From NCBI GenBank assembly GCA_017444985.1, contig JAFSVK010000003.1, forward strand, positions 1 through 64,000: DNA of 64,000 nucleotides, given 5' to 3'. The position numbers were made by a program, and so were the translations under genes. Origin of the DNA: Bacillota bacterium. GTDB lineage: Bacteria > Bacillota > Clostridia > Lachnospirales > CAG-274. Positions 1 through 64,000 of the stretch are shown here, piece after piece. Each line of letters starts with the position of its first letter. Position 1 is the first letter of the stretch. The notes beneath the pieces are model-generated. The model was not told the DNA's origin and ran no database searches. It saw only the letters and a program-made list of their open reading frames with translations.

Positions 1-153
1 ACCTCTAAAAAGTCATAAATCGTAAAATTGGCTATCTTGCAAAGGTTAGTCGTCAATGTCTCTCACCAATGCTCTACATTGGCTTCGAGCCATTTCCCGG
101 TCCTCGAACAAGATATCTCAATTTTACTTCAATAGCACTTTTTAGAGGTACCC
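1..153. repeat. MITE-like palindromic repeat, copy 1
   Basis: A roughly 150-bp element with terminal inverted repeats (ACCTCTAAAAAGT at the left, ACTTTTTAGAGGT at 138-150). Inner arms also pair: GTAAAATTG near 22 with CAATTTTAC near 120. It has an internal CCAATG/CATTGG hairpin. A copy at 50731-50883 differs at only 2 of 153 bases, and a diverged copy lies at 45859-45994. It abuts the stop codon of ispD, so it may also act as that gene's 3' end structure. It has no coding capacity. The element may extend left of the window. Confidence 0.85.
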
Positions 154-154
154 A

Positions 155-844
155 TTATTTCATATATTCCGTAGCTATTTTTTCCGCTGAGTACATATCC
201 TCGGGGGTGGTTATTTTGATATTATCGTAGCTGCCCATGGTGATATGCACTTTTTTGCCGTATCTTTCCGCCAGCATACTGTCATCCGTACCCAAAAAGC
301 CCTCTTCATAGGCTTTTCGGTAGACCTCTGTTATAATGCTTTTTTTAAAACACTGGGGTGTCTGTGCCGCCCATAGCTTGCTTCTTTCGGGAGTGCTTTC
401 CACAAAGCCGTCTTCTCCCACCGTTTTGACGGTATTTTTTACGGGTACAGCCACTATGGTACAACCGTATTTTTCCGTATCTTCGGCAGCTTTTTCAAGT
501 ATTTCTTCTTTTATAAAGGGTCTTACTCCGTCATGTATGAAGACCGCCTCGCATTCTTCGCACAAGGCTTCAAGTCCTTTTCTTACAGAATCCTGTCTTT
601 CCTTTCCCCCCGATACTACCCTTATTTTTTTATCCGAGGCAAGCCTTCCGACTATGTTTTCTCTTACAAATTCCACCTCATCCTCTCCCACGACTATCAC
701 CATATCGTGTATACAAGGCCTATTAAATGCCTCTATGGTGTGGGCGAGTACAGGCTTACCTTTAAACTCGATATACTGCTTGGCAACAGCGCTTTTCATT
801 CTTTTCCCCGTGCCTGCAGCCACAATAAGTGCGGTTATTTTCAT
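155..844 (-). CDS. ispD: 2-C-methyl-D-erythritol 4-phosphate cytidylyltransferase
   Basis: IspD joins MEP and CTP to give CDP-ME and pyrophosphate in the cytosolic non-mevalonate isoprenoid pathway. The 229-residue protein has the usual length. The N-terminal nucleotide-binding loop AAGTGKRM (residues 9-16) and the downstream KQY are characteristic of the family, as are HDGVRPF (about 104-110) and the AAQTPQ motif (about 159-164). The ATG is preceded by GGAGAGG on the minus strand. A TATAAT box lies on the minus strand at 877-882, with no good -35. The gene stands alone, transcribed away from the next operon. A MITE-like repeat starts directly after its stop. Confidence 0.95.
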   Translation of the reverse strand: MKITALIVAAGTGKRMKSAVAKQYIEFKGKPVLAHTIEAFNRPCIHDMVIVVGEDEVEFVRENIVGRLASDKKIRVVSGGKERQDSVRKGLEALCEECEAVFIHDGVRPFIKEEILEKAAEDTEKYGCTIVAVPVKNTVKTVGEDGFVESTPERSKLWAAQTPQCFKKSIITEVYRKAYEEGFLGTDDSMLAERYGKKVHITMGSYDNIKITTPEDMYSAEKIATEYMK

Positions 845-950
845 TTTAACCTCTCCTTACTTCACAAATCATCTCTATTATAACATATTGACAAAAAAAA
901 ATCCACTAATTTATTCTAATTTGTAAGAACCTTCCTTTTACCAAAAAAAT

Positions 951-979
951 TTGACTTTAAAACCCATTTATTATATAAT
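951..979 (+). promoter_or_regulatory. Sigma-A type promoter for the 1004-5171 gene run
   Basis: TTGACT at 951-956 and a perfect TATAAT at 974-979 are separated by 17 bp. They are followed by GGAGG at 992-996 and ATG at 1004. No terminator was seen between the following genes up to the riboswitch near 5150. Confidence 0.8.
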
Positions 980-1003
980 AGTCTCTGTTTTGGAGGTATT
1001 AGA

Positions 1004-2071
1004 ATGAACCAAGCAAATAAACTGCAACCCTTGGAAAAATTGGTGATATTTTTCGCCCTGCTCATACTTATAGTTTCCTGTGGGTTGGCATTTGTACATA
1101 AATTTATATTAGATGACACTTCTTCAACATTTACCGTAAATGAGGAGATGTACAACCGTTTTTCCTACGACTATGCCTATAAGAGGAATGTCTACGGCGA
1201 GGATCAAACGCCAAATATGGAAAATTCCAAAACAGCCTCCGATGCCCCTACACCCGTTTCCATGTGGGGAGACGGCTTTGCCCTTTCATATACGGCATCT
1301 TCCCCTTCCACCTCCGCCTATGTAAGTAACTATACGGGTAGGATAGTATACTCCGTATCAAACCCCAACGACACTCTTACAGAGCTTGCGGCAAGACAGG
1401 GAGGTTTACCCATACTTATATCCGCTGTGGATATACCCGCCGCAAAAGAGGGAGTGGAGGTAATACTGAAAAACGAGTACGGCGAGGATATAAAACCCGA
1501 TTTTGAAAAAAATGCGGGACTTAATCCCTGTTCTTTAAACGATGTGGAGGGTATGCTTACCGAAAGAGACGGCAAATACTTTTTCACCCGTTCAAAAAGC
1601 GGCTATGAAAGCTTTGTATATAACGATGTTCCCTTGCAAACAAGAGCCATGGCTCTGAGAAGAAACGATATACAGGTGTTTTTTATAGGGAATGCGGATA
1701 AACTCTACGACCCCGAAAAAACAGCCCAAACCTACCAAAAAATGGCAGACTACTCCAAAAACAACAGCTTTTTGGTGGTAGGCCCCGTTTTCGGCGACAA
1801 AGATAAAATAGACAGTATAAACAAAGCCTTGGAAAAAGCCTTCGGAGATAGGTTTTTAAATCTTAAAGACACTCTCATAACCACAGACCTTTACAAAAGC
1901 CTTGGCTACAACCTTACGGAAAAGGATAAGGAAGCTTTTAAAGCCGGCACCCTTCCCGACTCATTTTTTATGAGCGAAAACTACTTTAACGAATACATAA
2001 ACAATATCTCGGGCTACTTTATATCCAAAAGATTGGTAGAGTTGGGATATGTGGAAAGTGAACTCTCCTAA
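1004..2071 (+). CDS. Membrane-anchored SGNH-hydrolase-like protein, probably degenerate
   Basis: A 355-residue protein with one N-terminal membrane segment (about residues 12-34) and an extracytoplasmic remainder. The layout resembles SGNH/GDSL proteins that act on cell-surface polymers. MWGDGFALSY (about 83-92) sits where the GDS block would be, but the serine is replaced by glycine. FFIGNAD and VVGPVFGD follow. The C-terminal stretch ending KRLVELGYVE resembles the last SGNH helix, but the usual Asp-x-x-His is missing. Catalysis is therefore doubtful and it may be a binding or scaffold protein. GGAGG precedes the ATG. It overlaps the next gene by one base. The family assignment is by eye only. 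Confidence 0.45.
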   Translation: MNQANKLQPLEKLVIFFALLILIVSCGLAFVHKFILDDTSSTFTVNEEMYNRFSYDYAYKRNVYGEDQTPNMENSKTASDAPTPVSMWGDGFALSYTASSPSTSAYVSNYTGRIVYSVSNPNDTLTELAARQGGLPILISAVDIPAAKEGVEVILKNEYGEDIKPDFEKNAGLNPCSLNDVEGMLTERDGKYFFTRSKSGYESFVYNDVPLQTRAMALRRNDIQVFFIGNADKLYDPEKTAQTYQKMADYSKNNSFLVVGPVFGDKDKIDSINKALEKAFGDRFLNLKDTLITTDLYKSLGYNLTEKDKEAFKAGTLPDSFFMSENYFNEYINNISGYFISKRLVELGYVESELS

Positions 2072-2538
2072 TGAAGAAACAAAAGGAAAACGCCAAATTT
2101 AAACTTGATATAAACAAAATATTTCTTTTGATGTCGGCGGTATTTGTACTTGCCGCCGCCTTCCTTTTTGTAACGGATATAATACAAACAAAAAACAAAG
2201 AGGATGCCGAAAGGATAAAAGCCTTTGAAAGGCTCCAAAGCTTGGACAGTGCCGTACCTGCGGCGGTAAAAGCTTCCTACGACGCCCTTGACGGCATATC
2301 TGCCTCAAAGGAGGCTGTAGCGGGTCTTGAGACCTACAAAGAAAACATAGACAAAGAAACGGATATATACGTAAAAGCAAATATAGCCCTTGGTATGTGC
2401 GGCTATACCATGCAGGAGATATTAGATGACAGTATGGCAAAGGGTCAAGGCGAAAACTTTGACATAAAACACAACAGCGCCAACCGTCTTGTGACCGATG
2501 CCCAAGAAACTATACTTGCCATTTTGGAAGGAGAATAA
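2071..2538 (+). CDS. Small membrane protein of unknown function
   Basis: 155 residues with a basic N-terminus, one membrane segment (about residues 15-37) and a helical, charged exterior domain. I do not recognise a family. Its start overlaps the stop of the SGNH-like gene (TAATG), which indicates translational coupling. The pair may work together at the cell surface. The gltX start lies one base after its stop. Confidence 0.6.
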
Positions 2539-2539
2539 A

Positions 2540-3988
2540 ATGATAAGAACAAGATTTGCACCCAGCCCTACGGGATATATGCACATAGGTAACCTTAGAA
2601 CAGCACTCTATGAGTTCCTTATAGCAAAGTCGGGGGGAGGTAAATTCATACTCAGAATAGAAGACACCGACAGAGAAAGGCTTGTGGATAATGCGGTAGA
2701 TGTAATATACGACACCCTTAAAGCCTCCCGTATCACCCACGACGAAGGCCCCGATATAGGCGGTCCCTACGGTCCCTATGTTCAGAGCGAAAGAAAAAAC
2801 GACTACTTAAAATATGCCCTTGAACTTGTGGAAAAGGGAGAGGCATACTACTGTTTTTGCACCAAGGAAAGACTTGATAACTTAAAGCAGGAAGTAAACG
2901 GTCAAACCGTGGCAAAGTACGACAGACACTGCCTTAGCCTTTCAAAAGAAGAGATAGAGAAAAATCTTGAAAACAAGGTACCCTACGTTATAAGACAAAA
3001 AATAAGAGAGGGTAAGACTACCTTCACAGATGAGGTATACGGCTCCATCACCGTAGATAACGAGGAGATGGAAGACCAGATACTCATTAAAACAGACGGT
3101 TTCCCTACCTATAACTTTGCAAATGTTATAGACGACCACAATATGAACATCACCCACGTTGTAAGAGGTTCGGAATATCTTTCCTCCACACCTAAATACA
3201 ACCTTCTTTATGAGGCTTTCGGCTGGGATATACCTACATATATACATCTGCCCGCAGTTATGAAGGATGCTCACAACAAGCTTTCAAAAAGAAACGGCGA
3301 TGCTTCATTTCAAGACTTGGTAGCTAAAGGTTACCTTCCAGATGCCATTATAAACTATATAGCCCTTTTGGGCTGGGCACCCTCGGAAAACAAAGAGATA
3401 TTTACAATGGAAGAGCTTATAGAAGCCTTTGATATAAAGGGCTTGAGCAAATCCCCCGCAATATTCGACCCCGTAAAGCTTACTTGGATGAACGGTGAGT
3501 ACATTAAAAAGCTTCCCTTCGAGGAGTTTTACACCATAGCCGAAAGCGAGTTTAAAAGTGCCGTTAAAAGAGATGACATAGACCTTAAAAAGCTTGCTTC
3601 CTATGTTCAATCAAGAATAGGCACACTTAAAGAGATAAGCGAAAAGGTAGATTTTGTGGACACTCTTCCGGACTATGGACCCGAGCTTTATGTTCACAAG
3701 AAGATGAAGACCACCCTTGAAATGAGCCTTGAAAATTTAAAGTCTGTATTGCCCGTACTTGAAAATACAGAGGAGTGGACAAATGACAGTATATACTCCG
3801 AAATGTTAAAGCTTATAGAAAGTATGGGTATAAAGAACGGTCAAATGTTCTGGCCCGTAAGAACCGCACTTTCGGGAGAGCCCACCTCCCCTTGCGGAGC
3901 AAGCGAACTTGCGGAGCTTTTAGGTAAAGAAGATACTTTGGTAAGAATTAAAAAAGGTATAGAAAAGCTTGAAAAAGCCCTTTCTTGA
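2540..3988 (+). CDS. gltX: Glutamyl-tRNA synthetase (class I)
   Basis: Charges tRNA-Glu with glutamate in the cytosol. The 482-residue protein starts at the ATG at 2540, because the sequence from there ([20 protein letters not shown]) is the invariant GltX N-terminus. Upstream in-frame codons lie inside the preceding gene, and GGAGAA precedes this ATG. The HIGH box is HIGN (about 15-18) and the KMSKS-type loop is KLSKR (about 248-252). The Rossmann catalytic core is followed by the helical anticodon-binding half, of normal length. It lies in a run with membrane-protein genes, not with its frequent neighbour cysS. Confidence 0.97.
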
Positions 3989-4005
3989 TATAGGAGCGTC
4001 TTAGA

Positions 4006-4638
4006 ATGAATAATTTTTTGGGGTTGGAGAGCAAATTTTACAAAGTAGGCACTTGGCTCGGAGATATGGCAGTGCTTATGCTTTTGTGGTTTTTATGCTC
4101 GGTACCCGTTTTTACTTTGGGAGCCTCCACCACTGCCGTTTACTACGTAACTACAAGACAAATATCGGGCAGAGAGGGGTATATGTCAAAGGACTTTTTC
4201 AAAAGCTTTTTGACAAACTTCCTTCAGGCTACCATAGCAACGGTAATAATGTTGGTGCTTCTTGTAATAACCTATATAAATATATCGGCAACACCGAGAA
4301 ACTCCGTATTTTTTCCTTTGCAATTCCTTATACTCTATGAGATACTTGCTACATTTTTGTTCCTGTTTCCCTTGCTTTCAAGGTTTGATATGAAGATGAT
4401 AAAGCTTCTTCAAATGTCCTTTACAATGGCAAACAGGCACATGCTTACCTCCGTCAGTGCGGTACTGCTTTTTTGCATAGGTATATTTCTTATATACATA
4501 GTGGAGGCGCCCATATACATATACCCCATATTTCTTATGATATTTATGGCGGTGTATACCCCCATAACCTCTCTTATGTATATGAATATATTCAGAAAAT
4601 ACCAGCCCGATATAGACAAAGATGAGGATGAGATGTAA
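4006..4638 (+). CDS. DUF624 (YesL-like) membrane protein
   Basis: A 210-residue polytopic protein with about five hydrophobic segments. The N-terminus (GDMAVLMLLWFLCSVPVFTL followed by a GAST motif and a TTRQISG stretch) is typical of the DUF624/YesL family. Those proteins often sit near carbohydrate uptake genes, and their function is not established. A GGAG lies 11 bases before the ATG. It overlaps the HD-domain gene by one base (TAATG). No sugar transporter is next to it here, so the context does not help. Confidence 0.75.
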   Translation: MNNFLGLESKFYKVGTWLGDMAVLMLLWFLCSVPVFTLGASTTAVYYVTTRQISGREGYMSKDFFKSFLTNFLQATIATVIMLVLLVITYINISATPRNSVFFPLQFLILYEILATFLFLFPLLSRFDMKMIKLLQMSFTMANRHMLTSVSAVLLFCIGIFLIYIVEAPIYIYPIFLMIFMAVYTPITSLMYMNIFRKYQPDIDKDEDEM

Positions 4639-5171
4639 TGACAAAAAAAGCCATAGGCTCAAGGGTATATCTCAGAGATGAGACCAACAAATACGCCGCG
4701 GAATTTATGAGCTATATAGAGGAATATCTGGAGCTCGATCCCCTTAAAAAAATGTTGAGATACGATCAGCATTTCGGCGTGTCAAGGCTTCAGCACAGCG
4801 TAAATGTAGCCTACTATTCCTACAGAATAGCAAAAATGATAGGGGCAGATCCCAAAAAGGCGGCAAGAGCGGGTATGCTTCACGACCTGTACTACTACGA
4901 TTGGCATGTTAAGAAGACACCTCAGCTCCACGCCTACTTTCACCCCCGTCTTGCCCTTAAAAACGCACAAAGACTGGTGCCCGACCTTTCAAAAGAAGAG
5001 AAGGATGCCATACTTAAACACATGTGGCCTCTTTACTGGGGCATACCAAAATATAAAGTTTCCTACTGCGTAACTCTTGCCGATAAATATGCCGCCACCT
5101 TGGAAGTGTGCTACAACTGGGGAGGATATTTCGGAAAGAAAGCATTAGGCATTTTTAAAAAACAAAAATAG
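4638..5171 (+). CDS. HD-domain phosphohydrolase
   Basis: 177 residues with an HD metal-binding core. A histidine lies in LQHSVNVAYYS (about residues 52-62), the defining HD in GMLHDLYYYDW (about 75-85), and a further histidine in ILKHMWP. A likely ligand Asp lies in the VTLADKYAA stretch. It is probably a cytosolic metal-dependent phosphohydrolase acting on a nucleotide or similar substrate, which cannot be named from sequence. The end of the gene, including its stop codon, overlaps the 5' arm of the cobalamin riboswitch that controls the next operon. Confidence 0.8.
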   Translation: MTKKAIGSRVYLRDETNKYAAEFMSYIEEYLELDPLKKMLRYDQHFGVSRLQHSVNVAYYSYRIAKMIGADPKKAARAGMLHDLYYYDWHVKKTPQLHAYFHPRLALKNAQRLVPDLSKEEKDAILKHMWPLYWGIPKYKVSYCVTLADKYAATLEVCYNWGGYFGKKALGIFKKQK

Positions 5172-5252
5172 AATAACCGAGGAGAAGCCGGTGAGAATCC
5201 GGCACAACAGCCATTACCGTATTTGAATTTTTTCATAAGCCGGGTCGCCTCT
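5144..5252 (+). promoter_or_regulatory. Cobalamin riboswitch aptamer
   Basis: The core GAAGCCGGTGAGAATCCGGC at about 5183-5202 matches the B12-box signature (GGTGnnAAnnCC inside a short stem). It is followed by AGCCATTACCGT in place of the usual CGCCACTGT, and by AAGCCGGGTCGCCT at 5237-5250, matching the 3' conserved segment. AGGC near 5147 can pair with GCCT at 5247-5250 to close P1. The 5' part overlaps the end of the HD-domain gene. It lies directly upstream of the ECF/DUF4430 operon. A covariance search against RF00174 would settle the exact ends. Confidence 0.85.
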
Positions 5253-5254
5253 TT

Positions 5255-5293
5255 ACACCTATGCTTGGGTAGATGAAGCAGCGGTGTTTTTTT
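5255..5293 (+). terminator. Riboswitch-controlled intrinsic terminator
   Basis: ACACC (5255-5259) pairs with GGTGT (5283-5287), and TGCTT (5262-5266) pairs with AAGCA (5276-5280). A run of seven T follows (5287-5293). It lies just after the aptamer and 42 bases before the first start codon. This is the expected expression platform: corrinoid binding would favour termination. That direction is inferred from how most such riboswitches work. Confidence 0.8.
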
Positions 5294-5334
5294 GCAGGGC
5301 TGTTTTATACAGTCCTTTTTTTACGGAGAAACAT

Positions 5335-6273
5335 ATGAAAAAAATAATAACCCTACTTCTTATACTTATATTATCGCAAAACGTTTACGCCTACGATGCG
5401 GAAGCTACCTTAAGGGAAGTAAAAGAAAACACCGACATATCCTCCCTTACCTATGCTCCCATAGGTGGAGAGTGGTCGGTACTCTACCTTGTAAAAAGCG
5501 GCATTGCCAAGCCTTCGGAATTTGGCGCTTATAAAGAGAAAATAGCCGAGCTTTTAAAAACCACCCAAGGAGAGCCCGACAAAAGAAAGTATACCTCCTA
5601 CAGCAGGCTTATACTTGCCTTGAATGCTTTAGGCTCGGATCCCAAAAATATAGAAGGCTATGACCTCTACTCAAAGCTTGAAGACTATGAAAAGGTAATA
5701 AGCCAAGGCTTAAACGGTGCTGTTTTTGCCCTTATCGCCCTTAACAACGGAAATATTTCCACTCCCGTAAAGGAAAGGTATATTTCTTACATACTTTCAA
5801 GGCAAAAAAGCGACGGTGGTTTTTCACTCATGGATGAAAGTGAGCCCGATGTAACGGCTATGGTACTGCAATCCCTTGCACCCTTTACATATAAGGAAGA
5901 TGTTAAAGAGGCGGTAAACAAGGCTTTAGACTATCTTTCAAAGGCACAACTTGAAAACGGCGGTTATGAAGCCTACGGAAGCGAAACAAGTGAATACACT
6001 TCACAAGTCATAATAGCACTTACCGCCCTGAATATAGACCCGCAAGAAGATGAAAGATTTATAAAAAATGCTTCTCTTATAGATAATATATACAGCTACC
6101 GCACAAAAAAAGGCTTTGCCCATACCCCATGGGGTGAAACAAACGCCATGGCTACAGAACAAGCCTGCTGTGCCTTGACCTCATACAAGCTTTTTAAAGA
6201 AGGAAAGGGCTGTATCTACTCCCCCGCAGCCTCATATAAAGCTGTTTTGGAGGGATTGTTATGCGTTTGCTGA
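5335..6273 (+). CDS. Secreted alpha/alpha-barrel protein, transcobalamin alpha-domain-like
   Basis: 312 residues from ATG 5335, with GGAG upstream and a signal peptide (MKKIITLLLILILSQNVYA). The mature part is a string of helical-hairpin repeats of the squalene-cyclase/prenyltransferase-repeat type: QKSDGGFSLMDES (about 160-172), QLENGGYEAYG (about 203-213) and KKGFAHTPWGETNAMATEQA (about 261-280). The same alpha6/alpha6 fold forms the N-terminal domain of animal intrinsic factor and transcobalamin. It is the first gene after a cobalamin riboswitch and overlaps the DUF4430 gene by 13 bases, so I infer a corrinoid-binding role together with that protein. An enzymatic terpenoid role is unlikely: it is exported and lacks an evident DxDD acid motif. 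Confidence 0.7.
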   Translation: MKKIITLLLILILSQNVYAYDAEATLREVKENTDISSLTYAPIGGEWSVLYLVKSGIAKPSEFGAYKEKIAELLKTTQGEPDKRKYTSYSRLILALNALGSDPKNIEGYDLYSKLEDYEKVISQGLNGAVFALIALNNGNISTPVKERYISYILSRQKSDGGFSLMDESEPDVTAMVLQSLAPFTYKEDVKEAVNKALDYLSKAQLENGGYEAYGSETSEYTSQVIIALTALNIDPQEDERFIKNASLIDNIYSYRTKKGFAHTPWGETNAMATEQACCALTSYKLFKEGKGCIYSPAASYKAVLEGLLCVC

Positions 6274-7046
6274 AAATATGGGGTACCTTTGGTGCCCTTG
6301 CCCTTCTTTTGCTTGTGCTTACCTTTGTGTTTACGGGAAAAAGCCCCAAAACCACACTTCCCGATACTCTTGAAAGTACGACATTTCAAGAGGAAACACA
6401 AGAAAAAACGGAATATGAAACTTTTTCCGAAGAAACTACCCTTGAAGAAAGTACAGCGGAAGAGACCTCAACAGAAGAGACTACCGAAGAAACTACGGAA
6501 GCTATAGAGGAGTCCACGGAAGAAACTACGGTAGAAGAAAGAACAGAAGAAACATCTGCCGAAAAAAAAGAAGAGACCGTACCCGAAAAACCTGTCGAAA
6601 AAGAGGCTCCCTCCGAAAAGGAAGATGAAAAGGCGGAAAGTATATCCTTCTGTACCCTTTCCGTAAGGTGCGATACCATACTTAACAACAAAGAAAGTGT
6701 CAAAGAAGAAATACTTGAAATAGTGCCTAAAGACGGCTGTATTTTAGAACAAACGGACATAGAGTTAAAGCAAGGTGACAGCGTTTTCGACCTCCTTAAA
6801 AGAGCCTTGGATGCTAAAAATATACATATCGAATACTCCTATACCCCCCTTTATGAAACGGTGTATGTAGAGGGTATAGCAAATATATACGAGTTTGATG
6901 CGGGAGAGCTTTCGGGCTGGACATACCATGTAAACGGCGTATCTCCCAATGTGGGCATGAGTGCCTTCTACCCCGAAAAGGGAGATAATATAGAAATACT
7001 CTACACCTGCGATCTGGGAAGGGATGTGGGCAATACCTTTGAATAA
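6261..7046 (+). CDS. Membrane-anchored DUF4430 protein, transcobalamin beta-domain-like
   Basis: 261 residues. An N-terminal membrane anchor (about 5-27) is followed by a long Glu/Thr-rich linker (about 32-125, many ETTEE-type repeats) and one C-terminal DUF4430 domain (about 165-257). The domain shows GDSVFDLLKRAL, then LSGWTYHVNGVSPNVGMS and a final GDNIEILYTCDLG. DUF4430 corresponds to the transcobalamin-like C-terminal domain. The start overlaps the alpha-barrel gene, with GGAGGG upstream, and the end overlaps ecfT. The linker would let the domain reach into the wall, where it could pair with the secreted alpha-barrel protein and pass corrinoid to the transporter. That role is inferred. 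Confidence 0.75.
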   Translation: MRLLKIWGTFGALALLLLVLTFVFTGKSPKTTLPDTLESTTFQEETQEKTEYETFSEETTLEESTAEETSTEETTEETTEAIEESTEETTVEERTEETSAEKKEETVPEKPVEKEAPSEKEDEKAESISFCTLSVRCDTILNNKESVKEEILEIVPKDGCILEQTDIELKQGDSVFDLLKRALDAKNIHIEYSYTPLYETVYVEGIANIYEFDAGELSGWTYHVNGVSPNVGMSAFYPEKGDNIEILYTCDLGRDVGNTFE

Positions 7047-7860
7047 AAAAAAGTACTCTTATCATCCCCTTGTGGAGTTTTTATACTTTTTTTCGGTGCT
7101 TTTCATCACCTTTGTAAGTTTCAACGCCATATCCTTGGCGCTGTCCTTTGTGGGAAGCTTCCTGTTTATGTGCAAGAGAAAAGGCATAAAGGACACCTTG
7201 CTTTTTTTTATAAAAACTGTGCCCGTATTTTTACTCTTTTCTCTTATAAACCCTCTTTTTAACCACAGAGGCATAACCACCTTAGCCATCCTGCCCGACG
7301 GAAACCCTCTTACGAAAGAAGCTGTATTTTTCGGTATAGCAGCAGGTGCTATGGTATTTAACGCCATAGTATGGTTTTCAAATATGTCGGACATACTTAC
7401 GGAGGAAAAGATAGTATATATTTTCGGCTTGATACTGCCTAAGGGTGCCCTTTTGCTGTCTATGAGCTTTAGGTTCATACCCCTTATGAAGGAAAGCTAC
7501 GGTAAAATACTTGCCACAAGAAAACTTTTGGGCGAAAAAGGCATACTTTTGTACAAAAACTGCCTGCTCATACTTTTTAACCGCTTTTTTGAAGGCTCCA
7601 TAATAACAAGCGACTCCATGTGCTCAAGAGGCTACGACACGGGAAGAAGGACCTCCTACAATATTTTTATACTGAAAAAAAGAGATATTTTTACCATCGC
7701 GGTGCTTGTGCTTCTTTTCTTGCTTATATTTTTGGGTCTTAAAAATATAAGAGCGGTGTACTACCCCTATTTTAAACTTAACATAGATATAAAGGAGTAC
7801 ATTTTATTATTTTTACTTTTTGTGCTTATACCCCTTGGAAGAGGTTTATATTATGAGTGA
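7024..7860 (+). CDS. ecfT: ECF transporter transmembrane (T) component
   Basis: 278 residues with several hydrophobic helices in the EcfT/CbiQ pattern. The coupling-helix motif SRGYDTGRRT (about 200-209) matches the Ala/Ser-Arg-Gly motifs that dock T components onto the ATPases. MSFRFIPLMKESY (about 149-161) is also family-typical. I use ATG 7024 with GGAAGGG just upstream, and TTG 7039 is possible. It overlaps the gene before by 23 bases and the ATPase gene after by 8 (ATGAGTGA). With a dedicated ATPase/S fusion and a B12 riboswitch, this looks like a substrate-specific (group I-like) ECF transporter. Confidence 0.88.
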   Translation: MWAIPLNKKKYSYHPLVEFLYFFSVLFITFVSFNAISLALSFVGSFLFMCKRKGIKDTLLFFIKTVPVFLLFSLINPLFNHRGITTLAILPDGNPLTKEAVFFGIAAGAMVFNAIVWFSNMSDILTEEKIVYIFGLILPKGALLLSMSFRFIPLMKESYGKILATRKLLGEKGILLYKNCLLILFNRFFEGSIITSDSMCSRGYDTGRRTSYNIFILKKRDIFTIAVLVLLFLLIFLGLKNIRAVYYPYFKLNIDIKEYILLFLLFVLIPLGRGLYYE

Positions 7861-10165
7861 TAATATTCTGGAGATCAAAAATTTAAACTTCTGCTATCCC
7901 CAAAAGGATACCTTATCTCTTGCGGATATAAACCTTAATGTAAAACAGGGGGAGATACTTCTCATATGCGGCAGAAGCGGTAGCGGAAAGACCACACTTT
8001 TAAGGTGTCTTAAGACCCTTCTTGAACCCGTGGGAGAAAAATCGGGCGATATACTTTTTAAAAGCAAGCCTTTGGGAGAGTATTCTCCACGGGAACAGGC
8101 GGAAAATATAGGTTTTGTGCAACAAAGCCCCGAAGATCAAATAGTTACCGACACCGTTTGGCACGAGCTTGCCTTTGGCCTTGAATCCTTAGGTGTGAAA
8201 AACAAAGATATAAAATTAAAGCTGGCGGAAGTTTCATCATTTTTGGATATAGGGCATATTTTCCAAAGGAAGACCGCCTCACTTTCGGGAGGCGAAAAAC
8301 AGATAGTTGCCCTTGCCTCGGTGCTTACATTAAAGCCGGAAATAATAATACTTGATGAGCCTCTCTCTCAGCTTGACCCGGCCTGTGCCAAAAAGTTTAT
8401 ATCCCTTTTGCTTAGGGTAAACAGAGAGCTGGGTATAACACTTATGATCTCCGAACATATAACGGAAAATATATTTCCCTTTGCTCACAGGGTACTTATT
8501 ATGGAAGCGGGGCGTATTACGGCAGACCTTCCCCCAAGAGAGATTTTAAAAGAGGAAAAGAGCAAAAACATATCCCTTTTACTGCCTACCCCTGCCAGAA
8601 TATACCTTTCAAAGCCTGTGGGTACTCCCCCTTTAAACTGTGGAGAGGCAAGAAACTATCTTTATAATTTTAAGGAATTTTCCCCTGTGGAAATACCCGT
8701 TTTCAAAGAGGGGGAGGCTGTTATCACCGCCTCGGAGCTTGCCTTTTCCTACGGTGAAGAAGAGATACTTAAAAGTGTGGATCTTAAAGTATACAAAAAC
8801 GAGTTTTTCGCTGTGGTAGGACAAAACGGCAGTGGTAAAAGTACTCTTGTAAGCCTTCTTTCGGGTATTTTGAAAAAGAACGGGGGGAAACTTAAAACAA
8901 AGGGTAAAGTACTGCTTTTGCCCCAAGACCCACGATACTTATTTGCCCAAAACAGCTTAAAAGAAGAAAACTTAGATAAAGAAACGGTGCGTGCTCTCGG
9001 TATAGAGCACCTTTTACCCTTCCACCCCTTTGATATTTCGGGAGGAGAGCTTCAAAAGGCGGCTCTTGCCAAAATACTCTCCCTTTCCCCCGATATACTC
9101 ATTATAGATGAGCCTACAAAGGGTGTGGACGGCTATTCCAAAGCCCTTATAGGCTCCTACCTTAAAAGCCTTGATATTACGGTAGTTGCCGTAAGCCACG
9201 ATCTGGACTTTTGTGGGGAGTTTGCAGACAGATGCGCCTTTCTCTTTAACGGAGAGATAGCCACCACCGCCCCTACTCATGAGTTTTTTGTAAAAAACAG
9301 CCTTTACACCACGCAAGCCTCTTCCATATCAAAAGATATTATAGAAGGTGCCGTGACCGCAAAGGAGATAATACACGCCATAGGCGCAGAGGAAGAAAGC
9401 TCGGGGGATATACCCCCTCCGCCTCCAAAAACGGAGGGACTTGTAAAAAACACCCTTTCCATGGAAAGAAAAAAGAAAAAAAGGCTTCTTTTGGCGCTTC
9501 CCCTTATACTGCTTTTTATACCCCTTGTAATATACATAGGTATAAAATATTTTAACGACAGAAAGTATTTTTTTATAAGTACCGCCATACTTCTTATTTC
9601 ATTTATGCCCTTTGTGGCTGTATTTGAAAGTAAGAGCATAAAAAAAAGAGAGCTTGTTATAATAGCCCTTTTATCCGCTCTTTGCTGTGTGGGCAGACTC
9701 ATATTTTTCCCCTTCCCCGCCATAAAACCCCTTACCGCCCTTGTGGTGATATCGGGGGTGTCTATGGGAGCGGAAGCGGGCTTTGCCGTAGGTGCTGCGG
9801 GAAGTTTACTCAGCAACTTCTATTTCGGTCAGGGGCCTTGGACACCTTGGCAAATGTTTGCCTACGGTATTATAGGTTTTATATCGGGAATATTTTTTTC
9901 CCTTACAAAAATAAAGAAAACAAGTATAAATCTTGGGATATTCGGCTTTCTATCGGTACTTTTAATATACGGACCCATAATGAACCCCGCCTCGGTGCTT
10001 ACGGCTCAACCCAATGCCGATATGAAGCAGATACTTGCCTCTTTTGCGGTAGGTATATCCTTTGATATGATACATGCGGTAAGTACCGTAATATTTATGC
10101 TCTCTATCTCCGAGCCTATTATAAAAAGGCTTGAGAGAATAAAGATAAAATACGCTATATTATAA
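7853..10165 (+). CDS. Fused ECF transporter: two ATPase domains plus S component
   Basis: 770 residues from ATG 7853, which follows GAAGAGG. ATPase 1 (about 1-240) has Walker A GRSGSGKTT, Q-loop VQQSPEDQ, signature LSGGE and Walker B IIILDEPLSQ. ATPase 2 (about 283-490) has GQNGSGKST, signature SGGELQKAA and ILIIDEPTKG. After a Pro-rich linker (IPPPPPKTEG) come two helices and then a six-helix S component (about 600-770) with GVSMGAEAGFAVGAAGSLLS and GQGPWTPWQ. This joins EcfA, EcfA' and EcfS in one chain. The riboswitch and DUF4430 neighbours point to cobalamin or another corrinoid as substrate. Only that specificity is inferred. Confidence 0.88.
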   Translation: MSDNILEIKNLNFCYPQKDTLSLADINLNVKQGEILLICGRSGSGKTTLLRCLKTLLEPVGEKSGDILFKSKPLGEYSPREQAENIGFVQQSPEDQIVTDTVWHELAFGLESLGVKNKDIKLKLAEVSSFLDIGHIFQRKTASLSGGEKQIVALASVLTLKPEIIILDEPLSQLDPACAKKFISLLLRVNRELGITLMISEHITENIFPFAHRVLIMEAGRITADLPPREILKEEKSKNISLLLPTPARIYLSKPVGTPPLNCGEARNYLYNFKEFSPVEIPVFKEGEAVITASELAFSYGEEEILKSVDLKVYKNEFFAVVGQNGSGKSTLVSLLSGILKKNGGKLKTKGKVLLLPQDPRYLFAQNSLKEENLDKETVRALGIEHLLPFHPFDISGGELQKAALAKILSLSPDILIIDEPTKGVDGYSKALIGSYLKSLDITVVAVSHDLDFCGEFADRCAFLFNGEIATTAPTHEFFVKNSLYTTQASSISKDIIEGAVTAKEIIHAIGAEEESSGDIPPPPPKTEGLVKNTLSMERKKKKRLLLALPLILLFIPLVIYIGIKYFNDRKYFFISTAILLISFMPFVAVFESKSIKKRELVIIALLSALCCVGRLIFFPFPAIKPLTALVVISGVSMGAEAGFAVGAAGSLLSNFYFGQGPWTPWQMFAYGIIGFISGIFFSLTKIKKTSINLGIFGFLSVLLIYGPIMNPASVLTAQPNADMKQILASFAVGISFDMIHAVSTVIFMLSISEPIIKRLERIKIKYAIL

Positions 10166-10179
10166 AAGGAGGTGTTTGT

Positions 10180-13100
10180 GTGATTACAGACACAAAAAGA
10201 AAGATCTCTTTATTTCTCGTTCTTGTGCTGAGCCTTGTCAGCTGTATAAGCTTTCAAAGCTTCGGAGCGGGAAGCGTAAGGTTTATACTTACGGGAGATA
10301 CACAGCACTCCGAGGGTGCCCACCTTTCTTATGAAACTTGGGTAGACACCACGGTAGATCTAGAGGGAGATAATGCGGATGTTCTTATGAACAACGCCCT
10401 TACTTCCCTGGGCTATGAGGTAGGCTATTCCTACGGCTACCTCGACTCCGTAACATCCCCGGGAGTTATTAGCTTAGGCTCGGGTACAAACGGCAACAAC
10501 TCGGGCTGGATGTTCATGGTAAACGGCGAGATCCCTCCCGTTGGAATGTCGGACTATGTATTAAACGACGGAGATGTATTTGAAGTTTTCTATGTAGACG
10601 ACTACATGGCTGAAATTTACGGCTACACTCTTACCATAGAGCCAAGCGATGCCAATGTTACCATATACGACAAAAACGGCGATGTAGTGGAAAAGTCCCC
10701 TTGGGGCGACTACTACGCTCTTACCTACGGTAATTACACCTACTCCGCTACCCTTAACGGCAAAACTGCCTTAGGTAGCTTTACCGTAAACTCTCCCACT
10801 CCCCTACTTAAAATAGAAAGTGGCATAAATACCCTTAATTTTAAGCTTACAACAGACTCCGTACACTCCGAAGGGGAACATAAGGAGTATGTAACGGCTA
10901 TAGACGAAGATGTTACATACAACACGGGTGTAGCATTTACGGATATATTTAAAACCGTTCTTGCAAATAAAAATTACAGCTGTGAGTTTAACAGCTACAA
11001 CTTCCTTGACTCCGTAACGGACCCTCAAGGCGTAAAGCTTGGAAGCTATACCAACGGTGCAAACTCGGGCTGGATGTTTAAAGTAAACGGCACTATACCC
11101 GATTACGGTATGGATAGCTATGTACCCACCTCGGGAGACAAGGTAGAAGTTTTCTATGTAGATGACTATATGGCTGAAATTTACGGCTACAGCCTTGCCC
11201 TTAGCCTTACCCCCGAAAATATAGACTTCTCCATATACGATAAAACAGGAAATAAAGTTGAAAAAAGCCCTTGGGGCGACTACTATGCCCTTATATACGG
11301 TGATTACACATACACAGCCTCAAAAGAAGGCTATGTTACCAAAAAAGGCAGTTTTACCGTAAACACCCCCACCCCCGCCCTTGTCGTAGCCCTTTCCGAG
11401 GCTTCCGCAGAAAATGTTAAAACAGGCATACCCGAAATAGCTCAGGCTCCCACGGCAGACGATACATCTTCCCCTCTGTGGAGAACAAAGCTTAATGTAG
11501 GCTATGCAGGCTTTAGCGGTATCGCCGAAGATGACGGCTATATATATAATGCGGCAAACAATGTTTTAAGAAAAATAGACAAAACAAGTGGTGCCGTGGT
11601 AAAAGAGGCTACTCTTCTTACCTCCATAGGCTATAACTACTTCTTGGGTTCAAGTAACGAGAGCATATTTGTACAACTCTCCGATGGCAGAGTACAGGCA
11701 TTTAACAAAGAACTTGTATCTCTGTGGGTAAGTGAGGCACCTTCCTTTAAGGAAGTACAGGGTATATCCCCCATATACTGCGACGGAAATTACCTTTATG
11801 CCGCTACCCTCTCCACAAATCCTTCAAAGGGCTACGGCTGTATTTACTGCGTATCCCTTGAAGATGAGGACAGCACCGACACTACCGAGACCAAAAACAT
11901 ACTTTGGCAGTTTACTCCCGACAGTGCAGGCAATTATGCAGGCTTCTATTGGTCGGGTGCTTGCCCCGTAGGGGATAAGTATATTGCCATAGGCAGCGAA
12001 AACGGAAACTTTTATGTTTTAAACAAGGCTACGGGCGCGCAGGTATCTGCCCTTAAGGTATCCGAGGCAGCCGTAAGGACTACCCCCGTATACTACGAAG
12101 GAAGCCTCTACTTTACAAGCTATGACGGTTATGTAAACAAGGTAACTGTAAATGAGGCTACAGGCGAGCTTTCAAGCCTTAAACGTATAAAAGTAGCGGA
12201 AAACGCCGTATCCTCTTCGGGAAAATGCGTAGTATACAACAACAAAGTATATGTAGGCTCTAACGGAAGCGGTTATTCTTTAGGCTATATATCCGTAATT
12301 GACAGTGAACTTAAAAACATACTCTACAGCTTTGAGACCTCGGGCTCCGTTACGGCTAATCCCTTTGCGGCAACAAAATACGGTGTTATAAATGTTTACT
12401 TTACCGTAAACTCACCCGAAGGACCCCTTTATATACTTACGGATAGTGGAGAAGATATATCCATATCAAACTACTACCTCCCCGAGGGTGAATACGCACA
12501 GTACTGCATACACTCCCCCCTTGTGGATGAAAACGGCACCCTCTTCTATCAAAATGATTCGGGCTACCTTACAGCCCTTAAGAAGAACACCGCAATATCC
12601 GAAGAAACCTCCACCGAAGTCACCTCTTCCCTTACCGAAACTTCTACGGAAGAGACTACAAGACACTATTCAAGCGGTGGTGGCGGCGGTGGCTCCTCAT
12701 CTTCTTTTGTAACAATAAGCGCTTGTGTTATAGGTGATGACCTCCATCCCGATAGCGCACATAAAAACTATGTTTATTGGGCAGATGAAAGAAACTACAC
12801 CTTCTCAAAGGGTACCACAGTATCACAGGCTTTAAAGAAGCTCTTTGACGATGCTTCCCTTACCTGTGACGGTCTTGAAAGCGGATATATACGCTCCGTA
12901 ACAAGTGCCGATGGCGTCACCTTGGGAGAATTTGACAACGGTGTAAACTCGGGCTGGGTATATACCATAAACGGTTCTCAACCCAACAAAGCCATAAACG
13001 AATATGTGCTTTCAAACGGTGATGTTCTTGTATTCTGCTACGTAGACGATTACACCAAGGAAACAGGCTCTTCAAAGGTAAGAACAGGCTCAGATGAAGA

Positions 13101-13722
13101 GACCTCTACCACGGAAGTAACTGAAACCACCACAGAAGAAGTTCCCGAATCTGTAACATACGAGAACACGGAAGTTATCACAAGCAACCCTTCAAATTTC
13201 GCCTTTGATGATGTAGAGGAAGACTACTTCGCCTACACCGCTATAAATGAACTCAGCCAAAAAGGTATTTTAAAAGGCAGAGAAGAAGGTCTCTTCCTTC
13301 CCAAGGCAAACATTACAAGAGCCGAGGTAACAGCCCTTCTCTACAGACTCTCAAATGCCGAGGGTCGATACTCCCACAACTTTAAAGACGTGGAAGAGGG
13401 TGCTTGGTATGAAAACTATGTAGCCTGGGCATACGAAAAAGGCTATGTAAAAGGCACAAGCTCCGATACCTTCGCCCCCGATGAATACATTACAAGGCAG
13501 GACCTCTGCTGTATACTTGAAAGATACACAGACCTCTCCGCCTTCCCTCAAAGAGAATACCCCGAATTTAAAGACGAGAAAGAAATATCATCCTACGCAA
13601 AAACAGCCGTAGAGACTCTCTACAAAGCCTCAATAATAAACGGCTACCCGGACGGCACCTTCGCCCCCAAAGATAACATCACAAGAGCCGAGACTGCCGT
13701 AATGATATACGCTGTACTTTAA
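10180..13722 (+). CDS. SLH cell-surface protein with three DUF4430 modules and a beta-propeller
   Basis: 1180 residues from GTG 10180 after AAAGGAGG. Order: signal peptide (about 1-28); DUF4430 module 1 (about 30-148, NNSGWMFMVNGEIPPVGMS); a short PEGA-like strand domain; DUF4430 module 2 (about 212-345, NSGWMFKVNGTIPDYGMDS); a second PEGA-like domain; a PQQ-like beta-propeller of seven or eight repeats (about 430-805); a Ser/Thr/Gly linker; DUF4430 module 3 (about 845-970, NSGWVYTINGSQPN); a Thr/Glu linker; and three SLH repeats (about 1005-1180) with ITRAE or ITRQD motifs. SLH repeats bind pyruvylated wall polymers, so the protein should sit on the wall surface. As last gene of the B12-riboswitch operon it probably captures corrinoid for the transporter. 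Confidence 0.85.
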   Translation: MITDTKRKISLFLVLVLSLVSCISFQSFGAGSVRFILTGDTQHSEGAHLSYETWVDTTVDLEGDNADVLMNNALTSLGYEVGYSYGYLDSVTSPGVISLGSGTNGNNSGWMFMVNGEIPPVGMSDYVLNDGDVFEVFYVDDYMAEIYGYTLTIEPSDANVTIYDKNGDVVEKSPWGDYYALTYGNYTYSATLNGKTALGSFTVNSPTPLLKIESGINTLNFKLTTDSVHSEGEHKEYVTAIDEDVTYNTGVAFTDIFKTVLANKNYSCEFNSYNFLDSVTDPQGVKLGSYTNGANSGWMFKVNGTIPDYGMDSYVPTSGDKVEVFYVDDYMAEIYGYSLALSLTPENIDFSIYDKTGNKVEKSPWGDYYALIYGDYTYTASKEGYVTKKGSFTVNTPTPALVVALSEASAENVKTGIPEIAQAPTADDTSSPLWRTKLNVGYAGFSGIAEDDGYIYNAANNVLRKIDKTSGAVVKEATLLTSIGYNYFLGSSNESIFVQLSDGRVQAFNKELVSLWVSEAPSFKEVQGISPIYCDGNYLYAATLSTNPSKGYGCIYCVSLEDEDSTDTTETKNILWQFTPDSAGNYAGFYWSGACPVGDKYIAIGSENGNFYVLNKATGAQVSALKVSEAAVRTTPVYYEGSLYFTSYDGYVNKVTVNEATGELSSLKRIKVAENAVSSSGKCVVYNNKVYVGSNGSGYSLGYISVIDSELKNILYSFETSGSVTANPFAATKYGVINVYFTVNSPEGPLYILTDSGEDISISNYYLPEGEYAQYCIHSPLVDENGTLFYQNDSGYLTALKKNTAISEETSTEVTSSLTETSTEETTRHYSSGGGGGGSSSSFVTISACVIGDDLHPDSAHKNYVYWADERNYTFSKGTTVSQALKKLFDDASLTCDGLESGYIRSVTSADGVTLGEFDNGVNSGWVYTINGSQPNKAINEYVLSNGDVLVFCYVDDYTKETGSSKVRTGSDEETSTTEVTETTTEEVPESVTYENTEVITSNPSNFAFDDVEEDYFAYTAINELSQKGILKGREEGLFLPKANITRAEVTALLYRLSNAEGRYSHNFKDVEEGAWYENYVAWAYEKGYVKGTSSDTFAPDEYITRQDLCCILERYTDLSAFPQREYPEFKDEKEISSYAKTAVETLYKASIINGYPDGTFAPKDNITRAETAVMIYAVL

Positions 13723-13796
13723 AGAAGTAAAGCAAATAATAAGTAAATCTCTAAATTTTTAACTAAAACCACATAAAACAATTAACAGGCTGTGAA

Positions 13797-13832
13797 AAAC
13801 AAAAATTCGTTTTTCACAGCCTTTGTTTATTG
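13797..13832 (+). terminator. Intrinsic terminator of the corrinoid operon
   Basis: AGGCTGTGAAAAAC (13797-13810) pairs perfectly with GTTTTTCACAGCCT (13819-13832), giving a 14-bp stem followed by a T-rich tail. It separates the riboswitch operon from the Tad pilus operon. Apart from this and the promoter region near 13971-14025, the 13723-14077 gap holds nothing I recognise. Confidence 0.9.
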
Positions 13833-13970
13833 TTTTACAAATATTTTTAGTAAAAACATACAAATATAGAGTTTTATTTTTCATTTTATTGTAACATAAA
13901 ACAGCACTTTTAACGATGTTTTAACAATAAAACAGTAAAAATACATTAGTAATATTATACAAATGAGCAA

Positions 13971-14025
13971 TTTTTCAGCGAAAAAGATTGACAAAAAAAA
14001 AACAAATGTATAATAATACTATAAT
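13971..14025 (+). promoter_or_regulatory. Tad operon promoter with upstream palindrome
   Basis: The palindrome TTTTTCAGCGAAAAA (13971-13985) abuts TTGACA (13988-13993). TATAAT boxes follow at 14009-14014 (15-bp spacing) and 14020-14025. The same palindrome-plus-GATTGACA-plus-A-run arrangement precedes the surface protein gene at 39479. AGGAGG at 14064-14069 serves the TTG start at 14078. Confidence 0.65.
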
Positions 14026-14077
14026 ATACCTTATTTCAAAACTATTTTGATATATAGGTAACTAGGAGGCGAATATA

Positions 14078-15139
14078 TTGGTAAAGTTAGTTTTAGTTGA
14101 TAATGATGAATACTTTATAAAAGGATTTAGCAGATATATTTTGGAATATCAATCGAATATCGAAATTATCACTTATACCGATATTGAGGTTTTTAAAGCT
14201 TCCTTAGCATCTATAGCTTTTGACTTAGTACTCATATCGGAAATTTTTCCCATAGACGACAGTCTTAAAAATTTAAAAAACCTATTTATATTAAGTGATG
14301 AGACCTTTGAAGACGATACCTGCAAAAAAATAAACAAGTACCAAAAAACAGAAACTCTTTTAAAAGAAATCATGCTTGGATATGCCGAGCTTAAAGGAGA
14401 TAGGCGACTTATCACAAACAATGAAACTACTGTAAAGCTCATAGGTGTATATTCTCCCATAGGCGGTAGCGGAAAAACCACATTTTCCCTTGCTTTGGCA
14501 GGGTGTTTGGCAAAAAGGAATGTGGGTGTGTTGTATTTAAGTTTGGAAAAATTTTTCTCGGCAGAAAGGTATTTGGGAGAAAATTTAAACCCAGGGTTGT
14601 CCGAACTTTTTTTGAAATTAAAAAACAAGAGCGTAAGTATTTCATTTGACATAAACAAAAAAGTTCAAACAGACTCAAGCGGTGTAAAATATATCACTCC
14701 TCCCGAAAGTGCTATGGAATACGGAGAAATGACCGATGAAGAGATGGTCAAACTCATAAACGAAATAAGTTATTCAAATGTAGCAGATTATGTAATAATA
14801 GATTTTCCTACCGAATATAACGAAGGTGTCATAAACACATTAAGCAGCTTAGATACCATAGCTTTTATAGTAAATGAAGATAGTGCATCTATGCTAAAAG
14901 CTACGAAATTTGCAAAAGAATTTGACTTAATACCCTCTCTAAACTCTCTATACGATAAGGTATATTTATTCGCCAATAAAACACAAGGTAAAAGTCCTAC
15001 CCAGGTCTTACAAAATTTATATAAAAATAAATCTATACTTGGCTGTATACCAAATATGAACTTAGAGGGGATCACGGATATAAACAGCCTTTCCTCCGTA
15101 ATGGATGGTTATATGGCAGGATTTTTACAAATGTTGTAA
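14078..15139 (+). CDS. tadZ: TadZ/CpaE-like pilus localisation ATPase
   Basis: 353 residues starting at TTG 14078 after AGGAGG. An N-terminal receiver-like half (about 1-105, LVLVDNDEYF with the acidic pair) is followed by a ParA/MinD-type ATPase domain (about 118-350). That domain carries the deviant P-loop SPIGGSGKTT (about 126-135) and a Walker B VIIDFP. CpaE/TadZ proteins place the Flp pilus machine in the cell. It is first in a long same-strand run of tad genes, 12 bases before tadA. Confidence 0.82.
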   Translation: MVKLVLVDNDEYFIKGFSRYILEYQSNIEIITYTDIEVFKASLASIAFDLVLISEIFPIDDSLKNLKNLFILSDETFEDDTCKKINKYQKTETLLKEIMLGYAELKGDRRLITNNETTVKLIGVYSPIGGSGKTTFSLALAGCLAKRNVGVLYLSLEKFFSAERYLGENLNPGLSELFLKLKNKSVSISFDINKKVQTDSSGVKYITPPESAMEYGEMTDEEMVKLINEISYSNVADYVIIDFPTEYNEGVINTLSSLDTIAFIVNEDSASMLKATKFAKEFDLIPSLNSLYDKVYLFANKTQGKSPTQVLQNLYKNKSILGCIPNMNLEGITDINSLSSVMDGYMAGFLQML

Positions 15140-15151
15140 GGGAGGGGCGCT

Positions 15152-16489
15152 ATGCTCAGTAAAAACATACCCGGACAAATAGGGGATGTTGTTCAAGAGG
15201 CAGAAGAAAATGCAGTTATAGAACCTTCTATAAACGAAAACAAAAGCAAAGAGGAAACACTTTTTGATAGAGTGAGAAAAGAAGTTGACAGGAGAAGAGA
15301 TGCCAACAGAAATATTTCCGACAGCGAACTTATAGATATGATAAATGATATTGTATCCGAGCTGTCAAGAGAAAAATATATGAGCATATCTTCCAAAAAC
15401 GACCTCATACAAAGCGTTTACAATTCAATGAGAGGATTAGACGCTCTTCAGCCCTTGATAGACGACCCTCAAATAACGGAAATTATGATAAATGGTCCCG
15501 ACGATATTTTTATCGAAAAGGAAGGCCGACTTTTTAAAACAAACACGAAGTTTTCATCAGCTGAAAAGCTTGAGAATGTAATACAAAATATTGTTTCAAG
15601 CGTAAATAGAACTGTTAACGAAGCTTCCCCCATAGTAGATGCAAGATTGAAGGATGGCTCAAGAGTAAATGTTGTTTTACCGCCCATAGCTTTAAACGGA
15701 GCGACTGTTACCATAAGAAAATTCCCCGAAACACCCATGACAGTGGAAAAACTTATAGAATACGGTTCTATCACTCCGACGGTTGCCGATTTTCTGTTGC
15801 AGCTTGTAAAAGCAAAATACAATATTTTTATAAGCGGTGGTACAGGTTCTGGTAAAACAACATTTTTAAATGCTCTTTCCAACTTTATACCTAAGGATGA
15901 ACGTATTATCACTATTGAAGACAGTGCTGAGCTTCAAATAAAAGGTGTTGCAAACCTTGTTCGGCTTGAAACCAGAAATGCCAACATGGAGGGAAAAGGC
16001 GAGATAACCATAAGAGATCTTATAAAATCTTCCCTTAGAATGCGCCCCGAGAGGATAGTTGTAGGTGAGGTGAGAGGTGCAGAAGCCCTTGATATGCTTC
16101 AAGCTATGAATACAGGTCATGACGGTTCCCTTTCAACAGGACACGCCAATTCCACACAAGATATGCTCTCCCGTTTGGAAACTATGGTTCTACAAGGTGC
16201 GCAGATACCTATAGATGCCATCAGACAACAAATAGGTTCTGCGGTAGATGTTATTATACAACTTTCAAGACTGAGAGATAAGTCAAGAAGAACGGTGCAA
16301 ATAGTAGAAGTATTAGGATATGTAAGAGATGAAAACGGTAACGGATATGTAAAGCTAAATCCTCTTTTTGAATTTGTAGAAAAGGGTGAAGATGCCAATA
16401 AAAGAATAATCGGCGGACTGGAAAGAACAGAAAATCCCTTTATAAACACACATAAATTTAAAATGGCAGGAATAGAACCCTGTATATGA
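15152..16489 (+). CDS. tadA: TadA/CpaF pilus assembly ATPase
   Basis: 445 residues, a hexameric secretion ATPase of the CpaF/VirB11 branch that powers Flp pilus assembly on the cytoplasmic face. It shows an N-terminal helical domain, Walker A GGTGSGKT (about 229-236), an Asp box IITIEDSAEL (about 252-261), Walker B RIVVGEVRG (about 301-309) and a His box TGHDGSLSTGHANS (about 321-334). The length is normal. GGAGGGG precedes ATG 15152. Confidence 0.95.
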   Translation: MLSKNIPGQIGDVVQEAEENAVIEPSINENKSKEETLFDRVRKEVDRRRDANRNISDSELIDMINDIVSELSREKYMSISSKNDLIQSVYNSMRGLDALQPLIDDPQITEIMINGPDDIFIEKEGRLFKTNTKFSSAEKLENVIQNIVSSVNRTVNEASPIVDARLKDGSRVNVVLPPIALNGATVTIRKFPETPMTVEKLIEYGSITPTVADFLLQLVKAKYNIFISGGTGSGKTTFLNALSNFIPKDERIITIEDSAELQIKGVANLVRLETRNANMEGKGEITIRDLIKSSLRMRPERIVVGEVRGAEALDMLQAMNTGHDGSLSTGHANSTQDMLSRLETMVLQGAQIPIDAIRQQIGSAVDVIIQLSRLRDKSRRTVQIVEVLGYVRDENGNGYVKLNPLFEFVEKGEDANKRIIGGLERTENPFINTHKFKMAGIEPCI

Positions 16490-16497
16490 GGTAATAT

Positions 16498-17310
16498 ATG
16501 AATTACTTTAAAAAGAGAAAGCAACTAAAAAAGGACATAGCCATGTATGCCGTTACAGAAAACGGAAAAACAAATTACGCCTACTATGTTATGACAAAAC
16601 AGGAAAGTTTCTTCTACACAATTGTGGGAGTACTGCTTTTCGGACTTTTGGGCTTTACATTTTACAGAAGCATTATTGCAGTGGCTATTACAGGAGTTTT
16701 CGGTATATTCTTTCCCGACTATATGTATAAACTTCTGCTGAACAAACGCAAGGCAAACCTTAATATGCAATTTAAGGATCTTCTCTACTCCATATCCTCA
16801 AGCCTAAGTGCAGGCAGAAGTGTGGAGACGGCTTTTATGGAAGCCCCTAAAGATTTGGAAATGCTCTATCCCAATCCCGAGACCGATATCATAAAGGAAC
16901 TTGAATATATAAACAGTGGTCTCAGGTTAAACGAAACCATAGAAAGTCTTCTTTATGATTTTTCTCAAAGAAGCGGTGATGAGGACATTAAAAGCTTTGC
17001 AGATGTTTTTATAAGCTGTAAAAGAACAGGCGGTAACCTTATTGAGGTTGTAAGAATAACTTCAAACATTATTTCCGACAAAATAGAGATAAAAAAGGAT
17101 ATCGCATCCGGTCTGGTGGAGAAAAAGTTTGAACAAAAAGGTATGTGTGCTCTCATGCTCCTTGTAATATTGGGGCTTAGCTATATGTCGGGAGATTACA
17201 TGGACCCTATGTTCACCACAGTCCAGGGCAGGATCGCAATGACATTTGCCCTTCTCCTACTTATAGCAAGCTACTTTGTTGGAGAGAGGATCACAAATAT
17301 TCAAGTTTAG
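16498..17310 (+). CDS. tadB: TadB-like pilus inner-membrane platform protein
   Basis: 270 residues with hydrophobic segments near residues 38-75 and near the C-terminus (about 215-265). Between them is a cytoplasmic T2SSF-type helical domain that includes LLYSISSSLSAGRSVETAFM (about 96-115) and RRTGGNL-like KRTGGNLIEVV (about 177-187). With TadC it forms the membrane platform on which TadA acts. It starts 8 bases after tadA. Confidence 0.88.
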   Translation: MNYFKKRKQLKKDIAMYAVTENGKTNYAYYVMTKQESFFYTIVGVLLFGLLGFTFYRSIIAVAITGVFGIFFPDYMYKLLLNKRKANLNMQFKDLLYSISSSLSAGRSVETAFMEAPKDLEMLYPNPETDIIKELEYINSGLRLNETIESLLYDFSQRSGDEDIKSFADVFISCKRTGGNLIEVVRITSNIISDKIEIKKDIASGLVEKKFEQKGMCALMLLVILGLSYMSGDYMDPMFTTVQGRIAMTFALLLLIASYFVGERITNIQV

Positions 17311-17321
17311 GGGGTGAACGG

Positions 17322-18368
17322 ATGGGAGAAAAAGCAGAAGAAATTGCAACCACCTATGAAACGGAAGAAGAGCAAGCCTCCGAGGTCGTTACAAATGAGG
17401 AAGGTCAGATTGTTACACAAACCTCCGTAGACCCTGTGGATAATATTATAAACACCTCTGTTACCGTGGGTATACTTGCTGTTGCTTTGATAATATTTTT
17501 TGCACTGAAAGCAAAATCCGCAAAAAAATATGAGGAGTATATAGCACCTCTTTCCGAAAAAGAGCACAAGCTCAAAAATTATATTCCCATAGGTCTCTAC
17601 ATAGACAATGAGTTGAATATATTATCAAAACTGCCCATAACTTTAGCTCAAATAATAGGCAAGAGACAAAATGATGTCAGAATGATGATAATAGAACTTA
17701 ATGATGCCAAGTATGCAGACTATTATTTCAGCATATTTCAAGCAGAAAAAAAAGTTATATCCTTACTTGTAATCATAGCGGGGGGAATACTTGGCACTCT
17801 CCTGTGCCTTCAAAACGACACATCCACAGGTATGGGAGTGGCAATATTCGGAATAATATTTGGGATATTCTCCGCATTTATAATGGATTCTTCTCTAAAA
17901 GGTAAAATAGATGACAGGCACACCCTTTTAAGAATGGAATTCCCCGATTTTGTAAACCAATTGGTGTTGCTTATAAATGCGGGGCTCACCGTAAGCAGAG
18001 CTTGGGAAAAGATAGTAAATGACAATAAAAAGGTTTCCCCTCTATATGATGAACTTAAAATATCTCTTATAAGTATGCAAAACGGCACCCCCGAGGCCTA
18101 TGCCATAGAAGCCTTCGGCAGAAGATGCAAAATAAAGGAAATTATGAAATTTACATCGGTACTTATATCCAACCTAAAAAAAGGTGGCGCGGAAATGGTA
18201 CCTGTACTTATACAACAATCAAATGAATGTTGGGAAATGAGAAAAGGTGCGGCAAGAGATATGGGATCAAAGGCCGGAGTAAAGATGATGTTGCCTATGA
18301 TAATGCTACTTGCGGCGATATTGTTGGTAGTAGGCTTCCCTGCCCTAATGTCATTTTCCGCAGCGTAA
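17322..18368 (+). CDS. tadC: TadC-like pilus inner-membrane platform protein
   Basis: 348 residues. An extracytoplasmic acidic N-terminus (about 1-42) is followed by a membrane segment (about 43-65), two helices near 145-190, a T2SSF domain with LLINAGLTVSRAWEKI (about 215-230) and LKKGGAEMVPVL (about 287-298), and a final helix (about 320-345). It is the partner of TadB in the pilus platform. GGGGTG lies upstream of the ATG. The small pilin genes follow at once. Confidence 0.88.
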   Translation: MGEKAEEIATTYETEEEQASEVVTNEEGQIVTQTSVDPVDNIINTSVTVGILAVALIIFFALKAKSAKKYEEYIAPLSEKEHKLKNYIPIGLYIDNELNILSKLPITLAQIIGKRQNDVRMMIIELNDAKYADYYFSIFQAEKKVISLLVIIAGGILGTLLCLQNDTSTGMGVAIFGIIFGIFSAFIMDSSLKGKIDDRHTLLRMEFPDFVNQLVLLINAGLTVSRAWEKIVNDNKKVSPLYDELKISLISMQNGTPEAYAIEAFGRRCKIKEIMKFTSVLISNLKKGGAEMVPVLIQQSNECWEMRKGAARDMGSKAGVKMMLPMIMLLAAILLVVGFPALMSFSAA

Positions 18369-18381
18369 GGAGGGGGTTGAT

Positions 18382-18528
18382 TTGTTAGTTTTTTTTACGA
18401 ATGAAGAGGGTGCGGCAAGTATTGAAATTGCTATCATAACCGTTACCTTGGTTACACTTGCTATTTTATTCAGAAAGCAACTGCTTAGTTTGGCAAAAGC
18501 CGTTGCAAATAAAATATTGGGTGATTAG
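18382..18528 (+). CDS. Flp-type mini-pilin 1
   Basis: 48 residues from TTG 18382 after AAGGAGGGGG, with a stop at 18526-18528. The sequence contains NEEGAASIEIAIITVTLV, a class III prepilin motif: cleavage is expected after the Gly, leaving the conserved Glu at mature position 5, ahead of a hydrophobic helix and FRKQLLSL. It is the first of three tandem paralogues. Together they are probably the major pilin subunits of the Tad machine. Confidence 0.82.
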   Translation: MLVFFTNEEGAASIEIAIITVTLVTLAILFRKQLLSLAKAVANKILGD

Positions 18529-18545
18529 AAAGGAGAGTATAAATT

Positions 18546-18713
18546 GTGGTAAGAGAATTTATAAATGATGAAAATGGTCTTGCTACAATAGAAGTGGCAA
18601 TATTAACTGCAATACTTGTAGCATTGGCAATATTATTCAGAAAGCAATTATCCGGTTTGTGGAATAAAACAGCCGATGAAATGCAAAATATGGAAGACAA
18701 AATAGGAAAATAA
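18546..18713 (+). CDS. Flp-type mini-pilin 2
   Basis: 55 residues from GTG 18546 after AAAGGAGAG, with a stop at 18711-18713. DENGLATIEVAILTAILV is the prepilin motif (Gly, then Glu at +5), followed by ALAILFRKQLSGLW and a short charged tail. It is clearly paralogous to the pilins on either side and lies 17 bases after mini-pilin 1. Confidence 0.82.
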   Translation: MVREFINDENGLATIEVAILTAILVALAILFRKQLSGLWNKTADEMQNMEDKIGK

Positions 18714-18732
18714 AGAAACGGAGGAATAAAGA

Positions 18733-18945
18733 ATGTTTAAAAGTTTTATATACGAAGAAGATGGTATGGGAACAATTGAAATAGCTATACTGATAGCAGT
18801 TTTAGTAGCATTGGCTATTGTTTTCAGGAAACAATTAGCAAGTTTATGGAATTCAATCTCTGGGAAAAATGAGCAAGTAGTTAACAATGCATATCAGGGC
18901 GATGACACATTGGGAAAAGAGATGCAAGGTGGTTCAGGAACATAA
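18733..18945 (+). CDS. Flp-type mini-pilin 3
   Basis: 70 residues from ATG 18733 after GGAGGAA. EEDGMGTIEIAILIAVLV is the prepilin motif with the Glu at +5 after the Gly, followed by VFRKQLASLWNSISG and a polar 25-residue tail not present in the other two. It may be the major or the exposed subunit. A strong hairpin follows its stop. Confidence 0.85.
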   Translation: MFKSFIYEEDGMGTIEIAILIAVLVALAIVFRKQLASLWNSISGKNEQVVNNAYQGDDTLGKEMQGGSGT

Positions 18946-18965
18946 TAAACCACTAATTCAGATAT

Positions 18966-18992
18966 TACCGGGGCTGATATTCAGCCCCGGTA
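18966..18992 (+). other. Strong intercistronic hairpin after the pilin genes
   Basis: TACCGGGGCTGA (18966-18977) pairs perfectly with TCAGCCCCGGTA (18981-18992) around a 3-base loop. No T-run follows, so it is more likely an RNA stabilising or processing element, or a weak terminator, that allows more pilin than downstream TadE/G product. Confidence 0.7.
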
Positions 18993-19009
18993 TAAAGAGG
19001 GTAAGAGCT

Positions 19010-19645
19010 ATGAACAAAAATATTATAATAAAAAAAGAACAAGCATCCTACTCTCTTGAAACAGCTATAGTAATGATAGTCGTCTTTACTGTAGTTATTT
19101 TTTTAACATTTATGACCTATGTAATGTATGAACAGGTAAGGCTAAATGCCATAGCCCAGGATACCGCAGAAAGAGGCGGTATGATATACGCCGTTAAGGA
19201 TAAAGAAATGTACACAGGACGAATAGGTAGCGAAGAATTTAACGCTCAAAATCCCTACTGGAGAATATACGATGCCAACGGAAAAGACAGAATAGATAAA
19301 ATAAGGACTTATGCCATAGAAAAGCTAAATAAGTATAAAATAGAAAAAGAAGAATATTCTTCAAGTGCCGTTAGTGTAAAGCCCATAAATTATTTTGTAT
19401 ATAAGAGAATAATTGTTGATATTAATGTTGAATACAACGTTCCCTTCGGAGGGATCTTAAATATATTTATGAAAAGCAAATACCCCATACATGCCCACGC
19501 AGAGGCAAATGTAAGCGAGCCCGCGGAATTTGTGCGAACGATTGATCTTGGCAGGGATATTATAGATGCTTTTTTGGGTGCTGAAAAAGTTGAAAAATAC
19601 AGAGGTGCCATACAAAAGGCTTTAAATTGGATAAACAAACAATAG
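19010..19645 (+). CDS. TadE-like minor pseudopilin
   Basis: 211 residues from ATG 19010, preceded by AGAGGG. EQASYSLETAIVMIVVFTVV (about 9-28) is a TadE-type N-terminus: a conserved Glu followed by a long hydrophobic helix. The rest is an exterior domain of about 175 residues. TadE-like proteins are minor pilins or pilus-associated proteins. It lies between the mini-pilins and the large TadG-like gene, 11 bases before the latter. Confidence 0.75.
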   Translation: MNKNIIIKKEQASYSLETAIVMIVVFTVVIFLTFMTYVMYEQVRLNAIAQDTAERGGMIYAVKDKEMYTGRIGSEEFNAQNPYWRIYDANGKDRIDKIRTYAIEKLNKYKIEKEEYSSSAVSVKPINYFVYKRIIVDINVEYNVPFGGILNIFMKSKYPIHAHAEANVSEPAEFVRTIDLGRDIIDAFLGAEKVEKYRGAIQKALNWINKQ

Positions 19646-19656
19646 AGGTGTAGCCT

Positions 19657-22600
19657 ATGCAAACACTGCCCAATATTTTTAAAAACAAAAAAATAAGAGC
19701 TTCCGTATCTTTGTTTATGGCTATAATAATGCTCTCTATGTTTGTGCTAAGTGCCGTCATAAATGATGCTGCAAGGAAAAGGGCCGCAAGAGCCATAATA
19801 CAGTCTGCGGCAGACAGTGCCGCTCTGTCGGTACTTGCTAAATATGATATAGACTTAAAAAACAGATATGGTCTTTTTGCCTTGAGCGATACCGACAAAG
19901 ATGCAGTACTAAAGGACTTTACAAACTTTTTCCTTGAAAACTTGGCAAGTGAGTACCCCATAAGCGGAGATTTTAGAAAATCTATTGAAAATCTTATGAG
20001 CTCTGTGGGTAAAAATGTATCAAAAGGTTCCCCTTTTGACTTGTATGATTTTCAATTGGAGTACGGCGACGGCAAAACCGCTCTCAACTTGGCATATTCC
20101 ATTGTTGAGCCGGGAGTTTTGGAAACTCAAATGGCAGAGTTTACAAAATACAGAGGTTTTATAGCTGCCGCCGATACCATAGATCTGTCGGATCTAAACA
20201 AAAAGGCTGCAGACAGTATGAAAATACTGGATAAAATGGATGAGACCGTAGATACGACCTCATCCACAGAGGGTGCAGGATACAAGGATGCCGTTCAAGA
20301 GGCTACAAAAGCATACTACCTGCTTTCAAACAAAATATTGGGTTTGGGAGCTGCCATGAAAACCGTAAACGAAAATATAGATTTTGTAAACGGTAAAGTA
20401 AACTCTCTCTCCTCGGAAGCAGACGGTATAAAAGCCGAACTTGAGGAATATGACAGACTTTTAGGTGTCGCAAATGAAAAACGTCAAATTGCAGATAGTG
20501 CCTACACCGCCTACTCCGAGGCAGATACCAAAGCAAGAACTGCTCAAACCGCATACGAAAACGCTGAACAGCTTGCCACTACCGTAGATTTTTACAAAAA
20601 TATCAGAGATAACGCAGGCGGTCTCACCCTATTATTTAATTATCAAGAGGCTGAAGATCATTTTACCTCCGATTCCACCCTTGCCCGGGTATGGAGAACC
20701 GAGAAAGATTATTATCAAAATCTGTCTTACATAGGAACAAACTTTACATTAGATGAGTATTTTAAATTAAGAACGGGAAGCCTGAGTAAAACCGGAAGTC
20801 CCATAGAAAAGGCTGAGGGGAATTATTCAAACGATGTAGGCACCTTCTACATTAAGGTAAAATCTTATTTAAACCAAAATATAGATAAGTATAACAGCCA
20901 AGCTGAAAACGGCAACGCTGAAAAAGCCGCAAGCAATGCAAAAGCTGATTACGAGTACCTAAACGGCAAAGCACAGACGCTGTCCGATGACTACCAGCAA
21001 AAAAAGCGTGAATCAGACGATGCGAATGACGCTTTGGAGGAACAGCGTAAAAAACTCAATAGACTCGTAGGTAGATGGAACCGCACGGTAAACAGCATTT
21101 ATAACAGCGGACCGTTCGCATCTCCGTCTTTAAAAGACAAACTTAACGAAACAGACAATATACTTGCAAACGAAAAATTAAGATACGACAAAGATAACAA
21201 ATACCACACCGATAATACTATATTCCCTTGGGAAGATCCTGTATTTAACAATGTGGGAGTAGGCGGTGCCGTTGACGAGATAAAAAGCAGTTTGACAGAT
21301 GCTCAGACTAAGCTCAAAAGCGCGCAGGAAACTACCAGAGCCTATATCCAAACCATAAGAAAAAGATACTCTTCCGAATCCGCTGAAGAAAAGGCTATGG
21401 ATGAAGCACTTTTTAGCGATGCACATCTTGCATTGGGCGAAGATACGAAGGATCTGCAGGATGAAGCAATAGCTACAGGAGGAGAACTCAAGAAAATAGA
21501 GGATGACACATCAAACCTTTCTCCGTCTCTATTGAACTATCTTGACGGCACAAAGACATACGCCGAAAATGCGGATTCCAAAATAAGAACCGTCAAAGCG
21601 GGTTTCGAGGAGCTTATATCCCAAAGTCAAAGCTCTCCCGAGGATGCCTATTCCTACCTAAAGTCACAAATACAGCGTGTTAAAAATTACTACGGTGGAC
21701 AAAACGGCACGACCGTAGTTTCCTCCAACAATGAGGCAGTAAGTGCAAAAAACACTTATATAAACACCTACAACAAAAACGGCAACATATACAAGTACTA
21801 CACTTATGTTCCCTTTAAGCCCAAAAAGAAAAACGGCTCCGAGTATTCGGAAAGTTCGGGAGCGGGATTATTTTCTCTGTTTAAAGATTTTAACAGCAAT
21901 GACTTTAAGCCCATTGCGGATCCCAGGGACAAAGAGTACGGAACAGGGGCTTTCCCCGACAGAGCGCCGGAGCATGAAAAGCCCGGAGAATTGCCCAGTA
22001 GAGTATATAAAAACTACAACACCTACGACGAATTTAAAGCCGACGATGAGGCGTATATTGCCGAGCAAAGAAGACTTGGCAAACTTCCCGACGCTTCTGT
22101 ACCATCAAGCGAAAATGGTGAACCCGAGGGATTTTCAGCCCTTGATAACATAGAAATAGGCAACGATGCAAAAAGCCAAAGTGACGGCTTCAATCTTCTT
22201 ACAAGGCTTATGAACAGCGTGCAATCCGCCACTACCACCGCCTCTAAGGCTCTTTTGGTGGATTACTACGATATGAGTATGTTTAAGTCAAGGCTTACTC
22301 ATACTCCCGAAGATTGGGAAGAAATTTACACCGAAAAAGGCGTTGATTTTAGTTCTCTAAAAACGGCTGACTATTACGCCAAACGAGCCGATGCCGATGA
22401 GAGCGAAAAAAATCTGTTTTTCAGACAGAAAACAGACGAGATAACATACTACGATTCGGAAATAGAGTATATTTTGGGAAATAGCCTTTCTCAAAGAAGC
22501 AACGAGAAGTCGATATATCTTAAAATATTCGGTATAAGGCTTGTAAACAATCTTATTGCTATTTACCAGGACCCGGATCTCAGAAATTTGGCTCTCTATG

Positions 22601-23115
22601 CCTCAAGTTTTGCAGGACCCTTTGCCCCTGTGGTACAGATAGCTATTATAGCAGTTCTTGCTGTTATAGAAACATATATAGATATGTGTTTTCTTATAGA
22701 TTACGGCTATAAAATACCCTTCTGGAAAACAAAGGATAATCTTATATTAAGCCTAAGTAATCTTGAAGATAAACTGTCAAGCGGAGAAATAGAAAAAGGC
22801 GGTATAAAAGCTCTTATAAACAAACCAAATTTGGGAAACAGCAAATTTTTAGTAACCTATGAAACATATCTATGGTTTTTTATGCTCATACGAGATCGAG
22901 AACAAAAAATAGTAAGGGCTGCCGACCTTATGCAGATGAATATAAGGCAGGCGGGAAATGAAAGTTACAAGCTTGCCGATCACTATACTTATATAAGGTG
23001 TAAGGCTGTAGCTTCCTTCAAACCAACATTTATGGGGCTTGGCTTTATCCCAGGAGATTTTTCCGACTATAAGGGAAGACCTTTTGTTACAAGTATAAAT
23101 TATCAAGGCTACTGA
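19657..23115 (+). CDS. Large TadG-like (DUF5702-type) pilus-associated protein
   Basis: 1152 residues. It starts with a basic stretch and a membrane helix (about 14-33, VSLFMAIIMLSMFVLSAVIN), then ARKRAARAIIQSAADSAALS, as in TadG and DUF5702 proteins. The extracytoplasmic middle is rich in coiled-coil heptads (about 220-530 and 540-680). A second hydrophobic stretch lies near 990-1015. It is far larger than a proteobacterial TadG. It may act as an adhesive tip or an envelope-spanning scaffold; which one cannot be told from sequence. It sits between two TadE-like genes. Confidence 0.65.
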   Translation: MQTLPNIFKNKKIRASVSLFMAIIMLSMFVLSAVINDAARKRAARAIIQSAADSAALSVLAKYDIDLKNRYGLFALSDTDKDAVLKDFTNFFLENLASEYPISGDFRKSIENLMSSVGKNVSKGSPFDLYDFQLEYGDGKTALNLAYSIVEPGVLETQMAEFTKYRGFIAAADTIDLSDLNKKAADSMKILDKMDETVDTTSSTEGAGYKDAVQEATKAYYLLSNKILGLGAAMKTVNENIDFVNGKVNSLSSEADGIKAELEEYDRLLGVANEKRQIADSAYTAYSEADTKARTAQTAYENAEQLATTVDFYKNIRDNAGGLTLLFNYQEAEDHFTSDSTLARVWRTEKDYYQNLSYIGTNFTLDEYFKLRTGSLSKTGSPIEKAEGNYSNDVGTFYIKVKSYLNQNIDKYNSQAENGNAEKAASNAKADYEYLNGKAQTLSDDYQQKKRESDDANDALEEQRKKLNRLVGRWNRTVNSIYNSGPFASPSLKDKLNETDNILANEKLRYDKDNKYHTDNTIFPWEDPVFNNVGVGGAVDEIKSSLTDAQTKLKSAQETTRAYIQTIRKRYSSESAEEKAMDEALFSDAHLALGEDTKDLQDEAIATGGELKKIEDDTSNLSPSLLNYLDGTKTYAENADSKIRTVKAGFEELISQSQSSPEDAYSYLKSQIQRVKNYYGGQNGTTVVSSNNEAVSAKNTYINTYNKNGNIYKYYTYVPFKPKKKNGSEYSESSGAGLFSLFKDFNSNDFKPIADPRDKEYGTGAFPDRAPEHEKPGELPSRVYKNYNTYDEFKADDEAYIAEQRRLGKLPDASVPSSENGEPEGFSALDNIEIGNDAKSQSDGFNLLTRLMNSVQSATTTASKALLVDYYDMSMFKSRLTHTPEDWEEIYTEKGVDFSSLKTADYYAKRADADESEKNLFFRQKTDEITYYDSEIEYILGNSLSQRSNEKSIYLKIFGIRLVNNLIAIYQDPDLRNLALYASSFAGPFAPVVQIAIIAVLAVIETYIDMCFLIDYGYKIPFWKTKDNLILSLSNLEDKLSSGEIEKGGIKALINKPNLGNSKFLVTYETYLWFFMLIRDREQKIVRAADLMQMNIRQAGNESYKLADHYTYIRCKAVASFKPTFMGLGFIPGDFSDYKGRPFVTSINYQGY

Positions 23116-23135
23116 TTAAAAAGGAAGGTGGATAT

Positions 23136-24581
23136 ATGAAAAGAGCATCTGTAAGCATAGAAGCCGCAATTTCACTTGTGGTTTTAATGTCGGTGATGAT
23201 AACTCTCAATACCTTTATAAGAGTAACATATATCCATTCTGTAGTACAGCATGCCCTGGTACAGGTAGGTAATGAAATGGCTACCTACGACTACGTTATG
23301 TCCCTGTTAGGCTTTAGTGCTGTAAACAGGGCAGCTGCCACAAAAGCCCACGACATGTCACAGCAGAGTACAGATTTAAACAATGCCTCTGCCGAAAAAA
23401 TAGTTCAGGCAAAGGATGTAGGGGAAAAGCTCAACCAATTCAGCTCTGTTATAGATGACTTAAGCGGAGGAAATACAGAGGCCGCAAACTCCATAGTATC
23501 AAGCACAAACGATCTTCAAGAAAGTGCGGAAACATTTACGGATTTTAGCAGTTTAAAGGAAGCTCTTTACAACGGCACGGACAAAAACGGCAACAAGACC
23601 ATAAATATCAAGACACTACTGAAAAGTTATGTGGCAGGTTTTGCCGGAGAGGGTATGAGTGTAGCTAAAACCTCAGCTTTAAATTTACTTACTGAAGCCA
23701 TATTTTCGGGGTATATAGACGATAATATTTTAAATAAAAATATTGTTTATGCCAATAGTTCTCCCGGAGACGATAATGATGCCTTCATCGCAGGTCTTGA
23801 CTTTAGCCAAAGCAAATATTTTGAATATCCCAATGTCGACTGCATAGAACTGTGTTGCTCCTATATGATAAAAGTCCCCTCCCCAATCCCCATTATAGAA
23901 TATGTGCCCATGGTAAACACCGTGCGAGTAAGAGCATGGCAAGACAAATGGAATGAGGTAGAGGAGGAGTTAAGAACAAGTGTTTGGGTAGCAGATAGAG
24001 ATGATAAAGAAAAAAACATAGACGAAACATATAAAGTCTTTAGAGACAGCTATTGTCCCGAAGGTATAGACTCTTCAAAAAATACTACTCTGACATATTT
24101 CGATAAGTCTACCGGAGTAGCTTATGCAGGTAATAGCTATAATCTCATCTATAGTTATAAAGAAGATAAAACTCGCTCTATGTTAAGTAAAAAGCTAAAC
24201 TCCGTTTTAAATTATAAAAGTAGCGAAATACAGTGTATTGAAAGCGGAAATATAACAAATGAAACGGTATCACCCTCAGACATAAAAAAAGCTGTGGTAT
24301 ATGTTTTTGTACCCGATGTAACAGCTGTAGATGCCACAGAGGACGGAAGAAAGCTGACCGAACTTAAAAATAAGCTTGCTAAAGGAGAATCTAAAGAAAA
24401 CACGGAAGACATTAAAAACGAAATCAAAGAATTAGAGCAAAAGGTAGATGCAGAAAAGAAAAGTTTAAAAGAAAAAATAGAACAAGTTAAAAAGGACCTG
24501 CCCGAGATCGAAGAAGATTTCAATGACGGTTCGGATTTTAAAATAGAAATAGTATTAAAGGTAGTGGACAGTCCCGCCTAA
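23136..24581 (+). CDS. TadE/TadG-like pseudopilin with extended exterior domain
   Basis: 481 residues, with GGAAGG before ATG 23136. MKRASVSIEAAISLVVLM is a pseudopilin-like start with Glu followed by a hydrophobic helix (about 9-33). The exterior part has polar helices (about 60-140) and ends in a Lys/Glu-rich coiled coil (about 400-460). It probably belongs to the minor pilin complex with the proteins encoded at 19010 and 19657. No enzyme motif is visible. Confidence 0.65.
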   Translation: MKRASVSIEAAISLVVLMSVMITLNTFIRVTYIHSVVQHALVQVGNEMATYDYVMSLLGFSAVNRAAATKAHDMSQQSTDLNNASAEKIVQAKDVGEKLNQFSSVIDDLSGGNTEAANSIVSSTNDLQESAETFTDFSSLKEALYNGTDKNGNKTINIKTLLKSYVAGFAGEGMSVAKTSALNLLTEAIFSGYIDDNILNKNIVYANSSPGDDNDAFIAGLDFSQSKYFEYPNVDCIELCCSYMIKVPSPIPIIEYVPMVNTVRVRAWQDKWNEVEEELRTSVWVADRDDKEKNIDETYKVFRDSYCPEGIDSSKNTTLTYFDKSTGVAYAGNSYNLIYSYKEDKTRSMLSKKLNSVLNYKSSEIQCIESGNITNETVSPSDIKKAVVYVFVPDVTAVDATEDGRKLTELKNKLAKGESKENTEDIKNEIKELEQKVDAEKKSLKEKIEQVKKDLPEIEEDFNDGSDFKIEIVLKVVDSPA

Positions 24582-24593
24582 ACAGGAGCGTTT

Positions 24594-25121
24594 ATGTCTA
24601 AAAAGATTTTTTGCCTACTTCTCGGTACAGCGATATTAACAGGTGTTGTATGTATATTGAATTACGGTATATCCTTTAGGCTTTTGGAATATATTTTTGT
24701 AACCGTTTTTACATTTTTATTTTCCATAGAAGATATAAAAGAAAAGAAAGTAAAAACATTAGCATTACTTGCTATGCTGTTGATCGGAGTCGTTACCGAG
24801 GTTTTCACATTTAATGCATACGCATATATATCCTCCTTTGCAGGTGGCATACTTTCTTTTTTGATAATGCTTGTTATGTACTTTGTAACAATGAGAAAGC
24901 TTGGCATGGGAGATGTATATTTGGTTGGGATAATAGGATTTTACCTCGGTTTTACAGACACCATGCAGCTTGTTTTCGTAACACTTTTTTTAACGGTCAT
25001 ATACGGAATTATAGCTGTGCTTGCAAAGAAAAGCACTATGAAAACACAACTTCCCATGATTCCTTTCATGCTGGTAGCACTGTTCTTAAACAACACTATG
25101 ATACTTATGTCAAGGAGATAA
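24594..25121 (+). CDS. Type IV prepilin peptidase (A24), TadV-like, copy 1
   Basis: 175 residues with about six membrane helices. The two catalytic aspartates of A24 peptidases are visible in FSIEDIKEKKV (about 41-51) and in the GxGD motif KLGMGDVYL (about 99-107). It would cleave the mini-pilins after Gly. It has no N-terminal methylase domain, as in TadV/CpaA. It is preceded by AGGAG and followed by the FHA gene 3 bases later. Confidence 0.85.
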   Translation: MSKKIFCLLLGTAILTGVVCILNYGISFRLLEYIFVTVFTFLFSIEDIKEKKVKTLALLAMLLIGVVTEVFTFNAYAYISSFAGGILSFLIMLVMYFVTMRKLGMGDVYLVGIIGFYLGFTDTMQLVFVTLFLTVIYGIIAVLAKKSTMKTQLPMIPFMLVALFLNNTMILMSRR

Positions 25122-25124
25122 AAT

Positions 25125-26627
25125 ATGGAAAATATTGAATTTAAGTTTGATAAAAATTATCTGGTAGCTGAGCTACATGATGTGCAACTTATAAATTACA
25201 GTATGGAAATGCTTTTACACGCACATATAAATTATTTATGTAGCGTAAACAGACAAAGTATCAATAATAAGTTGTATCTTTATTATGATGTATCAAACAG
25301 AACATCCTTGGATAAAATGACAGCTTACAGGAAGATGTCTCAGCAGGATTTTACAATGTTTGTTACCGATTGCTTAAATGCAATAAAAGAGGTAGAGGCA
25401 TACCAGCTTGAACCCGCTTCTATTGTAGTGGACAGCAAGTATATTTTTGTTCACCCCTCCGACTATAAGCCAAATTTTATATACTTGCCAATAGCAAGAG
25501 AGAATGATGGCGTTAAAGACATGGTAAATTTTTTGAAAAATATGCTTGTTTCAAATATGGTGGAAATAAGCGATGCAAATGCCATGCAGATTATAATAGG
25601 TGCACTTAACTTAGATAAGAGCATAGATGAAATGCTAAAAGAAGTTAAAAACATAAACGATCCGGGGCAAAATGTTGTACGACAGCAAAGTCCTACTCCA
25701 AGCATACCTCAACCTAAAAAAGAGCAGTTTGCGGGACAACCTGATCCCGTTGTGCAGCCTCACGCAGAAACGCCAAGGAGTGCAGCACCTAAGGCACCAC
25801 CCGTACAGCCTGTAAACACACCTGTACAACCTGTAAGTAGCCCTATTCAACCCCAGCCCTATGTTGCTACGACCCAACAAAATACCACTTCGACACCAAA
25901 GGTCCCCGGCAACGCAAAAGTCTACGGTATAATGGCTGCGGTAGCTGTTGTTATAGCCGGAGTATTCGGGGCTATGTACTTTGGAGGTACATTTAAAGAC
26001 GACAAGGGCAATAACGATCCTGCAGTACTTGTGGCAGTCCCCGTAATGATATTGGCGGCAGACTACTTTATTTACAAGAAATTTAAAAACACACCTTCGA
26101 ATGTACCTGTAGCCCAAGTTAAAACTAACACCACAAATAATAATATCAATAATAATTTTAAAAGCAATAATAACAACGCAGTACCCACTCCAAAAATCCC
26201 CCAATCCGCCCCTCGTTCGGAGATAACACCTCAAAAGGTACCCGTAGTTCAAACACCGCCTCCTATATTAACACCAAACAAGGTGCAAATAAATGAGGGC
26301 TCGGAAAAAACGGAAATTTTTGAAGATGCGGCACCTTCTCCGATTCTTGTAGATTCTAGAGGAAACAGAATAGAATTAAAATCTCAAATCACAAGAATAG
26401 GCAGATTGCAAGCACAGGTAGATATATATTTATCCAATCCCAAAGTCAGCAGAATACATGCGGATATAATATTAAGAGACGGCAAAGTCTTTGTTATGGA
26501 TCTGGGTTCTTCACGAGGCACATACATAAACGGCAGTCCCGAGAGAATATCAAACAATACAGAGGTAGAACTGCAAAATAACGATACGGTGGCATTTGCA
26601 AATGAAGTATATAGAGTTTATTGCTGA
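25125..26627 (+). CDS. FHA-domain membrane protein with DUF6382-like N-terminus
   Basis: 500 residues. The N-terminal domain (about 1-175) resembles DUF6382. It is followed by a Pro/Gln-rich linker, two hydrophobic segments (about 265-287 and 302-318), an Asn/Pro-rich linker and a C-terminal FHA domain (about 410-500). FHA residues are seen in ITRIGR, VSRIHADI and DLGSSRGTYING. FHA domains bind phosphothreonine, so it is a likely target or reader of the kinase encoded at 28084. It sits between two prepilin peptidase genes. Confidence 0.8.
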   Translation: MENIEFKFDKNYLVAELHDVQLINYSMEMLLHAHINYLCSVNRQSINNKLYLYYDVSNRTSLDKMTAYRKMSQQDFTMFVTDCLNAIKEVEAYQLEPASIVVDSKYIFVHPSDYKPNFIYLPIARENDGVKDMVNFLKNMLVSNMVEISDANAMQIIIGALNLDKSIDEMLKEVKNINDPGQNVVRQQSPTPSIPQPKKEQFAGQPDPVVQPHAETPRSAAPKAPPVQPVNTPVQPVSSPIQPQPYVATTQQNTTSTPKVPGNAKVYGIMAAVAVVIAGVFGAMYFGGTFKDDKGNNDPAVLVAVPVMILAADYFIYKKFKNTPSNVPVAQVKTNTTNNNINNNFKSNNNNAVPTPKIPQSAPRSEITPQKVPVVQTPPPILTPNKVQINEGSEKTEIFEDAAPSPILVDSRGNRIELKSQITRIGRLQAQVDIYLSNPKVSRIHADIILRDGKVFVMDLGSSRGTYINGSPERISNNTEVELQNNDTVAFANEVYRVYC

Positions 26628-27171
26628 TTTTCTTACAAAACAAAAGAGCTGTATTACATCACTCCTTTTAATTTTACTTACAATTGCAGCTGTATACAAC
26701 GATATTAAAAGCTATAAAATACCAAACAAGTTGAATTTTACATTTGCATTCATAGGACTTGCATACAATTGTGTAACAGGTTCTTTTCAAGGAGCAATTT
26801 ACGGTATGCTGTTCCCGATGCTGCTATATCCTCTTTTTATGGCAAGAATGATGGGTGCGGGAGATATAAAACTTTTTTGTGCCATCGGTTCAATTGTTGG
26901 CATTCCCGATATTATAAAAATACTTTGTTATTCTATACTTGCCAATGGCTTGATAGCACTACTGCTTCTTGCTGTAAGAAAGCAAGGTATGAAGTTTCGA
27001 AATATATTCAACTGGTTTAAAACCTGTTTTGCAATTGGAAAAATAGTAGAATATCAAAGCCTTGAAAGCAAAAATAAGGGTATTTTCAGATACGCCATAG
27101 GAATTATGTTTGGTGTTATATACTATATTATAACAGATATAATTTTAGGGGGTAAATATGCTTTGCTGTGA
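26602..27171 (+). CDS. Type IV prepilin peptidase (A24), copy 2
   Basis: 189 residues. I place the start at ATG 26602, inside the end of the FHA gene, with an in-frame TTG at 26596 as the alternative. Six or so membrane helices carry the catalytic pair in VYNDIKSYKIPN (about 31-42) and GAGDIKLFC (about 85-93). It differs clearly from the copy at 24594, so the two may process different substrates (mini-pilins versus TadE/G-like proteins). It overlaps the phosphatase gene by 14 bases. Confidence 0.85.
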   Translation: MKYIEFIADFLTKQKSCITSLLLILLTIAAVYNDIKSYKIPNKLNFTFAFIGLAYNCVTGSFQGAIYGMLFPMLLYPLFMARMMGAGDIKLFCAIGSIVGIPDIIKILCYSILANGLIALLLLAVRKQGMKFRNIFNWFKTCFAIGKIVEYQSLESKNKGIFRYAIGIMFGVIYYIITDIILGGKYALL

Positions 27172-27925
27172 GAGCTTCTCCATTACGGACATAGGAAATA
27201 AAAGAGAAGTAAATCAGGATAGCTATGTAGCTTTAGATGATTACAAAAACACAAATATGGGACTGTATTGTGTGGCAGACGGTATGGGAGGATTAACGGA
27301 AGGTGAATACGCTTCAAGACTTGCCACCCAAAAAACCATAGAATGGTATAGGGAAAGGTACAGTCTTTTTACCAAAAAAAATGTAAAAAAAAACATACGA
27401 AAAGAACTTGAAGCACTCTTTTATAATATAAATACCAAAATATATTTATACGGAAGAGAGCGAAATATAAGACTTGGCACAACATACTCGCTAATACTTA
27501 TAATAGGAAACAGATACTATGCAGTCCATGCAGGAGATAGCAGAATATATTTAAAAAAAGAAGATGAATTGTTTATAGTTTCAAAGGATGAAACTTGGGT
27601 AAATGAACAAGTAGAAAAAGGACTTATGACCATGGAAGAGGCACTGACTCACAATAAAAAGAATGTGCTTGTAAATTGTCTTGGCTATTTCAACTCCCCC
27701 TCCATAAGCATAGGCGAAGGAGAAATAGGAAACGAGGATACTTTTTTACTCTGTTCGGACGGGTTTTACAACTATACCGACAATTCAGAGATATTTAATC
27801 TACTAAGCGAAGAAAATAAAGAGGAACACCTAAAAAATATAGTAGAGGATATAAAAAAAAGAGGAGGCAGCGACAATATAACAGCTGTTATTGTTGTTGT
27901 CAAAGAAGAGGATCTTACTGTATAG
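27158..27925 (+). CDS. PP2C-family Ser/Thr protein phosphatase
   Basis: 255 residues with the metal-binding PP2C motifs: NREVNQDSY (about 14-22, as KREVNQDSY), VADGMGG (about 39-45), HAGDSRIY (about 125-132), LLCSDGFYNY (about 196-205) and GGSDNITAVIV (about 236-246). It removes phosphate from Ser/Thr in the cytosol and is the usual partner of Hanks-type kinases, one of which lies downstream. It overlaps the end of the second prepilin peptidase gene. Confidence 0.93.
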   Translation: MLCCESFSITDIGNKREVNQDSYVALDDYKNTNMGLYCVADGMGGLTEGEYASRLATQKTIEWYRERYSLFTKKNVKKNIRKELEALFYNINTKIYLYGRERNIRLGTTYSLILIIGNRYYAVHAGDSRIYLKKEDELFIVSKDETWVNEQVEKGLMTMEEALTHNKKNVLVNCLGYFNSPSISIGEGEIGNEDTFLLCSDGFYNYTDNSEIFNLLSEENKEEHLKNIVEDIKKRGGSDNITAVIVVVKEEDLTV

Positions 27926-27936
27926 GAGGTTGTTAT

Positions 27937-28080
27937 ATGACAAATGAACTTTTGTTTTACGGCGGTATTGCTATTTGTGTATCCGCCGTTGTGCTGGAAT
28001 TGATATTTATAATATGCCATATAATAAAAAAAATAAAATTAAGTAAAATTTTTGACAAGGAGTATGGCAGAGAGGAATAA
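27937..28080 (+). CDS. Small single-span membrane protein
   Basis: 47 residues from ATG 27937 (AGGAGG upstream) to TAA 28078-28080. One membrane helix (about 5-28) is followed by a basic then acidic tail ending DKEYGREE. It lies exactly between the PP2C gene and the kinase gene, with 3 bases to the latter, so it is probably part of this signalling module. No family is recognised. Confidence 0.7.
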   Translation: MTNELLFYGGIAICVSAVVLELIFIICHIIKKIKLSKIFDKEYGREE

Positions 28081-28083
28081 AAT

Positions 28084-31000
28084 ATGGCACAAATTATAGC
28101 AGACACATATGAGATAATTGAACAAATAGGCTCCGGTGGCGGTGGCGTTATATATTTAGCAAAACATCTAAGGTTAAATAAAAATGTTGTTCTAAAGGCA
28201 GACAGAAGAAAAGTAACATCTCGACCCGAGTTGCTTAGAAGAGAAGTTGATGCCTTAAAGGATCTGAGTCACTCCTATATTCCTCAGGTATATGATTTTT
28301 TCGTGGAAGAAGACACTGTATATACCGTAATAGATTATGTTGAGGGTGAAAGTCTTGATAAGCCCTTAAAACGAGGAGAACGGTTTGAACAAGCTAAGGT
28401 TTTAAAATGGGCGGTACAAATGCTTGAAGCCCTGGCTTATTTGCATAAACCCATACATGGAGAACCCCCAAGAGGTATAGTACATTCCGATATAAAACCT
28501 GCTAATATCATGCTTACAAGGCAGGGAGACATAAAACTTATAGACTTCAACATAGCCTTGGCATTGGGCGAAGAAAATGTTGTTGGTTTAAGTGCAGGCT
28601 ACGCCTCTCCCGAACACTACGGTATAAGCTATTCAAGTCAAAATGACTACAACGGTGCTACGGGAAGTAACGGAAAGAAAAATCCATTTTCTATAAGAAA
28701 CGGAGATGATACAGAAGAAAAAGGAACCTTGTTTACTCAGCAAGGGGATGAGTCCACAGAACTTGAAACAGTGGGAACAGAGGCAGAAGAACCCGTAGAA
28801 CAAGTTGTTATGGCCAGATCAGCTCAATCAAGCTACAGTGGCAGCAAAAGAGTGGTAGTACCCGATGCTCGTTCTGATATATACAGCCTCGGTGCAACAC
28901 TATATCACTTGTTATCGGGTAGAAAGCCAAACAAAAACGCTGTAGATGTTGTGAAGCTTTCGGACAAGGAGTTTTCCCCCCTCGTTGTCAAAATAATAAC
29001 CAAAGCCATGGCTCCCGATCCGCAGATGCGATATCAAAGCGCAGAGGATATGCTACGGGATATACGGCACCTTAGAAAAGATGACCCCCGTAGAAAAAAA
29101 AGCAGGAAAGCATTTATACTTTCCTCCCTGTTTTCCACATTGGTGCTGGGTAGCGGTGTTTTTGTATCTTTTGTAGGGCTAAAACGAATGCAAGCAGAAC
29201 AAAAAATGCTCACTTTAGCAGAATATTCTTCTACCGCGCTGAAAGAAGGCAACACAGCTTTGGCAATAGACTATGCCCTTGAGGCTCTCCCGGAAAAGAA
29301 GGATATATTCACATCGGAATACACCCCACAGGCAATAAAAGCACTGACAGATGCTTTAAATGTTTATGACCTGAGAGACGGCTATAATATAAGTCGAAAT
29401 ATAAACTTATCGTCGCAAACTTTAGGTGTAGATATAAGCCCCGACGGGAAAACGGCTCTGGCATGGTGTGCTTATGAACTTACAGTATTCGATCCGCAAA
29501 CCGGCAAAGAAATAGTCCTATTGCCCATAGAAAGATCCGCACAAGCACAAGCACTCTTTGTTGATAACGAAAAACTGTTATACCCTTCGGAAAAAGGTCT
29601 TACACTCTACGATATTAAAGAACGCAAAAATATTTGGGTAGGTGAACCTGCCACCCTTATAGCCCTCTCTAAGGACAAGTCCACAGTAGCAGGTGTTTAT
29701 AAAGGAGAAAACAGGGCTGTAATATATGATATAAACGGAAACAAAAAAAGAGTTATAGACTTTGGCAGCAATTCTCAAACAACGGGAGAATATGAGTTTT
29801 TCACATCTCCCGAAGGTAATTTGTTTACCTTAAGTGATGAAGGGAGCTACCTTGCGGTAAGCTTTTCCAACGGAGGCTTAATGCTCTATAGTTCCGTATC
29901 CGAAGAGGAAGATATCATTGTTTACGAAGAATCGGAATTTATATACTTTGAAGGTTGTTTTAATAAAAATTGCCTTGTATATACCGCAGGTGAAAATGCA
30001 AATTTTGAGATAGGCTCTATAGACTATGTTAATGTAACACAGCCTCTTTGTTTAGCCATAGACGGAAAAACTATGGTTAGAACCGACGGCGAATCGGTTT
30101 ATCTGTCAAATAAAAATACTATCGTAGAAATAGATCCTATGACGGGAGAACAAAGGGAAGCGGCATTTGTTGACGCTACCGTAAAAGAGTTTGATTTTGA
30201 CAGCAAAACGACCATTGTAGCCACCGAAAAAAATGAATATAAATTTTTTGATGAACATGCAGAGCTTATAGAAAGTTTTGAAGCGGGAAAGGTAAAATGC
30301 GATCTTTTGGCAGTAGCTGAAGACATAGCAATAACAGCGGGCAAAGACTCTCCTGTGGTAACTATACTTAATAAAAAGACCTTCTCGGAAAATGATGTAT
30401 TTTATTATGATTACGACTATGACCATTCCGAAGCAAGAATAAACGCTAATGAAAATAAATTAATGCTTTTCAGTTACCTTGGATTTAGAATATACGATAA
30501 AGACAAGAATATAATTGCAGATGTAGAAATTCCAAACAACGAAAATGTATACGATCAGCAATATTCAAAAAAGAGTGGAAATCTTGCGGTTATTTACTAT
30601 GACGCTTTCAGGCTCTATTCAGGCGAGGACGGCACACTTCTCTATGAGAAAGATGGCCTAAAATCCGTTACATACGCAAAGTATGGTGTCAGTATATTTG
30701 ACGGAAAAGAAATAAAGCTGATAGATATCGACAGCGGAAAAGAGACAGAAAGTATACCTGCCTCGGGAGAATTCGGAGCATATTGCGGTAGTGCAATAAC
30801 AGATAGCGATTTATATGGCGGTAAATTTATAGGCTCACACAAAACAAGTAAGGGTTATGTATATGCAATAGAAAAAGACAAAAAATGTATGTTATACGAT
30901 GAGGCTAAGAAACTGAAATTCTCGGTGCCTATACCCGAGCATACAGAAGCTTTCTTCACAGAAAATGAACTCATAACGTCGCCCATGCACGGAACACCTT

Positions 31001-31290
31001 GTGTATATTCATTGTCTACAGGAAAGCATATTGCAGATTTGGAGAGTGATTCATACAATACATATGTAACAGAATTAGAAAATAACATATTAACGGAATA
31101 TATCACCTCCGAACAAGAACAGTTCGCTATCTTGCTTGATAAAGTTACATACGAAGCCACGGCTTATTTACCTGCCGCTACAGACTACGGTACCGCATCT
31201 GTATACTTTGATTACAAAAACGGTATTATACGAAAATCAAAGTTATACACCACGGAAGAATTGCTGAGTTTAGGCAGAAAATATAAATAA
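28084..31290 (+). CDS. Hanks-type Ser/Thr protein kinase with C-terminal beta-propeller
   Basis: 1068 residues. The kinase domain (about 1-335) has the glycine loop IGSGGGGVIYLAKH (about 15-28), a lysine in VVLKADR, the catalytic loop IVHSDIKPANIM (about 131-142, HSD in place of HRD) and LIDFN (in place of DFG). A low-complexity insert (about 185-260) splits the C-lobe. A membrane segment (about 342-364) is followed by WD/PQQ-like repeats over about 650 residues outside the cell. It probably senses an envelope signal and phosphorylates proteins read by the FHA protein, reversed by the PP2C phosphatase. HSD and DFN are unusual but the key Asp, Lys and Asn remain. Confidence 0.85.
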   Translation: MAQIIADTYEIIEQIGSGGGGVIYLAKHLRLNKNVVLKADRRKVTSRPELLRREVDALKDLSHSYIPQVYDFFVEEDTVYTVIDYVEGESLDKPLKRGERFEQAKVLKWAVQMLEALAYLHKPIHGEPPRGIVHSDIKPANIMLTRQGDIKLIDFNIALALGEENVVGLSAGYASPEHYGISYSSQNDYNGATGSNGKKNPFSIRNGDDTEEKGTLFTQQGDESTELETVGTEAEEPVEQVVMARSAQSSYSGSKRVVVPDARSDIYSLGATLYHLLSGRKPNKNAVDVVKLSDKEFSPLVVKIITKAMAPDPQMRYQSAEDMLRDIRHLRKDDPRRKKSRKAFILSSLFSTLVLGSGVFVSFVGLKRMQAEQKMLTLAEYSSTALKEGNTALAIDYALEALPEKKDIFTSEYTPQAIKALTDALNVYDLRDGYNISRNINLSSQTLGVDISPDGKTALAWCAYELTVFDPQTGKEIVLLPIERSAQAQALFVDNEKLLYPSEKGLTLYDIKERKNIWVGEPATLIALSKDKSTVAGVYKGENRAVIYDINGNKKRVIDFGSNSQTTGEYEFFTSPEGNLFTLSDEGSYLAVSFSNGGLMLYSSVSEEEDIIVYEESEFIYFEGCFNKNCLVYTAGENANFEIGSIDYVNVTQPLCLAIDGKTMVRTDGESVYLSNKNTIVEIDPMTGEQREAAFVDATVKEFDFDSKTTIVATEKNEYKFFDEHAELIESFEAGKVKCDLLAVAEDIAITAGKDSPVVTILNKKTFSENDVFYYDYDYDHSEARINANENKLMLFSYLGFRIYDKDKNIIADVEIPNNENVYDQQYSKKSGNLAVIYYDAFRLYSGEDGTLLYEKDGLKSVTYAKYGVSIFDGKEIKLIDIDSGKETESIPASGEFGAYCGSAITDSDLYGGKFIGSHKTSKGYVYAIEKDKKCMLYDEAKKLKFSVPIPEHTEAFFTENELITSPMHGTPCVYSLSTGKHIADLESDSYNTYVTELENNILTEYITSEQEQFAILLDKVTYEATAYLPAATDYGTASVYFDYKNGIIRKSKLYTTEELLSLGRKYK

Positions 31291-31365
31291 ACACAAACAA
31301 AGGAGGGAACAGTTTATTCTTAAGTTAGGGTATATCCCAAAATCTAAAACGAAAGGTGTGATAAT

Positions 31366-34300
31366 ATGAAATTAGGAACAAAGAGAATTGTAGCAGCTTT
31401 TTTAGCCGTGGGTATGATGATATCTCAATTTTGCACGGTTAACGCAACTTTATTGCCTATCAAAGAGGTTACTGTAAATCTTGATTTATCCCACTGTTTA
31501 CCCGGTGAATTAAGATATATGAAAGTCGAGGATATTTTGAACAGTATGCTTGACAGCAGTAACAAGCATATTAAATATGACAAAGATGCCAAAAGTGTTT
31601 GGTGTAAGTTTAAAGAAAACAAATATTCAACCGGTAGAGAGTCATATTCCCTTACCAATAGCGATGTTGCCGACGATCCGTACATGATCACGGATATAAA
31701 CGGCACCGTAGACCTCATACCTGTATTAGATGAAGATAACGCAGGGTTAGAACTTATACTCGGCTCAGGTAATCAGCTTGACCCCAACAACACACGATAT
31801 ACAGTAAACATAAAAGGTCCAAAAATCAAAAATATATTTAATTTGGATCTCTACGAACAAAGAGAAATCAGTTTCGGTGACGGAACAACCAAAACCGTAA
31901 GAAACCCCGTAGAGTTCAACGCCTCATACAAAAAAAGAAAATTCGACGGTCCCAACGGAACAAAGGATATACAATCAAACCTTCGATTTTCCATAGGCTC
32001 GAATTATAACGAAGATTATTACTATTTTGCCTATGTTACACTTAAGGAAGACTTATATCCCGATGTTGAAATGCGAGTATACGACGGCAGATATGACTCC
32101 GCACAGGCTGCAATAAATGCAGGAAAGGCAGATCCTTCAAAGGATGTTACAGATGAGCTTGCAGCACCGGATATGAAAAAACTCGATGCAGGTCTTGGTA
32201 GCAGATATTCCGACGGAAGTAACAGAAGAATGCTTACAAGCGTATACGAAAAAGAAGGAGAAGTCATAGGGTATGACTATTTTTACCTTACTATAGACCC
32301 CAGAAATGATAGTGTGGATTTAAATGACTTCTATTTTATCGATGAGAAGGGTGCTGTTACAGGGGTAGATGCAGAATTAACGCAGTATAACGATAATAAT
32401 GGAATAAATGTAGCTAAGTTCGAGTTTGCACCTACCGACTCTCCTAATAAAGAATACTATTTATCCTTCGATTTTTATGACGGAAACGAAAATAAATTTG
32501 ATAATTCATTGGTTAAAAAAGCTGTAGAAGGACACTTTGCCTCCATACAAGCAGCTGAAAAACAACCGGATATAAAAGATAAGCTTTTCCCCGACAGAGA
32601 AAAAGAGGATTTTGACCCTGCACAACTTTACAAAGCAAATTTCAGCGGAGATGGGAAATTATTCACCATTTTCACAGGAAAAGACGGTCTTGATGTGTGG
32701 AGATATAAAATCCTTGCAGAGAATATAGTGGAAAAAGAAGAGGAATATGTTGAGCCTCCCAATGTTGACTCTGCCGACAAATATTTCGATGTAAGAAAAG
32801 TGTATAATAAGAAGGAAGCCCTTGATACCTATGTTGTACCATTCAACCAGGATAGTTACTACAGCATGGGATATCAAACACTTCTTGTAAATGATGAGGA
32901 AACAAATTTAAACAATGTGACTCCCTATGCCAAAATAGGCTATAATGCAAAGGTATACAGAGACGGAACACTTGAAAACCCCGATAAAAAGCTTAATTCG
33001 GATAATGCAAACACCACTCTTTTACCTGCGGATTTTACAAAAAAATCTGAAAACCCCAAAATTGAGCCCGATAACTCCGTTAAGTATACGGTATCGGCCG
33101 AAAACCACATAGACCACAAAAACTATTCCTTGACCTTAGCCCAAAAAGGCGAAGGTGGTAAGCTTTTTGTAAACGGACCCGATACAAGAGAAATATTTAT
33201 AAACAACTACTATGGAAATATTCATGATATTTTCGTAGCAAATATAGGAAACGAAAAACTTACCGGTATAAATGTATCCTTGAACTCCTCCACGCTTGCC
33301 CTTGACGAATATTGGACAATAGGCGGAGAAGGAAATGATACTCTTGAACCCTTTGACAGCACAACAAAGCCTTCCGGTAACGCTGTAGGTGAACTTCCCA
33401 ATGTGGGTAAAATAAGACTTATTGCCAAAACAGAAGGCGAGGTAAGTGGTGTACTTACAATAAGTGCAGACGGGCAACAACCAAGAGTCATAAATATTAC
33501 AGGTAAGGCAGGCAACCCCGAGATAGACACCAAAACTCTCCATGAGGGCGTAAAATACGTGCGTTACTACTCTATTGTAACAACAAATAATATGCACGAT
33601 TGGAACAGAGTAACCTTCTCTCTTGACGACGGTAAACTTCCCGACGGCTTGGAATTGTTAACAAGCGGAGAAATAACAGGTGTACCTAAGGAAATGGGAG
33701 AGTTTAAATTCCGTGTAAAGGCAAGCTTCAGCAGTAATAAGTTTGAACCCTCCTATGCAGACCTTACACTTAAAATATTGGAAAATACAGATGCAAATGT
33801 AGAAGCCCAAATAGATGAAGGCTGTGAGATTATAAGACGTATACCCGATATAACAGAAGATAATGATGAGCCACTTATATTCGAATATGCATATGATTAT
33901 GCTGCACACAGTAACGAATTTGAAGGTGTATGGCTCAACGGTGAAAAGCTTGTGAAAGGAATAGACTACACCGTAGAACCCGGAAGTACAAAAAACACCC
34001 TTACCAAGCAAGGGTCGGCAAAAATACAAACCGGTAACAACACATTATCCTCTTCTTTCAGCAAAAAAAGCGGAGGTCCTCAAAAAGCTGCTCAAAACAT
34101 AAAGAAAAACACAGCTCCCGCCTCCACAACAAAATCAAATACCGCAAGTAAATCAACTTCTTCCGCAAGCTCAAGCTCCGGCAGAAGCAGTAGCTCTAAC
34201 AGAAGTAGCAGTTCCAACAAAAGTAGTAGCTCCGTAAGCTCCTATTCAAATGCTTCTTCATCCAAAAAGAGCACCTATGTTGCTCCTAAAATAGTTTACT

Positions 34301-35289
34301 ATACCGTTGATTTCGATTCCAACGGCGGTGCGGAGGTAGAACAGGCAAGTGTTCGCCAAGGTAATTATGTATACCTGCCCACTCCCATAAAACCCGGATA
34401 CAGACTTGAGGGATGGTATACCGACCAAGCACTTACAAGCAAGTATACCCCTGCCCCGGTAAACAGCAATATCAAACTTTATGCAAAATGGGAACAGGTC
34501 GAATGCAGAGTATGGTTTGACACTCACGGCGGAAAGCTTGTAGAGTCTGTAGTTGTTATGGGTGACACCACATTAAGGAAACTGCCCGAAGCTGAAAAAA
34601 TAGGCTGTACCTTCGACGGTTGGTATACTTCAGAAGAGTATACGGAAAAATTCGAGCTGTCGGATAAGATTTATTTAAACACAGTACTGCATGCAAAATG
34701 GAATATTATACCCGAACCCGATGAAGCACCTAAATATGCCGCAGATTTTGTAGATGTAACAAAATCTCTGTGGTTCTATGAAGATGTAGACTGGGCTTAT
34801 GAGAACGGACTTATAGATGCTTATAATAAAGCTGTATTCGGTCCTTTGGAACCTGCTACAATGGGTATGATAGTTAAAGCCACAGCCAAGTTATCCGGAG
34901 AAAAGATGGATGAATTCAAGAATGTTTACTATCCCGGTATAGCAGAAGGACAATGGTACACCGAATATGCCAAATGGGCTTACGAAAGAGTAATGAAGCC
35001 TCAAGAAATATTTGATCCCGATAAACTCCTTACGAGAGAGGAAGTTGCGGTTATACTTGCAAAATATCTTGCATATATGAATGCGGGCTATGGTGCACCT
35101 AAGGGATATGTAGAATTTGCAGATAGCGATGAAATATCTCCCGATGCTGTTGAGGCTGTACAGACCCTTTACAAGAACGGTATTTTAGTAGGAAAAGGCG
35201 ATAATACCATAGGTCCTAAAGATATTATAACAAAAGCAGAACTTTCAGTACTTATACACAGGGTTAATTATTTTATATACAGAAAATAA
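31366..35289 (+). CDS. Large SLH-anchored surface protein with InlB-type repeats
   Basis: 1307 residues with a signal peptide (about 1-27) and a long N-terminal region of unknown fold (28-700). A putative Ig-like domain (about 725-805, KLPDGLELLTSGEITGVP) and a Ser/Lys-rich linker (about 895-968) follow. Two InlB B-repeat-like units come next (about 975-1115, with FDSNGGAEV, KPGYRLEGWYTD, FDGWYTSEEY and LHAKWN), then three SLH repeats (about 1125-1305). It is probably an adhesin on the wall surface. No terminator is visible between the kinase gene and this one, so it may belong to the pilus operon. AAAGGTG lies before the ATG. Confidence 0.8.
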   Translation: MKLGTKRIVAAFLAVGMMISQFCTVNATLLPIKEVTVNLDLSHCLPGELRYMKVEDILNSMLDSSNKHIKYDKDAKSVWCKFKENKYSTGRESYSLTNSDVADDPYMITDINGTVDLIPVLDEDNAGLELILGSGNQLDPNNTRYTVNIKGPKIKNIFNLDLYEQREISFGDGTTKTVRNPVEFNASYKKRKFDGPNGTKDIQSNLRFSIGSNYNEDYYYFAYVTLKEDLYPDVEMRVYDGRYDSAQAAINAGKADPSKDVTDELAAPDMKKLDAGLGSRYSDGSNRRMLTSVYEKEGEVIGYDYFYLTIDPRNDSVDLNDFYFIDEKGAVTGVDAELTQYNDNNGINVAKFEFAPTDSPNKEYYLSFDFYDGNENKFDNSLVKKAVEGHFASIQAAEKQPDIKDKLFPDREKEDFDPAQLYKANFSGDGKLFTIFTGKDGLDVWRYKILAENIVEKEEEYVEPPNVDSADKYFDVRKVYNKKEALDTYVVPFNQDSYYSMGYQTLLVNDEETNLNNVTPYAKIGYNAKVYRDGTLENPDKKLNSDNANTTLLPADFTKKSENPKIEPDNSVKYTVSAENHIDHKNYSLTLAQKGEGGKLFVNGPDTREIFINNYYGNIHDIFVANIGNEKLTGINVSLNSSTLALDEYWTIGGEGNDTLEPFDSTTKPSGNAVGELPNVGKIRLIAKTEGEVSGVLTISADGQQPRVINITGKAGNPEIDTKTLHEGVKYVRYYSIVTTNNMHDWNRVTFSLDDGKLPDGLELLTSGEITGVPKEMGEFKFRVKASFSSNKFEPSYADLTLKILENTDANVEAQIDEGCEIIRRIPDITEDNDEPLIFEYAYDYAAHSNEFEGVWLNGEKLVKGIDYTVEPGSTKNTLTKQGSAKIQTGNNTLSSSFSKKSGGPQKAAQNIKKNTAPASTTKSNTASKSTSSASSSSGRSSSSNRSSSSNKSSSSVSSYSNASSSKKSTYVAPKIVYYTVDFDSNGGAEVEQASVRQGNYVYLPTPIKPGYRLEGWYTDQALTSKYTPAPVNSNIKLYAKWEQVECRVWFDTHGGKLVESVVVMGDTTLRKLPEAEKIGCTFDGWYTSEEYTEKFELSDKIYLNTVLHAKWNIIPEPDEAPKYAADFVDVTKSLWFYEDVDWAYENGLIDAYNKAVFGPLEPATMGMIVKATAKLSGEKMDEFKNVYYPGIAEGQWYTEYAKWAYERVMKPQEIFDPDKLLTREEVAVILAKYLAYMNAGYGAPKGYVEFADSDEISPDAVEAVQTLYKNGILVGKGDNTIGPKDIITKAELSVLIHRVNYFIYRK

Positions 35290-35421
35290 TACTTTTTCTG
35301 ATATATTTAAAACACAAGATGTCTACAATCCTAAGTACCTTAAAATTCGGCAGTTTACATGTGATACATTTTAACTAATGTATACAACGACCTCACTGAA
35401 AACCACATAAGATTTCACAAA

Positions 35422-35468
35422 AAATGCCACCGGGTTGCTATTTTAAACAAAACCGGGTGGCATTTTTT
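35422..35468. terminator. Bidirectional terminator between convergent genes
   Basis: AAATGCCACC followed by GGGTT pairs with AACCGGGTGGCAT, with one mismatch. A-runs flank the left side and a T-run (35462-35468) the right, so it can end both the plus-strand surface gene and the minus-strand oxidoreductase gene. The rest of the 35290-35516 gap holds nothing recognised. Confidence 0.8.
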
Positions 35469-35516
35469 TGTCTAAATTGACATATCATACATAAGCACAA
35501 GCTATTTTTCCAAACC

Positions 35517-36491
35517 TCACTCAAACTCAAACTTCATTCCCCACAGTTTTCTTATATCTTCAAGGCTTTGCATTATGCCTATGCTTTCTTGGTGGGGGTA
35601 GTTGGGGCTTTCTTGGAGGTGGGAGAGTATACATTTTTCCGCTTCTTCTATTTGGTATTCGAAGCCGTTTATTTCGAAGGGGGAGTTGTATTCTTTTTCG
35701 GTGCCGTCGTTGTATGTTATTTTCATGTACTCTGCTTTTTGGTAGTTGGGGAAGTATATTTTTCCCTTTGTGCCGTATATTACACCCTCCGTGGGCATTT
35801 TAATGCCTATGGCAGAGGTCAGGGCGGCAAATTTATTGTCGCCGTAGTCGGCAAGCAGGGTACCGAAGGAGTCTGTGCCGTATTCGTTTAATATGCGGTC
35901 TGTTTTTATGTTTACAGGGTCTTTGCGGTATATCATTTTGGCAAAAGCAAGGTTGTAAACGCCCACATCAAGAAGGGCACCTCCACCAAGGCTTGAGAGG
36001 AACTTTCTTTCTCTTCTTGCACCTTCTGCGGTAAAGCCGTAGTCCGCTCTTATGTAGTTTACATCACCTATTTCGCCCTTTGCCACCAACTCCGCCGCTT
36101 TTTTAAGCAGAGGCAGATGATATATCCAAAGAGCCTCCATTATAAATAAGCCCTTTTCTTCTGCTAAGGAGTAAAGCTCTTTTGCCTGCTGTGTATTCGT
36201 GGTAAAAGGCTTTTCGCAAAGCACGTGTTTGCCCGCTTCAAGAGCCTGTCTGCAATTTTCAAAGTGCATATTGTTGGGGGTGGATATGTATATGGCATCC
36301 ACCTCTTTGCAATTACAAAGCTCTTCATAAGAGCCGAAGTATTTTACGTCTCCGTATTTAGAGGCGAAGGCCTCTGCCTTTTCCAAAGAGCGGGAAGCTA
36401 CGGCGTACAATCTGCCCTCTCCCTTTTGTTGCAGTGTATAAGCAAATTTCTCGGCTATGGTACCCAAAGCCATAATACCCCATTTTATCAT
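35517..36491 (-). CDS. Gfo/Idh/MocA-family NAD(P)-dependent oxidoreductase
   Basis: 324 residues. The N-terminal Rossmann domain starts MIKWGIMALGTIAEKFA and carries the family EKP motif in HVLCEKPFTTN (about 90-100). The C-terminal domain has GGGALLDVGVYNLAFA (about 170-185), typical of sugar or dihydrodiol dehydrogenases. It likely oxidises or reduces a sugar-like substrate, unidentified. It overlaps the aldo/keto reductase gene by 4 bases, so it is last in a thiC-led operon. Confidence 0.9.
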   Translation of the reverse strand: MIKWGIMALGTIAEKFAYTLQQKGEGRLYAVASRSLEKAEAFASKYGDVKYFGSYEELCNCKEVDAIYISTPNNMHFENCRQALEAGKHVLCEKPFTTNTQQAKELYSLAEEKGLFIMEALWIYHLPLLKKAAELVAKGEIGDVNYIRADYGFTAEGARRERKFLSSLGGGALLDVGVYNLAFAKMIYRKDPVNIKTDRILNEYGTDSFGTLLADYGDNKFAALTSAIGIKMPTEGVIYGTKGKIYFPNYQKAEYMKITYNDGTEKEYNSPFEINGFEYQIEEAEKCILSHLQESPNYPHQESIGIMQSLEDIRKLWGMKFEFE

Positions 36492-37618
36492 ACTTCCTCC
36501 TCATAAAGCTTCGCAAAATCTTCTAAAAACTCTCTTATTTCTATATGTTGAGGGCAATTGTACTCACAGGCACCACAGCCTATGCACTCTTTTGCCTTGC
36601 CGTGAGCCATTGAAAACCTTTCGTAGTACATATTTGACTTTTTACCCGTAACGGCATGGAGATTTAAGAGGCCGAAGTAATCGGGTATATTTATATTTTT
36701 GGGACAGACTTCAAGACAGTATCTGCAACCCGTACAGGGTACTTTTATAGTGCTTTTAAGTATTTCGGTGATCCTATCCGTAAGTATTTTTTCCCCTTCC
36801 GTCAAAGGTTTAAAATCCACCATGTAGGAAGTGTTATCCTCAAGCTGGGCGAGGCTACTCATACCGCTTAGCACCGTTTGTACCCCCTCAAGGGAGGCTG
36901 CATACCTTACGGCAAGGGAGGCGGGGCTTGGTATAGATTGACCCTTGTCCTTGTAGTATTCTTTAAATATTTCCATAGCCTTTGGAGGCAGTTCTGCAAG
37001 AGTACCACCCTTTACGGGCTCCATAACTATCACACTTTTGCCGTGGCTCATAGCTACATTGTAACAGCGTTTTGACTGTGCCACAGCACCCTCCCAATCA
37101 AGGTAGTTTATCTGTAACTGCACCACATCTACCTCGGGATGTTCGCTTAATATATATTCAAGGGTGTCCGCATCATCATGGAAGGAAAAGCCTATGTTTT
37201 TAACAAGACCCTTTTCCTTCAAGCGGGATATAAATTCAAAACCACCGTATTTTTGGGTGTTTATGTACCTGTCCCTTCCCAAATTATGCAAAAGGTATAT
37301 ATCAAAGTAGTCTACTCCGCACCTTTTAAGCTGAGTATCAAAGTATTTTTGATAGTCCTCCGTAGCCTTTACTCTAAGGATAGGCATTTTGTCGGCTATT
37401 ACAAGCTTTTCTCTCGGAAAACGGCGTACCACCGCCTCTTTAAGGGCTTCCTCCGACCTTTCTCCATGGTAGGGATAGGCGGTGTCAAAGTAACAAAAAC
37501 CCCTGTCCATAAAGACATCCGCCATTTTTTTGTACTGCTCGATATCTATACTTTGCGGATCCTCCGGATCCAACCTCGGCAACCTCATAGTACCGAAGCC
37601 AAACTTAATATTCCCCAT
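36488..37618 (-). CDS. Aldo/keto reductase with 4Fe-4S ferredoxin domain
   Basis: 376 residues. The aldo/keto reductase barrel (about 1-290) has FGTMRLPRL at the start, the catalytic Tyr in FDTAYPYHGERSEE (about 44-57) and a lysine in KLVIADKMP (about 74-82). The C-terminal ferredoxin part has two cysteine motifs, CTGCRYCLEVCP (about 297-308) and CIGCGACEYNCP (about 343-354), enough for two 4Fe-4S clusters. Such proteins are common in anaerobes, and the substrate is unknown. It begins 13 bases after thiC on the same strand. Confidence 0.9.
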   Translation of the reverse strand: MGNIKFGFGTMRLPRLDPEDPQSIDIEQYKKMADVFMDRGFCYFDTAYPYHGERSEEALKEAVVRRFPREKLVIADKMPILRVKATEDYQKYFDTQLKRCGVDYFDIYLLHNLGRDRYINTQKYGGFEFISRLKEKGLVKNIGFSFHDDADTLEYILSEHPEVDVVQLQINYLDWEGAVAQSKRCYNVAMSHGKSVIVMEPVKGGTLAELPPKAMEIFKEYYKDKGQSIPSPASLAVRYAASLEGVQTVLSGMSSLAQLEDNTSYMVDFKPLTEGEKILTDRITEILKSTIKVPCTGCRYCLEVCPKNINIPDYFGLLNLHAVTGKKSNMYYERFSMAHGKAKECIGCGACEYNCPQHIEIREFLEDFAKLYEEEV

Positions 37619-37631
37619 AAAAATCCCTCTT

Positions 37632-38936
37632 TTAAAGTATATCTACATGTTCATTGTTAAGCGCCTTGTTCATGCTCCTTACGGCACAGAACTTTCCGCA
37701 CATAGAACAGGTGTCCTCATGCTCGGGTGCTCTGTCCGCTCTTATAGCCTTGGCTGTTTCGGGATCTAAAGCGCACTCCCATTGTTTTTCCCAATCAAGT
37801 GCCCTTCTTGCATCTGCCATGGCATTGTCCGCATCCATGGCATGAGGGATATGCTTTGCGATATCCGCCGCATGGGCTGCTATCTTGCTTGCCATGATAC
37901 CCATTTTAACATCCTCAAGATTTGGAAGAGCAAGATGCTCTGCGGGGGTAACATAGCAAAGGAAGGCCGCTCCCGCTGCAGCTGCCGCAGTACCGCCTAT
38001 AGCGGAGGTGATATGGTCATACCCGGGGGCTATGTCCGTTACTATAGGTCCCAAAACATAGAAGGGTGCACCCATACAAATGCTCTGCTGTATCTTCATA
38101 TTTGCCTCTATTTGGTCGAAGGGTACATGCCCGGGACCCTCTACCATTACCTGTACATCCTTTTCCCAAGCTCTCTTTGTAAGCTCACCCAAGCGAACAA
38201 GCTCTTCTATCTGACAAACATCGCTTGCATCCGCAAGACAACCGGGACGGCAAGCATCACCTAAGGATATTGTCACATCGTACTCACGGCAAATGTCAAG
38301 TATCTCGTCGTAATATTCATAGAAGGGGTTCTCGTTGCCCGTCATGCACATCCAAGCAAATACAAGGGAGCCGCCTCTTGAAACGATGTTCATTTTTCTC
38401 TTATGTTTTTTGATCTGATCAATGGTCTTTCTCGTTATACCGCAGTGAAGGGTCACAAAGTCCACACCGTCCTCCGCATGGAGCCTTACAACATCTATAA
38501 AGTCCTTTGCGGTAAGGGTGTCAAGGTCTCTTCTGTAGTGTATAACACTGTCATACACGGGCACCGTGCCTATCATGGCAGGGCACTCCGATGTAAGCTT
38601 TCTTCTGAATACCGTTGTATCTCCGTGGGAGGAAAGGTCCATAATAGCCTCTGCCCCCATATTTACAGCCTGCATTACCTTCTGCATCTCCACATCGTAA
38701 TCCTTAACATCTCGTGAGATACCCAAGTTTACATTTATTTTTGTTCTGAGCATAGAGCCTACACCGTTAGGGTCAAGGCACTTGTGGTTTTTGTTGGCAC
38801 AAATAGCCACCTTACCCTCTGCACACATCTGCCTTATAAATTCGGGATCTCTGTACTCCTTTTCAGCTACTATTTTCATCTGGGGAGTTATTATCCCCTT
38901 TCTTGCCGCTTCCATCTGTGTTTTATATTCTGCCAT
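37632..38936 (-). CDS. thiC: Phosphomethylpyrimidine synthase
   Basis: ThiC is a radical SAM enzyme that turns aminoimidazole ribotide into HMP phosphate for thiamine. The 434-residue protein starts at ATG 38936 ([17 protein letters not shown]), with AGGAGG just upstream. A longer frame to 38975 has no ribosome site. Family motifs include [15 protein letters not shown] and VEGPGHVPF (about 262-270). The C-terminal cluster motif is CSMCGKFC (CxxCxxxxC), near residue 412. The length matches the short clostridial form. No other thiamine gene is adjacent and no TPP riboswitch is seen upstream. Confidence 0.96.
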
Positions 38937-39010
38937 ATTTCCTCCTGTATACTTAAAAGGGAGCTTCCCTTCCATATTTTAACACCTAAATATAGGCTTT
39001 ACCTTCTATG

Positions 39011-39039
39011 ATAATAGCATAAAAGCAAGGTAGTGTCAA
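39011..39039 (-). promoter_or_regulatory. thiC promoter
   Basis: On the minus strand TTGACA (39034-39039) and TATTAT (39011-39016) are 17 bp apart. The transcript would start near 39004, giving a leader of about 68 bases. That is too short for a TPP aptamer, and no thi-box is seen. Confidence 0.65.
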
Positions 39040-39225
39040 TTAAAGCAAAACCTTTCTCCCCTTACATTTTGGTTATAGGCAAATTGTACAAAAATATATT
39101 TGTTTTAAACCTAAGATGACCCGCGTTGTATTAAATCTCCTACTGTTATTTCCCTAAAACATCCATCTTTCGCAAGTCTAAAATATTGCACAAAAATTAC
39201 AGATATCTTTATAATACAAAAAAAA

Positions 39226-39273
39226 TTTTTCGCCGAAAAAGATTGACAAAAAAAAAAACGATGTTAATATAAT
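39226..39273 (+). promoter_or_regulatory. Promoter with upstream palindrome for the 39479 gene
   Basis: Palindrome TTTTTCGCCGAAAAA (39226-39240), then TTGACA (39243-39248), an A-run and TATAAT (39268-39273). It is a close match in sequence and layout to the Tad operon promoter at 13971-14025. Confidence 0.65.
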
Positions 39274-39278
39274 TACAG

Positions 39279-39437
39279 GGTGCTTCTGCGTGAAATACGC
39301 ATTCCTCGTGACTTGCTAAGGAGTCTGCAGCTCCTTTTCGCCCTCGGGCAGACCCATGTAGCTATAGGTCTTAAGTCAAGGAAGTACCCCGATTTGCAAA
39401 CCCGGGGGAGAGTCTTTCTCTCCTCCGTTTTAAAAAG
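39279..39437 (+). ncRNA. Candidate structured leader or stand-alone RNA
   Basis: About 160 bases from the predicted transcript start. Visible pairings: GTCTGC (about 39331) with GCAGAC (about 39349), GACTT (about 39311) with AAGTC (about 39374), TGCGT with ACGCA near the 5' end, and ACCCCG (about 39387) with CGGGG (about 39403). GGAGAG/CTCTCC (about 39407-39422) is a further hairpin, and AAGCCTTG/AAGGCTT (about 39435-39451) follows. The density of pairing and the GC content stand out from the AT-rich surroundings. The class is not identified with certainty. The raiA motif RNA family is one candidate to test first. Confidence 0.5.
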
Positions 39438-39478
39438 CCTTGGCAAGGCTTAATAAAATATAGGAGGTATAAAACAAA

Positions 39479-41443
39479 ATGAGAAGATCATTTTTAACAA
39501 AGGCTATTGTGGCTGTTGGAGTGATGGCGAGTGCGATGGTCTTGAGTAGTGTGGCTGTATTAGCGGGAACAGTTGTGTACGAATACGATTTAGTAAACGA
39601 TAAGCAGTACATTGACGGAACATTAGATACTGATAATTCCTATTTTAATCACGCAACAGGAGATAATATAAAATTCTCTCTTAACAGCCCATTACAAATT
39701 GCAACAAAAAAAATCACTTTAAGTAACGGTTCAGAAGTTGAAGCAACAAAAGGTTTGAAACTTGAAGGATCTACAGACCTATACTTTACAACTAATAAAG
39801 CAGAAAATGCAAAAGTAACAATTATTTACGGCGGAAAAAGTTCATCAAAATCAAGTGATTATGAATCTAAGTATGCTAAGTTAGATAGTACAAATACAAC
39901 CTCCACAGGTAGCGATGGCGGAGATGGAAATGGCAACTTAATCACTTATACTTCATCTGCAATTGCTAGTGGCGAACATCATATTAAGCAAGGATCTGGA
40001 CAAGTAATAATTGCTTATGTTAAGGTCGAAGATGAGGGTTCTGATGATGCTTCTGCATCACTCACAGCTGAAGATAACCAATCTGAAATAGTAATTGGAA
40101 ACACCTTGCAATTAACAGGCTCAACATCTAAATTTGAAGCAACAAGTGCAACCTATACTTCCGATGACAGTACTATTGCAAGTGTAGACAGTAACTCAGG
40201 TTTAGTAACCGGTGTTGGTGCCGGTACAACCACCATAACATATACTGCAACCGGTACAGGAACTATCAACGGTGAACCTGTAACAGAAGTAAGTGCAACT
40301 TACGATGTTACAGTACTTTCACCAAAGTATGCAAACTCTCTTACGATTTCACTTGGTTCCGATAGCATAACAGAAGCAAATGTATATGTCGGAAAAAATA
40401 TTACTCTTTCCGCAACTCCCGATCCAAGCGATGCAACCGGTACTATTACTTGGTCATCGGCATCAACCTCAATCGCAACAGTTGAAGAAGCTACAGGTAA
40501 GATAACGGGTAAAGCAGAGGGCGATGCAGTTATAACCGCATCTATTCCCGTGCAAGAAGGTAATGTTACAAAGTCAGTAACCATACATGTTTTAGCCGCC
40601 CCTTCGATAACCGCCTCAACAACAGGCGGTTCTGCCTCAGATCTTAAGGCTGCTACAACAACAACCCTGTACGATTTGTGGGGGGATGCAAATGCCGCAG
40701 GATTAGAAGCCGGAGATAATGTTTTTATAAAGAATAACCTTTATTACTCCGATCAACTCTTTATATACGGCAATCCCTCAAAGCTTGAAAGTGGCAAATA
40801 TTCTGAGGACTTTGACGGAACCATACATAACTATAGTTTAAAAGTAAAAAAGGGTACCGAACTGGCTGTAAAACTTTCTCCAGGCTCTACCGTTAAAACT
40901 ATAATGCGTGGGGCAAACACAACCGAAGGTAACAGATATGGATATATATCCAAGAAAGCCGGAAGCGATGCAGAGGGTGATGTTGTAGCAAAGGTTGAAT
41001 CTATGTTAAGCAATACCGGAAAAGAGTTATCTTACACAAATGACGAAACAAGCGACATTACGGTATACATAGCTGCATCCAGTGATTGCTTTATTTCCCA
41101 AATTAAAGTTGAAGTTCCTGCCTCAACTTTAATCTCGGATAAGTTAAAAGCTTCCACCATCACAAACAACATAGATGTTGGCGAAACAGGTATTGAAGTA
41201 ACTCCCATGTATGCTACAGACGGAACAAACGGTTATCTTGTATTGCAATTTACGGATAATGAGGCTCTTCAAAATGCAACCTCTCTTACCTATGCAGGAG
41301 ATACGTACACAAGCCTCTACTCATCAGTCGTATTTGATGCGGATACCAATGATAAACTTGAGGACGGATTGTTCCTCGGATTTATTGTTGAAAACGATCC
41401 AACAGCATACGAAACAATCGGTGGCAGTATTACTATCGAATAA
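39479..41443 (+). CDS. Secreted protein with bacterial Ig-like (BIG2) domains
   Basis: 654 residues with a signal peptide (about 1-30, ends VAVLAGT). An N-terminal beta-rich domain (about 32-190) is followed by two BIG2-type Ig-like domains. These are at about 193-280 (DDSTIASVDSNSGLVTGVGA) and about 282-380 (ASTSIATVEEATGKITGKA). A C-terminal beta-rich region lacks SLH or sortase motifs. It is probably secreted or loosely attached, and its ligand is unknown. AGGAGG lies upstream, behind a long structured leader. A 48-residue peptide gene follows within 13 bases. Confidence 0.75.
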   Translation: MRRSFLTKAIVAVGVMASAMVLSSVAVLAGTVVYEYDLVNDKQYIDGTLDTDNSYFNHATGDNIKFSLNSPLQIATKKITLSNGSEVEATKGLKLEGSTDLYFTTNKAENAKVTIIYGGKSSSKSSDYESKYAKLDSTNTTSTGSDGGDGNGNLITYTSSAIASGEHHIKQGSGQVIIAYVKVEDEGSDDASASLTAEDNQSEIVIGNTLQLTGSTSKFEATSATYTSDDSTIASVDSNSGLVTGVGAGTTTITYTATGTGTINGEPVTEVSATYDVTVLSPKYANSLTISLGSDSITEANVYVGKNITLSATPDPSDATGTITWSSASTSIATVEEATGKITGKAEGDAVITASIPVQEGNVTKSVTIHVLAAPSITASTTGGSASDLKAATTTTLYDLWGDANAAGLEAGDNVFIKNNLYYSDQLFIYGNPSKLESGKYSEDFDGTIHNYSLKVKKGTELAVKLSPGSTVKTIMRGANTTEGNRYGYISKKAGSDAEGDVVAKVESMLSNTGKELSYTNDETSDITVYIAASSDCFISQIKVEVPASTLISDKLKASTITNNIDVGETGIEVTPMYATDGTNGYLVLQFTDNEALQNATSLTYAGDTYTSLYSSVVFDADTNDKLEDGLFLGFIVENDPTAYETIGGSITIE

Positions 41444-41456
41444 TGGAGGGAATTAA

Positions 41457-41603
41457 ATGAAATCATATACAAAACCAATTATGACAATTACAACTCTCTC
41501 CAACGAGAGTATCATTACAATAAGTGGCGGAGCAGGAACACAGGAGTTTTCAGCTCTTAAGAAAAAAGATGCAACAGCTCTTGCTCTTGGCTTAAACAGC
41601 TAA
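41457..41603 (+). CDS. 48-residue peptide, KPxM-type small protein
   Basis: ATG 41457 with GGAGGG upstream and TAA 41601-41603. The sequence begins MKSYTKPIMTITTLSNESII and continues through a Ser-Gly-Gly-Ala-Gly stretch to a C-terminal KKKDATALALGLNS. It has no signal peptide or membrane helix. The KPxMxxxTLS-like start resembles small proteins of unknown role, and sometimes peptide precursors, in Firmicutes; I cannot assign a function. It is co-transcribed with the Ig-like protein gene and followed by a terminator. No modifying enzyme is next to it. Confidence 0.6.
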   Translation: MKSYTKPIMTITTLSNESIITISGGAGTQEFSALKKKDATALALGLNS

Positions 41604-41627
41604 AATAATAAAAATAAATCTGCAGAT

Positions 41628-41663
41628 AACAAACCCCCGAGCAATAGTACTTGGGGGTTTGTT
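41628..41663 (+). terminator. Intrinsic terminator after the peptide gene
   Basis: AACAAACCCCC (41628-41638) pairs with GGGGGTTTGTT (41653-41663), an 11-bp perfect stem. The T-rich side is part of the stem end. Confidence 0.85.
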
Positions 41664-41764
41664 ATATTCGGATTTTATGGTGTTTTTTTTAGATCAAAAT
41701 AAAAATATATTGCATTTGTCGTAGTAAAAACGTATGATAAAATTAAGAGGGAACGGCGATAGGT

Positions 41765-41932
41765 ATGTTTACAGAAAACCAACAGTTTTCGAAAGCTGAG
41801 GAAATCATAGAAGGACTTCGTCCTATAGATGATACACTTTTCAGAATTATGTTTTTAAAATCGCCCTTAAAACAAATTCCAATTTCCCCTCCCGTAAACA
41901 AAAAAACACTGTTATTTTTCACTCCACTGTGA
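41765..41932 (+). pseudogene. Truncated Rpn/PD-(D/E)XK nuclease-family remnant
   Basis: An open frame of 55 codons (ATG 41765, TGA 41930-41932) reads IEGLRPIDDTLFRIMF, the typical start of Rpn-type PD-(D/E)XK transposase-associated nucleases (RPIDDTxxRxxF). The catalytic core is missing, and the frame runs into unrelated sequence after about 33 residues. I read it as a decayed 5' end of such a gene. The surrounding 41664-41960 otherwise shows no gene. Confidence 0.55.
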
Positions 41933-41969
41933 TAAAATAGGAAGGAAAAAATATCAAGGAGTGTCTGAA

Positions 41970-42812
41970 TTGAGAGAAATAAATGTTGAAACCGTAAAAA
42001 ACGAGATCGCAAGAATGTGCATAGAAGCCAATTACGATCTGAACCCCGATGTGTACAATGCCATAGAGGGTGCTTGTGCTTCGGAGCCTTCTCCCATAGG
42101 CAGGAATATACTTTCCCAGCTTGTTAAAAATGCGGATATTGCCAAAGCGAGCCGTAAGCCCATTTGTCAGGATACGGGTATGGCGGTGATATTTATGGAA
42201 GTGGGTCAAGATGTCCACTTTGTTGGGGGAGATATTACGGAGGCTGTAAATGAGGGTGTGAGAAAGGGATATACCGAAGGATATTTGAGAAAGTCCGTGG
42301 TATCCGACCCTATAGAAAGAGTAAACACCAAGGACAATACCCCTGCTGTAATACACTACAATATCGTACCCGGAGACAAGGTAAAAATAGATGTGGCGCC
42401 TAAGGGCTTTGGCAGCGAAAACATGAGCAAGGTCTATATGTTAAAACCCTCCGACGGTCTTGAAGGCGTGAAGGATGCAGTTATAGACTGCATCAAAAAG
42501 GCGGGCCCCAACCCCTGTCCTCCCATGGTGGTGGGCGTGGGTATAGGCGGAAATTTCGAGAAAGTAACGGAGCTTGCCAAAAGAGCCTTGTTAAGACCTA
42601 TAGGCTCTCATTCTCCCATAGAGTATGTGAAGCAAACAGAGGAAGAGCTTCTTGAAAGAGCCAACGCCTTAGGCATAGGCCCTCAAGGTCTCGGTGGCAG
42701 GACCACTGTTTTGGGTATAAATATAGAGACCTATCCCACCCATATAGCAGGCCTTCCCTTGGCTGTCAACATAAGCTGCCATGTGACAAGGCACGCTTCT
42801 GCGATACTATGA
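41970..42812 (+). CDS. ttdA: Fumarate hydratase class I, alpha subunit (catalytic)
   Basis: About 280 residues. I prefer TTG 41970, with AGGAG at 41957-41961 eight bases away. The in-frame GTG at 41961 would overlap that ribosome site. Cysteines for the 4Fe-4S cluster are seen in KPICQDTGMAV (about 67-77), KAGPNPCPP (about 184-192) and near the C-terminus (NISCHV). It interconverts fumarate and malate (or acts on tartrate in paralogues). The beta subunit is encoded at 45294, separated by a DUF2079 gene that overlaps this stop codon. Confidence 0.92.
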   Translation: MREINVETVKNEIARMCIEANYDLNPDVYNAIEGACASEPSPIGRNILSQLVKNADIAKASRKPICQDTGMAVIFMEVGQDVHFVGGDITEAVNEGVRKGYTEGYLRKSVVSDPIERVNTKDNTPAVIHYNIVPGDKVKIDVAPKGFGSENMSKVYMLKPSDGLEGVKDAVIDCIKKAGPNPCPPMVVGVGIGGNFEKVTELAKRALLRPIGSHSPIEYVKQTEEELLERANALGIGPQGLGGRTTVLGINIETYPTHIAGLPLAVNISCHVTRHASAIL

Positions 42813-45292
42813 TGAAAATAAAAAATATAAAGGAATTTTTAAGAGAAAAGCCCAAGCTTTCCTCCTTTTTAACTATCCTCCTCTTTACGTTCTTGCTTTT
42901 GATGCTCTTTACCTTTACACTTATGCCAAAGAACTACCCCTCCAGGGTGTTTTCTTCGGATATGGTAAATCTTGACAAGGGCATATACCATGTGGAGGAT
43001 AAAAACGACTACGGTATATTTACCTACGGTCCTTATATAAACCTTGAAAAAGGGAAGTATGAGGTAGTAATACACTACTCCTCCGACAGAGACAGACCTC
43101 TGCAGTTTACGGCAGACTACGGTGCAAGAATGATAGGAGATGTGTTGTTGCCAAAGGGTGAAAACACAAAAGCAAGCTTTGAGCTTGAAATAAAAAGTGC
43201 TGTTACCGACTCATCTTTTGAAATGCGTACCGTATACAACGGAAACGGCAGTTTATCCCTCTACGGAGCCTCCGTAAGGAACAAGAACATAAACTTCTTT
43301 TTCCTCTTCTACATTTTAAGCTTTGTGAGTGTGGCGGTATTTTCACTGTTTTTGTTTAAAGGACAGGCAAAGTTAAGGTATCTTTACCTGCTTTACACGG
43401 GGATATTGTATCTTTTGCTTTTCCCAAGCCTCGGAAGAACGGTTTACGGCACAGTCACCGTAGCTCTCCTTTTTGCGGTGGTGGCTTTTTCAATAAAACA
43501 AAAGCCTAAAGAGGCTACCGATACCATATTTTCAAAAGGCTTTTACAAGGAAGTACTTTGGGGTGTCTTTGCCTCTTATGTTACCGCCTGTACATGCACC
43601 CTTTTTACCGTAAAGGGCAGCATAAACACCATGGACTTTGTTACGGGTGTAGACCTTAACGGCGTTATACTCACCACCCTGCTCTTTTTCAACTTTATAA
43701 TAATGTTGAGGGTGTTGGTGTTTAAAAAGCACTTTATATATATATGTGCCCAAGTCTCCGCCCTTGTATTTGCCCTTGTGCTTATATCAAGGCTCGAGCA
43801 AAATATATACCTTACAACAGGTATTTGCCTTATAACGTTTTTTATATCCTACAGCCTTTGTAAGCAAAATAAAACGGGTGTGGCAAACCTTAATATAAAC
43901 CCCTATGTTTCAAAGGGCATAGTAATATTCTTTTACCTTCTTTTTGTATACCTTTTTACGGTAGCTACCGTAAGCAGGTACAGAAGCTTTGACTCTGCCA
44001 ACTTTGATTTCGGTATATTTGCCCAAATGTATGAAAATATGGCTAAAACAGGTCTTCCCGTAACTACGGTGGAGAGAAATCGCCTTTTGAGCCACTTTTG
44101 TATACATTTTTCGCCTATATACTATGTTTTTCTGCCTGTATACGCCCTCTTTAGAAATCCCGAGGTGCTTTTGTTTTTACAGGCGGCTATCGTAGGTGCG
44201 GGGGTATTTCCCTTTTACGGCATTTGCTCCCTGTTTGAGGGGAAAGGAAATAAAAACTACACCCTCATAACCCTTGCAAGCCTTACCTATCTTGCTTTTC
44301 CCGCCATAGGGGCACCGCTTTTTTATGATTTTCATGAAAATGCCTTTTTGCCCTTTTGCATACTTTGGCTGTTATGGGCTGTGAACAAAAACAAGAAAAT
44401 ACTTTCTTATGTATTTTTGTTCCTTACCCTTTTTATAAAGGAAGATGCCGCCGTATACACCTGTGCTATCGCCCTTTATATCATATTTGCAAAGAAAAGA
44501 TACAAACAAGGGTCCTTGTTTTTAATACTTTCACTAATGTATTTTTCGATAGTGATATATGTTATGAGCTACTTCGAAAGATCCCTTATGAACTCCCACT
44601 ACGCCATGTACTACCTAAGCGGAGAAAAGGGAGTGATGACTATGTTTAAAAACATATTCATGAACCCCGGTTTTGTGTTTAAGGTATGCTTCACGCAAGA
44701 AAATATGACATTCATACTCTACACCTTAGGCCCTCTTGCCTTCCTGCCCCTGAGTATGAGAAAACCTCAAAGCCTTTGGCTCTTGCTGCCTATGGTGGTC
44801 ATGAATCTTGCTACGGACTATGTGTATCAGCATGATGTGGGCTATCAATATGTGTGGGGCTCGGCACCCCTTTTACTCTATCTCTTTGTACAAAATATAA
44901 GAGAGAAAAAAACACATCTGCGTTACGCTCTTTCCATCACCTGTCTTGTGGCAAGCCTGTGTGCCTTCTACACCTACAAAGGCGATGTGAACTATTTTAT
45001 AAACAAGTATAACAGCGAGCTCTCACTTATAAACGAGGACGATAAGCTCCTGAAAAGAATACCCGAAAATGCAGAGGTAACGGCTTCCACCTTCCTTGTA
45101 CCCCACCTGTACAAGTGCTCAAAACTCTATGAGTTCGAGTCCTACAACGGCCCCAAAACGGAGTACTATGTACTTTCAAGCGAGTTGGCAAGCCCCGACA
45201 CCTCCGATATAAGAAAAGAACTTTTGTCGTCGGGATATAAAATATCCGCCTATACCCAAAGAATATATGTTTTTAAAAAAGAGGACAAATAA
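42809..45292 (+). CDS. DUF2079 polytopic membrane protein
   Basis: 827 residues. One N-terminal helix (about 19-36) and a beta-rich extracytoplasmic domain of about 120 residues are followed by some 12-14 membrane helices and a short soluble end. The segment with NFDFGIFAQMYENMAKTGLP, HFCIHFSPIYYVFLPVYALF and YDFHENAFLPFCILWLLWA (about 403-520) is diagnostic of DUF2079, a family related in plan to GT-C glycosyltransferases. The start ATGATG overlaps the fumarase alpha stop, with no clear ribosome site, so translation is probably coupled. A glycosyltransferase role is plausible but unproven. Confidence 0.8.
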   Translation: MMKIKNIKEFLREKPKLSSFLTILLFTFLLLMLFTFTLMPKNYPSRVFSSDMVNLDKGIYHVEDKNDYGIFTYGPYINLEKGKYEVVIHYSSDRDRPLQFTADYGARMIGDVLLPKGENTKASFELEIKSAVTDSSFEMRTVYNGNGSLSLYGASVRNKNINFFFLFYILSFVSVAVFSLFLFKGQAKLRYLYLLYTGILYLLLFPSLGRTVYGTVTVALLFAVVAFSIKQKPKEATDTIFSKGFYKEVLWGVFASYVTACTCTLFTVKGSINTMDFVTGVDLNGVILTTLLFFNFIIMLRVLVFKKHFIYICAQVSALVFALVLISRLEQNIYLTTGICLITFFISYSLCKQNKTGVANLNINPYVSKGIVIFFYLLFVYLFTVATVSRYRSFDSANFDFGIFAQMYENMAKTGLPVTTVERNRLLSHFCIHFSPIYYVFLPVYALFRNPEVLLFLQAAIVGAGVFPFYGICSLFEGKGNKNYTLITLASLTYLAFPAIGAPLFYDFHENAFLPFCILWLLWAVNKNKKILSYVFLFLTLFIKEDAAVYTCAIALYIIFAKKRYKQGSLFLILSLMYFSIVIYVMSYFERSLMNSHYAMYYLSGEKGVMTMFKNIFMNPGFVFKVCFTQENMTFILYTLGPLAFLPLSMRKPQSLWLLLPMVVMNLATDYVYQHDVGYQYVWGSAPLLLYLFVQNIREKKTHLRYALSITCLVASLCAFYTYKGDVNYFINKYNSELSLINEDDKLLKRIPENAEVTASTFLVPHLYKCSKLYEFESYNGPKTEYYVLSSELASPDTSDIRKELLSSGYKISAYTQRIYVFKKEDK

Positions 45293-45293
45293 T

Positions 45294-45854
45294 ATGAGCG
45301 ATAAAACCATAAATATAACCACCCCCATTTCAAGAGAGACCGCAAGAAGCCTTAAAGCGGGGGACAGCGTAAGCATAAGCGGCGTTATTTACACCGCAAG
45401 AGATGCCGCCCACAAAAGGATGCTTGAAAACTTGGAAAAGGGCATCCCCCTTCCCGTGGAGCTTAAAGATCAAACCATATACTTTGCAGGTCCCTCCCCC
45501 GCAAAGCCCGGGGAGCCTATAGGCTCCGTAGGTCCTACCACAAGCTACAGAATGGATGCCTACTCTCCAAAGACCATAGAGCTTGGACTTACCTGTATGA
45601 TAGGAAAGGGTGCCAGAAACAATGATGTTATAGAGGCTATGAAAATGTACGGTGCCGTATACATAGGTGCCGTGGGAGGTGCGGGTGCCCTTATAAGCGG
45701 CTGTGTAAAAAAGGCGGAGGTAGTAGCCTATCCCGACCTGGGCTCCGAGGCAATACACAGGCTGGAGGTGGAAAACTTCCCCGGTATAGTCATTATAGAC
45801 TCGGAGGGCACGAACCTTTATGAAACAGAGCCTCCCAAATATATCCAAGCTTAA
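45294..45854 (+). CDS. ttdB: Fumarate hydratase class I, beta subunit
   Basis: 186 residues from ATG 45294, with GAGG upstream; the frame opens earlier but lacks a good start. Family motifs: SGVIYTARDAAHKRM (about 28-42), YFAGPSPAKPGEPIGSVGPT (about 63-82) and IGKGARNNDV (about 104-113). With the alpha subunit at 41970 it forms the class I fumarase. A repeat element begins 5 bases after its stop. Having a membrane protein gene between the subunits is unusual. Confidence 0.92.
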   Translation: MSDKTINITTPISRETARSLKAGDSVSISGVIYTARDAAHKRMLENLEKGIPLPVELKDQTIYFAGPSPAKPGEPIGSVGPTTSYRMDAYSPKTIELGLTCMIGKGARNNDVIEAMKMYGAVYIGAVGGAGALISGCVKKAEVVAYPDLGSEAIHRLEVENFPGIVIIDSEGTNLYETEPPKYIQA

Positions 45855-45858
45855 AGAA

Positions 45859-45994
45859 ACCTCTGAAAAGTCATAAATCGTAAAATCGGCTAAGTTGCAA
45901 AGGTTGATCGTCAATGTCTCTCACCAATGCTCTGCATTGGTGAGAGCCGTTTTCCGCTCCTTGAACAAGAAGCTTAATTTTACTTTTCAGAGCT
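45859..45994. repeat. MITE-like palindromic repeat, copy 2 (diverged)
   Basis: Same layout as the 150-bp repeats at 1 and 50731 but shorter and diverged. The terminal arms are CCTCTGAAAAGT and ACTTTTCAGAG: the A-to-G change on the left is matched by T-to-C on the right, so pairing is kept. The inner hairpin is longer here, CTCTCACCAATGC with GCATTGGTGAGAG. It lies between the fumarase beta stop and the promoter of the metal ABC operon. Confidence 0.82.
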
Positions 45995-45998
45995 CCCC

Positions 45999-46027
45999 TT
46001 GACAAATCTCCTACCTTATAATATAAT
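45999..46027 (+). promoter_or_regulatory. Consensus promoter of the metal ABC transporter operon
   Basis: TTGACA (45999-46004) and TATAAT (46022-46027) are exactly 17 bp apart, directly after the repeat element. AAAGGAG precedes the ATG at 46068. No clear Zur box was seen. Confidence 0.85.
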
Positions 46028-46067
46028 CTTTTTCGATTTTCAAGAGATCCAAAGGAGAAAATTTATA

Positions 46068-46910
46068 ATGAACAGAAGAATATATGCCCTCTGTCTTGCC
46101 CTTGTTTGCCTTTTAAGCGGCTGTAAGGGGGTAAAGGAAGACAAAAAAGGTCTTGTGATATATACAAGCTTTTATGCTCCATACGATTTGACAAAAACCA
46201 TTTGCGGCGATAAGGCAGAGGTTTACAATATGGTACCTGCAGGCACGGAACCCCACGACTGGGAGCCTACTTCAAAAGATATGCTCTCCCTTAACTCTGC
46301 GGATGTGGTTTTCTATAACGGTTTAGGTATGGAAGGCTGGATAGATAAAGCAAAGGAAAATACCAAAGCCGATTTTGTGTGTTTATCTTCCTTTATAGGA
46401 AAAGAAAAGGAGGATCCCCACATTTGGCTCTCCCCCGTAAATGCCGTTAAGATGTCTGAGATCATAACCGATACTCTCTCGGAAAAAGACAGTGAGAACG
46501 CCTCCTACTACAAGGAAAACTTTGAAAAATTCAAAACCGAAGCCTTGGCACTTACGGAGGAGTATAAACCTCTTATAGCTCAAAAGGAAAAGAAGCAGAT
46601 AGTGGTCTCCCATGCAGCCTATTCCTATCTGTGCGACGATTTCGGCCTTGAACAGTTGGCTGTAGAGGGTATGAGTGCGGAAAGCGAACCCTCCCCTTCC
46701 AAAATGAAGGATATTATAAACTTTGTAAAAGAAAACGATGTAAAATACATATACTACGAAGAAAGTGTTTCTCCCAAAGTAGCGGAGGTACTTTCCGAAG
46801 AAGCGGGTACAGAGCTTTTACCCCTCAACAGCTTTGAAAACAGCGAAGAAGGCAAAAGCTACACCACCGTAATGAAAGAAAACCTTGAAAACGTACTAAA
46901 AGGATTATAA
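46068..46910 (+). CDS. znuA: Zinc/manganese ABC transporter substrate-binding lipoprotein
   Basis: 280 residues from ATG 46068 (AAAGGAG upstream). A lipoprotein signal with lipobox LLSGC ends near residue 17. Cluster 9 (ZnuA/TroA) metal-ligand motifs are GTEPHDWEPTS (about 61-71), EDPHIWLSP (about 115-123) and VVSHAAYSYL (about 181-190), plus an acidic ligand region near the C-terminus. There is no His-rich loop. Zinc is more likely than manganese, but sequence alone does not decide. It is followed by the ATPase gene after one base. Confidence 0.9.
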   Translation: MNRRIYALCLALVCLLSGCKGVKEDKKGLVIYTSFYAPYDLTKTICGDKAEVYNMVPAGTEPHDWEPTSKDMLSLNSADVVFYNGLGMEGWIDKAKENTKADFVCLSSFIGKEKEDPHIWLSPVNAVKMSEIITDTLSEKDSENASYYKENFEKFKTEALALTEEYKPLIAQKEKKQIVVSHAAYSYLCDDFGLEQLAVEGMSAESEPSPSKMKDIINFVKENDVKYIYYEESVSPKVAEVLSEEAGTELLPLNSFENSEEGKSYTTVMKENLENVLKGL

Positions 46911-46911
46911 C

Positions 46912-47643
46912 ATGAGCATACTTTCGGTAAAGGATCTTTCCTTTGACTACCCCGACAAAAGCATATTGCACAGACTTACCTTCAGCATAGACAAGGGAGA
47001 TTTTCTCTGTATAGCAGGTACCAACGGCACGGGAAAAAGCACCCTTTTAAAGCTTATACTAAACATTCTGCGCCCTCTTGAGGGCAGTATAAGCCTTTTG
47101 GGAAAGTCATCGGTAAACTTTTCGGAGTATGACAAAATAGCCTATGTTTCCCAAAAAGCCACTTCCTTTAACAGGGATTTCCCCGCAACGGTGGAGGAGA
47201 TAGTATCTTTGGGGCTGTATAAGAAAAACTCTTTTTTCAAAAGAGAAAGCAAGAAAGAAAGAGAGCAAAAAATAGACGAGGTCCTGAAAAAAGTAGGACT
47301 TACGGAGTATAAGAAGAAGAAAGTGGGTCTTTTGTCGGGAGGACAACAACAGAGGGTATTTATAGCAAAAGCCCTTATATCCCAACCCGAGATCATATTT
47401 TTGGATGAGCCTACGGTAGGTATAGATGTAAGTGCGGTAGACTCTATATGTTGCCTTTTGGGCGATCTGAACAAAGCGGGTCTTACCATTGTGATGGTAA
47501 CTCACGACATATCCTCGGTACTTTACCACTCCACCAAAATACTCATACTAAACGAAGCAGGCGGAGGCAAACTTATGGACAGCGAAAAATTCAACTCAAA
47601 GCCTATATTTGCCCACTTCTCTCACGGAGGTCACAATGCTTGA
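46912..47643 (+). CDS. znuC: Zinc/manganese ABC transporter ATPase
   Basis: 243 residues: Walker A GTNGTGKST (about 36-44), Q-loop YVSQKATSF, signature LSGGQQQRVFIAKAL (about 142-156), Walker B IIFLDEPTVG (about 163-172) and the switch His in VTHDISS. It energises metal uptake with the permease encoded next. Its end overlaps the permease start by 8 bases. Confidence 0.93.
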   Translation: MSILSVKDLSFDYPDKSILHRLTFSIDKGDFLCIAGTNGTGKSTLLKLILNILRPLEGSISLLGKSSVNFSEYDKIAYVSQKATSFNRDFPATVEEIVSLGLYKKNSFFKRESKKEREQKIDEVLKKVGLTEYKKKKVGLLSGGQQQRVFIAKALISQPEIIFLDEPTVGIDVSAVDSICCLLGDLNKAGLTIVMVTHDISSVLYHSTKILILNEAGGGKLMDSEKFNSKPIFAHFSHGGHNA

Positions 47644-48433
47644 AATATTTACCATGCCCTTTATGCAAAGGGCTATTGTTGTGGCAATATGTATATCTGT
47701 TATAACACCCCTTATAGGTAACACTATAGTACTTAAAAGGCTTTCCGCCATAGGCGATGCCCTTTCTCACTCGGGTCTTGCGGGGGTAGCTATAGGTCTT
47801 TGCTTCGGTTTTAACCCCATTATGACCGCCGTGGTATTTTCCATAATATCCGCTCTTATAATAGAATATATACGAAGCCGTTTTTCAAACTACTCGGAAA
47901 TGGCTACAGCTGTGGTGCTAAGCTTCGGTGTAGGCATAGCTGCGGTATTTTCGGGATTTATAAAAAATGCCGCCTCTTTCGGTTCCTTCCTCTTCGGCTC
48001 TATAGTAGCCATATCACAGACGGAGCTTATAACGGTGGTGATACTTGCAATATTCGTACTTGCCATACTTCTCTTCCTATACAGAGAGCTTTTATACACC
48101 GCCTTTGACGAGGAAAGTGCTCAACTTTCGGGGGTGCCCGTAAGGAGCGTGAACCTGATATTCACCATACTTACAGCCATAGTGGTTTCCATAGCCGCAA
48201 GAACGGTGGGAGCCTTGGTGATATCCTCCCTTATGGTCATACCCGTAGCCTGTGCCATGCTGGTATCCAAAAGCTACAAACAAAATATGATATTTTCCGT
48301 GGTGTTTGCCCTTTTGTTTACAATAAGCGGCTTGGGCGTTACCGCCTTCTACGACCTTAAACCCGGAGGCACCATAGTTCTTATAGGTATAGCAGTACTT
48401 ATACTTTTGATATTTGTCAGAAAAAAGGAGTAA
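47636..48433 (+). CDS. znuB: Zinc/manganese ABC transporter permease
   Basis: 265 residues from ATG 47636, preceded by CGGAGG. It has eight or nine membrane helices. The ABC-3 family hallmarks are visible as [20 protein letters not shown] (about 33-52) and the [17 protein letters not shown] stretch (about 190-206). It forms the membrane channel of the 46068-48433 operon. prfC starts 2 bases after its stop. Confidence 0.93.
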
Positions 48434-48435
48434 AT

Positions 48436-50025
48436 ATGAGTCCAGATATAAAAGAAATAGAAAAAAGAAGGATATTCGGTATAATATCCCACCCCGATGC
48501 AGGTAAGACCACCCTTACCGAAAAACTTCTCCTTCACGGAGGCGCCATACATCAGGCAGGTACCGTAAAGGCAAAAAAGGGTAACTATGCAAAATCCGAC
48601 TGGATGGAAATAGAAAAGCAAAGAGGTATCTCCGTTACAAGCTCCGTAATGCAGTTTGAGTACGAGGGAAAGACCGTATCCATAATGGATACCCCGGGCC
48701 ACAACGACTTTGGCGAGGACACCTACAGAATACTTACAAGCGTAGACTCTGCGGTGATGGTAATAGATGCCGCAAAGGGCGTGGAAGCACAGACGGAAAA
48801 GCTTTTTAAAGTATGCTCCATGAGGGGTATACCCATATTTACATTTATGAATAAGCTTGACAGAGATTCTATGGAGCCTCTATCCCTTCTCGAAGAGCTG
48901 GAAAGTGCCTTGGGACTTCCTTCCGTGGCAGTAACTTGGCCTATAGGTAACGGTGCCTATTTTGAGGGCGTATACGACAGACTTAAAAACAAGGTCTACC
49001 TCTACAAAGAAAAGAGGACTATAGACTTGGGAGAAGAGGGCGTATTCGGAGCCGAGCTTGAAGATGTTCTCTTCCCCGATAACCTTACGGCTCTGAGAGA
49101 CGAAACCGAACTTCTTGACGGTGCGGGAAATGAATTTGACATTGACCTTATATCAAAAGGCAAACTTTCCCCCGTGTTTTTCGGTACCGCCTTGGGGGAT
49201 TTCGGTGTAACGGAATTTCTTGAACACTTCCTTGAACTTTCCCCCTCCCCCGGCCCCAGAAAGACCTTAGACGGCTTTGTGGAGCCTACCGACCCCTTCT
49301 TCTCGGGCTTTATATTTAAAATACAAGCCAATATGAACCCCGCCCACAGAGACAGGTTGGCATTTTTAAGAATATGCTCGGGTACCTTTGAGAGAGGTAT
49401 GAGCGTTACACTTTCAAGAACGGGAAAACAAATGAAACTCAATCAGTCCACACAGCTTATGGCAAATGAAAGAGAAACGGTGGACACCGCAGTAGCGGGA
49501 GATGTTATAGGTATATACGATACGGGAAACTACCAAATAGGCGATACATTAACAACAGCTCCCAAAAAGTTTTTCTTTGAACCTCTCCCCACCTTCCCTC
49601 CCGAACTTTTTATGAGGGTTCGCCCCGTAGATACCATGAGGGCAAAGCACTTTCAAAAGGGTGTGGAACAGTTGGCTCAGGAGGGTGCCATACAGGTGTA
49701 TACCAACAAGTACAACGAAGTCGTGCTTGGAGCCGTGGGACAGCTGCAGTTTGAAGTTTTCGAATACAGACTTATGAATGAGTACAACTCCTCCGTAAGA
49801 ATGGAAGAAATGAATTTTTCCGTTGCAAGATGGGTGAAAAACAGAAGCGAAGAGGAGCTTTTACCCTTTGAGTCCTCAAGATGCGCCCTTGTTTTTGACA
49901 GATTTAAAAGACCTATATTGCTCTTTACAAACAACTACGCCTTAAACACTTTCAAAGACAAGAACCCCGACATAGAACTTGTGGAAGCTCTTTCCGTAAA
50001 CGAAAGCCTTGGAGAAGATAAATGA
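48436..50025 (+). CDS. prfC: Peptide chain release factor 3
   Basis: 529 residues. A GTPase that recycles RF1/RF2 from the ribosome after termination. G1 [15 protein letters not shown] (about 19-33), G2 RGISVTSS (about 63-70), G3 [13 protein letters not shown] (about 85-97) and G4 NKLDRD (about 139-144), followed by domain II and an RF3 C-terminal domain. The length is standard. It follows the metal transporter genes without a gap and overlaps the next gene by 4 bases. Confidence 0.96.
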
Positions 50026-50522
50026 ACGAAATAGTACAAAACCTTATAGCCTATTTTAACGGTGTCAACAAGGACCTTGTGGCATTCTTTATATCTATGC
50101 TTCCTCTACTGGAACTGCGTGGAGGCCTTATAGCAGCAAGCATACTCGATATACCCTACATAAAGGCTCTTTTGATATGTGTAGCTGGAAATATAATACC
50201 CATACCCTTCATACTCCTTTTTATCACAAAGATATTCGACATCCTAAAGAAAACCAAGCTTTTAAAGCCTATGGTGGAAAAGATGGAAAAGAAGGCTTTG
50301 GGTAAAAAAGACCAAATAGAAAAATACGAATTTTTGGGGCTTCTTCTTTTCGTAGGCATCCCCCTCCCCGGTACGGGTGCCTGGACAGGCTCCCTACTTG
50401 CCGCTCTTCTCGGCATCAAACTTAAAAAAAGCATCCCCGCAGTGCTTCTTGGCATCTGTCTTGCAGCTTTTATAATGAGTATAGTAAGCTATTTCATACC
50501 TATGCTTATAGGCATAAAATAA
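50022..50522 (+). CDS. Small multidrug export family membrane protein
   Basis: 166 residues, about four or five membrane helices, matching the COG2426 / Sm_multidrug_ex family. Key stretches are [16 protein letters not shown] (about 24-39), [13 protein letters not shown] (about 53-65) and [20 protein letters not shown] (about 111-130). The paired re-entrant-like PLPGTGAW motif recalls DedA-type proteins. The transport substrate is unproven. It is last in the operon and is followed by a terminator. Confidence 0.85.
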
Positions 50523-50528
50523 GATCTG

Positions 50529-50554
50529 ACCCCCGATGTTGTTCGGGGGTTTTT
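50529..50554 (+). terminator. Intrinsic terminator
   Basis: ACCCCCGA (50529-50536) pairs with TTCGGGGGT (50542-50550) around a 6-base loop, followed by a T-run. It ends the metal transporter-prfC operon. Between here and the repeat at 50731 there is only AT-rich sequence with a TATAAT-like box at 50672-50677. Confidence 0.9.
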
Positions 50555-50730
50555 ACTTTGTAGAGAGTATGTTTTTTACGATGCATTCCGACATTATAAA
50601 AATTACATTCAAGAACAAGAAATTCTGTAATAGAAGAAGTAATTAGGTTGTTTTTTGATATATAAATATGCTATAATATATCTAACAGTCGTTTAAAATA
50701 CCACAAAAAGCAACAGGAAGTCTAAAGGGC

Positions 50731-50883
50731 GCCTCTAAAAAGTCATAAATCGTAAAATTGGCTATCTTGCAAAGGTTAGTCGTCAATGTCTCTCACCAAT
50801 GCTCTACATTGGCTTCGAGCCATTTCCCGGTCCTCGAACAAGCTATCTCAATTTTACTTCAATAGCACTTTTTAGAGGTACCC
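50731..50883. repeat. MITE-like palindromic repeat, copy 3
   Basis: Nearly identical to copy 1 (2 differences in 153 bases), with the same terminal inverted repeats CCTCTAAAAAGT and ACTTTTTAGAGG. Such similarity 50 kb away suggests recent movement or conversion. It lies in the gap before the rRNA methyltransferase gene. Confidence 0.85.
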
Positions 50884-50909
50884 TAAAAAAGCTATGGTAC
50901 AATTTGTAG

Positions 50910-50931
50910 GGAACGACCCGTGTGTCGTTCC
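50910..50931 (+). other. Perfect 8-bp hairpin upstream of the methyltransferase gene
   Basis: GGAACGAC (50910-50917) pairs with GTCGTTCC (50924-50931) around CCGTGT, followed a few bases on by TTTTT (50936-50940). It could be a small terminator or leader element, or the remains of another small repeat. Confidence 0.5.
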
Positions 50932-50982
50932 GCTGTTTTTGACGGCAAAAATATAAAGGTTGTTATAGAGGTTAAATATAAT

Positions 50983-52344
50983 ATGGCAAAAATATATAAA
51001 GATGAAATTATAGAAATAAAAGATATAAAGTTTCCCAACAAGGGAGTAGGGGAGTTTAACGGGGAAAAGGTAGCCGTTAAAAACACCGTGCCCGGTCAAA
51101 AGGTAAGGGTAGATATAAAAAGAAAAAAGGGAAAGTACGAAGGCAGGCTTATAAACATAGAAGAAAAAGCCGATTATGAAATATCCTCCACTTGCCCCGG
51201 CTTTGGCGTATGCGGTGGCTGTACCTATAAAAATTTGGAGTACAAAAAAGAACTGGAATTTAAAGAAAAAGTAGTTTTAGACCTGCTTAAAAACGGGGGC
51301 ATCACCGACTTTGAGTATGTGGGCATAAGACCCTCTCCCATACAAAAAGGCTACAGAAACAAAATGGAGTTTTCCTTCGGAGATAACGGTCTTGAGGGTG
51401 AGCTTTGTTTGGGTATGAAAAAGAGAAACAGCAATTATGAGGTTGTAAATGCCCATAAATGTGAGCTTATAAGCACAGACATACAGAAAATACTTTCCTG
51501 TGTGCTGGACTATTTTAAAGACAGCAATGAAAAATTTTACCACAAAATGCGACACACGGGCACACTGCGTAATCTCCTTATAAGAAGCGGATATTACAGC
51601 GGTGACATAAATGTAAATATAGTCACCACCTCCCTTTTGGAGACCCCTCTTGAACCTTTAAAGGATCTACTTCTTTCTCTTACATTAAAGGGACAGATCA
51701 CGGGCATTTCCCACATTATAAACGACGGTGTGGCGGATGTGGTAAGAGCCGACACCGTTGACCTGCTTTACGGCAGTGAGTATGTAGATGAAAAATGCTT
51801 AGGCCTTGACTTTAAAATATCTACCTTCTCCTTCTTCCAAACAAACACCCCGGGGGCGGAAGTACTCTACTCCACAGTAAGGGATTTTGCGGGAAAAAGC
51901 GAAAACAAAATAATTTACGACCTTTACTGTGGCACGGGTACCATCACCCAACTTTTAAGCCCAAATGCCAAAAAGGTAGTGGGTATAGAAATAGTGGAAG
52001 AGGCTGTGGAGGCTGCAAAAATAAATGCAAAGCTAAATAATATCTCAAATTGCACCTTCCTCTGCGGAGATGTTCTTAAAACCATAGATGAACTTCAAGA
52101 AAAGGCAGACACCATAATACTCGACCCTCCGAGAGAAGGCGTACACCCCAAAGCCGTAGGCAAGATAGCCTCCTTCGGTGCCCAAAATATAGTATACGTA
52201 AGCTGCAAAGCCTCATCCCTAACAAAGGACCTTACCGCATTTGCGGAATACGGCTACAAAACCCAAAAGATATGCCTTGTAGATATGTTCCCCGGGACAT
52301 ATCATGTCGAGACGGTAGTTTTGATGTCACGGGTCAGGGATTAA
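50983..52344 (+). CDS. rlmD: 23S rRNA (uracil-5-)-methyltransferase, RlmD/RumA type
   Basis: 453 residues from ATG 50983. A TRAM-like N-terminal domain (about 1-65) is followed by the iron-sulfur motif CPGFGVCGGCTYKN (about 71-84, with a fourth Cys later). The SAM-binding domain has DLYCGTGTITQLL (about 314-326), EIVEEAVEAAK, ILDPPREGVHP (about 384-394) and the catalytic Cys in VYVSCKASSL (about 406-415). It methylates U1939 and/or U747 of 23S rRNA. Position specificity is not decided by sequence. It is transcribed alone, and the backbone-like codon use ends with this gene. Confidence 0.92.
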   Translation: MAKIYKDEIIEIKDIKFPNKGVGEFNGEKVAVKNTVPGQKVRVDIKRKKGKYEGRLINIEEKADYEISSTCPGFGVCGGCTYKNLEYKKELEFKEKVVLDLLKNGGITDFEYVGIRPSPIQKGYRNKMEFSFGDNGLEGELCLGMKKRNSNYEVVNAHKCELISTDIQKILSCVLDYFKDSNEKFYHKMRHTGTLRNLLIRSGYYSGDINVNIVTTSLLETPLEPLKDLLLSLTLKGQITGISHIINDGVADVVRADTVDLLYGSEYVDEKCLGLDFKISTFSFFQTNTPGAEVLYSTVRDFAGKSENKIIYDLYCGTGTITQLLSPNAKKVVGIEIVEEAVEAAKINAKLNNISNCTFLCGDVLKTIDELQEKADTIILDPPREGVHPKAVGKIASFGAQNIVYVSCKASSLTKDLTAFAEYGYKTQKICLVDMFPGTYHVETVVLMSRVRD

Positions 52345-52369
52345 AAAGTACATAAGATGCCTTAAAATC

Positions 52370-52419
52370 AAGGGATTCCGTGAATATTGCCATAAGCGGC
52401 AGCATTGCCGGAGTCCCTT
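52370..52419 (+). terminator. Likely terminator hairpin after the methyltransferase gene
   Basis: AAGGGATTCCG (52370-52380) pairs with CGGAGTCCCTT (52409-52419), with one G-T pair, then a short CTTTA tail. The loop (28 bases) can fold on itself. The weak T-run keeps confidence moderate. Confidence 0.5.
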
Positions 52420-52464
52420 CTTTATGCCCTATGACAACAGTTGCAAACACTGGTTTTTCGGGGT

Positions 52465-52556
52465 GTGTAACAAGAGAACTGCTTTTTGCCCTTGGCGTAA
52501 CAAGGGAACTACTGTTTTTTGAAGGTTCGGAGGGTGTGTAACAAGGGAACTACTGT
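52465..52556 (+). repeat. Three short direct repeats at the island edge
   Basis: GTGTAACAAGAGAACTGC (52465-52482), GCGTAACAAGGGAACTACTG (52495-52514) and GTGTAACAAGGGAACTACTG (52536-52555). The spacings are unequal (30 and 41 bases) and the unit is imperfect. It marks the change from backbone to accessory DNA. The 52345-52659 gap holds no gene. Confidence 0.65.
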
Positions 52557-52586
52557 AACAATAGATATTCTTTTGAACGAACAAAA

Positions 52587-52618
52587 CCATTGACTTTATT
52601 CGCTCAATGGTATAAAAT
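52587..52618 (+). promoter_or_regulatory. Promoter with operator-like inverted repeat for the restriction operon
   Basis: TTGACT (52590-52595) and TAAAAT (52613-52618, or TATAAA at 52611) form the promoter. CCATTGA (52587-52593) and TCAATGG (52604-52610) make a perfect 7-bp inverted repeat across the -35 and spacer. This is a natural site for autoregulation by the HTH protein encoded at 52660. Confidence 0.6.
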
Positions 52619-52659
52619 AGATACAGTGACAACTTTGAATGTGAAAGAATAGGTGGACT

Positions 52660-52866
52660 ATGGAATATTTAACTATACAAGAAGTCGCTGAAAAATGGGG
52701 TATCACAAGCCGGAGGATACAAGTGTTATGCTCCGAAGGAAGACTCCCTGGTGCAAAGAAGTTTGGGCGTCAATGGGCAATTCCTGCAGATTTGGAAAAG
52801 CCGGAAGATGCAAGAATTAAAAGCGGAAAATATGTGAAAGCGGGTAATCAGGATGGCGAACAGTAA
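52660..52866 (+). CDS. Small helix-turn-helix (excisionase-type) DNA-binding protein
   Basis: 68 residues: YLTIQEVAEKWGITSRRIQV (about 3-22), then LCSEGRLPGAKKFGRQWAIP (about 23-42), is a winged-helix HTH_17/AlpA-like domain, followed by a short charged tail. The family includes excisionases and small regulators. Being first in the operon, it may act as the control protein of the downstream restriction-modification genes. It overlaps the methyltransferase gene by 14 bases. Confidence 0.8.
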   Translation: MEYLTIQEVAEKWGITSRRIQVLCSEGRLPGAKKFGRQWAIPADLEKPEDARIKSGKYVKAGNQDGEQ

Positions 52867-53968
52867 ATTTAAAATCTTTTCATTCTTTTCGGGTACGGGT
52901 TTTCTTGACCTTGGATTTGAAATGAATGGATTTGATATAGAGTTTGTTAATGAGTTTCACCCGGCATTTATGAATGCTTATAAATACTCAAGAGAGCAGA
53001 TGGGACTTCGCAAACCAAAATACGGATATTTCAATGGCGATATTAACGATTTCTTATCGGACCGCAAGGAAGAGTTGAATGGGTGGATGAGCGATGCAAG
53101 AGCCGATGGAAGTCTCGTAGGATTCATCGGTGGTCCTCCCTGCCCGGATTTTTCCATAGCAGGAAAACAGAAAGGAAAAGATGGAGAAAATGGCAAACTG
53201 TCTCTAAGCTACATCAATTTAATAATATCTATGAAACCTGACTTCTTCCTGTTCGAGAATGTTAAGGGACTTTGGAGGACAAAAAGGCATCGTGAGTTTT
53301 TTGATGAACTTAAAAAGAAATTAAACGATGCTGGGTACATCACAACCGAAAGGCTCACCAATGCCTTAGAGTATGGCGCTCCTCAAGATAGAGATCGTAT
53401 CCTTATGTTTGGGATTCATGAGGATGTGCTTACAAGTAGATACTCGGGGAAAACCATAAACGATTTCCCTTGGGGAAAATATCGGACTCACAACTTAGAA
53501 GAAATAAAAGAAATGCCTTGGCCAAAGGCGGAGCCGTATGAGGAAGGTAGTGAAACGGAGTGCCCTGATGGTATTCCAGAAAGTATGACGGTTGAATACT
53601 GGTTCCGTAAAAACGATGTGGAACATCATCCGAATGCAAATGATTATTTCACACCGAAAGCAGGCAAGGCAAAGATGGAAATAATCGCTGAAGGCGATGA
53701 TAGTAAAAAATCCTATAAGCGGCTACACCGTTGGAGATATTCACCGACAGTGGCTTACGGGAATAATGAAGTCCATTTGCATCCTTACAAAACGAGACGC
53801 CTGTCAGCAGCGGAGGCGCTTTCGTTACAAACACTCCCGAAAGAATTTGTATTGCCACCTGAAATGACATTGACTGATAAGTTTAAGACTATAGGGAATG
53901 GAGTGCCCTTCATCCTTTCAAGCGGAATAGCAAAAACGATACATGATTTTTTGGAGGTTGACGAATGA
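52853..53968 (+). CDS. DNA (cytosine-5-)-methyltransferase of a LlaJI-like system
   Basis: 371 residues. C5-MTase motifs in order: I FSFFSGTGFLDLGF (about 8-21), IV with the catalytic Cys GGPPCPDFS (about 93-101), VI FENVKG (about 134-139), VIII APQDRDRILMFG (about 177-188), and X near the C-terminus (TIGNGVPF). It methylates host DNA to protect it from the partner nuclease. It overlaps the HTH gene before and the McrB-like gene after (ATGA, 4 bases). The recognition site cannot be read from the sequence. Confidence 0.93.
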   Translation: MANSKFKIFSFFSGTGFLDLGFEMNGFDIEFVNEFHPAFMNAYKYSREQMGLRKPKYGYFNGDINDFLSDRKEELNGWMSDARADGSLVGFIGGPPCPDFSIAGKQKGKDGENGKLSLSYINLIISMKPDFFLFENVKGLWRTKRHREFFDELKKKLNDAGYITTERLTNALEYGAPQDRDRILMFGIHEDVLTSRYSGKTINDFPWGKYRTHNLEEIKEMPWPKAEPYEEGSETECPDGIPESMTVEYWFRKNDVEHHPNANDYFTPKAGKAKMEIIAEGDDSKKSYKRLHRWRYSPTVAYGNNEVHLHPYKTRRLSAAEALSLQTLPKEFVLPPEMTLTDKFKTIGNGVPFILSSGIAKTIHDFLEVDE

Positions 53969-56352
53969 AGAAGACATTTCAGGATGTCTTAAAGGACATC
54001 GAGAATAATTTGATAGGGAAAGAACTGAGTAGCATTTCCGGGAATGCCGCATTATTTTCAATCTCCGAAGTAGATTATGCTAATTCCAATGTCGTTTTGA
54101 TGGTACAAGGGAAACGCAGAACTTGGACTTTTGAGCGTTTGGAGAAGGTTTGGAATGAGATGTACTATCGTCCCGCAGCAAATGTGGAGATTGTTTTTGG
54201 CGGGTCTGGTTCCAGCCGTAATCAGGTAGAAACAATATATGCAAGTATGGCATACGTAGAATGGTTGTATGTAAACAGTAAAAAATGCGTTGCTTATGTT
54301 GGCGAAGATACACATGAATATGGCACATTAAAGCATATGGATGAGGATAAGGAGAAGCATTATCAAGAGTTGATGGACGTTGCCGATCCCCGAAACCCTC
54401 TGCTTGATCCAGATGAAGCTCCTGATGGTTCGATTGAGGAACTGAGAAATGAATATCAGTTAGCAGCTGAGACTCTTAAAGACTATGTACTCGAAGAGGG
54501 ATTTGATATCCCGACAACAACAGAGGAAATTGAAACTGCGCTGAAGGAGTTTAAGAAAGCATACGCTCCGGAGGTTTTAGAGGCGTTGGGTGATGACGCT
54601 GTCCTTTCAACCATATTTTACACCGCTGGGGATAACACGAATGCTCTCTGCTGCTGGTTAGAGATGAACAGGGAGTGTCGGTCTTATTTTGGCAGCATTG
54701 CCGGAGGGTCTGCATATAAGTTTGGACTTTTCCAGAGAAAAGAGACCGGGGTATGGACTACAGGAAGTCCACAGAAACCGCAAGAATTATCTGAGGAAGA
54801 AGCGCTTACACTTGGAAAGGATATCCGTGATGCGCTTGTAAAAGGAGCCAGAATAATCCAAGAAGCAACTTTAGATTCACTGGAAGCATATGAAAAGCTG
54901 GACGATACCCTTAAAGAGGAAGTCGGTAGCCAGTATTATAATTGGGGCTGGTTTCACAAATATTATTCAATTATCTGTAATGATAAGCTTTGTGGATTCC
55001 ATTCAACTGATTGGCAAGTTCATGTTCTCCGTGCGCTTAGAATCAGACCGAGTGAGAAGTATTATGCTCGAAGCGGTCAGATTGCTATGGTTCAGAACTA
55101 TGCCGAATGGTATTATAGACAGTTTTTTGATGTATTTGCTGAACGGTTCGGTGAACCAAAACAGTTTATAAGATTAGGCTCATCTGACGGAGATAAAAAC
55201 TATGCAGCTGAATGGGCAAAACGTAGCGTCGTTGGCATAGGCTGGGCAGACCTCGGCGAATTATCCGAGTATGTTAAAGGTGAAAGTATTGAGCGGAAAG
55301 AAGTACAGGATAAGCTATGTGAAATATACTATCCTTCTGATGAGCGTTCAGCATCCAGAAAAGCCGGGGAAATTGTACGGTTTTATAAGTGCGATAAGAA
55401 TACCGTTTTTGTCATTATGGATGGACAACGGCTTATTGCCGCTGCAGATAATGTCGGGGACTATTTCTTCGATTCATCTTCCCCAATGGCGCATCAGCGG
55501 ACAGCGACATGGAAATTCATCTTTGAAACAGGCTCAAAAATGCCGGAGCAGTCAGAAGGTAAATTAACGTCTTGCTATCAGCTCAGCAATGAGGACAATC
55601 TTCTTTTCCTGTACGACAGATATTATTATGGCGAGGATTTTGGAAATAATCTGACTGAAGATCCAGTAGCTGTTGATGATCAAACAGTAAAACTTATGCC
55701 CATTACTTTCCGCACAGGGTATCACTCTGACTTTGAAAGGAATCGGATTCTGTTTGGCGCTCCGGGAACCGGTAAAAGCTACACCATAAATCAAGAAGCA
55801 AAGCTTTTACTTGGCGCGGATAACGAAACAGACTATGAGCGTGTGACGTTCCACCCTGACTATTCCTATGCCAATTTTGTTGGAACCTATAAGCCTGTGC
55901 CGATTAAGGATAATCACGGTAACGACTCAATTACATATGCTTATGTTCCTGGGCCGTTTATGAGAGTATATGTTCAGGCTCTGAAAAACAGTCGTACTGA
56001 CGGTATCCGTCCGTTCCTGTTGATTATCGAAGAAATCAACCGAGCAAATGTTGCCGCTGTTTTCGGAGATATATTCCAGCTTCTTGATCGTGGCGATGAC
56101 GAGGTAAGTGAATATCCGATTCAGGCATCTGAGGATATCAAAGCATATCTCGCTAAAGAACTGGGCGGTAACCCAGAGGATTATGCCAAGATTCGTATTC
56201 CGGACAATATGTTCATCTGGGCTACCATGAACAGTGCTGACCAAGGCGTGTTCCCGATGGACACGGCTTTTAAGCGCCGCTGGGACTTCACCTACCTCGG
56301 TATTGACGACAGTGATGAAAAAAATCCGTGGCAAGTATGTGTACCTTGCTGA
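53965..56352 (+). CDS. McrB-like AAA+ ATPase of a LlaJI-like system, frameshifted (5' part)
   Basis: 795 residues as it reads, but the last dozen (NPWQVCVPC and neighbours) are out of frame. Order: an N-terminal domain of unknown type (about 1-130), a helical middle, an EVE/PUA-like domain (about 415-520, VVGIGWADLGELSEYVKG and TVFVIMDGQRLIAAADNVGD), then the AAA+ domain. The latter has Walker A FGAPGTGKS (about 596-604), Walker B FLLIIEEINRAN (about 683-694) and WATMNSADQG with FKRRWDF (about 752-778). It should bind NTP and drive DNA translocation for the nuclease encoded at 56746. The frame breaks at the A7 run at 56318-56324. The rest is read at 56315-56731. Confidence 0.88.
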   Translation: MKKTFQDVLKDIENNLIGKELSSISGNAALFSISEVDYANSNVVLMVQGKRRTWTFERLEKVWNEMYYRPAANVEIVFGGSGSSRNQVETIYASMAYVEWLYVNSKKCVAYVGEDTHEYGTLKHMDEDKEKHYQELMDVADPRNPLLDPDEAPDGSIEELRNEYQLAAETLKDYVLEEGFDIPTTTEEIETALKEFKKAYAPEVLEALGDDAVLSTIFYTAGDNTNALCCWLEMNRECRSYFGSIAGGSAYKFGLFQRKETGVWTTGSPQKPQELSEEEALTLGKDIRDALVKGARIIQEATLDSLEAYEKLDDTLKEEVGSQYYNWGWFHKYYSIICNDKLCGFHSTDWQVHVLRALRIRPSEKYYARSGQIAMVQNYAEWYYRQFFDVFAERFGEPKQFIRLGSSDGDKNYAAEWAKRSVVGIGWADLGELSEYVKGESIERKEVQDKLCEIYYPSDERSASRKAGEIVRFYKCDKNTVFVIMDGQRLIAAADNVGDYFFDSSSPMAHQRTATWKFIFETGSKMPEQSEGKLTSCYQLSNEDNLLFLYDRYYYGEDFGNNLTEDPVAVDDQTVKLMPITFRTGYHSDFERNRILFGAPGTGKSYTINQEAKLLLGADNETDYERVTFHPDYSYANFVGTYKPVPIKDNHGNDSITYAYVPGPFMRVYVQALKNSRTDGIRPFLLIIEEINRANVAAVFGDIFQLLDRGDDEVSEYPIQASEDIKAYLAKELGGNPEDYAKIRIPDNMFIWATMNSADQGVFPMDTAFKRRWDFTYLGIDDSDEKNPWQVCVPC

Positions 56353-56731
56353 TGATAAATCGCAGAAGGTCGAATGGAACAAGCTGCGGAAAGCCATCAA
56401 TCATTTCCTGGCAAAGGAGAAAATCAACGAGGATAAGCAGCTTGGTCCTTATTTCATTGCCAGAGGTATTGTAGTACCCACCGATGGTGATGAGATAGAC
56501 CGCGACCACTTTATCCGCGTCTTTAAGAATAAGGTGATCATGTATCTGTTCGAGGATGCAGCAAAGCAGAAACGGGCTAAACTGTTTGAGGGCTGTTTCC
56601 AGGACAGTACTCGTTACTCAGAAATCTGCAGGGAATTTGATGCCAAGGGTATCGGTATTTTTAATCACGAAATCCAGCTTGAAACCGAGCCGGAGGAGCC
56701 GCAGTGGGCACCGACTGAAGGCGAAAACTAA
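56315..56731 (+). pseudogene. 3' part of the frameshifted McrB-like gene
   Basis: 138 codons in a different frame that continue the AAA+ protein: MKKIRGKYVYLADDKSQKVE, a helical lid region with HFLAKEKINEDKQLGPYFIA, VFKNKVIMYLFEDAAKQKR and an acidic tail. Removing one A from the A7 run at 56318-56324 would join GIDDSDEK directly to IRGKYVYL and give one protein of about 921 residues. Nothing supports an independent start here; there is no ribosome site. A sequencing error, a real mutation and transcript slippage are all possible. Confidence 0.85.
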
Positions 56732-56745
56732 GGAGGTCGTAGCTT

Positions 56746-58179
56746 ATGATCTCTGAGTTCGTAAGAGAGCAAAAGAGATATACACAGAAGGATTTGTGTA
56801 AAATACTCAGATGCTCTGAAGAAAAAGCAATCCCGCTGATACGGAAATTAAAAGAGTTCGGTGTTCTGAAAGCGGTCAAGGCATCTGATCTCCAACGGGA
56901 TATGTCTGACCTTATGGATGAGGATATCGAGGTCGCAGACGTTGAGATCGGCGAAGAAGAATATTTGTATGTCTTTACCTTCGTGGGTGTTATTGTCGTT
57001 GCCGGGCGTGTTCTGAAGTGCTATCCGAAGTACCTGCTTAATGCTGATCGTCCAAAGAATGAACTGCGGCAGGTGCTAAAAGTTCTGGAGAAATACAACA
57101 CAAAGGAACAGATTGTTCGGATGTTCAATGACAGCAGTGAGAGCAGCGCCTTTAATCTGCTTGCTGTGCTTCTGTTCCTCATGCAGGATTATTATGAGAA
57201 CGGTGTGTATAGCAACACGGAGGACATCATCGAGAGCAATGGTTCTGGTGAGATTCTTTGGGACAAAACAATTAACGAGACCTTCACTCTTTTGTCGAAT
57301 AACAGACCGTACTATATCGATCTCCAGACAAAGAAGCGTGTGACGGACGATTATGATTATTTTAAGCGGCTGCACGAGTGTATTCTGACAAAGGCGTCGG
57401 AGGAACTGAAGGAGGCAGAACTGCTCGATCTCTTTGAAATCACGGGAGTGGATCTGACCGATGAAGTCCTCGATGATTTCGGTGAAGAGGAGTACATCCT
57501 CTATCGTATAGAGAAAGAACTGAATACTCAGTTCAATACCAGGAAGCAGCTTCTGCTGAAAACTATCTATGCCTATATTGCACACAGCGGCAGCCTTTAT
57601 GATACTGATTGCCTGTCACTCTTCGGTACAAACAGCTTTAACCTTGTTTGGGAAGGCATCTGTGCTGATATCATGGACAATCAGCTTGATGTCAGACTGG
57701 GTGCTTTGCAGTTGCCGACACCGCTTAAGCCGGAATATGACCGAAAGAAAAAACTGATTGATTTGATAGAGAAGCCTATGTGGTCGGTGACCGGGAAAAC
57801 GGCATCGGATACGCTTATCCCTGATCTGGTAAGCATAACAGGGAATAAGTTCATTATATTTGACGCAAAGTATTATAACGCAGTACTTGAATCTGGACAG
57901 CCGCCGAAGGCGCAGCCGGGAATAGAGTCTGTTACAAAGCAGTATCTGTATCAGTTAGCATACCAGAAGTTCATCGCTGATCATGCCTTTGAAGGTGTCG
58001 AGAATTGTTTTCTGATGCCGACAGAGGCAAAGAATATAATACATAAGGGCGAGGCGTCTATGCAGATGCTTTCTGCTCTCGGGTTACAGAATATCAAGGT
58101 GCGTTTCCTGCCCGCTGATATGGTATATGAGCATTATCTGTCAGGCCGGAAGATGGAAATCAGTATGCTTGAGTTATAG
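56746..58179 (+). CDS. LlaJI-family restriction endonuclease
   Basis: 477 residues with GGAGG upstream of ATG 56746. An N-terminal winged-helix-like part (about 1-45) and a long helical middle are followed by a PD-(D/E)XK nuclease core with PDLVSITGNKFIIFDAKYYN (about 358-377), where Asp and the DAK triad are visible. The family matches LlaJI R2, which works with a McrB-type NTPase and C5-methyltransferases. Here it would cut unmethylated phage or plasmid DNA. It starts 14 bases after the McrB-like gene. Confidence 0.85.
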   Translation: MISEFVREQKRYTQKDLCKILRCSEEKAIPLIRKLKEFGVLKAVKASDLQRDMSDLMDEDIEVADVEIGEEEYLYVFTFVGVIVVAGRVLKCYPKYLLNADRPKNELRQVLKVLEKYNTKEQIVRMFNDSSESSAFNLLAVLLFLMQDYYENGVYSNTEDIIESNGSGEILWDKTINETFTLLSNNRPYYIDLQTKKRVTDDYDYFKRLHECILTKASEELKEAELLDLFEITGVDLTDEVLDDFGEEEYILYRIEKELNTQFNTRKQLLLKTIYAYIAHSGSLYDTDCLSLFGTNSFNLVWEGICADIMDNQLDVRLGALQLPTPLKPEYDRKKKLIDLIEKPMWSVTGKTASDTLIPDLVSITGNKFIIFDAKYYNAVLESGQPPKAQPGIESVTKQYLYQLAYQKFIADHAFEGVENCFLMPTEAKNIIHKGEASMQMLSALGLQNIKVRFLPADMVYEHYLSGRKMEISMLEL

Positions 58180-58191
58180 GAGGGAATGCGT

Positions 58192-60075
58192 ATGGCAACA
58201 GGCCGTTCGTTCGCTGAGTTTGTAAAAGATAAATGCTATAACGGCTTGTACCAGACGGCTGAAGACTACGTCAACGAAAACTGGGAGTCGATGGATCTTT
58301 ATACCCGGAACGTTCATCGTGTTGGACATGCGGAGATGATCGATGCCACCATCGAAAGAGTGTATGTCCGGGACCTTCCGGAAATGCGTGTCGCCTTTGA
58401 GGTCGGTATGCAGCTGGAGATCGATGTCAAAGAAGGCGATTACCACTATGACGAAAGTGATCAGTGCTATCCCTGGATTCGTATTTATTGCGAAGGTGAC
58501 CTTTCCTGCGGACTTGATGACTGGGAGATCATCCGGGTTGAACCGTACAGTAAGAAGAGCGCACCTCCCAATTCCCTGTCTGACGCACTTGTTCCGTTTA
58601 TCCCCTATGATCAGCTTGATAAGGTCGCAACGGAGTTTCTAAAGGAACACTATCCCACAGCATTGAAGGTTACGCCATACGGGCAGCCGCCTGTAAGCGT
58701 TGACCCGCTTGCCCTGGCAGACAGCCTGGGACTGGCGGTAAAGCAACAGCGCATCCGTGAGGACGCTTCCGTCTTTGGGCAGATTTATTTCGTTGAGACT
58801 GATGCGGAGATGTATGATGCCAACGAGGGTAAAACGGTCACGATGACCATCCCCGGAAAGACCATCATATTTGACCCGCAAATGTATCTGCTGCGGAACC
58901 TCGGTTCCGTCAACAATACGATCATTCACGAGTGCGTCCACTGGGTAAAGCATAGAAAGGTCTTTGAACTGGAGAAACTGTATAACGCAGAGGCCTCCAA
59001 TATCAGCTGTGAAGTGGTCGGTGGCGCCGCGTCTGCCGTTGCCCGCAGCGCAACGGAGCAGATGGAGAAACAGGCCAATCAGCTGACGCCAAGAATCCAG
59101 ATGCCGGCCGAGCCTTTCAAGGTCAAGGCGAAAGAATACATTGCCCGTTTTATGCGGGAATCGAATGCCCGGCATGAGAACGAGGTCATGGAGCAGGTCA
59201 TCACTGCACTGGAGACGGCGTTCGGCGTTTCAAAGCAGGCGGCAAAAATCCGTCTTGTAGAATTAGGCTTTGATGCTGCCATCGGCACCTATACATACCT
59301 TGACGGTCACTATGTCAAACCTCATACTTTCCGTAAAGGCGCGCTGAAGGTCAACCAGACATTTTCTATTTCTGCGCAGGACGCGGCTGTCGAGCGGTTT
59401 ATTAATCAGGATCTCCGCAAGCTGACCGAGAGCGGCGATTATCTGTTCATCGACAACCATTATGTCTATAACGCTCCTCTGTATGTTCAGCACGATGAAG
59501 ACGGTCGGCTTGACCTGACGGACTATGCCCGTTCACATATGGACGAGTGCTGCCTGGTCTTCGATATGAAGATCACCAGTAAGGTCGGTGAGGAATACCA
59601 CACAGCCTGTTTTCTGAACCGTGAAGACAGCAATATAACCTTTGAACTGAAGTTCCACAACGGCTATCAGAATGCTCCGCAGGAACGCCAGGTAGCTATG
59701 CGGAAGAAACAGCAGGAAGAGGATCTCGCCATCCGTAAGCAGATGACCGATGATCCGGAACAGTGCATGGATTTGCTTCTCAAATGGCGTGGAATGAAAT
59801 ACACGGATCTCGGCGACGCGATCGACCGTGACCCTAAGACGATAAGCAGGACGGTAAAGGGAGAAACGACACCGAAAGTGGAGACGGCGGCACTTATCTG
59901 TTTCGGCATGCATCTTCCTCCCTGTATCAGCTTCAAACTCATGGAGGTTCTGCGCTGTCCATTGAGTCCGGTCAATCCGGCACACCAATGGATCAGTGAG
60001 GCTTTGTACATAAAATACCCGGAGCCAATCTGGGCAATTAGAGAGTACCTTGCTCCTTATGGAGTGGAGATATAA
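58192..60075 (+). CDS. ImmA/IrrE-type metallopeptidase fused to a helix-turn-helix domain
   Basis: 627 residues. ATG 58192 has GGAGGG 7 bases upstream, while ATG 58186 is too close to it. The N-terminal region (1-130) is of unknown type. The zinc-protease motif HECVHW lies at about 246-251, within TIIHECVHWVKHRK. A C-terminal helix-turn-helix with YTDLGDAIDRDPKTISRTVK (about 536-555) ends the recognisable part. ImmA/IrrE proteases cleave repressors and de-repress mobile elements or stress genes. It follows the nuclease gene closely and may control or respond to the restriction system. The target is unknown. Confidence 0.75.
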   Translation: MATGRSFAEFVKDKCYNGLYQTAEDYVNENWESMDLYTRNVHRVGHAEMIDATIERVYVRDLPEMRVAFEVGMQLEIDVKEGDYHYDESDQCYPWIRIYCEGDLSCGLDDWEIIRVEPYSKKSAPPNSLSDALVPFIPYDQLDKVATEFLKEHYPTALKVTPYGQPPVSVDPLALADSLGLAVKQQRIREDASVFGQIYFVETDAEMYDANEGKTVTMTIPGKTIIFDPQMYLLRNLGSVNNTIIHECVHWVKHRKVFELEKLYNAEASNISCEVVGGAASAVARSATEQMEKQANQLTPRIQMPAEPFKVKAKEYIARFMRESNARHENEVMEQVITALETAFGVSKQAAKIRLVELGFDAAIGTYTYLDGHYVKPHTFRKGALKVNQTFSISAQDAAVERFINQDLRKLTESGDYLFIDNHYVYNAPLYVQHDEDGRLDLTDYARSHMDECCLVFDMKITSKVGEEYHTACFLNREDSNITFELKFHNGYQNAPQERQVAMRKKQQEEDLAIRKQMTDDPEQCMDLLLKWRGMKYTDLGDAIDRDPKTISRTVKGETTPKVETAALICFGMHLPPCISFKLMEVLRCPLSPVNPAHQWISEALYIKYPEPIWAIREYLAPYGVEI

Positions 60076-60097
60076 AAATTTCAAAAAATTTTCGGCA

Positions 60098-60122
60098 AAA
60101 ACGGACATGGCATGTCCGCTCA
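60098..60122. repeat. Left 25-bp inverted repeat flanking the 60.1-61.7 kb unit
   Basis: Contains ACGGACATGGCATGTCCG, itself nearly palindromic. The 25-base block matches the reverse complement of 61656-61680 at 22 of 25 positions. It could be the end of a small mobile unit, or one of two binding sites for the same regulator. Confidence 0.65.
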
Positions 60123-60125
60123 CGG

Positions 60126-60154
60126 CGCCCATCACAGTGTGGTGGGCGTTTTTT
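60126..60154 (+). terminator. Intrinsic terminator after the ImmA-like gene
   Basis: CGCCCATCAC (60126-60135) pairs with GTGGTGGGCG (60139-60148), with one G-T pair, followed by a T-run of seven. Confidence 0.88.
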
Positions 60155-60163
60155 TGTCCGTCT

Positions 60164-60223
60164 GTTAACAATCGAAAATATTTAATTGCGATTGTTGACA
60201 AACAAGAAGGAAGGTGCTATATT
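60164..60223 (+). promoter_or_regulatory. Promoter and operator-like inverted repeat for the 60290 gene
   Basis: TTGACA (60195-60200) and TATATT (60218-60223) are 17 bp apart. GTTAACAATCG (60164-60174) and CGATTGTTGAC (60189-60199) form an inverted repeat with one mismatch, overlapping the -35. A further TGTTAACAAT lies at 60253-60262 in the leader. This suggests control by a dimeric regulator, perhaps the HTH part of the ImmA-like protein. Confidence 0.65.
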
Positions 60224-60289
60224 GTTATCAAGAGGTAAATAGAATCAACGAATGTTAACAATATTTCTGCAAGAACGGAGGAACATAAA

Positions 60290-61339
60290 GTGATAACAAG
60301 AGAAGATGAACTGAATATCGACTTTGGCCTAAACACCATATTTGACGGTAGTAAGTACAGATTGGTTATGGCTCAAAGCGATGATGAATATCCTATCGGC
60401 GGTCTTATCTGTGAGTATATGCGATTGACCCCTATGGATATTAAGGCAGTAATCATGTCCTGTGACGGACTCGAAAAGAAAGGCTCAACAGACAATTATC
60501 TGGATGCCTTCCTACAGTTTCATGAGAAGGTTAACAAGGAGTTCCCGCCTGTGATCAGTACAATGATAGCGCTGGAATTTATGAATAGTGCTGATGATTG
60601 GTTCAGGGCTGTCAGAGAGAATCGTATCGAGGAGTACTTAGGTCTTTTTGATAAGTCTTATGACAGTGTGAAAAAGTATATTTTTGAGGATACAGGGTGT
60701 GATAAGGTGGGCGGCGATACCGTTCTGCAAATTCTTCTAACCTCTTACTGCGCTTTTGCCGACAAGTACATTGTCACGAAGGCTATGTTCAATCAGATTA
60801 TGGAAAGCAACGAATCTGATGATGAGAGTCATACCAGAGGGGTTGAGACGTTCGCGGCTATGTATGGCAGTCACATGGATATGCAGCACATCGATTATCG
60901 TTTAATCCTGACGGAAAACGGCTTTGAATCACTGTACACAATAAAATCTTCATTCTCCTTGCTCATCTTTGATATGGCACATGCCATTAACACGGAAGCG
61001 AATATCGTGAAGTGCAAGAACTGTGGGCATTACTTCGTTCCGGAAGGCCGTTCTGATGCGATTTACTGCTCATATCCACTTCGGGAGAACAAGGATAAGA
61101 GTTGCAAAGATGTTGGTGCCCAGGTGACAAGAACTAACAAGGAAAAGAATGATGCAGCAACTAAGGAGTATCGCAGAGTATATATGCGATACAAGATGAT
61201 GACAAACAGACATCCGGAGGATGCTGTTGCCGCTGAGAAGTTTGAAAGGCTTACAAGCGAGGTTAGGGAATGGAGAAATAAGATGGCACATGGGTTAGCA
61301 TCGACAGATGAATTCCTGACATGGCTGACACAGTTTTAG
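60290..61339 (+). CDS. DUF6076-like zinc-ribbon protein
   Basis: 349 residues from GTG 60290 with CGGAGGA upstream. The N-terminal two-thirds is helical, with no known motif. Near residues 241-271 a zinc-ribbon-like motif, KCKNCGHYFVPEGRSDAIYC followed by a further Cys in KSCKDVG, resembles DUF6076 proteins common in Firmicutes mobile elements. A basic helical tail follows. Function is unknown; nucleic-acid binding is plausible. It is flanked, with a small downstream gene, by 25-bp inverted repeats. Confidence 0.7.
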   Translation: MITREDELNIDFGLNTIFDGSKYRLVMAQSDDEYPIGGLICEYMRLTPMDIKAVIMSCDGLEKKGSTDNYLDAFLQFHEKVNKEFPPVISTMIALEFMNSADDWFRAVRENRIEEYLGLFDKSYDSVKKYIFEDTGCDKVGGDTVLQILLTSYCAFADKYIVTKAMFNQIMESNESDDESHTRGVETFAAMYGSHMDMQHIDYRLILTENGFESLYTIKSSFSLLIFDMAHAINTEANIVKCKNCGHYFVPEGRSDAIYCSYPLRENKDKSCKDVGAQVTRTNKEKNDAATKEYRRVYMRYKMMTNRHPEDAVAAEKFERLTSEVREWRNKMAHGLASTDEFLTWLTQF

Positions 61340-61352
61340 GAGGTGACAGCTA

Positions 61353-61538
61353 TTGAGACAGGCAATCCGTAATCTGAACAGCGACAAGCCTACACCTCCC
61401 CGTTTCTGCGATGTCATCATAGACGGAGACGATGTCCAGCTTGAGGTTAAGACCGATAAAAACAAATACGAGACGATCTCCTGGGAAGATATGCAGTACC
61501 AGGTGAACGCCGCAATTAAAAAAGCAGCAAACAAATAA
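61353..61538 (+). CDS. Small hypothetical protein
   Basis: 61 residues from TTG 61353, with a strong AGGAGGTGA site 6 bases upstream. The acidic middle FCDVIIDGDDVQLEVKTDK (about 18-36) is predicted beta, followed by a helix ending AIKKAANK. No family is recognised. It starts 13 bases after the DUF6076-like gene and is followed by a terminator, so it is in the same transcript. Confidence 0.65.
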   Translation: MRQAIRNLNSDKPTPPRFCDVIIDGDDVQLEVKTDKNKYETISWEDMQYQVNAAIKKAANK

Positions 61539-61584
61539 ACAGAAGCTACCGCAAGTAGTCCCGTAACCAATCGAGGAACTGACC

Positions 61585-61637
61585 GCCGGAGTTATCTATT
61601 TAAGCCAACAGGCTAAGTAGGTAACTCCGGCTTTTTT
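61585..61637 (+). terminator. Intrinsic terminator with a nested hairpin
   Basis: GCCGGAGTTA (61585-61594) pairs perfectly with TAACTCCGGC (61622-61631), followed by six T. The loop contains AGCC/GGCT. Confidence 0.88.
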
Positions 61638-61655
61638 GCGTTTTAAGGGGATTTT

Positions 61656-61680
61656 TGACCGGACATGTCGTGTCCGTTTT
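61656..61680. repeat. Right 25-bp inverted repeat flanking the 60.1-61.7 kb unit
   Basis: Contains CCGGACATGTCGTGTCCG and is the reverse-complement partner of 60098-60122 (22 of 25). It lies just beyond the terminator of the two-gene unit. Confidence 0.65.
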
Positions 61681-61689
61681 CAAAAAAAA

Positions 61690-62017
61690 TCTCATGGTAT
61701 AACGACAGTAGGTTAGCTGAAAAGCGACCGGAACAAGCATCTTCTGAGGGGGTTGAATTATTCGCCTTGTAGTAGGGAGATGCACTAACCAAGGTATCAG
61801 GCGCTCCGGCGCTTATACAAAAATATAAATCTCATTTAGTCCGAGATGGCCATTAGGGCGATGGGATGCATAGAGAGTTTAGGCAGCTGTGATAAAGACC
61901 GCTCCGGAAACGAAGATGCACCCACCGTTAGATTCCTGCGCCTATTTTCGGATTGTCGGAGTCTGTGGACATCTTCACCACAGGCTCTTTTGCATCCCAC
62001 CGTACCTGACCACGGAC
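61690..62017 (+). other. Structured leader upstream of the sigma-like gene
   Basis: No gene is seen between 61681 and 62032, but several pairings are. GGTTAG (61711-61716) pairs with CTAACC (near 61786-61791), with GCATCT inside it pairing with AGATGC. GTATCAGGCGC pairs with GCGCTTATAC (about 61795-61818). GAGTCTGTGG (61960-61969) pairs with CCACAGGCTC (61979-61988), followed by TTTT. The last could be an attenuator. The class of RNA is unknown. Confidence 0.4.
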
Positions 62018-62032
62018 GGAAAGGATGCAAAG

Positions 62033-62587
62033 ATGAAACTGAAGATTCGTTATGAGAACGAGTACCAAACGATCATGCTTGACGCAGAGGCAACGGAGGA
62101 ATTGTGGGTATCCCTATCCCTCGAGGGTGAAGGTCTCACGCAGGAAGAACGGGAGAGACTCATCCAGGAGACATGGGAGGAGCGTTACAACAGACCAGAC
62201 TACAACAACTGGCACAAGCACAATCGTCACACCCGGCGATCCAAGGCGCAGTCGGAAAATAAAGATGGCGAAGAGGGTGCCGATACCTCCGAGCCGCTGA
62301 TGAGCGAGGTGGCGGACGACCGCATTTTCCGCAGGGACGAGCTTGCCCGTGAAGAGAAGGAATCTTATGAGGCTATTTGCCAGTGGGTACGGCAGACACT
62401 GATCAAGAAACCGAAGTGGGCGGATGCCTTTATTGCTGTAAGAATAGATAAGATACCAATCCGAGAGTATGCTGCCGCTATTGCAAATCCAGGGGAAGAT
62501 ATCGCAAAAGTTGAGAACAATCTGACACAAAAGCTGAAAAGGGCAACATCGGCATTGGCAAAGGCTTATCCGGGCAAAGATTTTTGA
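62033..62587 (+). CDS. Sigma-factor-like helix-turn-helix protein of mobile-element type
   Basis: 184 residues from ATG 62033 (GAAAGGA upstream); the frame is open earlier but lacks a site. The N-terminal part (about 1-60) is small and strand/helix-rich. An Arg-rich linker and an acidic region follow, and then a C-terminal region 4-like segment (about 100-180). Segments of this kind are found on conjugative elements of Clostridia. The domain is not canonical, so a transcriptional role is inferred. Confidence 0.55.
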   Translation: MKLKIRYENEYQTIMLDAEATEELWVSLSLEGEGLTQEERERLIQETWEERYNRPDYNNWHKHNRHTRRSKAQSENKDGEEGADTSEPLMSEVADDRIFRRDELAREEKESYEAICQWVRQTLIKKPKWADAFIAVRIDKIPIREYAAAIANPGEDIAKVENNLTQKLKRATSALAKAYPGKDF

Positions 62588-62668
62588 ACAAATCAGAGCT
62601 TATGATGGATTTCGGGATTGCTGAAAATGCAGTCCCGAAAATTTTCTGAAAAACATGTAATAATACCA

Positions 62669-62721
62669 TTGACAAGTTAGAATCGAATCGTTATAATGAA
62701 CATGTAATCGCGAAGATTACA
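62669..62721 (+). promoter_or_regulatory. Promoter and Rrf2-type operator for the ywnB-like gene
   Basis: TTGACA (62669-62674) and TATAAT (62692-62697) are 17 bp apart. TGTAATCGCGAAGATTACA (62703-62721) is a perfect 7-bp inverted repeat just after the -10. It matches sites before the Rrf2 gene at 63428-63446. Confidence 0.82.
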
Positions 62722-62756
62722 AGATAGCAACCAGAATTCACAAGGAGGATTTCATC

Positions 62757-63389
62757 ATGAAGATTGCAGTTGTAGCGGCAAACGGACGTGTTGCACAGAA
62801 GGTTGTAAAAGAAGCCCTGGACCGTGGTTTCGAGGTAAAGGCGTTCGGGCGTGGCGCAGAGAACAAGACAGCGGCTTCCGATTATGTACAGAAGGACATC
62901 ATGGATCTGACAAAGGAAGAACTGGCGGGGTTTGACGCAGTGGTAGACGGTTTTGGAGCATGGACAGACGCAGAACAGCCGATGCATGTAAAGACGTCTC
63001 AGCACCTCTGCGACATTCTCAGCGGTACAGATACCCGTCTTTTGGTTGTCGGCGGAGCAGGGAGCCTCTTTGTGAACCCGGAGCATACAGTTCAGGTGAA
63101 GGATGGCGCGGACTTCCCGGCCATGTTCCTTCCGCTTGCAAATGCCCAGGGACAGGAACTTGATGAGCTTCGCAAGAGAAATGATGTAAAGTGGACATTT
63201 ATCAGCCCTGCCGGCGACTTCCAGGCTGATGGCGAACGCAGCGGGAAGTACATTCTTGCCGGAGAGGAATTGACACTGAACAGCAAGGGTGAAAGCATTA
63301 TCAGCTATGCCGACTATGCAATCGCAATGGTCGATGAGATTGAGAAAGGCAATCATATCCAGCAGAGGATCAGCGTTGTAAGAGAGTGA
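62757..63389 (+). CDS. ywnB: YwnB-like NAD(P)-binding oxidoreductase
   Basis: 210 residues. An atypical short-chain dehydrogenase (NAD(P)H-binding, PF13460 type) with a Rossmann loop AVVAANGRVAQKVVK (about 4-18; a slightly altered glycine motif), LLVVGGAGSLFV (about 99-110) and FISPAGDF (about 143-150). AGGAGG precedes the ATG. The substrate is unknown; relatives act in thiol or electrophile stress. It is next to an Rrf2 regulator gene that shares its operator, as in Bacillus ywnA/ywnB. Confidence 0.8.
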   Translation: MKIAVVAANGRVAQKVVKEALDRGFEVKAFGRGAENKTAASDYVQKDIMDLTKEELAGFDAVVDGFGAWTDAEQPMHVKTSQHLCDILSGTDTRLLVVGGAGSLFVNPEHTVQVKDGADFPAMFLPLANAQGQELDELRKRNDVKWTFISPAGDFQADGERSGKYILAGEELTLNSKGESIISYADYAIAMVDEIEKGNHIQQRISVVRE

Positions 63390-63401
63390 GTATCAATAGC
63401 T

Positions 63402-63446
63402 TGTAATATCTGCATTGACAAGCATCCTGTAATGGCGTATATTACA
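63402..63446 (+). promoter_or_regulatory. Autoregulated promoter of the Rrf2 gene with two operators
   Basis: TTGACA (63415-63420) and TATATT (63438-63443) are 17 bp apart. TGTAATGGCGTATATTACA (63428-63446) covers the -10. A weaker site, TGTAATATCTGCATTGACA (63402-63420), covers the -35. Both share the 19-bp size of the site at 62703. Confidence 0.8.
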
Positions 63447-63463
63447 AGCAGGAGGACAAAACA

Positions 63464-63907
63464 ATGCAGATTACAAGCAAGTTTACAATAGCAGTTCATA
63501 TTATTACTGCAATAGATTACTTCAAGGATAGTGAGAAAGTAACGAGCACTTTCCTGGCGGGCAGTGTAGGAGCGAATCCTGTCATTGTTCGGAATGTTAT
63601 GGGAAATCTCAAGGAAGCGGGCATCATCGATATCAGTCAGGGGAAAAGCGGTATTGCGCTTGCAAAGGAACTTGATGAAATCACCTTCTTTGATATTTAT
63701 AAAGCGGTTGACTGTGTGGGTGATGAAGGGCTGTTTCATTTCCACGAAAACCCGAACACAGATTGTCCCGTAGGCAGAAACATCCATAAAGCGCTGGACG
63801 AACAGCTTCTCAGTGTGCAGGAAGCGATGGAAGTTCAAATGAAGAATATCACGCTTGCAGACATTGTGAAGAACACACGTCAGGCAATACTGAAAGAAGC
63901 AATTTAA
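63464..63907 (+). CDS. ywnA: Rrf2-family transcriptional repressor, YwnA-like
   Basis: 147 residues with AGGAGG before ATG 63464. It has an Rrf2 winged-helix N-terminus: KFTIAVHIITAIDYF (about 5-19), then a recognition region GANPVIVRNVMGNLKEAGII (about 36-55) and the wing ISQGKSGIALAK (about 58-69). Only one Cys is present (in TDCPVGR), not the three that hold an Fe-S cluster in IscR or NsrR, so it is probably a non-Fe-S, YwnA-like sensor. It most likely represses itself and the upstream oxidoreductase gene. Confidence 0.85.
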   Translation: MQITSKFTIAVHIITAIDYFKDSEKVTSTFLAGSVGANPVIVRNVMGNLKEAGIIDISQGKSGIALAKELDEITFFDIYKAVDCVGDEGLFHFHENPNTDCPVGRNIHKALDEQLLSVQEAMEVQMKNITLADIVKNTRQAILKEAI

Positions 63908-63922
63908 GAAAGGAGCATTCAC

Positions 63923-64000
63923 ATGAAGAAAGTACTTATTATCAATGCAAGCAAGAGAAGGAACGGTAATTCCTATGCTCTTTCAAAGAGATTTGCAGAG
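63923..64000 (+). CDS. Flavodoxin-like NADPH-dependent FMN reductase, 5' end only
   Basis: The window ends after 26 codons. The ATG at 63923 follows AAGGAG. MKKVLIINASKRRNGNSYAL carries the FMN-phosphate-binding loop (NASKRRNGNS) of flavodoxin-fold NAD(P)H reductases. It lies 15 bases after the Rrf2 gene and is probably in its transcript, which fits a redox-stress group. Confidence 0.7.
   Translation, partial: MKKVLIINASKRRNGNSYALSKRFAE

Follow-up and report, generated by a model that had tools for sequence, protein, structure and literature searches.

A putative riboswitch-controlled corrinoid scavenging operon with split intrinsic-factor-like capture proteins and an ECF importer in Clostridia

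Many gut bacteria need corrinoids but cannot make them, and how Gram-positive bacteria capture these compounds outside the cell has been little studied; the characterised surface B12 capture systems that we found in the literature are from Bacteroides. A gene cluster in the window (the whole 64,000-nucleotide stretch of DNA analysed here, from an uncultured Clostridia bacterium) raises the question of whether a Gram-positive bacterium takes up corrinoids with a two-protein counterpart of animal intrinsic factor coupled to an ECF importer. We found that the cluster is very probably an operon for riboswitch-controlled scavenging of a corrinoid (cobalamin or cobinamide), combining split-intrinsic-factor capture with ECF import, in which ligand binding, the clasp between the two halves and the hand-over to the importer are steps that we infer. 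Its features are as follows.

5160..5291, + strand: divergent adenosylcobalamin riboswitch aptamer (RF01482, 33.7 bits; core 5179-5250)
5296..5322, + strand: intrinsic terminator (expression platform) ahead of gene 1, with an 8-bp stem and T tail in the MFE fold
5335..6273, + strand: alpha protein, signal peptide and alpha6/alpha6 toroid (PF13243 1.4e-9, PF00432 1.2e-7)
6261..7046, + strand: beta protein, N-terminal membrane anchor, Glu/Thr-rich spacer and one DUF4430, a transcobalamin-type SLBB domain (PF14478 4.9e-16)
7024..7860, + strand: EcfT transmembrane coupling component (family profile to PDB EcfT; PF02361 in relatives)
7853..10165, + strand: EcfA-EcfA-S fusion (two PF00005 and PF07155; S component about 9521-10162)
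10180..13722, + strand: wall-anchored SLH protein with three DUF4430 domains, a PQQ-type beta-propeller and three SLH domains (PF14478, PF13360, PF00395)
10384-10578, 10936-11157 and 12811-13041, + strand: the three DUF4430 domains of the SLH protein (PF14478)
about 11377-12684, + strand: PQQ-type beta-propeller of the SLH protein (PF13360)
about 13201-13707, + strand: the three SLH domains (PF00395)

The operon spans positions 5160-13722, with the aptamer and terminator followed by five genes on the forward strand, in the order alpha toroid, membrane-anchored DUF4430 protein, EcfT, EcfA-EcfA-S fusion, and SLH protein with three DUF4430 domains and a beta-propeller. Overlaps of 8-23 nt join genes 1 to 4, and 14 nt separate gene 4 from gene 5. 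This gene content and order had been predicted from the sequence, and the ORF positions and Pfam domains of all five genes agree with it (for EcfT via its family), including PF14478 in the beta protein and PF00432 in the alpha protein.

A cobalamin aptamer with a terminator was also part of the original prediction, and it stood up by conservation though not by Rfam score. RF01482 matched positions 5160-5291 with 33.7 bits (E = 2e-4 when 601 nt were searched), under its gathering score of 50, and the only RF00174 match of the genome reached 17.8 bits against a gathering score of 31.5; at gathering threshold, an Rfam search of the whole window gave no match. However, the core is kept in two congeners, three compensatory pairs support its helices, and both congeners have a hairpin with a T run similar to the 8-bp terminator. 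The window aptamer is genuine though divergent. In other genomes, RF00174 matches above threshold lay upstream of related operons in 7 of 19 relatives from the same order and, by coordinate mapping, in 23 of a further 40 genomes. The mapped sites at eight loci were found again by direct search with identical coordinates, while no riboswitch was found near the sampled operons in 17 of the 40 genomes, some of whose contigs end early. Predicted control of the window operon by a B12 riboswitch is strongly, if indirectly, supported through these relatives.

The importer genes point to the same ligand class. The window EcfT itself had no Pfam match, and its family was assigned by PF02361 (CbiQ) in 7 of 11 members and by a family profile that matched the EcfT of PDB 5d3m/6fnp at 3.3e-17. 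Both EcfA ATPases carry ABC signatures, which together with EcfT identifies an ECF module. As a single sequence, the S domain matched CbrT among PDB entries (6fnp_A, 2.3e-11; next match E = 0.16), as did its family profile (6fnp, 2.8e-15; next 0.27), and neither showed a significant relation to the solved riboflavin, biotin, folate or thiamin S components. These comparisons support a CbrT-like S component with predicted cobalamin and cobinamide transport, and the proposal that a corrinoid is the cargo gained from CbrT being its sole significant solved relative. CbrT was reportedly first predicted in a 2009 paper. The CbrT protein from Lactobacillus delbrueckii (PDB 6FNP; PMC5997447) is proven to carry both cobalamin and cobinamide, and CbrUVT has been catalogued among B12 transporters (PMC6593275). 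The window module resembles both in its CbrT-type S component, EcfT and EcfA ATPases; unlike ECF-CbrT, it is dedicated, has its S component fused to both ATPases, and is encoded together with extracellular corrinoid-carrier-like proteins.

The beta protein has a transmembrane segment at residues 1-29, a Glu/Thr-rich linker of ~100 residues, and its DUF4430 domain at 6774-7007. This domain scored 61.7 bits in a genome search for PF14478, and the four PF14478 domains of the operon scored 36.7-61.7 bits against a cut-off of 23.8. Nothing significant, transcobalamin and intrinsic factor included, was matched by the beta family profile. The alpha protein belongs to the fold class of the squalene-cyclase/prenyltransferase/transcobalamin toroid, and its AlphaFold2 model (pLDDT 92.8, pTM 0.89) superposed on the transcobalamin alpha domain with Z 18.1 and 3.2 Å over 241 residues. 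The squalene cyclases scored higher (Z 22.0), and the closest solved structures by sequence and fold were squalene-hopene cyclases and prenyltransferases. Likewise, the alpha family profile matched squalene cyclases and thioester domains and had no sequence match to transcobalamin or intrinsic factor. Because the window alpha, taken alone, does not point specifically to transcobalamin, having a toroid is not in itself evidence for B12. Each of the six inner helices carries near-invariant polar residues in its first turns (E46, T87/S90/R91, N127, D172/T174, E220/Q224 and Q276), and in the model this polar ring is likely to form the predicted ligand mouth. DxDD is the catalytic motif of type II terpene (squalene-hopene) cyclases; it is absent from the alpha family, in which the equivalent position reads (D/E)PD(V/I)T(A/G), with the second Asp replaced by Val or Ile.

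Operons of this kind occur in hundreds of related bacteria, species of Blautia and Paenibacillus among them, and we compared 80 loci from Clostridia and Paenibacillus, several of which end at a contig edge. The beta gene directly follows alpha in 69 of the 80; an alpha-beta-EcfT-EcfA run is present in 52, with the S component also present in 48. In 23 loci (L115 and L089, for example) a single ORF encodes both alpha and beta, keeping the domain order of intrinsic factor with a flexible linker in between, whereas the toroid and beta domain of the window are separate genes. We modelled one fusion from a Tissierella relative, an alpha-Pro-rich-linker-beta protein whose alpha part is 37% identical to the window alpha (AlphaFold2, pLDDT 89). 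Foldseek ranks 1-15 were all animal transcobalamin, intrinsic factor or haptocorrin, with E values from 6e-12 to 2e-9 (next, 3e-5), and the beta domain superposed on the human transcobalamin beta domain with TM 0.73. The whole model gave TM 0.42-0.47 and rmsd 8-9 Å against the animal carriers, so their inter-domain placement is not reproduced. The expected structural likeness to intrinsic factor thus holds for a natural alpha-beta fusion but not for the window alpha alone, and the idea that the halves of an intrinsic-factor-like protein are encoded apart is borne out by the separate window genes and by the fused loci structurally closest to the animal proteins. Transcobalamin, intrinsic factor and haptocorrin share with this system an alpha6/alpha6 toroid and a small beta domain, arranged as in the bacterial fusions; unlike them, the window has the halves as separate genes, a membrane-tethered beta and no sequence-level match.

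The host genome contains one B12-binding protein, with MetH as best match, together with BtuR and CobS matches. A complete B12 pathway was considered after CbiD and CobS were matched and was rejected, because CbiC is absent from the genome (98.5% complete) and the CbiD match is an orphan among unrelated genes. The only FecCD (BtuC-type) match of the genome, at 47777-48412, was also rejected as a B12 permease since its neighbours point to a zinc-type ABC operon; apart from this Znu-type permease (47609-48433), the host genome has no BtuC-like permease.

Together, the aptamer and the RF00174 sites of relatives, the CbrT-like S component, the Foldseek ranks of the fusion and the host gene set make corrinoid capture and import a well supported role of the operon. 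The gene content of the operon, the class of its riboswitch, the relationship to CbrT, an architecture like that of intrinsic factor and the need of the host for corrinoid are established by sequence, structure and context, and a mechanism can be proposed on them. By the logic of this riboswitch class, low intracellular adenosylcobalamin would leave the aptamer empty, the terminator at 5296-5322 would not form, and the operon would be transcribed. The DUF4430 domains of the SLH-anchored protein may then raise the local corrinoid concentration on the wall, and secreted alpha and membrane-tethered beta, as a split intrinsic factor, would clasp the ligand and keep it near the membrane. The CbrT-type S component would receive the corrinoid, with import powered by EcfT and the fused ATPases.

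Alpha and beta may form a ligand-induced two-protein intrinsic factor in which beta delivers to the CbrT-type S component, and would then be a living counterpart of the pre-fusion ancestor of the animal carriers; we regard this as quite possible, though short of probable. It is rather unlikely that the importer uses free corrinoid while the surface proteins merely store or concentrate it, alpha and beta having no joint site and binding separately or with other partners. CbrT of L. delbrueckii does transport without an extracellular binding protein (PMC5997447), and the DUF4430 copies may differ in role, since conservation is much stronger in operon-type beta (operon copies share about 45-66% identity with the window beta) than in the SLH-protein DUF4430 domains (23-25%). 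Their adjoining positions in most loci and their repeated fusion in intrinsic-factor order through a flexible linker speak against separate action of alpha and beta.

The cargo might be a precursor or incomplete corrinoid (cobinamide or other cobamides) completed in the cell by BtuR and CobS, which we consider possible if somewhat doubtful. In the genome, CbiC is missing while CobS, BtuR and an orphan CbiD remain, and CbrT also carries cobinamide (PMC5997447); on the other hand, sequence does not tell corrinoid forms apart, and the MetH-like protein would take imported cobalamin directly. That alpha, once secreted, works as a terpene cyclase-like enzyme or as a toroid acting on glycans, in an operon for heme, cobalt or another vitamin, is very improbable. 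The nearest solved relatives of alpha, the Pfam name of the S-domain match (ECF-ribofla_trS) and the ECF heme importer described from Staphylococcus lugdunensis (PMC7299338) would fit such a role. B12 riboswitches upstream of the operon across many genomes, an S component with no significant relation to those of solved structure for the four other vitamins compared, the first-ranking animal carriers for the fusion and the altered DxDD motif all speak against it.

The claim that no comparable Gram-positive system had been characterised was too strong, as CbrUVT was already catalogued and, according to the available text, Burroughs et al. 2007 (PMC1796856) predicted this kind of operon. That text describes bacterial transcobalamin-type SLBB domains fused to alpha/alpha toroids and beta-propellers, SLBB operons with a CbiO ATPase and CbiQ permease and a predicted role in B12 scavenging, and a proposed origin of the animal B12 carriers in Gram-positive bacteria. 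The window operon has in common with those operons surface or secreted DUF4430-type domains, an alpha/alpha toroid, a propeller fusion, several SLBB proteins per operon, a CbiO-like ATPase and a CbiQ-like permease, in low-GC Gram-positive hosts that usually lack key B12 biosynthesis genes. Beyond the 2007 description, as far as its available text extends, our computations add the riboswitch, the CbrT-type S component, the EcfA-EcfA-S fusion, SLH anchoring and split alpha/beta as the standard layout. Our literature searches found no experimental study of an operon of this kind, and the present one is apparently a widespread, experimentally unstudied member of it. If our reading is true, the animal B12-carrier architecture is in use, in split form, in hundreds of Clostridia and Paenibacillus, and delivery from beta to S would mean that an ECF transporter is served by its own chain of extracellular substrate carriers. 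Purified alpha and beta would allow a direct test of the 2007 origin proposal and of ECF feeding by extracellular carriers.

The Bacteroides lipoproteins BtuG and BtuH offer an analogy, as their available descriptions (PMC6143338, PMC8941943) also place surface B12 capture before a riboswitch-regulated importer; they differ in fold and membrane system, Bacteroides using the outer-membrane BtuB. The propeller of the SLH protein is of BamB/PQQ type by sequence search, its relation to BtuG having been compared at that level alone, and in PDB the protein matched the S-layer protein Sap and BamB by sequence.

The original prediction of five genes was confirmed in content and order by the ORF listing and Pfam domains. 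These genes follow a cobalamin aptamer and a terminator.

Features of the corrinoid operon in the window
5160-5291, +, adenosylcobalamin aptamer; RF01482 end-to-end, 33.7 bits, E 2e-4 (601-nt search)
5296-5322, +, terminator
5335-6273, +, alpha protein; signal peptide, PF13243/PF00432 toroid (Pfam)
6261-7046, +, beta protein; N-terminal membrane segment, ~100-residue Glu/Thr-rich spacer, one DUF4430 domain (Pfam)
7024-7860, +, EcfT; family-level CbiQ and EcfT structure matches
7853-10165, +, EcfA-EcfA-S fusion; two ABC ATPases joined to an S component (Pfam)
10180-13722, +, SLH protein; three DUF4430, PQQ-type propeller, three SLH (Pfam)

Genes 1-4 overlap one another by 8-23 nt and gene 5 starts 14 nt after gene 4, so the five genes are likely to share one transcript. 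The window EcfT itself (7024-7860) had no Pfam match; CbiQ was matched by 7 of 11 members of its family, whose profile found EcfT of PDB 5d3m/6fnp among solved structures (3.3e-17). A genome-wide search located DUF4430 only in the corrinoid operon. Directly 3' of it, genes resembling CpaE/CpaF/TadB of Tad-type pilus/secretion systems were noted by eye (14078-17310).

Corrinoid scavenging is well supported as the role of the operon. The only significant solved-structure match of the S component was CbrT (6fnp_A), at 2.3e-11 with the single sequence and 2.8e-15 with the family profile (next match, 0.27). CbrT has been demonstrated experimentally to transport cobalamin and cobinamide (PMC5997447), and CbrUVT is catalogued among B12 transporters in a gut-genome survey (PMC6593275).

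The window aptamer is divergent. The predicted cobalamin aptamer was recovered by RF01482, but a search of the window at Rfam gathering thresholds gave no match, and RF00174 scored 17.8 bits there, its sole match in the host genome. The aptamer core recurs in two congeners (alpha ~50% identical), where three base-pair changes are compensatory; both carry a terminator-like hairpin and T run ahead of the alpha gene. RF00174 matches above threshold were present in 7/19 upstream regions of related loci. In 40 further genomes, coordinate mapping placed a match no more than 1.5 kb 5' of an operon gene at 23 loci, where our estimate of the chance expectation is <1 such case in 40 (about three RF00174 matches per genome of ~3 Mb). 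Direct search of eight mapped loci recovered all sites at identical positions. These comparative data are stronger riboswitch evidence than the window's own score.

Burroughs et al. 2007 (PMC1796856) defined the transcobalamin-type SLBB domain (DUF4430) of Gram-positive bacteria. They recorded its joining to alpha/alpha toroids and to a beta-propeller, operons that also hold CbiO, CbiQ and SLBB paralogues, and hosts without B12 biosynthesis, and they proposed a role in B12 scavenging and a lateral route into animals. The window locus is of the kind predicted in 2007, which limits the novelty originally claimed. No experimental study of the operon was found in the open-access literature (one may exist among subscription papers or preprints, outside that scope). 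The present analysis adds the link to riboswitches, the identification of the S component as CbrT, the metabolic need of the host, the survey in which the split pair is the usual arrangement, and a model-based comparison of a natural alpha-beta fusion.

A scan with the alpha family gave at least 581 relatives, from which 80 loci of Clostridia and Paenibacillus were retained. The split alpha/beta pair is the norm among these loci and no peculiarity of the window, since beta directly follows alpha in 69/80. The order alpha-beta-EcfT was found in 55 loci, with EcfA in 52 and the S component too in 48; an ATPase-S fusion occurred in 39 and a protein combining SLH and DUF4430 in 45, contig ends explaining part of the shortfall. 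Variant loci had two EcfT/EcfA sets (L084), a separately encoded S component (L112), or the order EcfT-EcfA-alpha-beta-S (L122, L124). Across genomes, operon-type beta DUF4430 (window 6693-7043) was far more alike than SLH-protein DUF4430 (10270-13077), which suggests a specialised beta, perhaps with a docking role, and hints at two functional classes of the domain.

By sequence, alpha matched squalene cyclases and not transcobalamin, and beta matched no solved protein. The window alpha model was a toroid (pLDDT 92.8) for which squalene cyclases (Z about 22) ranked above transcobalamin (Z 18.1, 3.2 A, 241 residues); alpha on its own is therefore uninformative about B12, unlike the alpha/beta pair. 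Both domains lie within one ORF in 23/80 retained loci. Natural alpha-linker-beta fusions at L115:7568-8995 (Tissierella simiarum; proline-rich linker) and L089:6650-7942, in large SLH proteins beside the same operon type, have the domain order of intrinsic factor. With an AlphaFold2 model of the Tissierella simiarum stretch (pLDDT 89), Foldseek ranked animal transcobalamin, intrinsic factor and haptocorrin 1-15 (E 6e-12 to 2e-9; next 3e-5), and the beta domain aligned to that of human transcobalamin at TM 0.73. The proposed comparison with intrinsic factor, made on this fusion with VIA-align, spanned both domains over 353 residues (Z 20.8) at 6.5 A, which makes relative domain placement tentative. 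The claim that intrinsic-factor-like halves are encoded apart is supported by the prevalent split pair and the fusion's ranking; alpha alone is closer to squalene cyclases. In the alpha model, near-invariant polar residues of the alpha family occupy the first turns of each of the six inner helices, the pattern expected of a putative ligand mouth. The putative split-intrinsic-factor clasp and its hand-over to the ECF importer form a good hypothesis that experiments could test.

The host fits an auxotroph for the corrin ring, with imported corrinoid both used and remodelled, given a MetH-like protein, BtuR adenosyltransferase and CobS, no CbiC found in the 98.5% complete draft (where absence is no proof), and a single FecCD-like match, which was assigned to the permease of a zinc-type ABC uptake operon. 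That operon (window 45999-48433) comprises, by eye, binding protein, ATPase and permease genes. The MetH-like protein is the genome's only one with a B12-binding domain (best NCBIfam match MetH); the match of its 789 residues (L161:1329-3698, on G000:C147) stops near residue 857 of a model 1182 residues long, and the C-terminal reactivation domain is apparently missing. A lone CbiD (L159, G000:C6:8574-9317) lies amid RecX-like, malic enzyme and argininosuccinate lyase genes; a relic and a repurposed enzyme are candidate readings.
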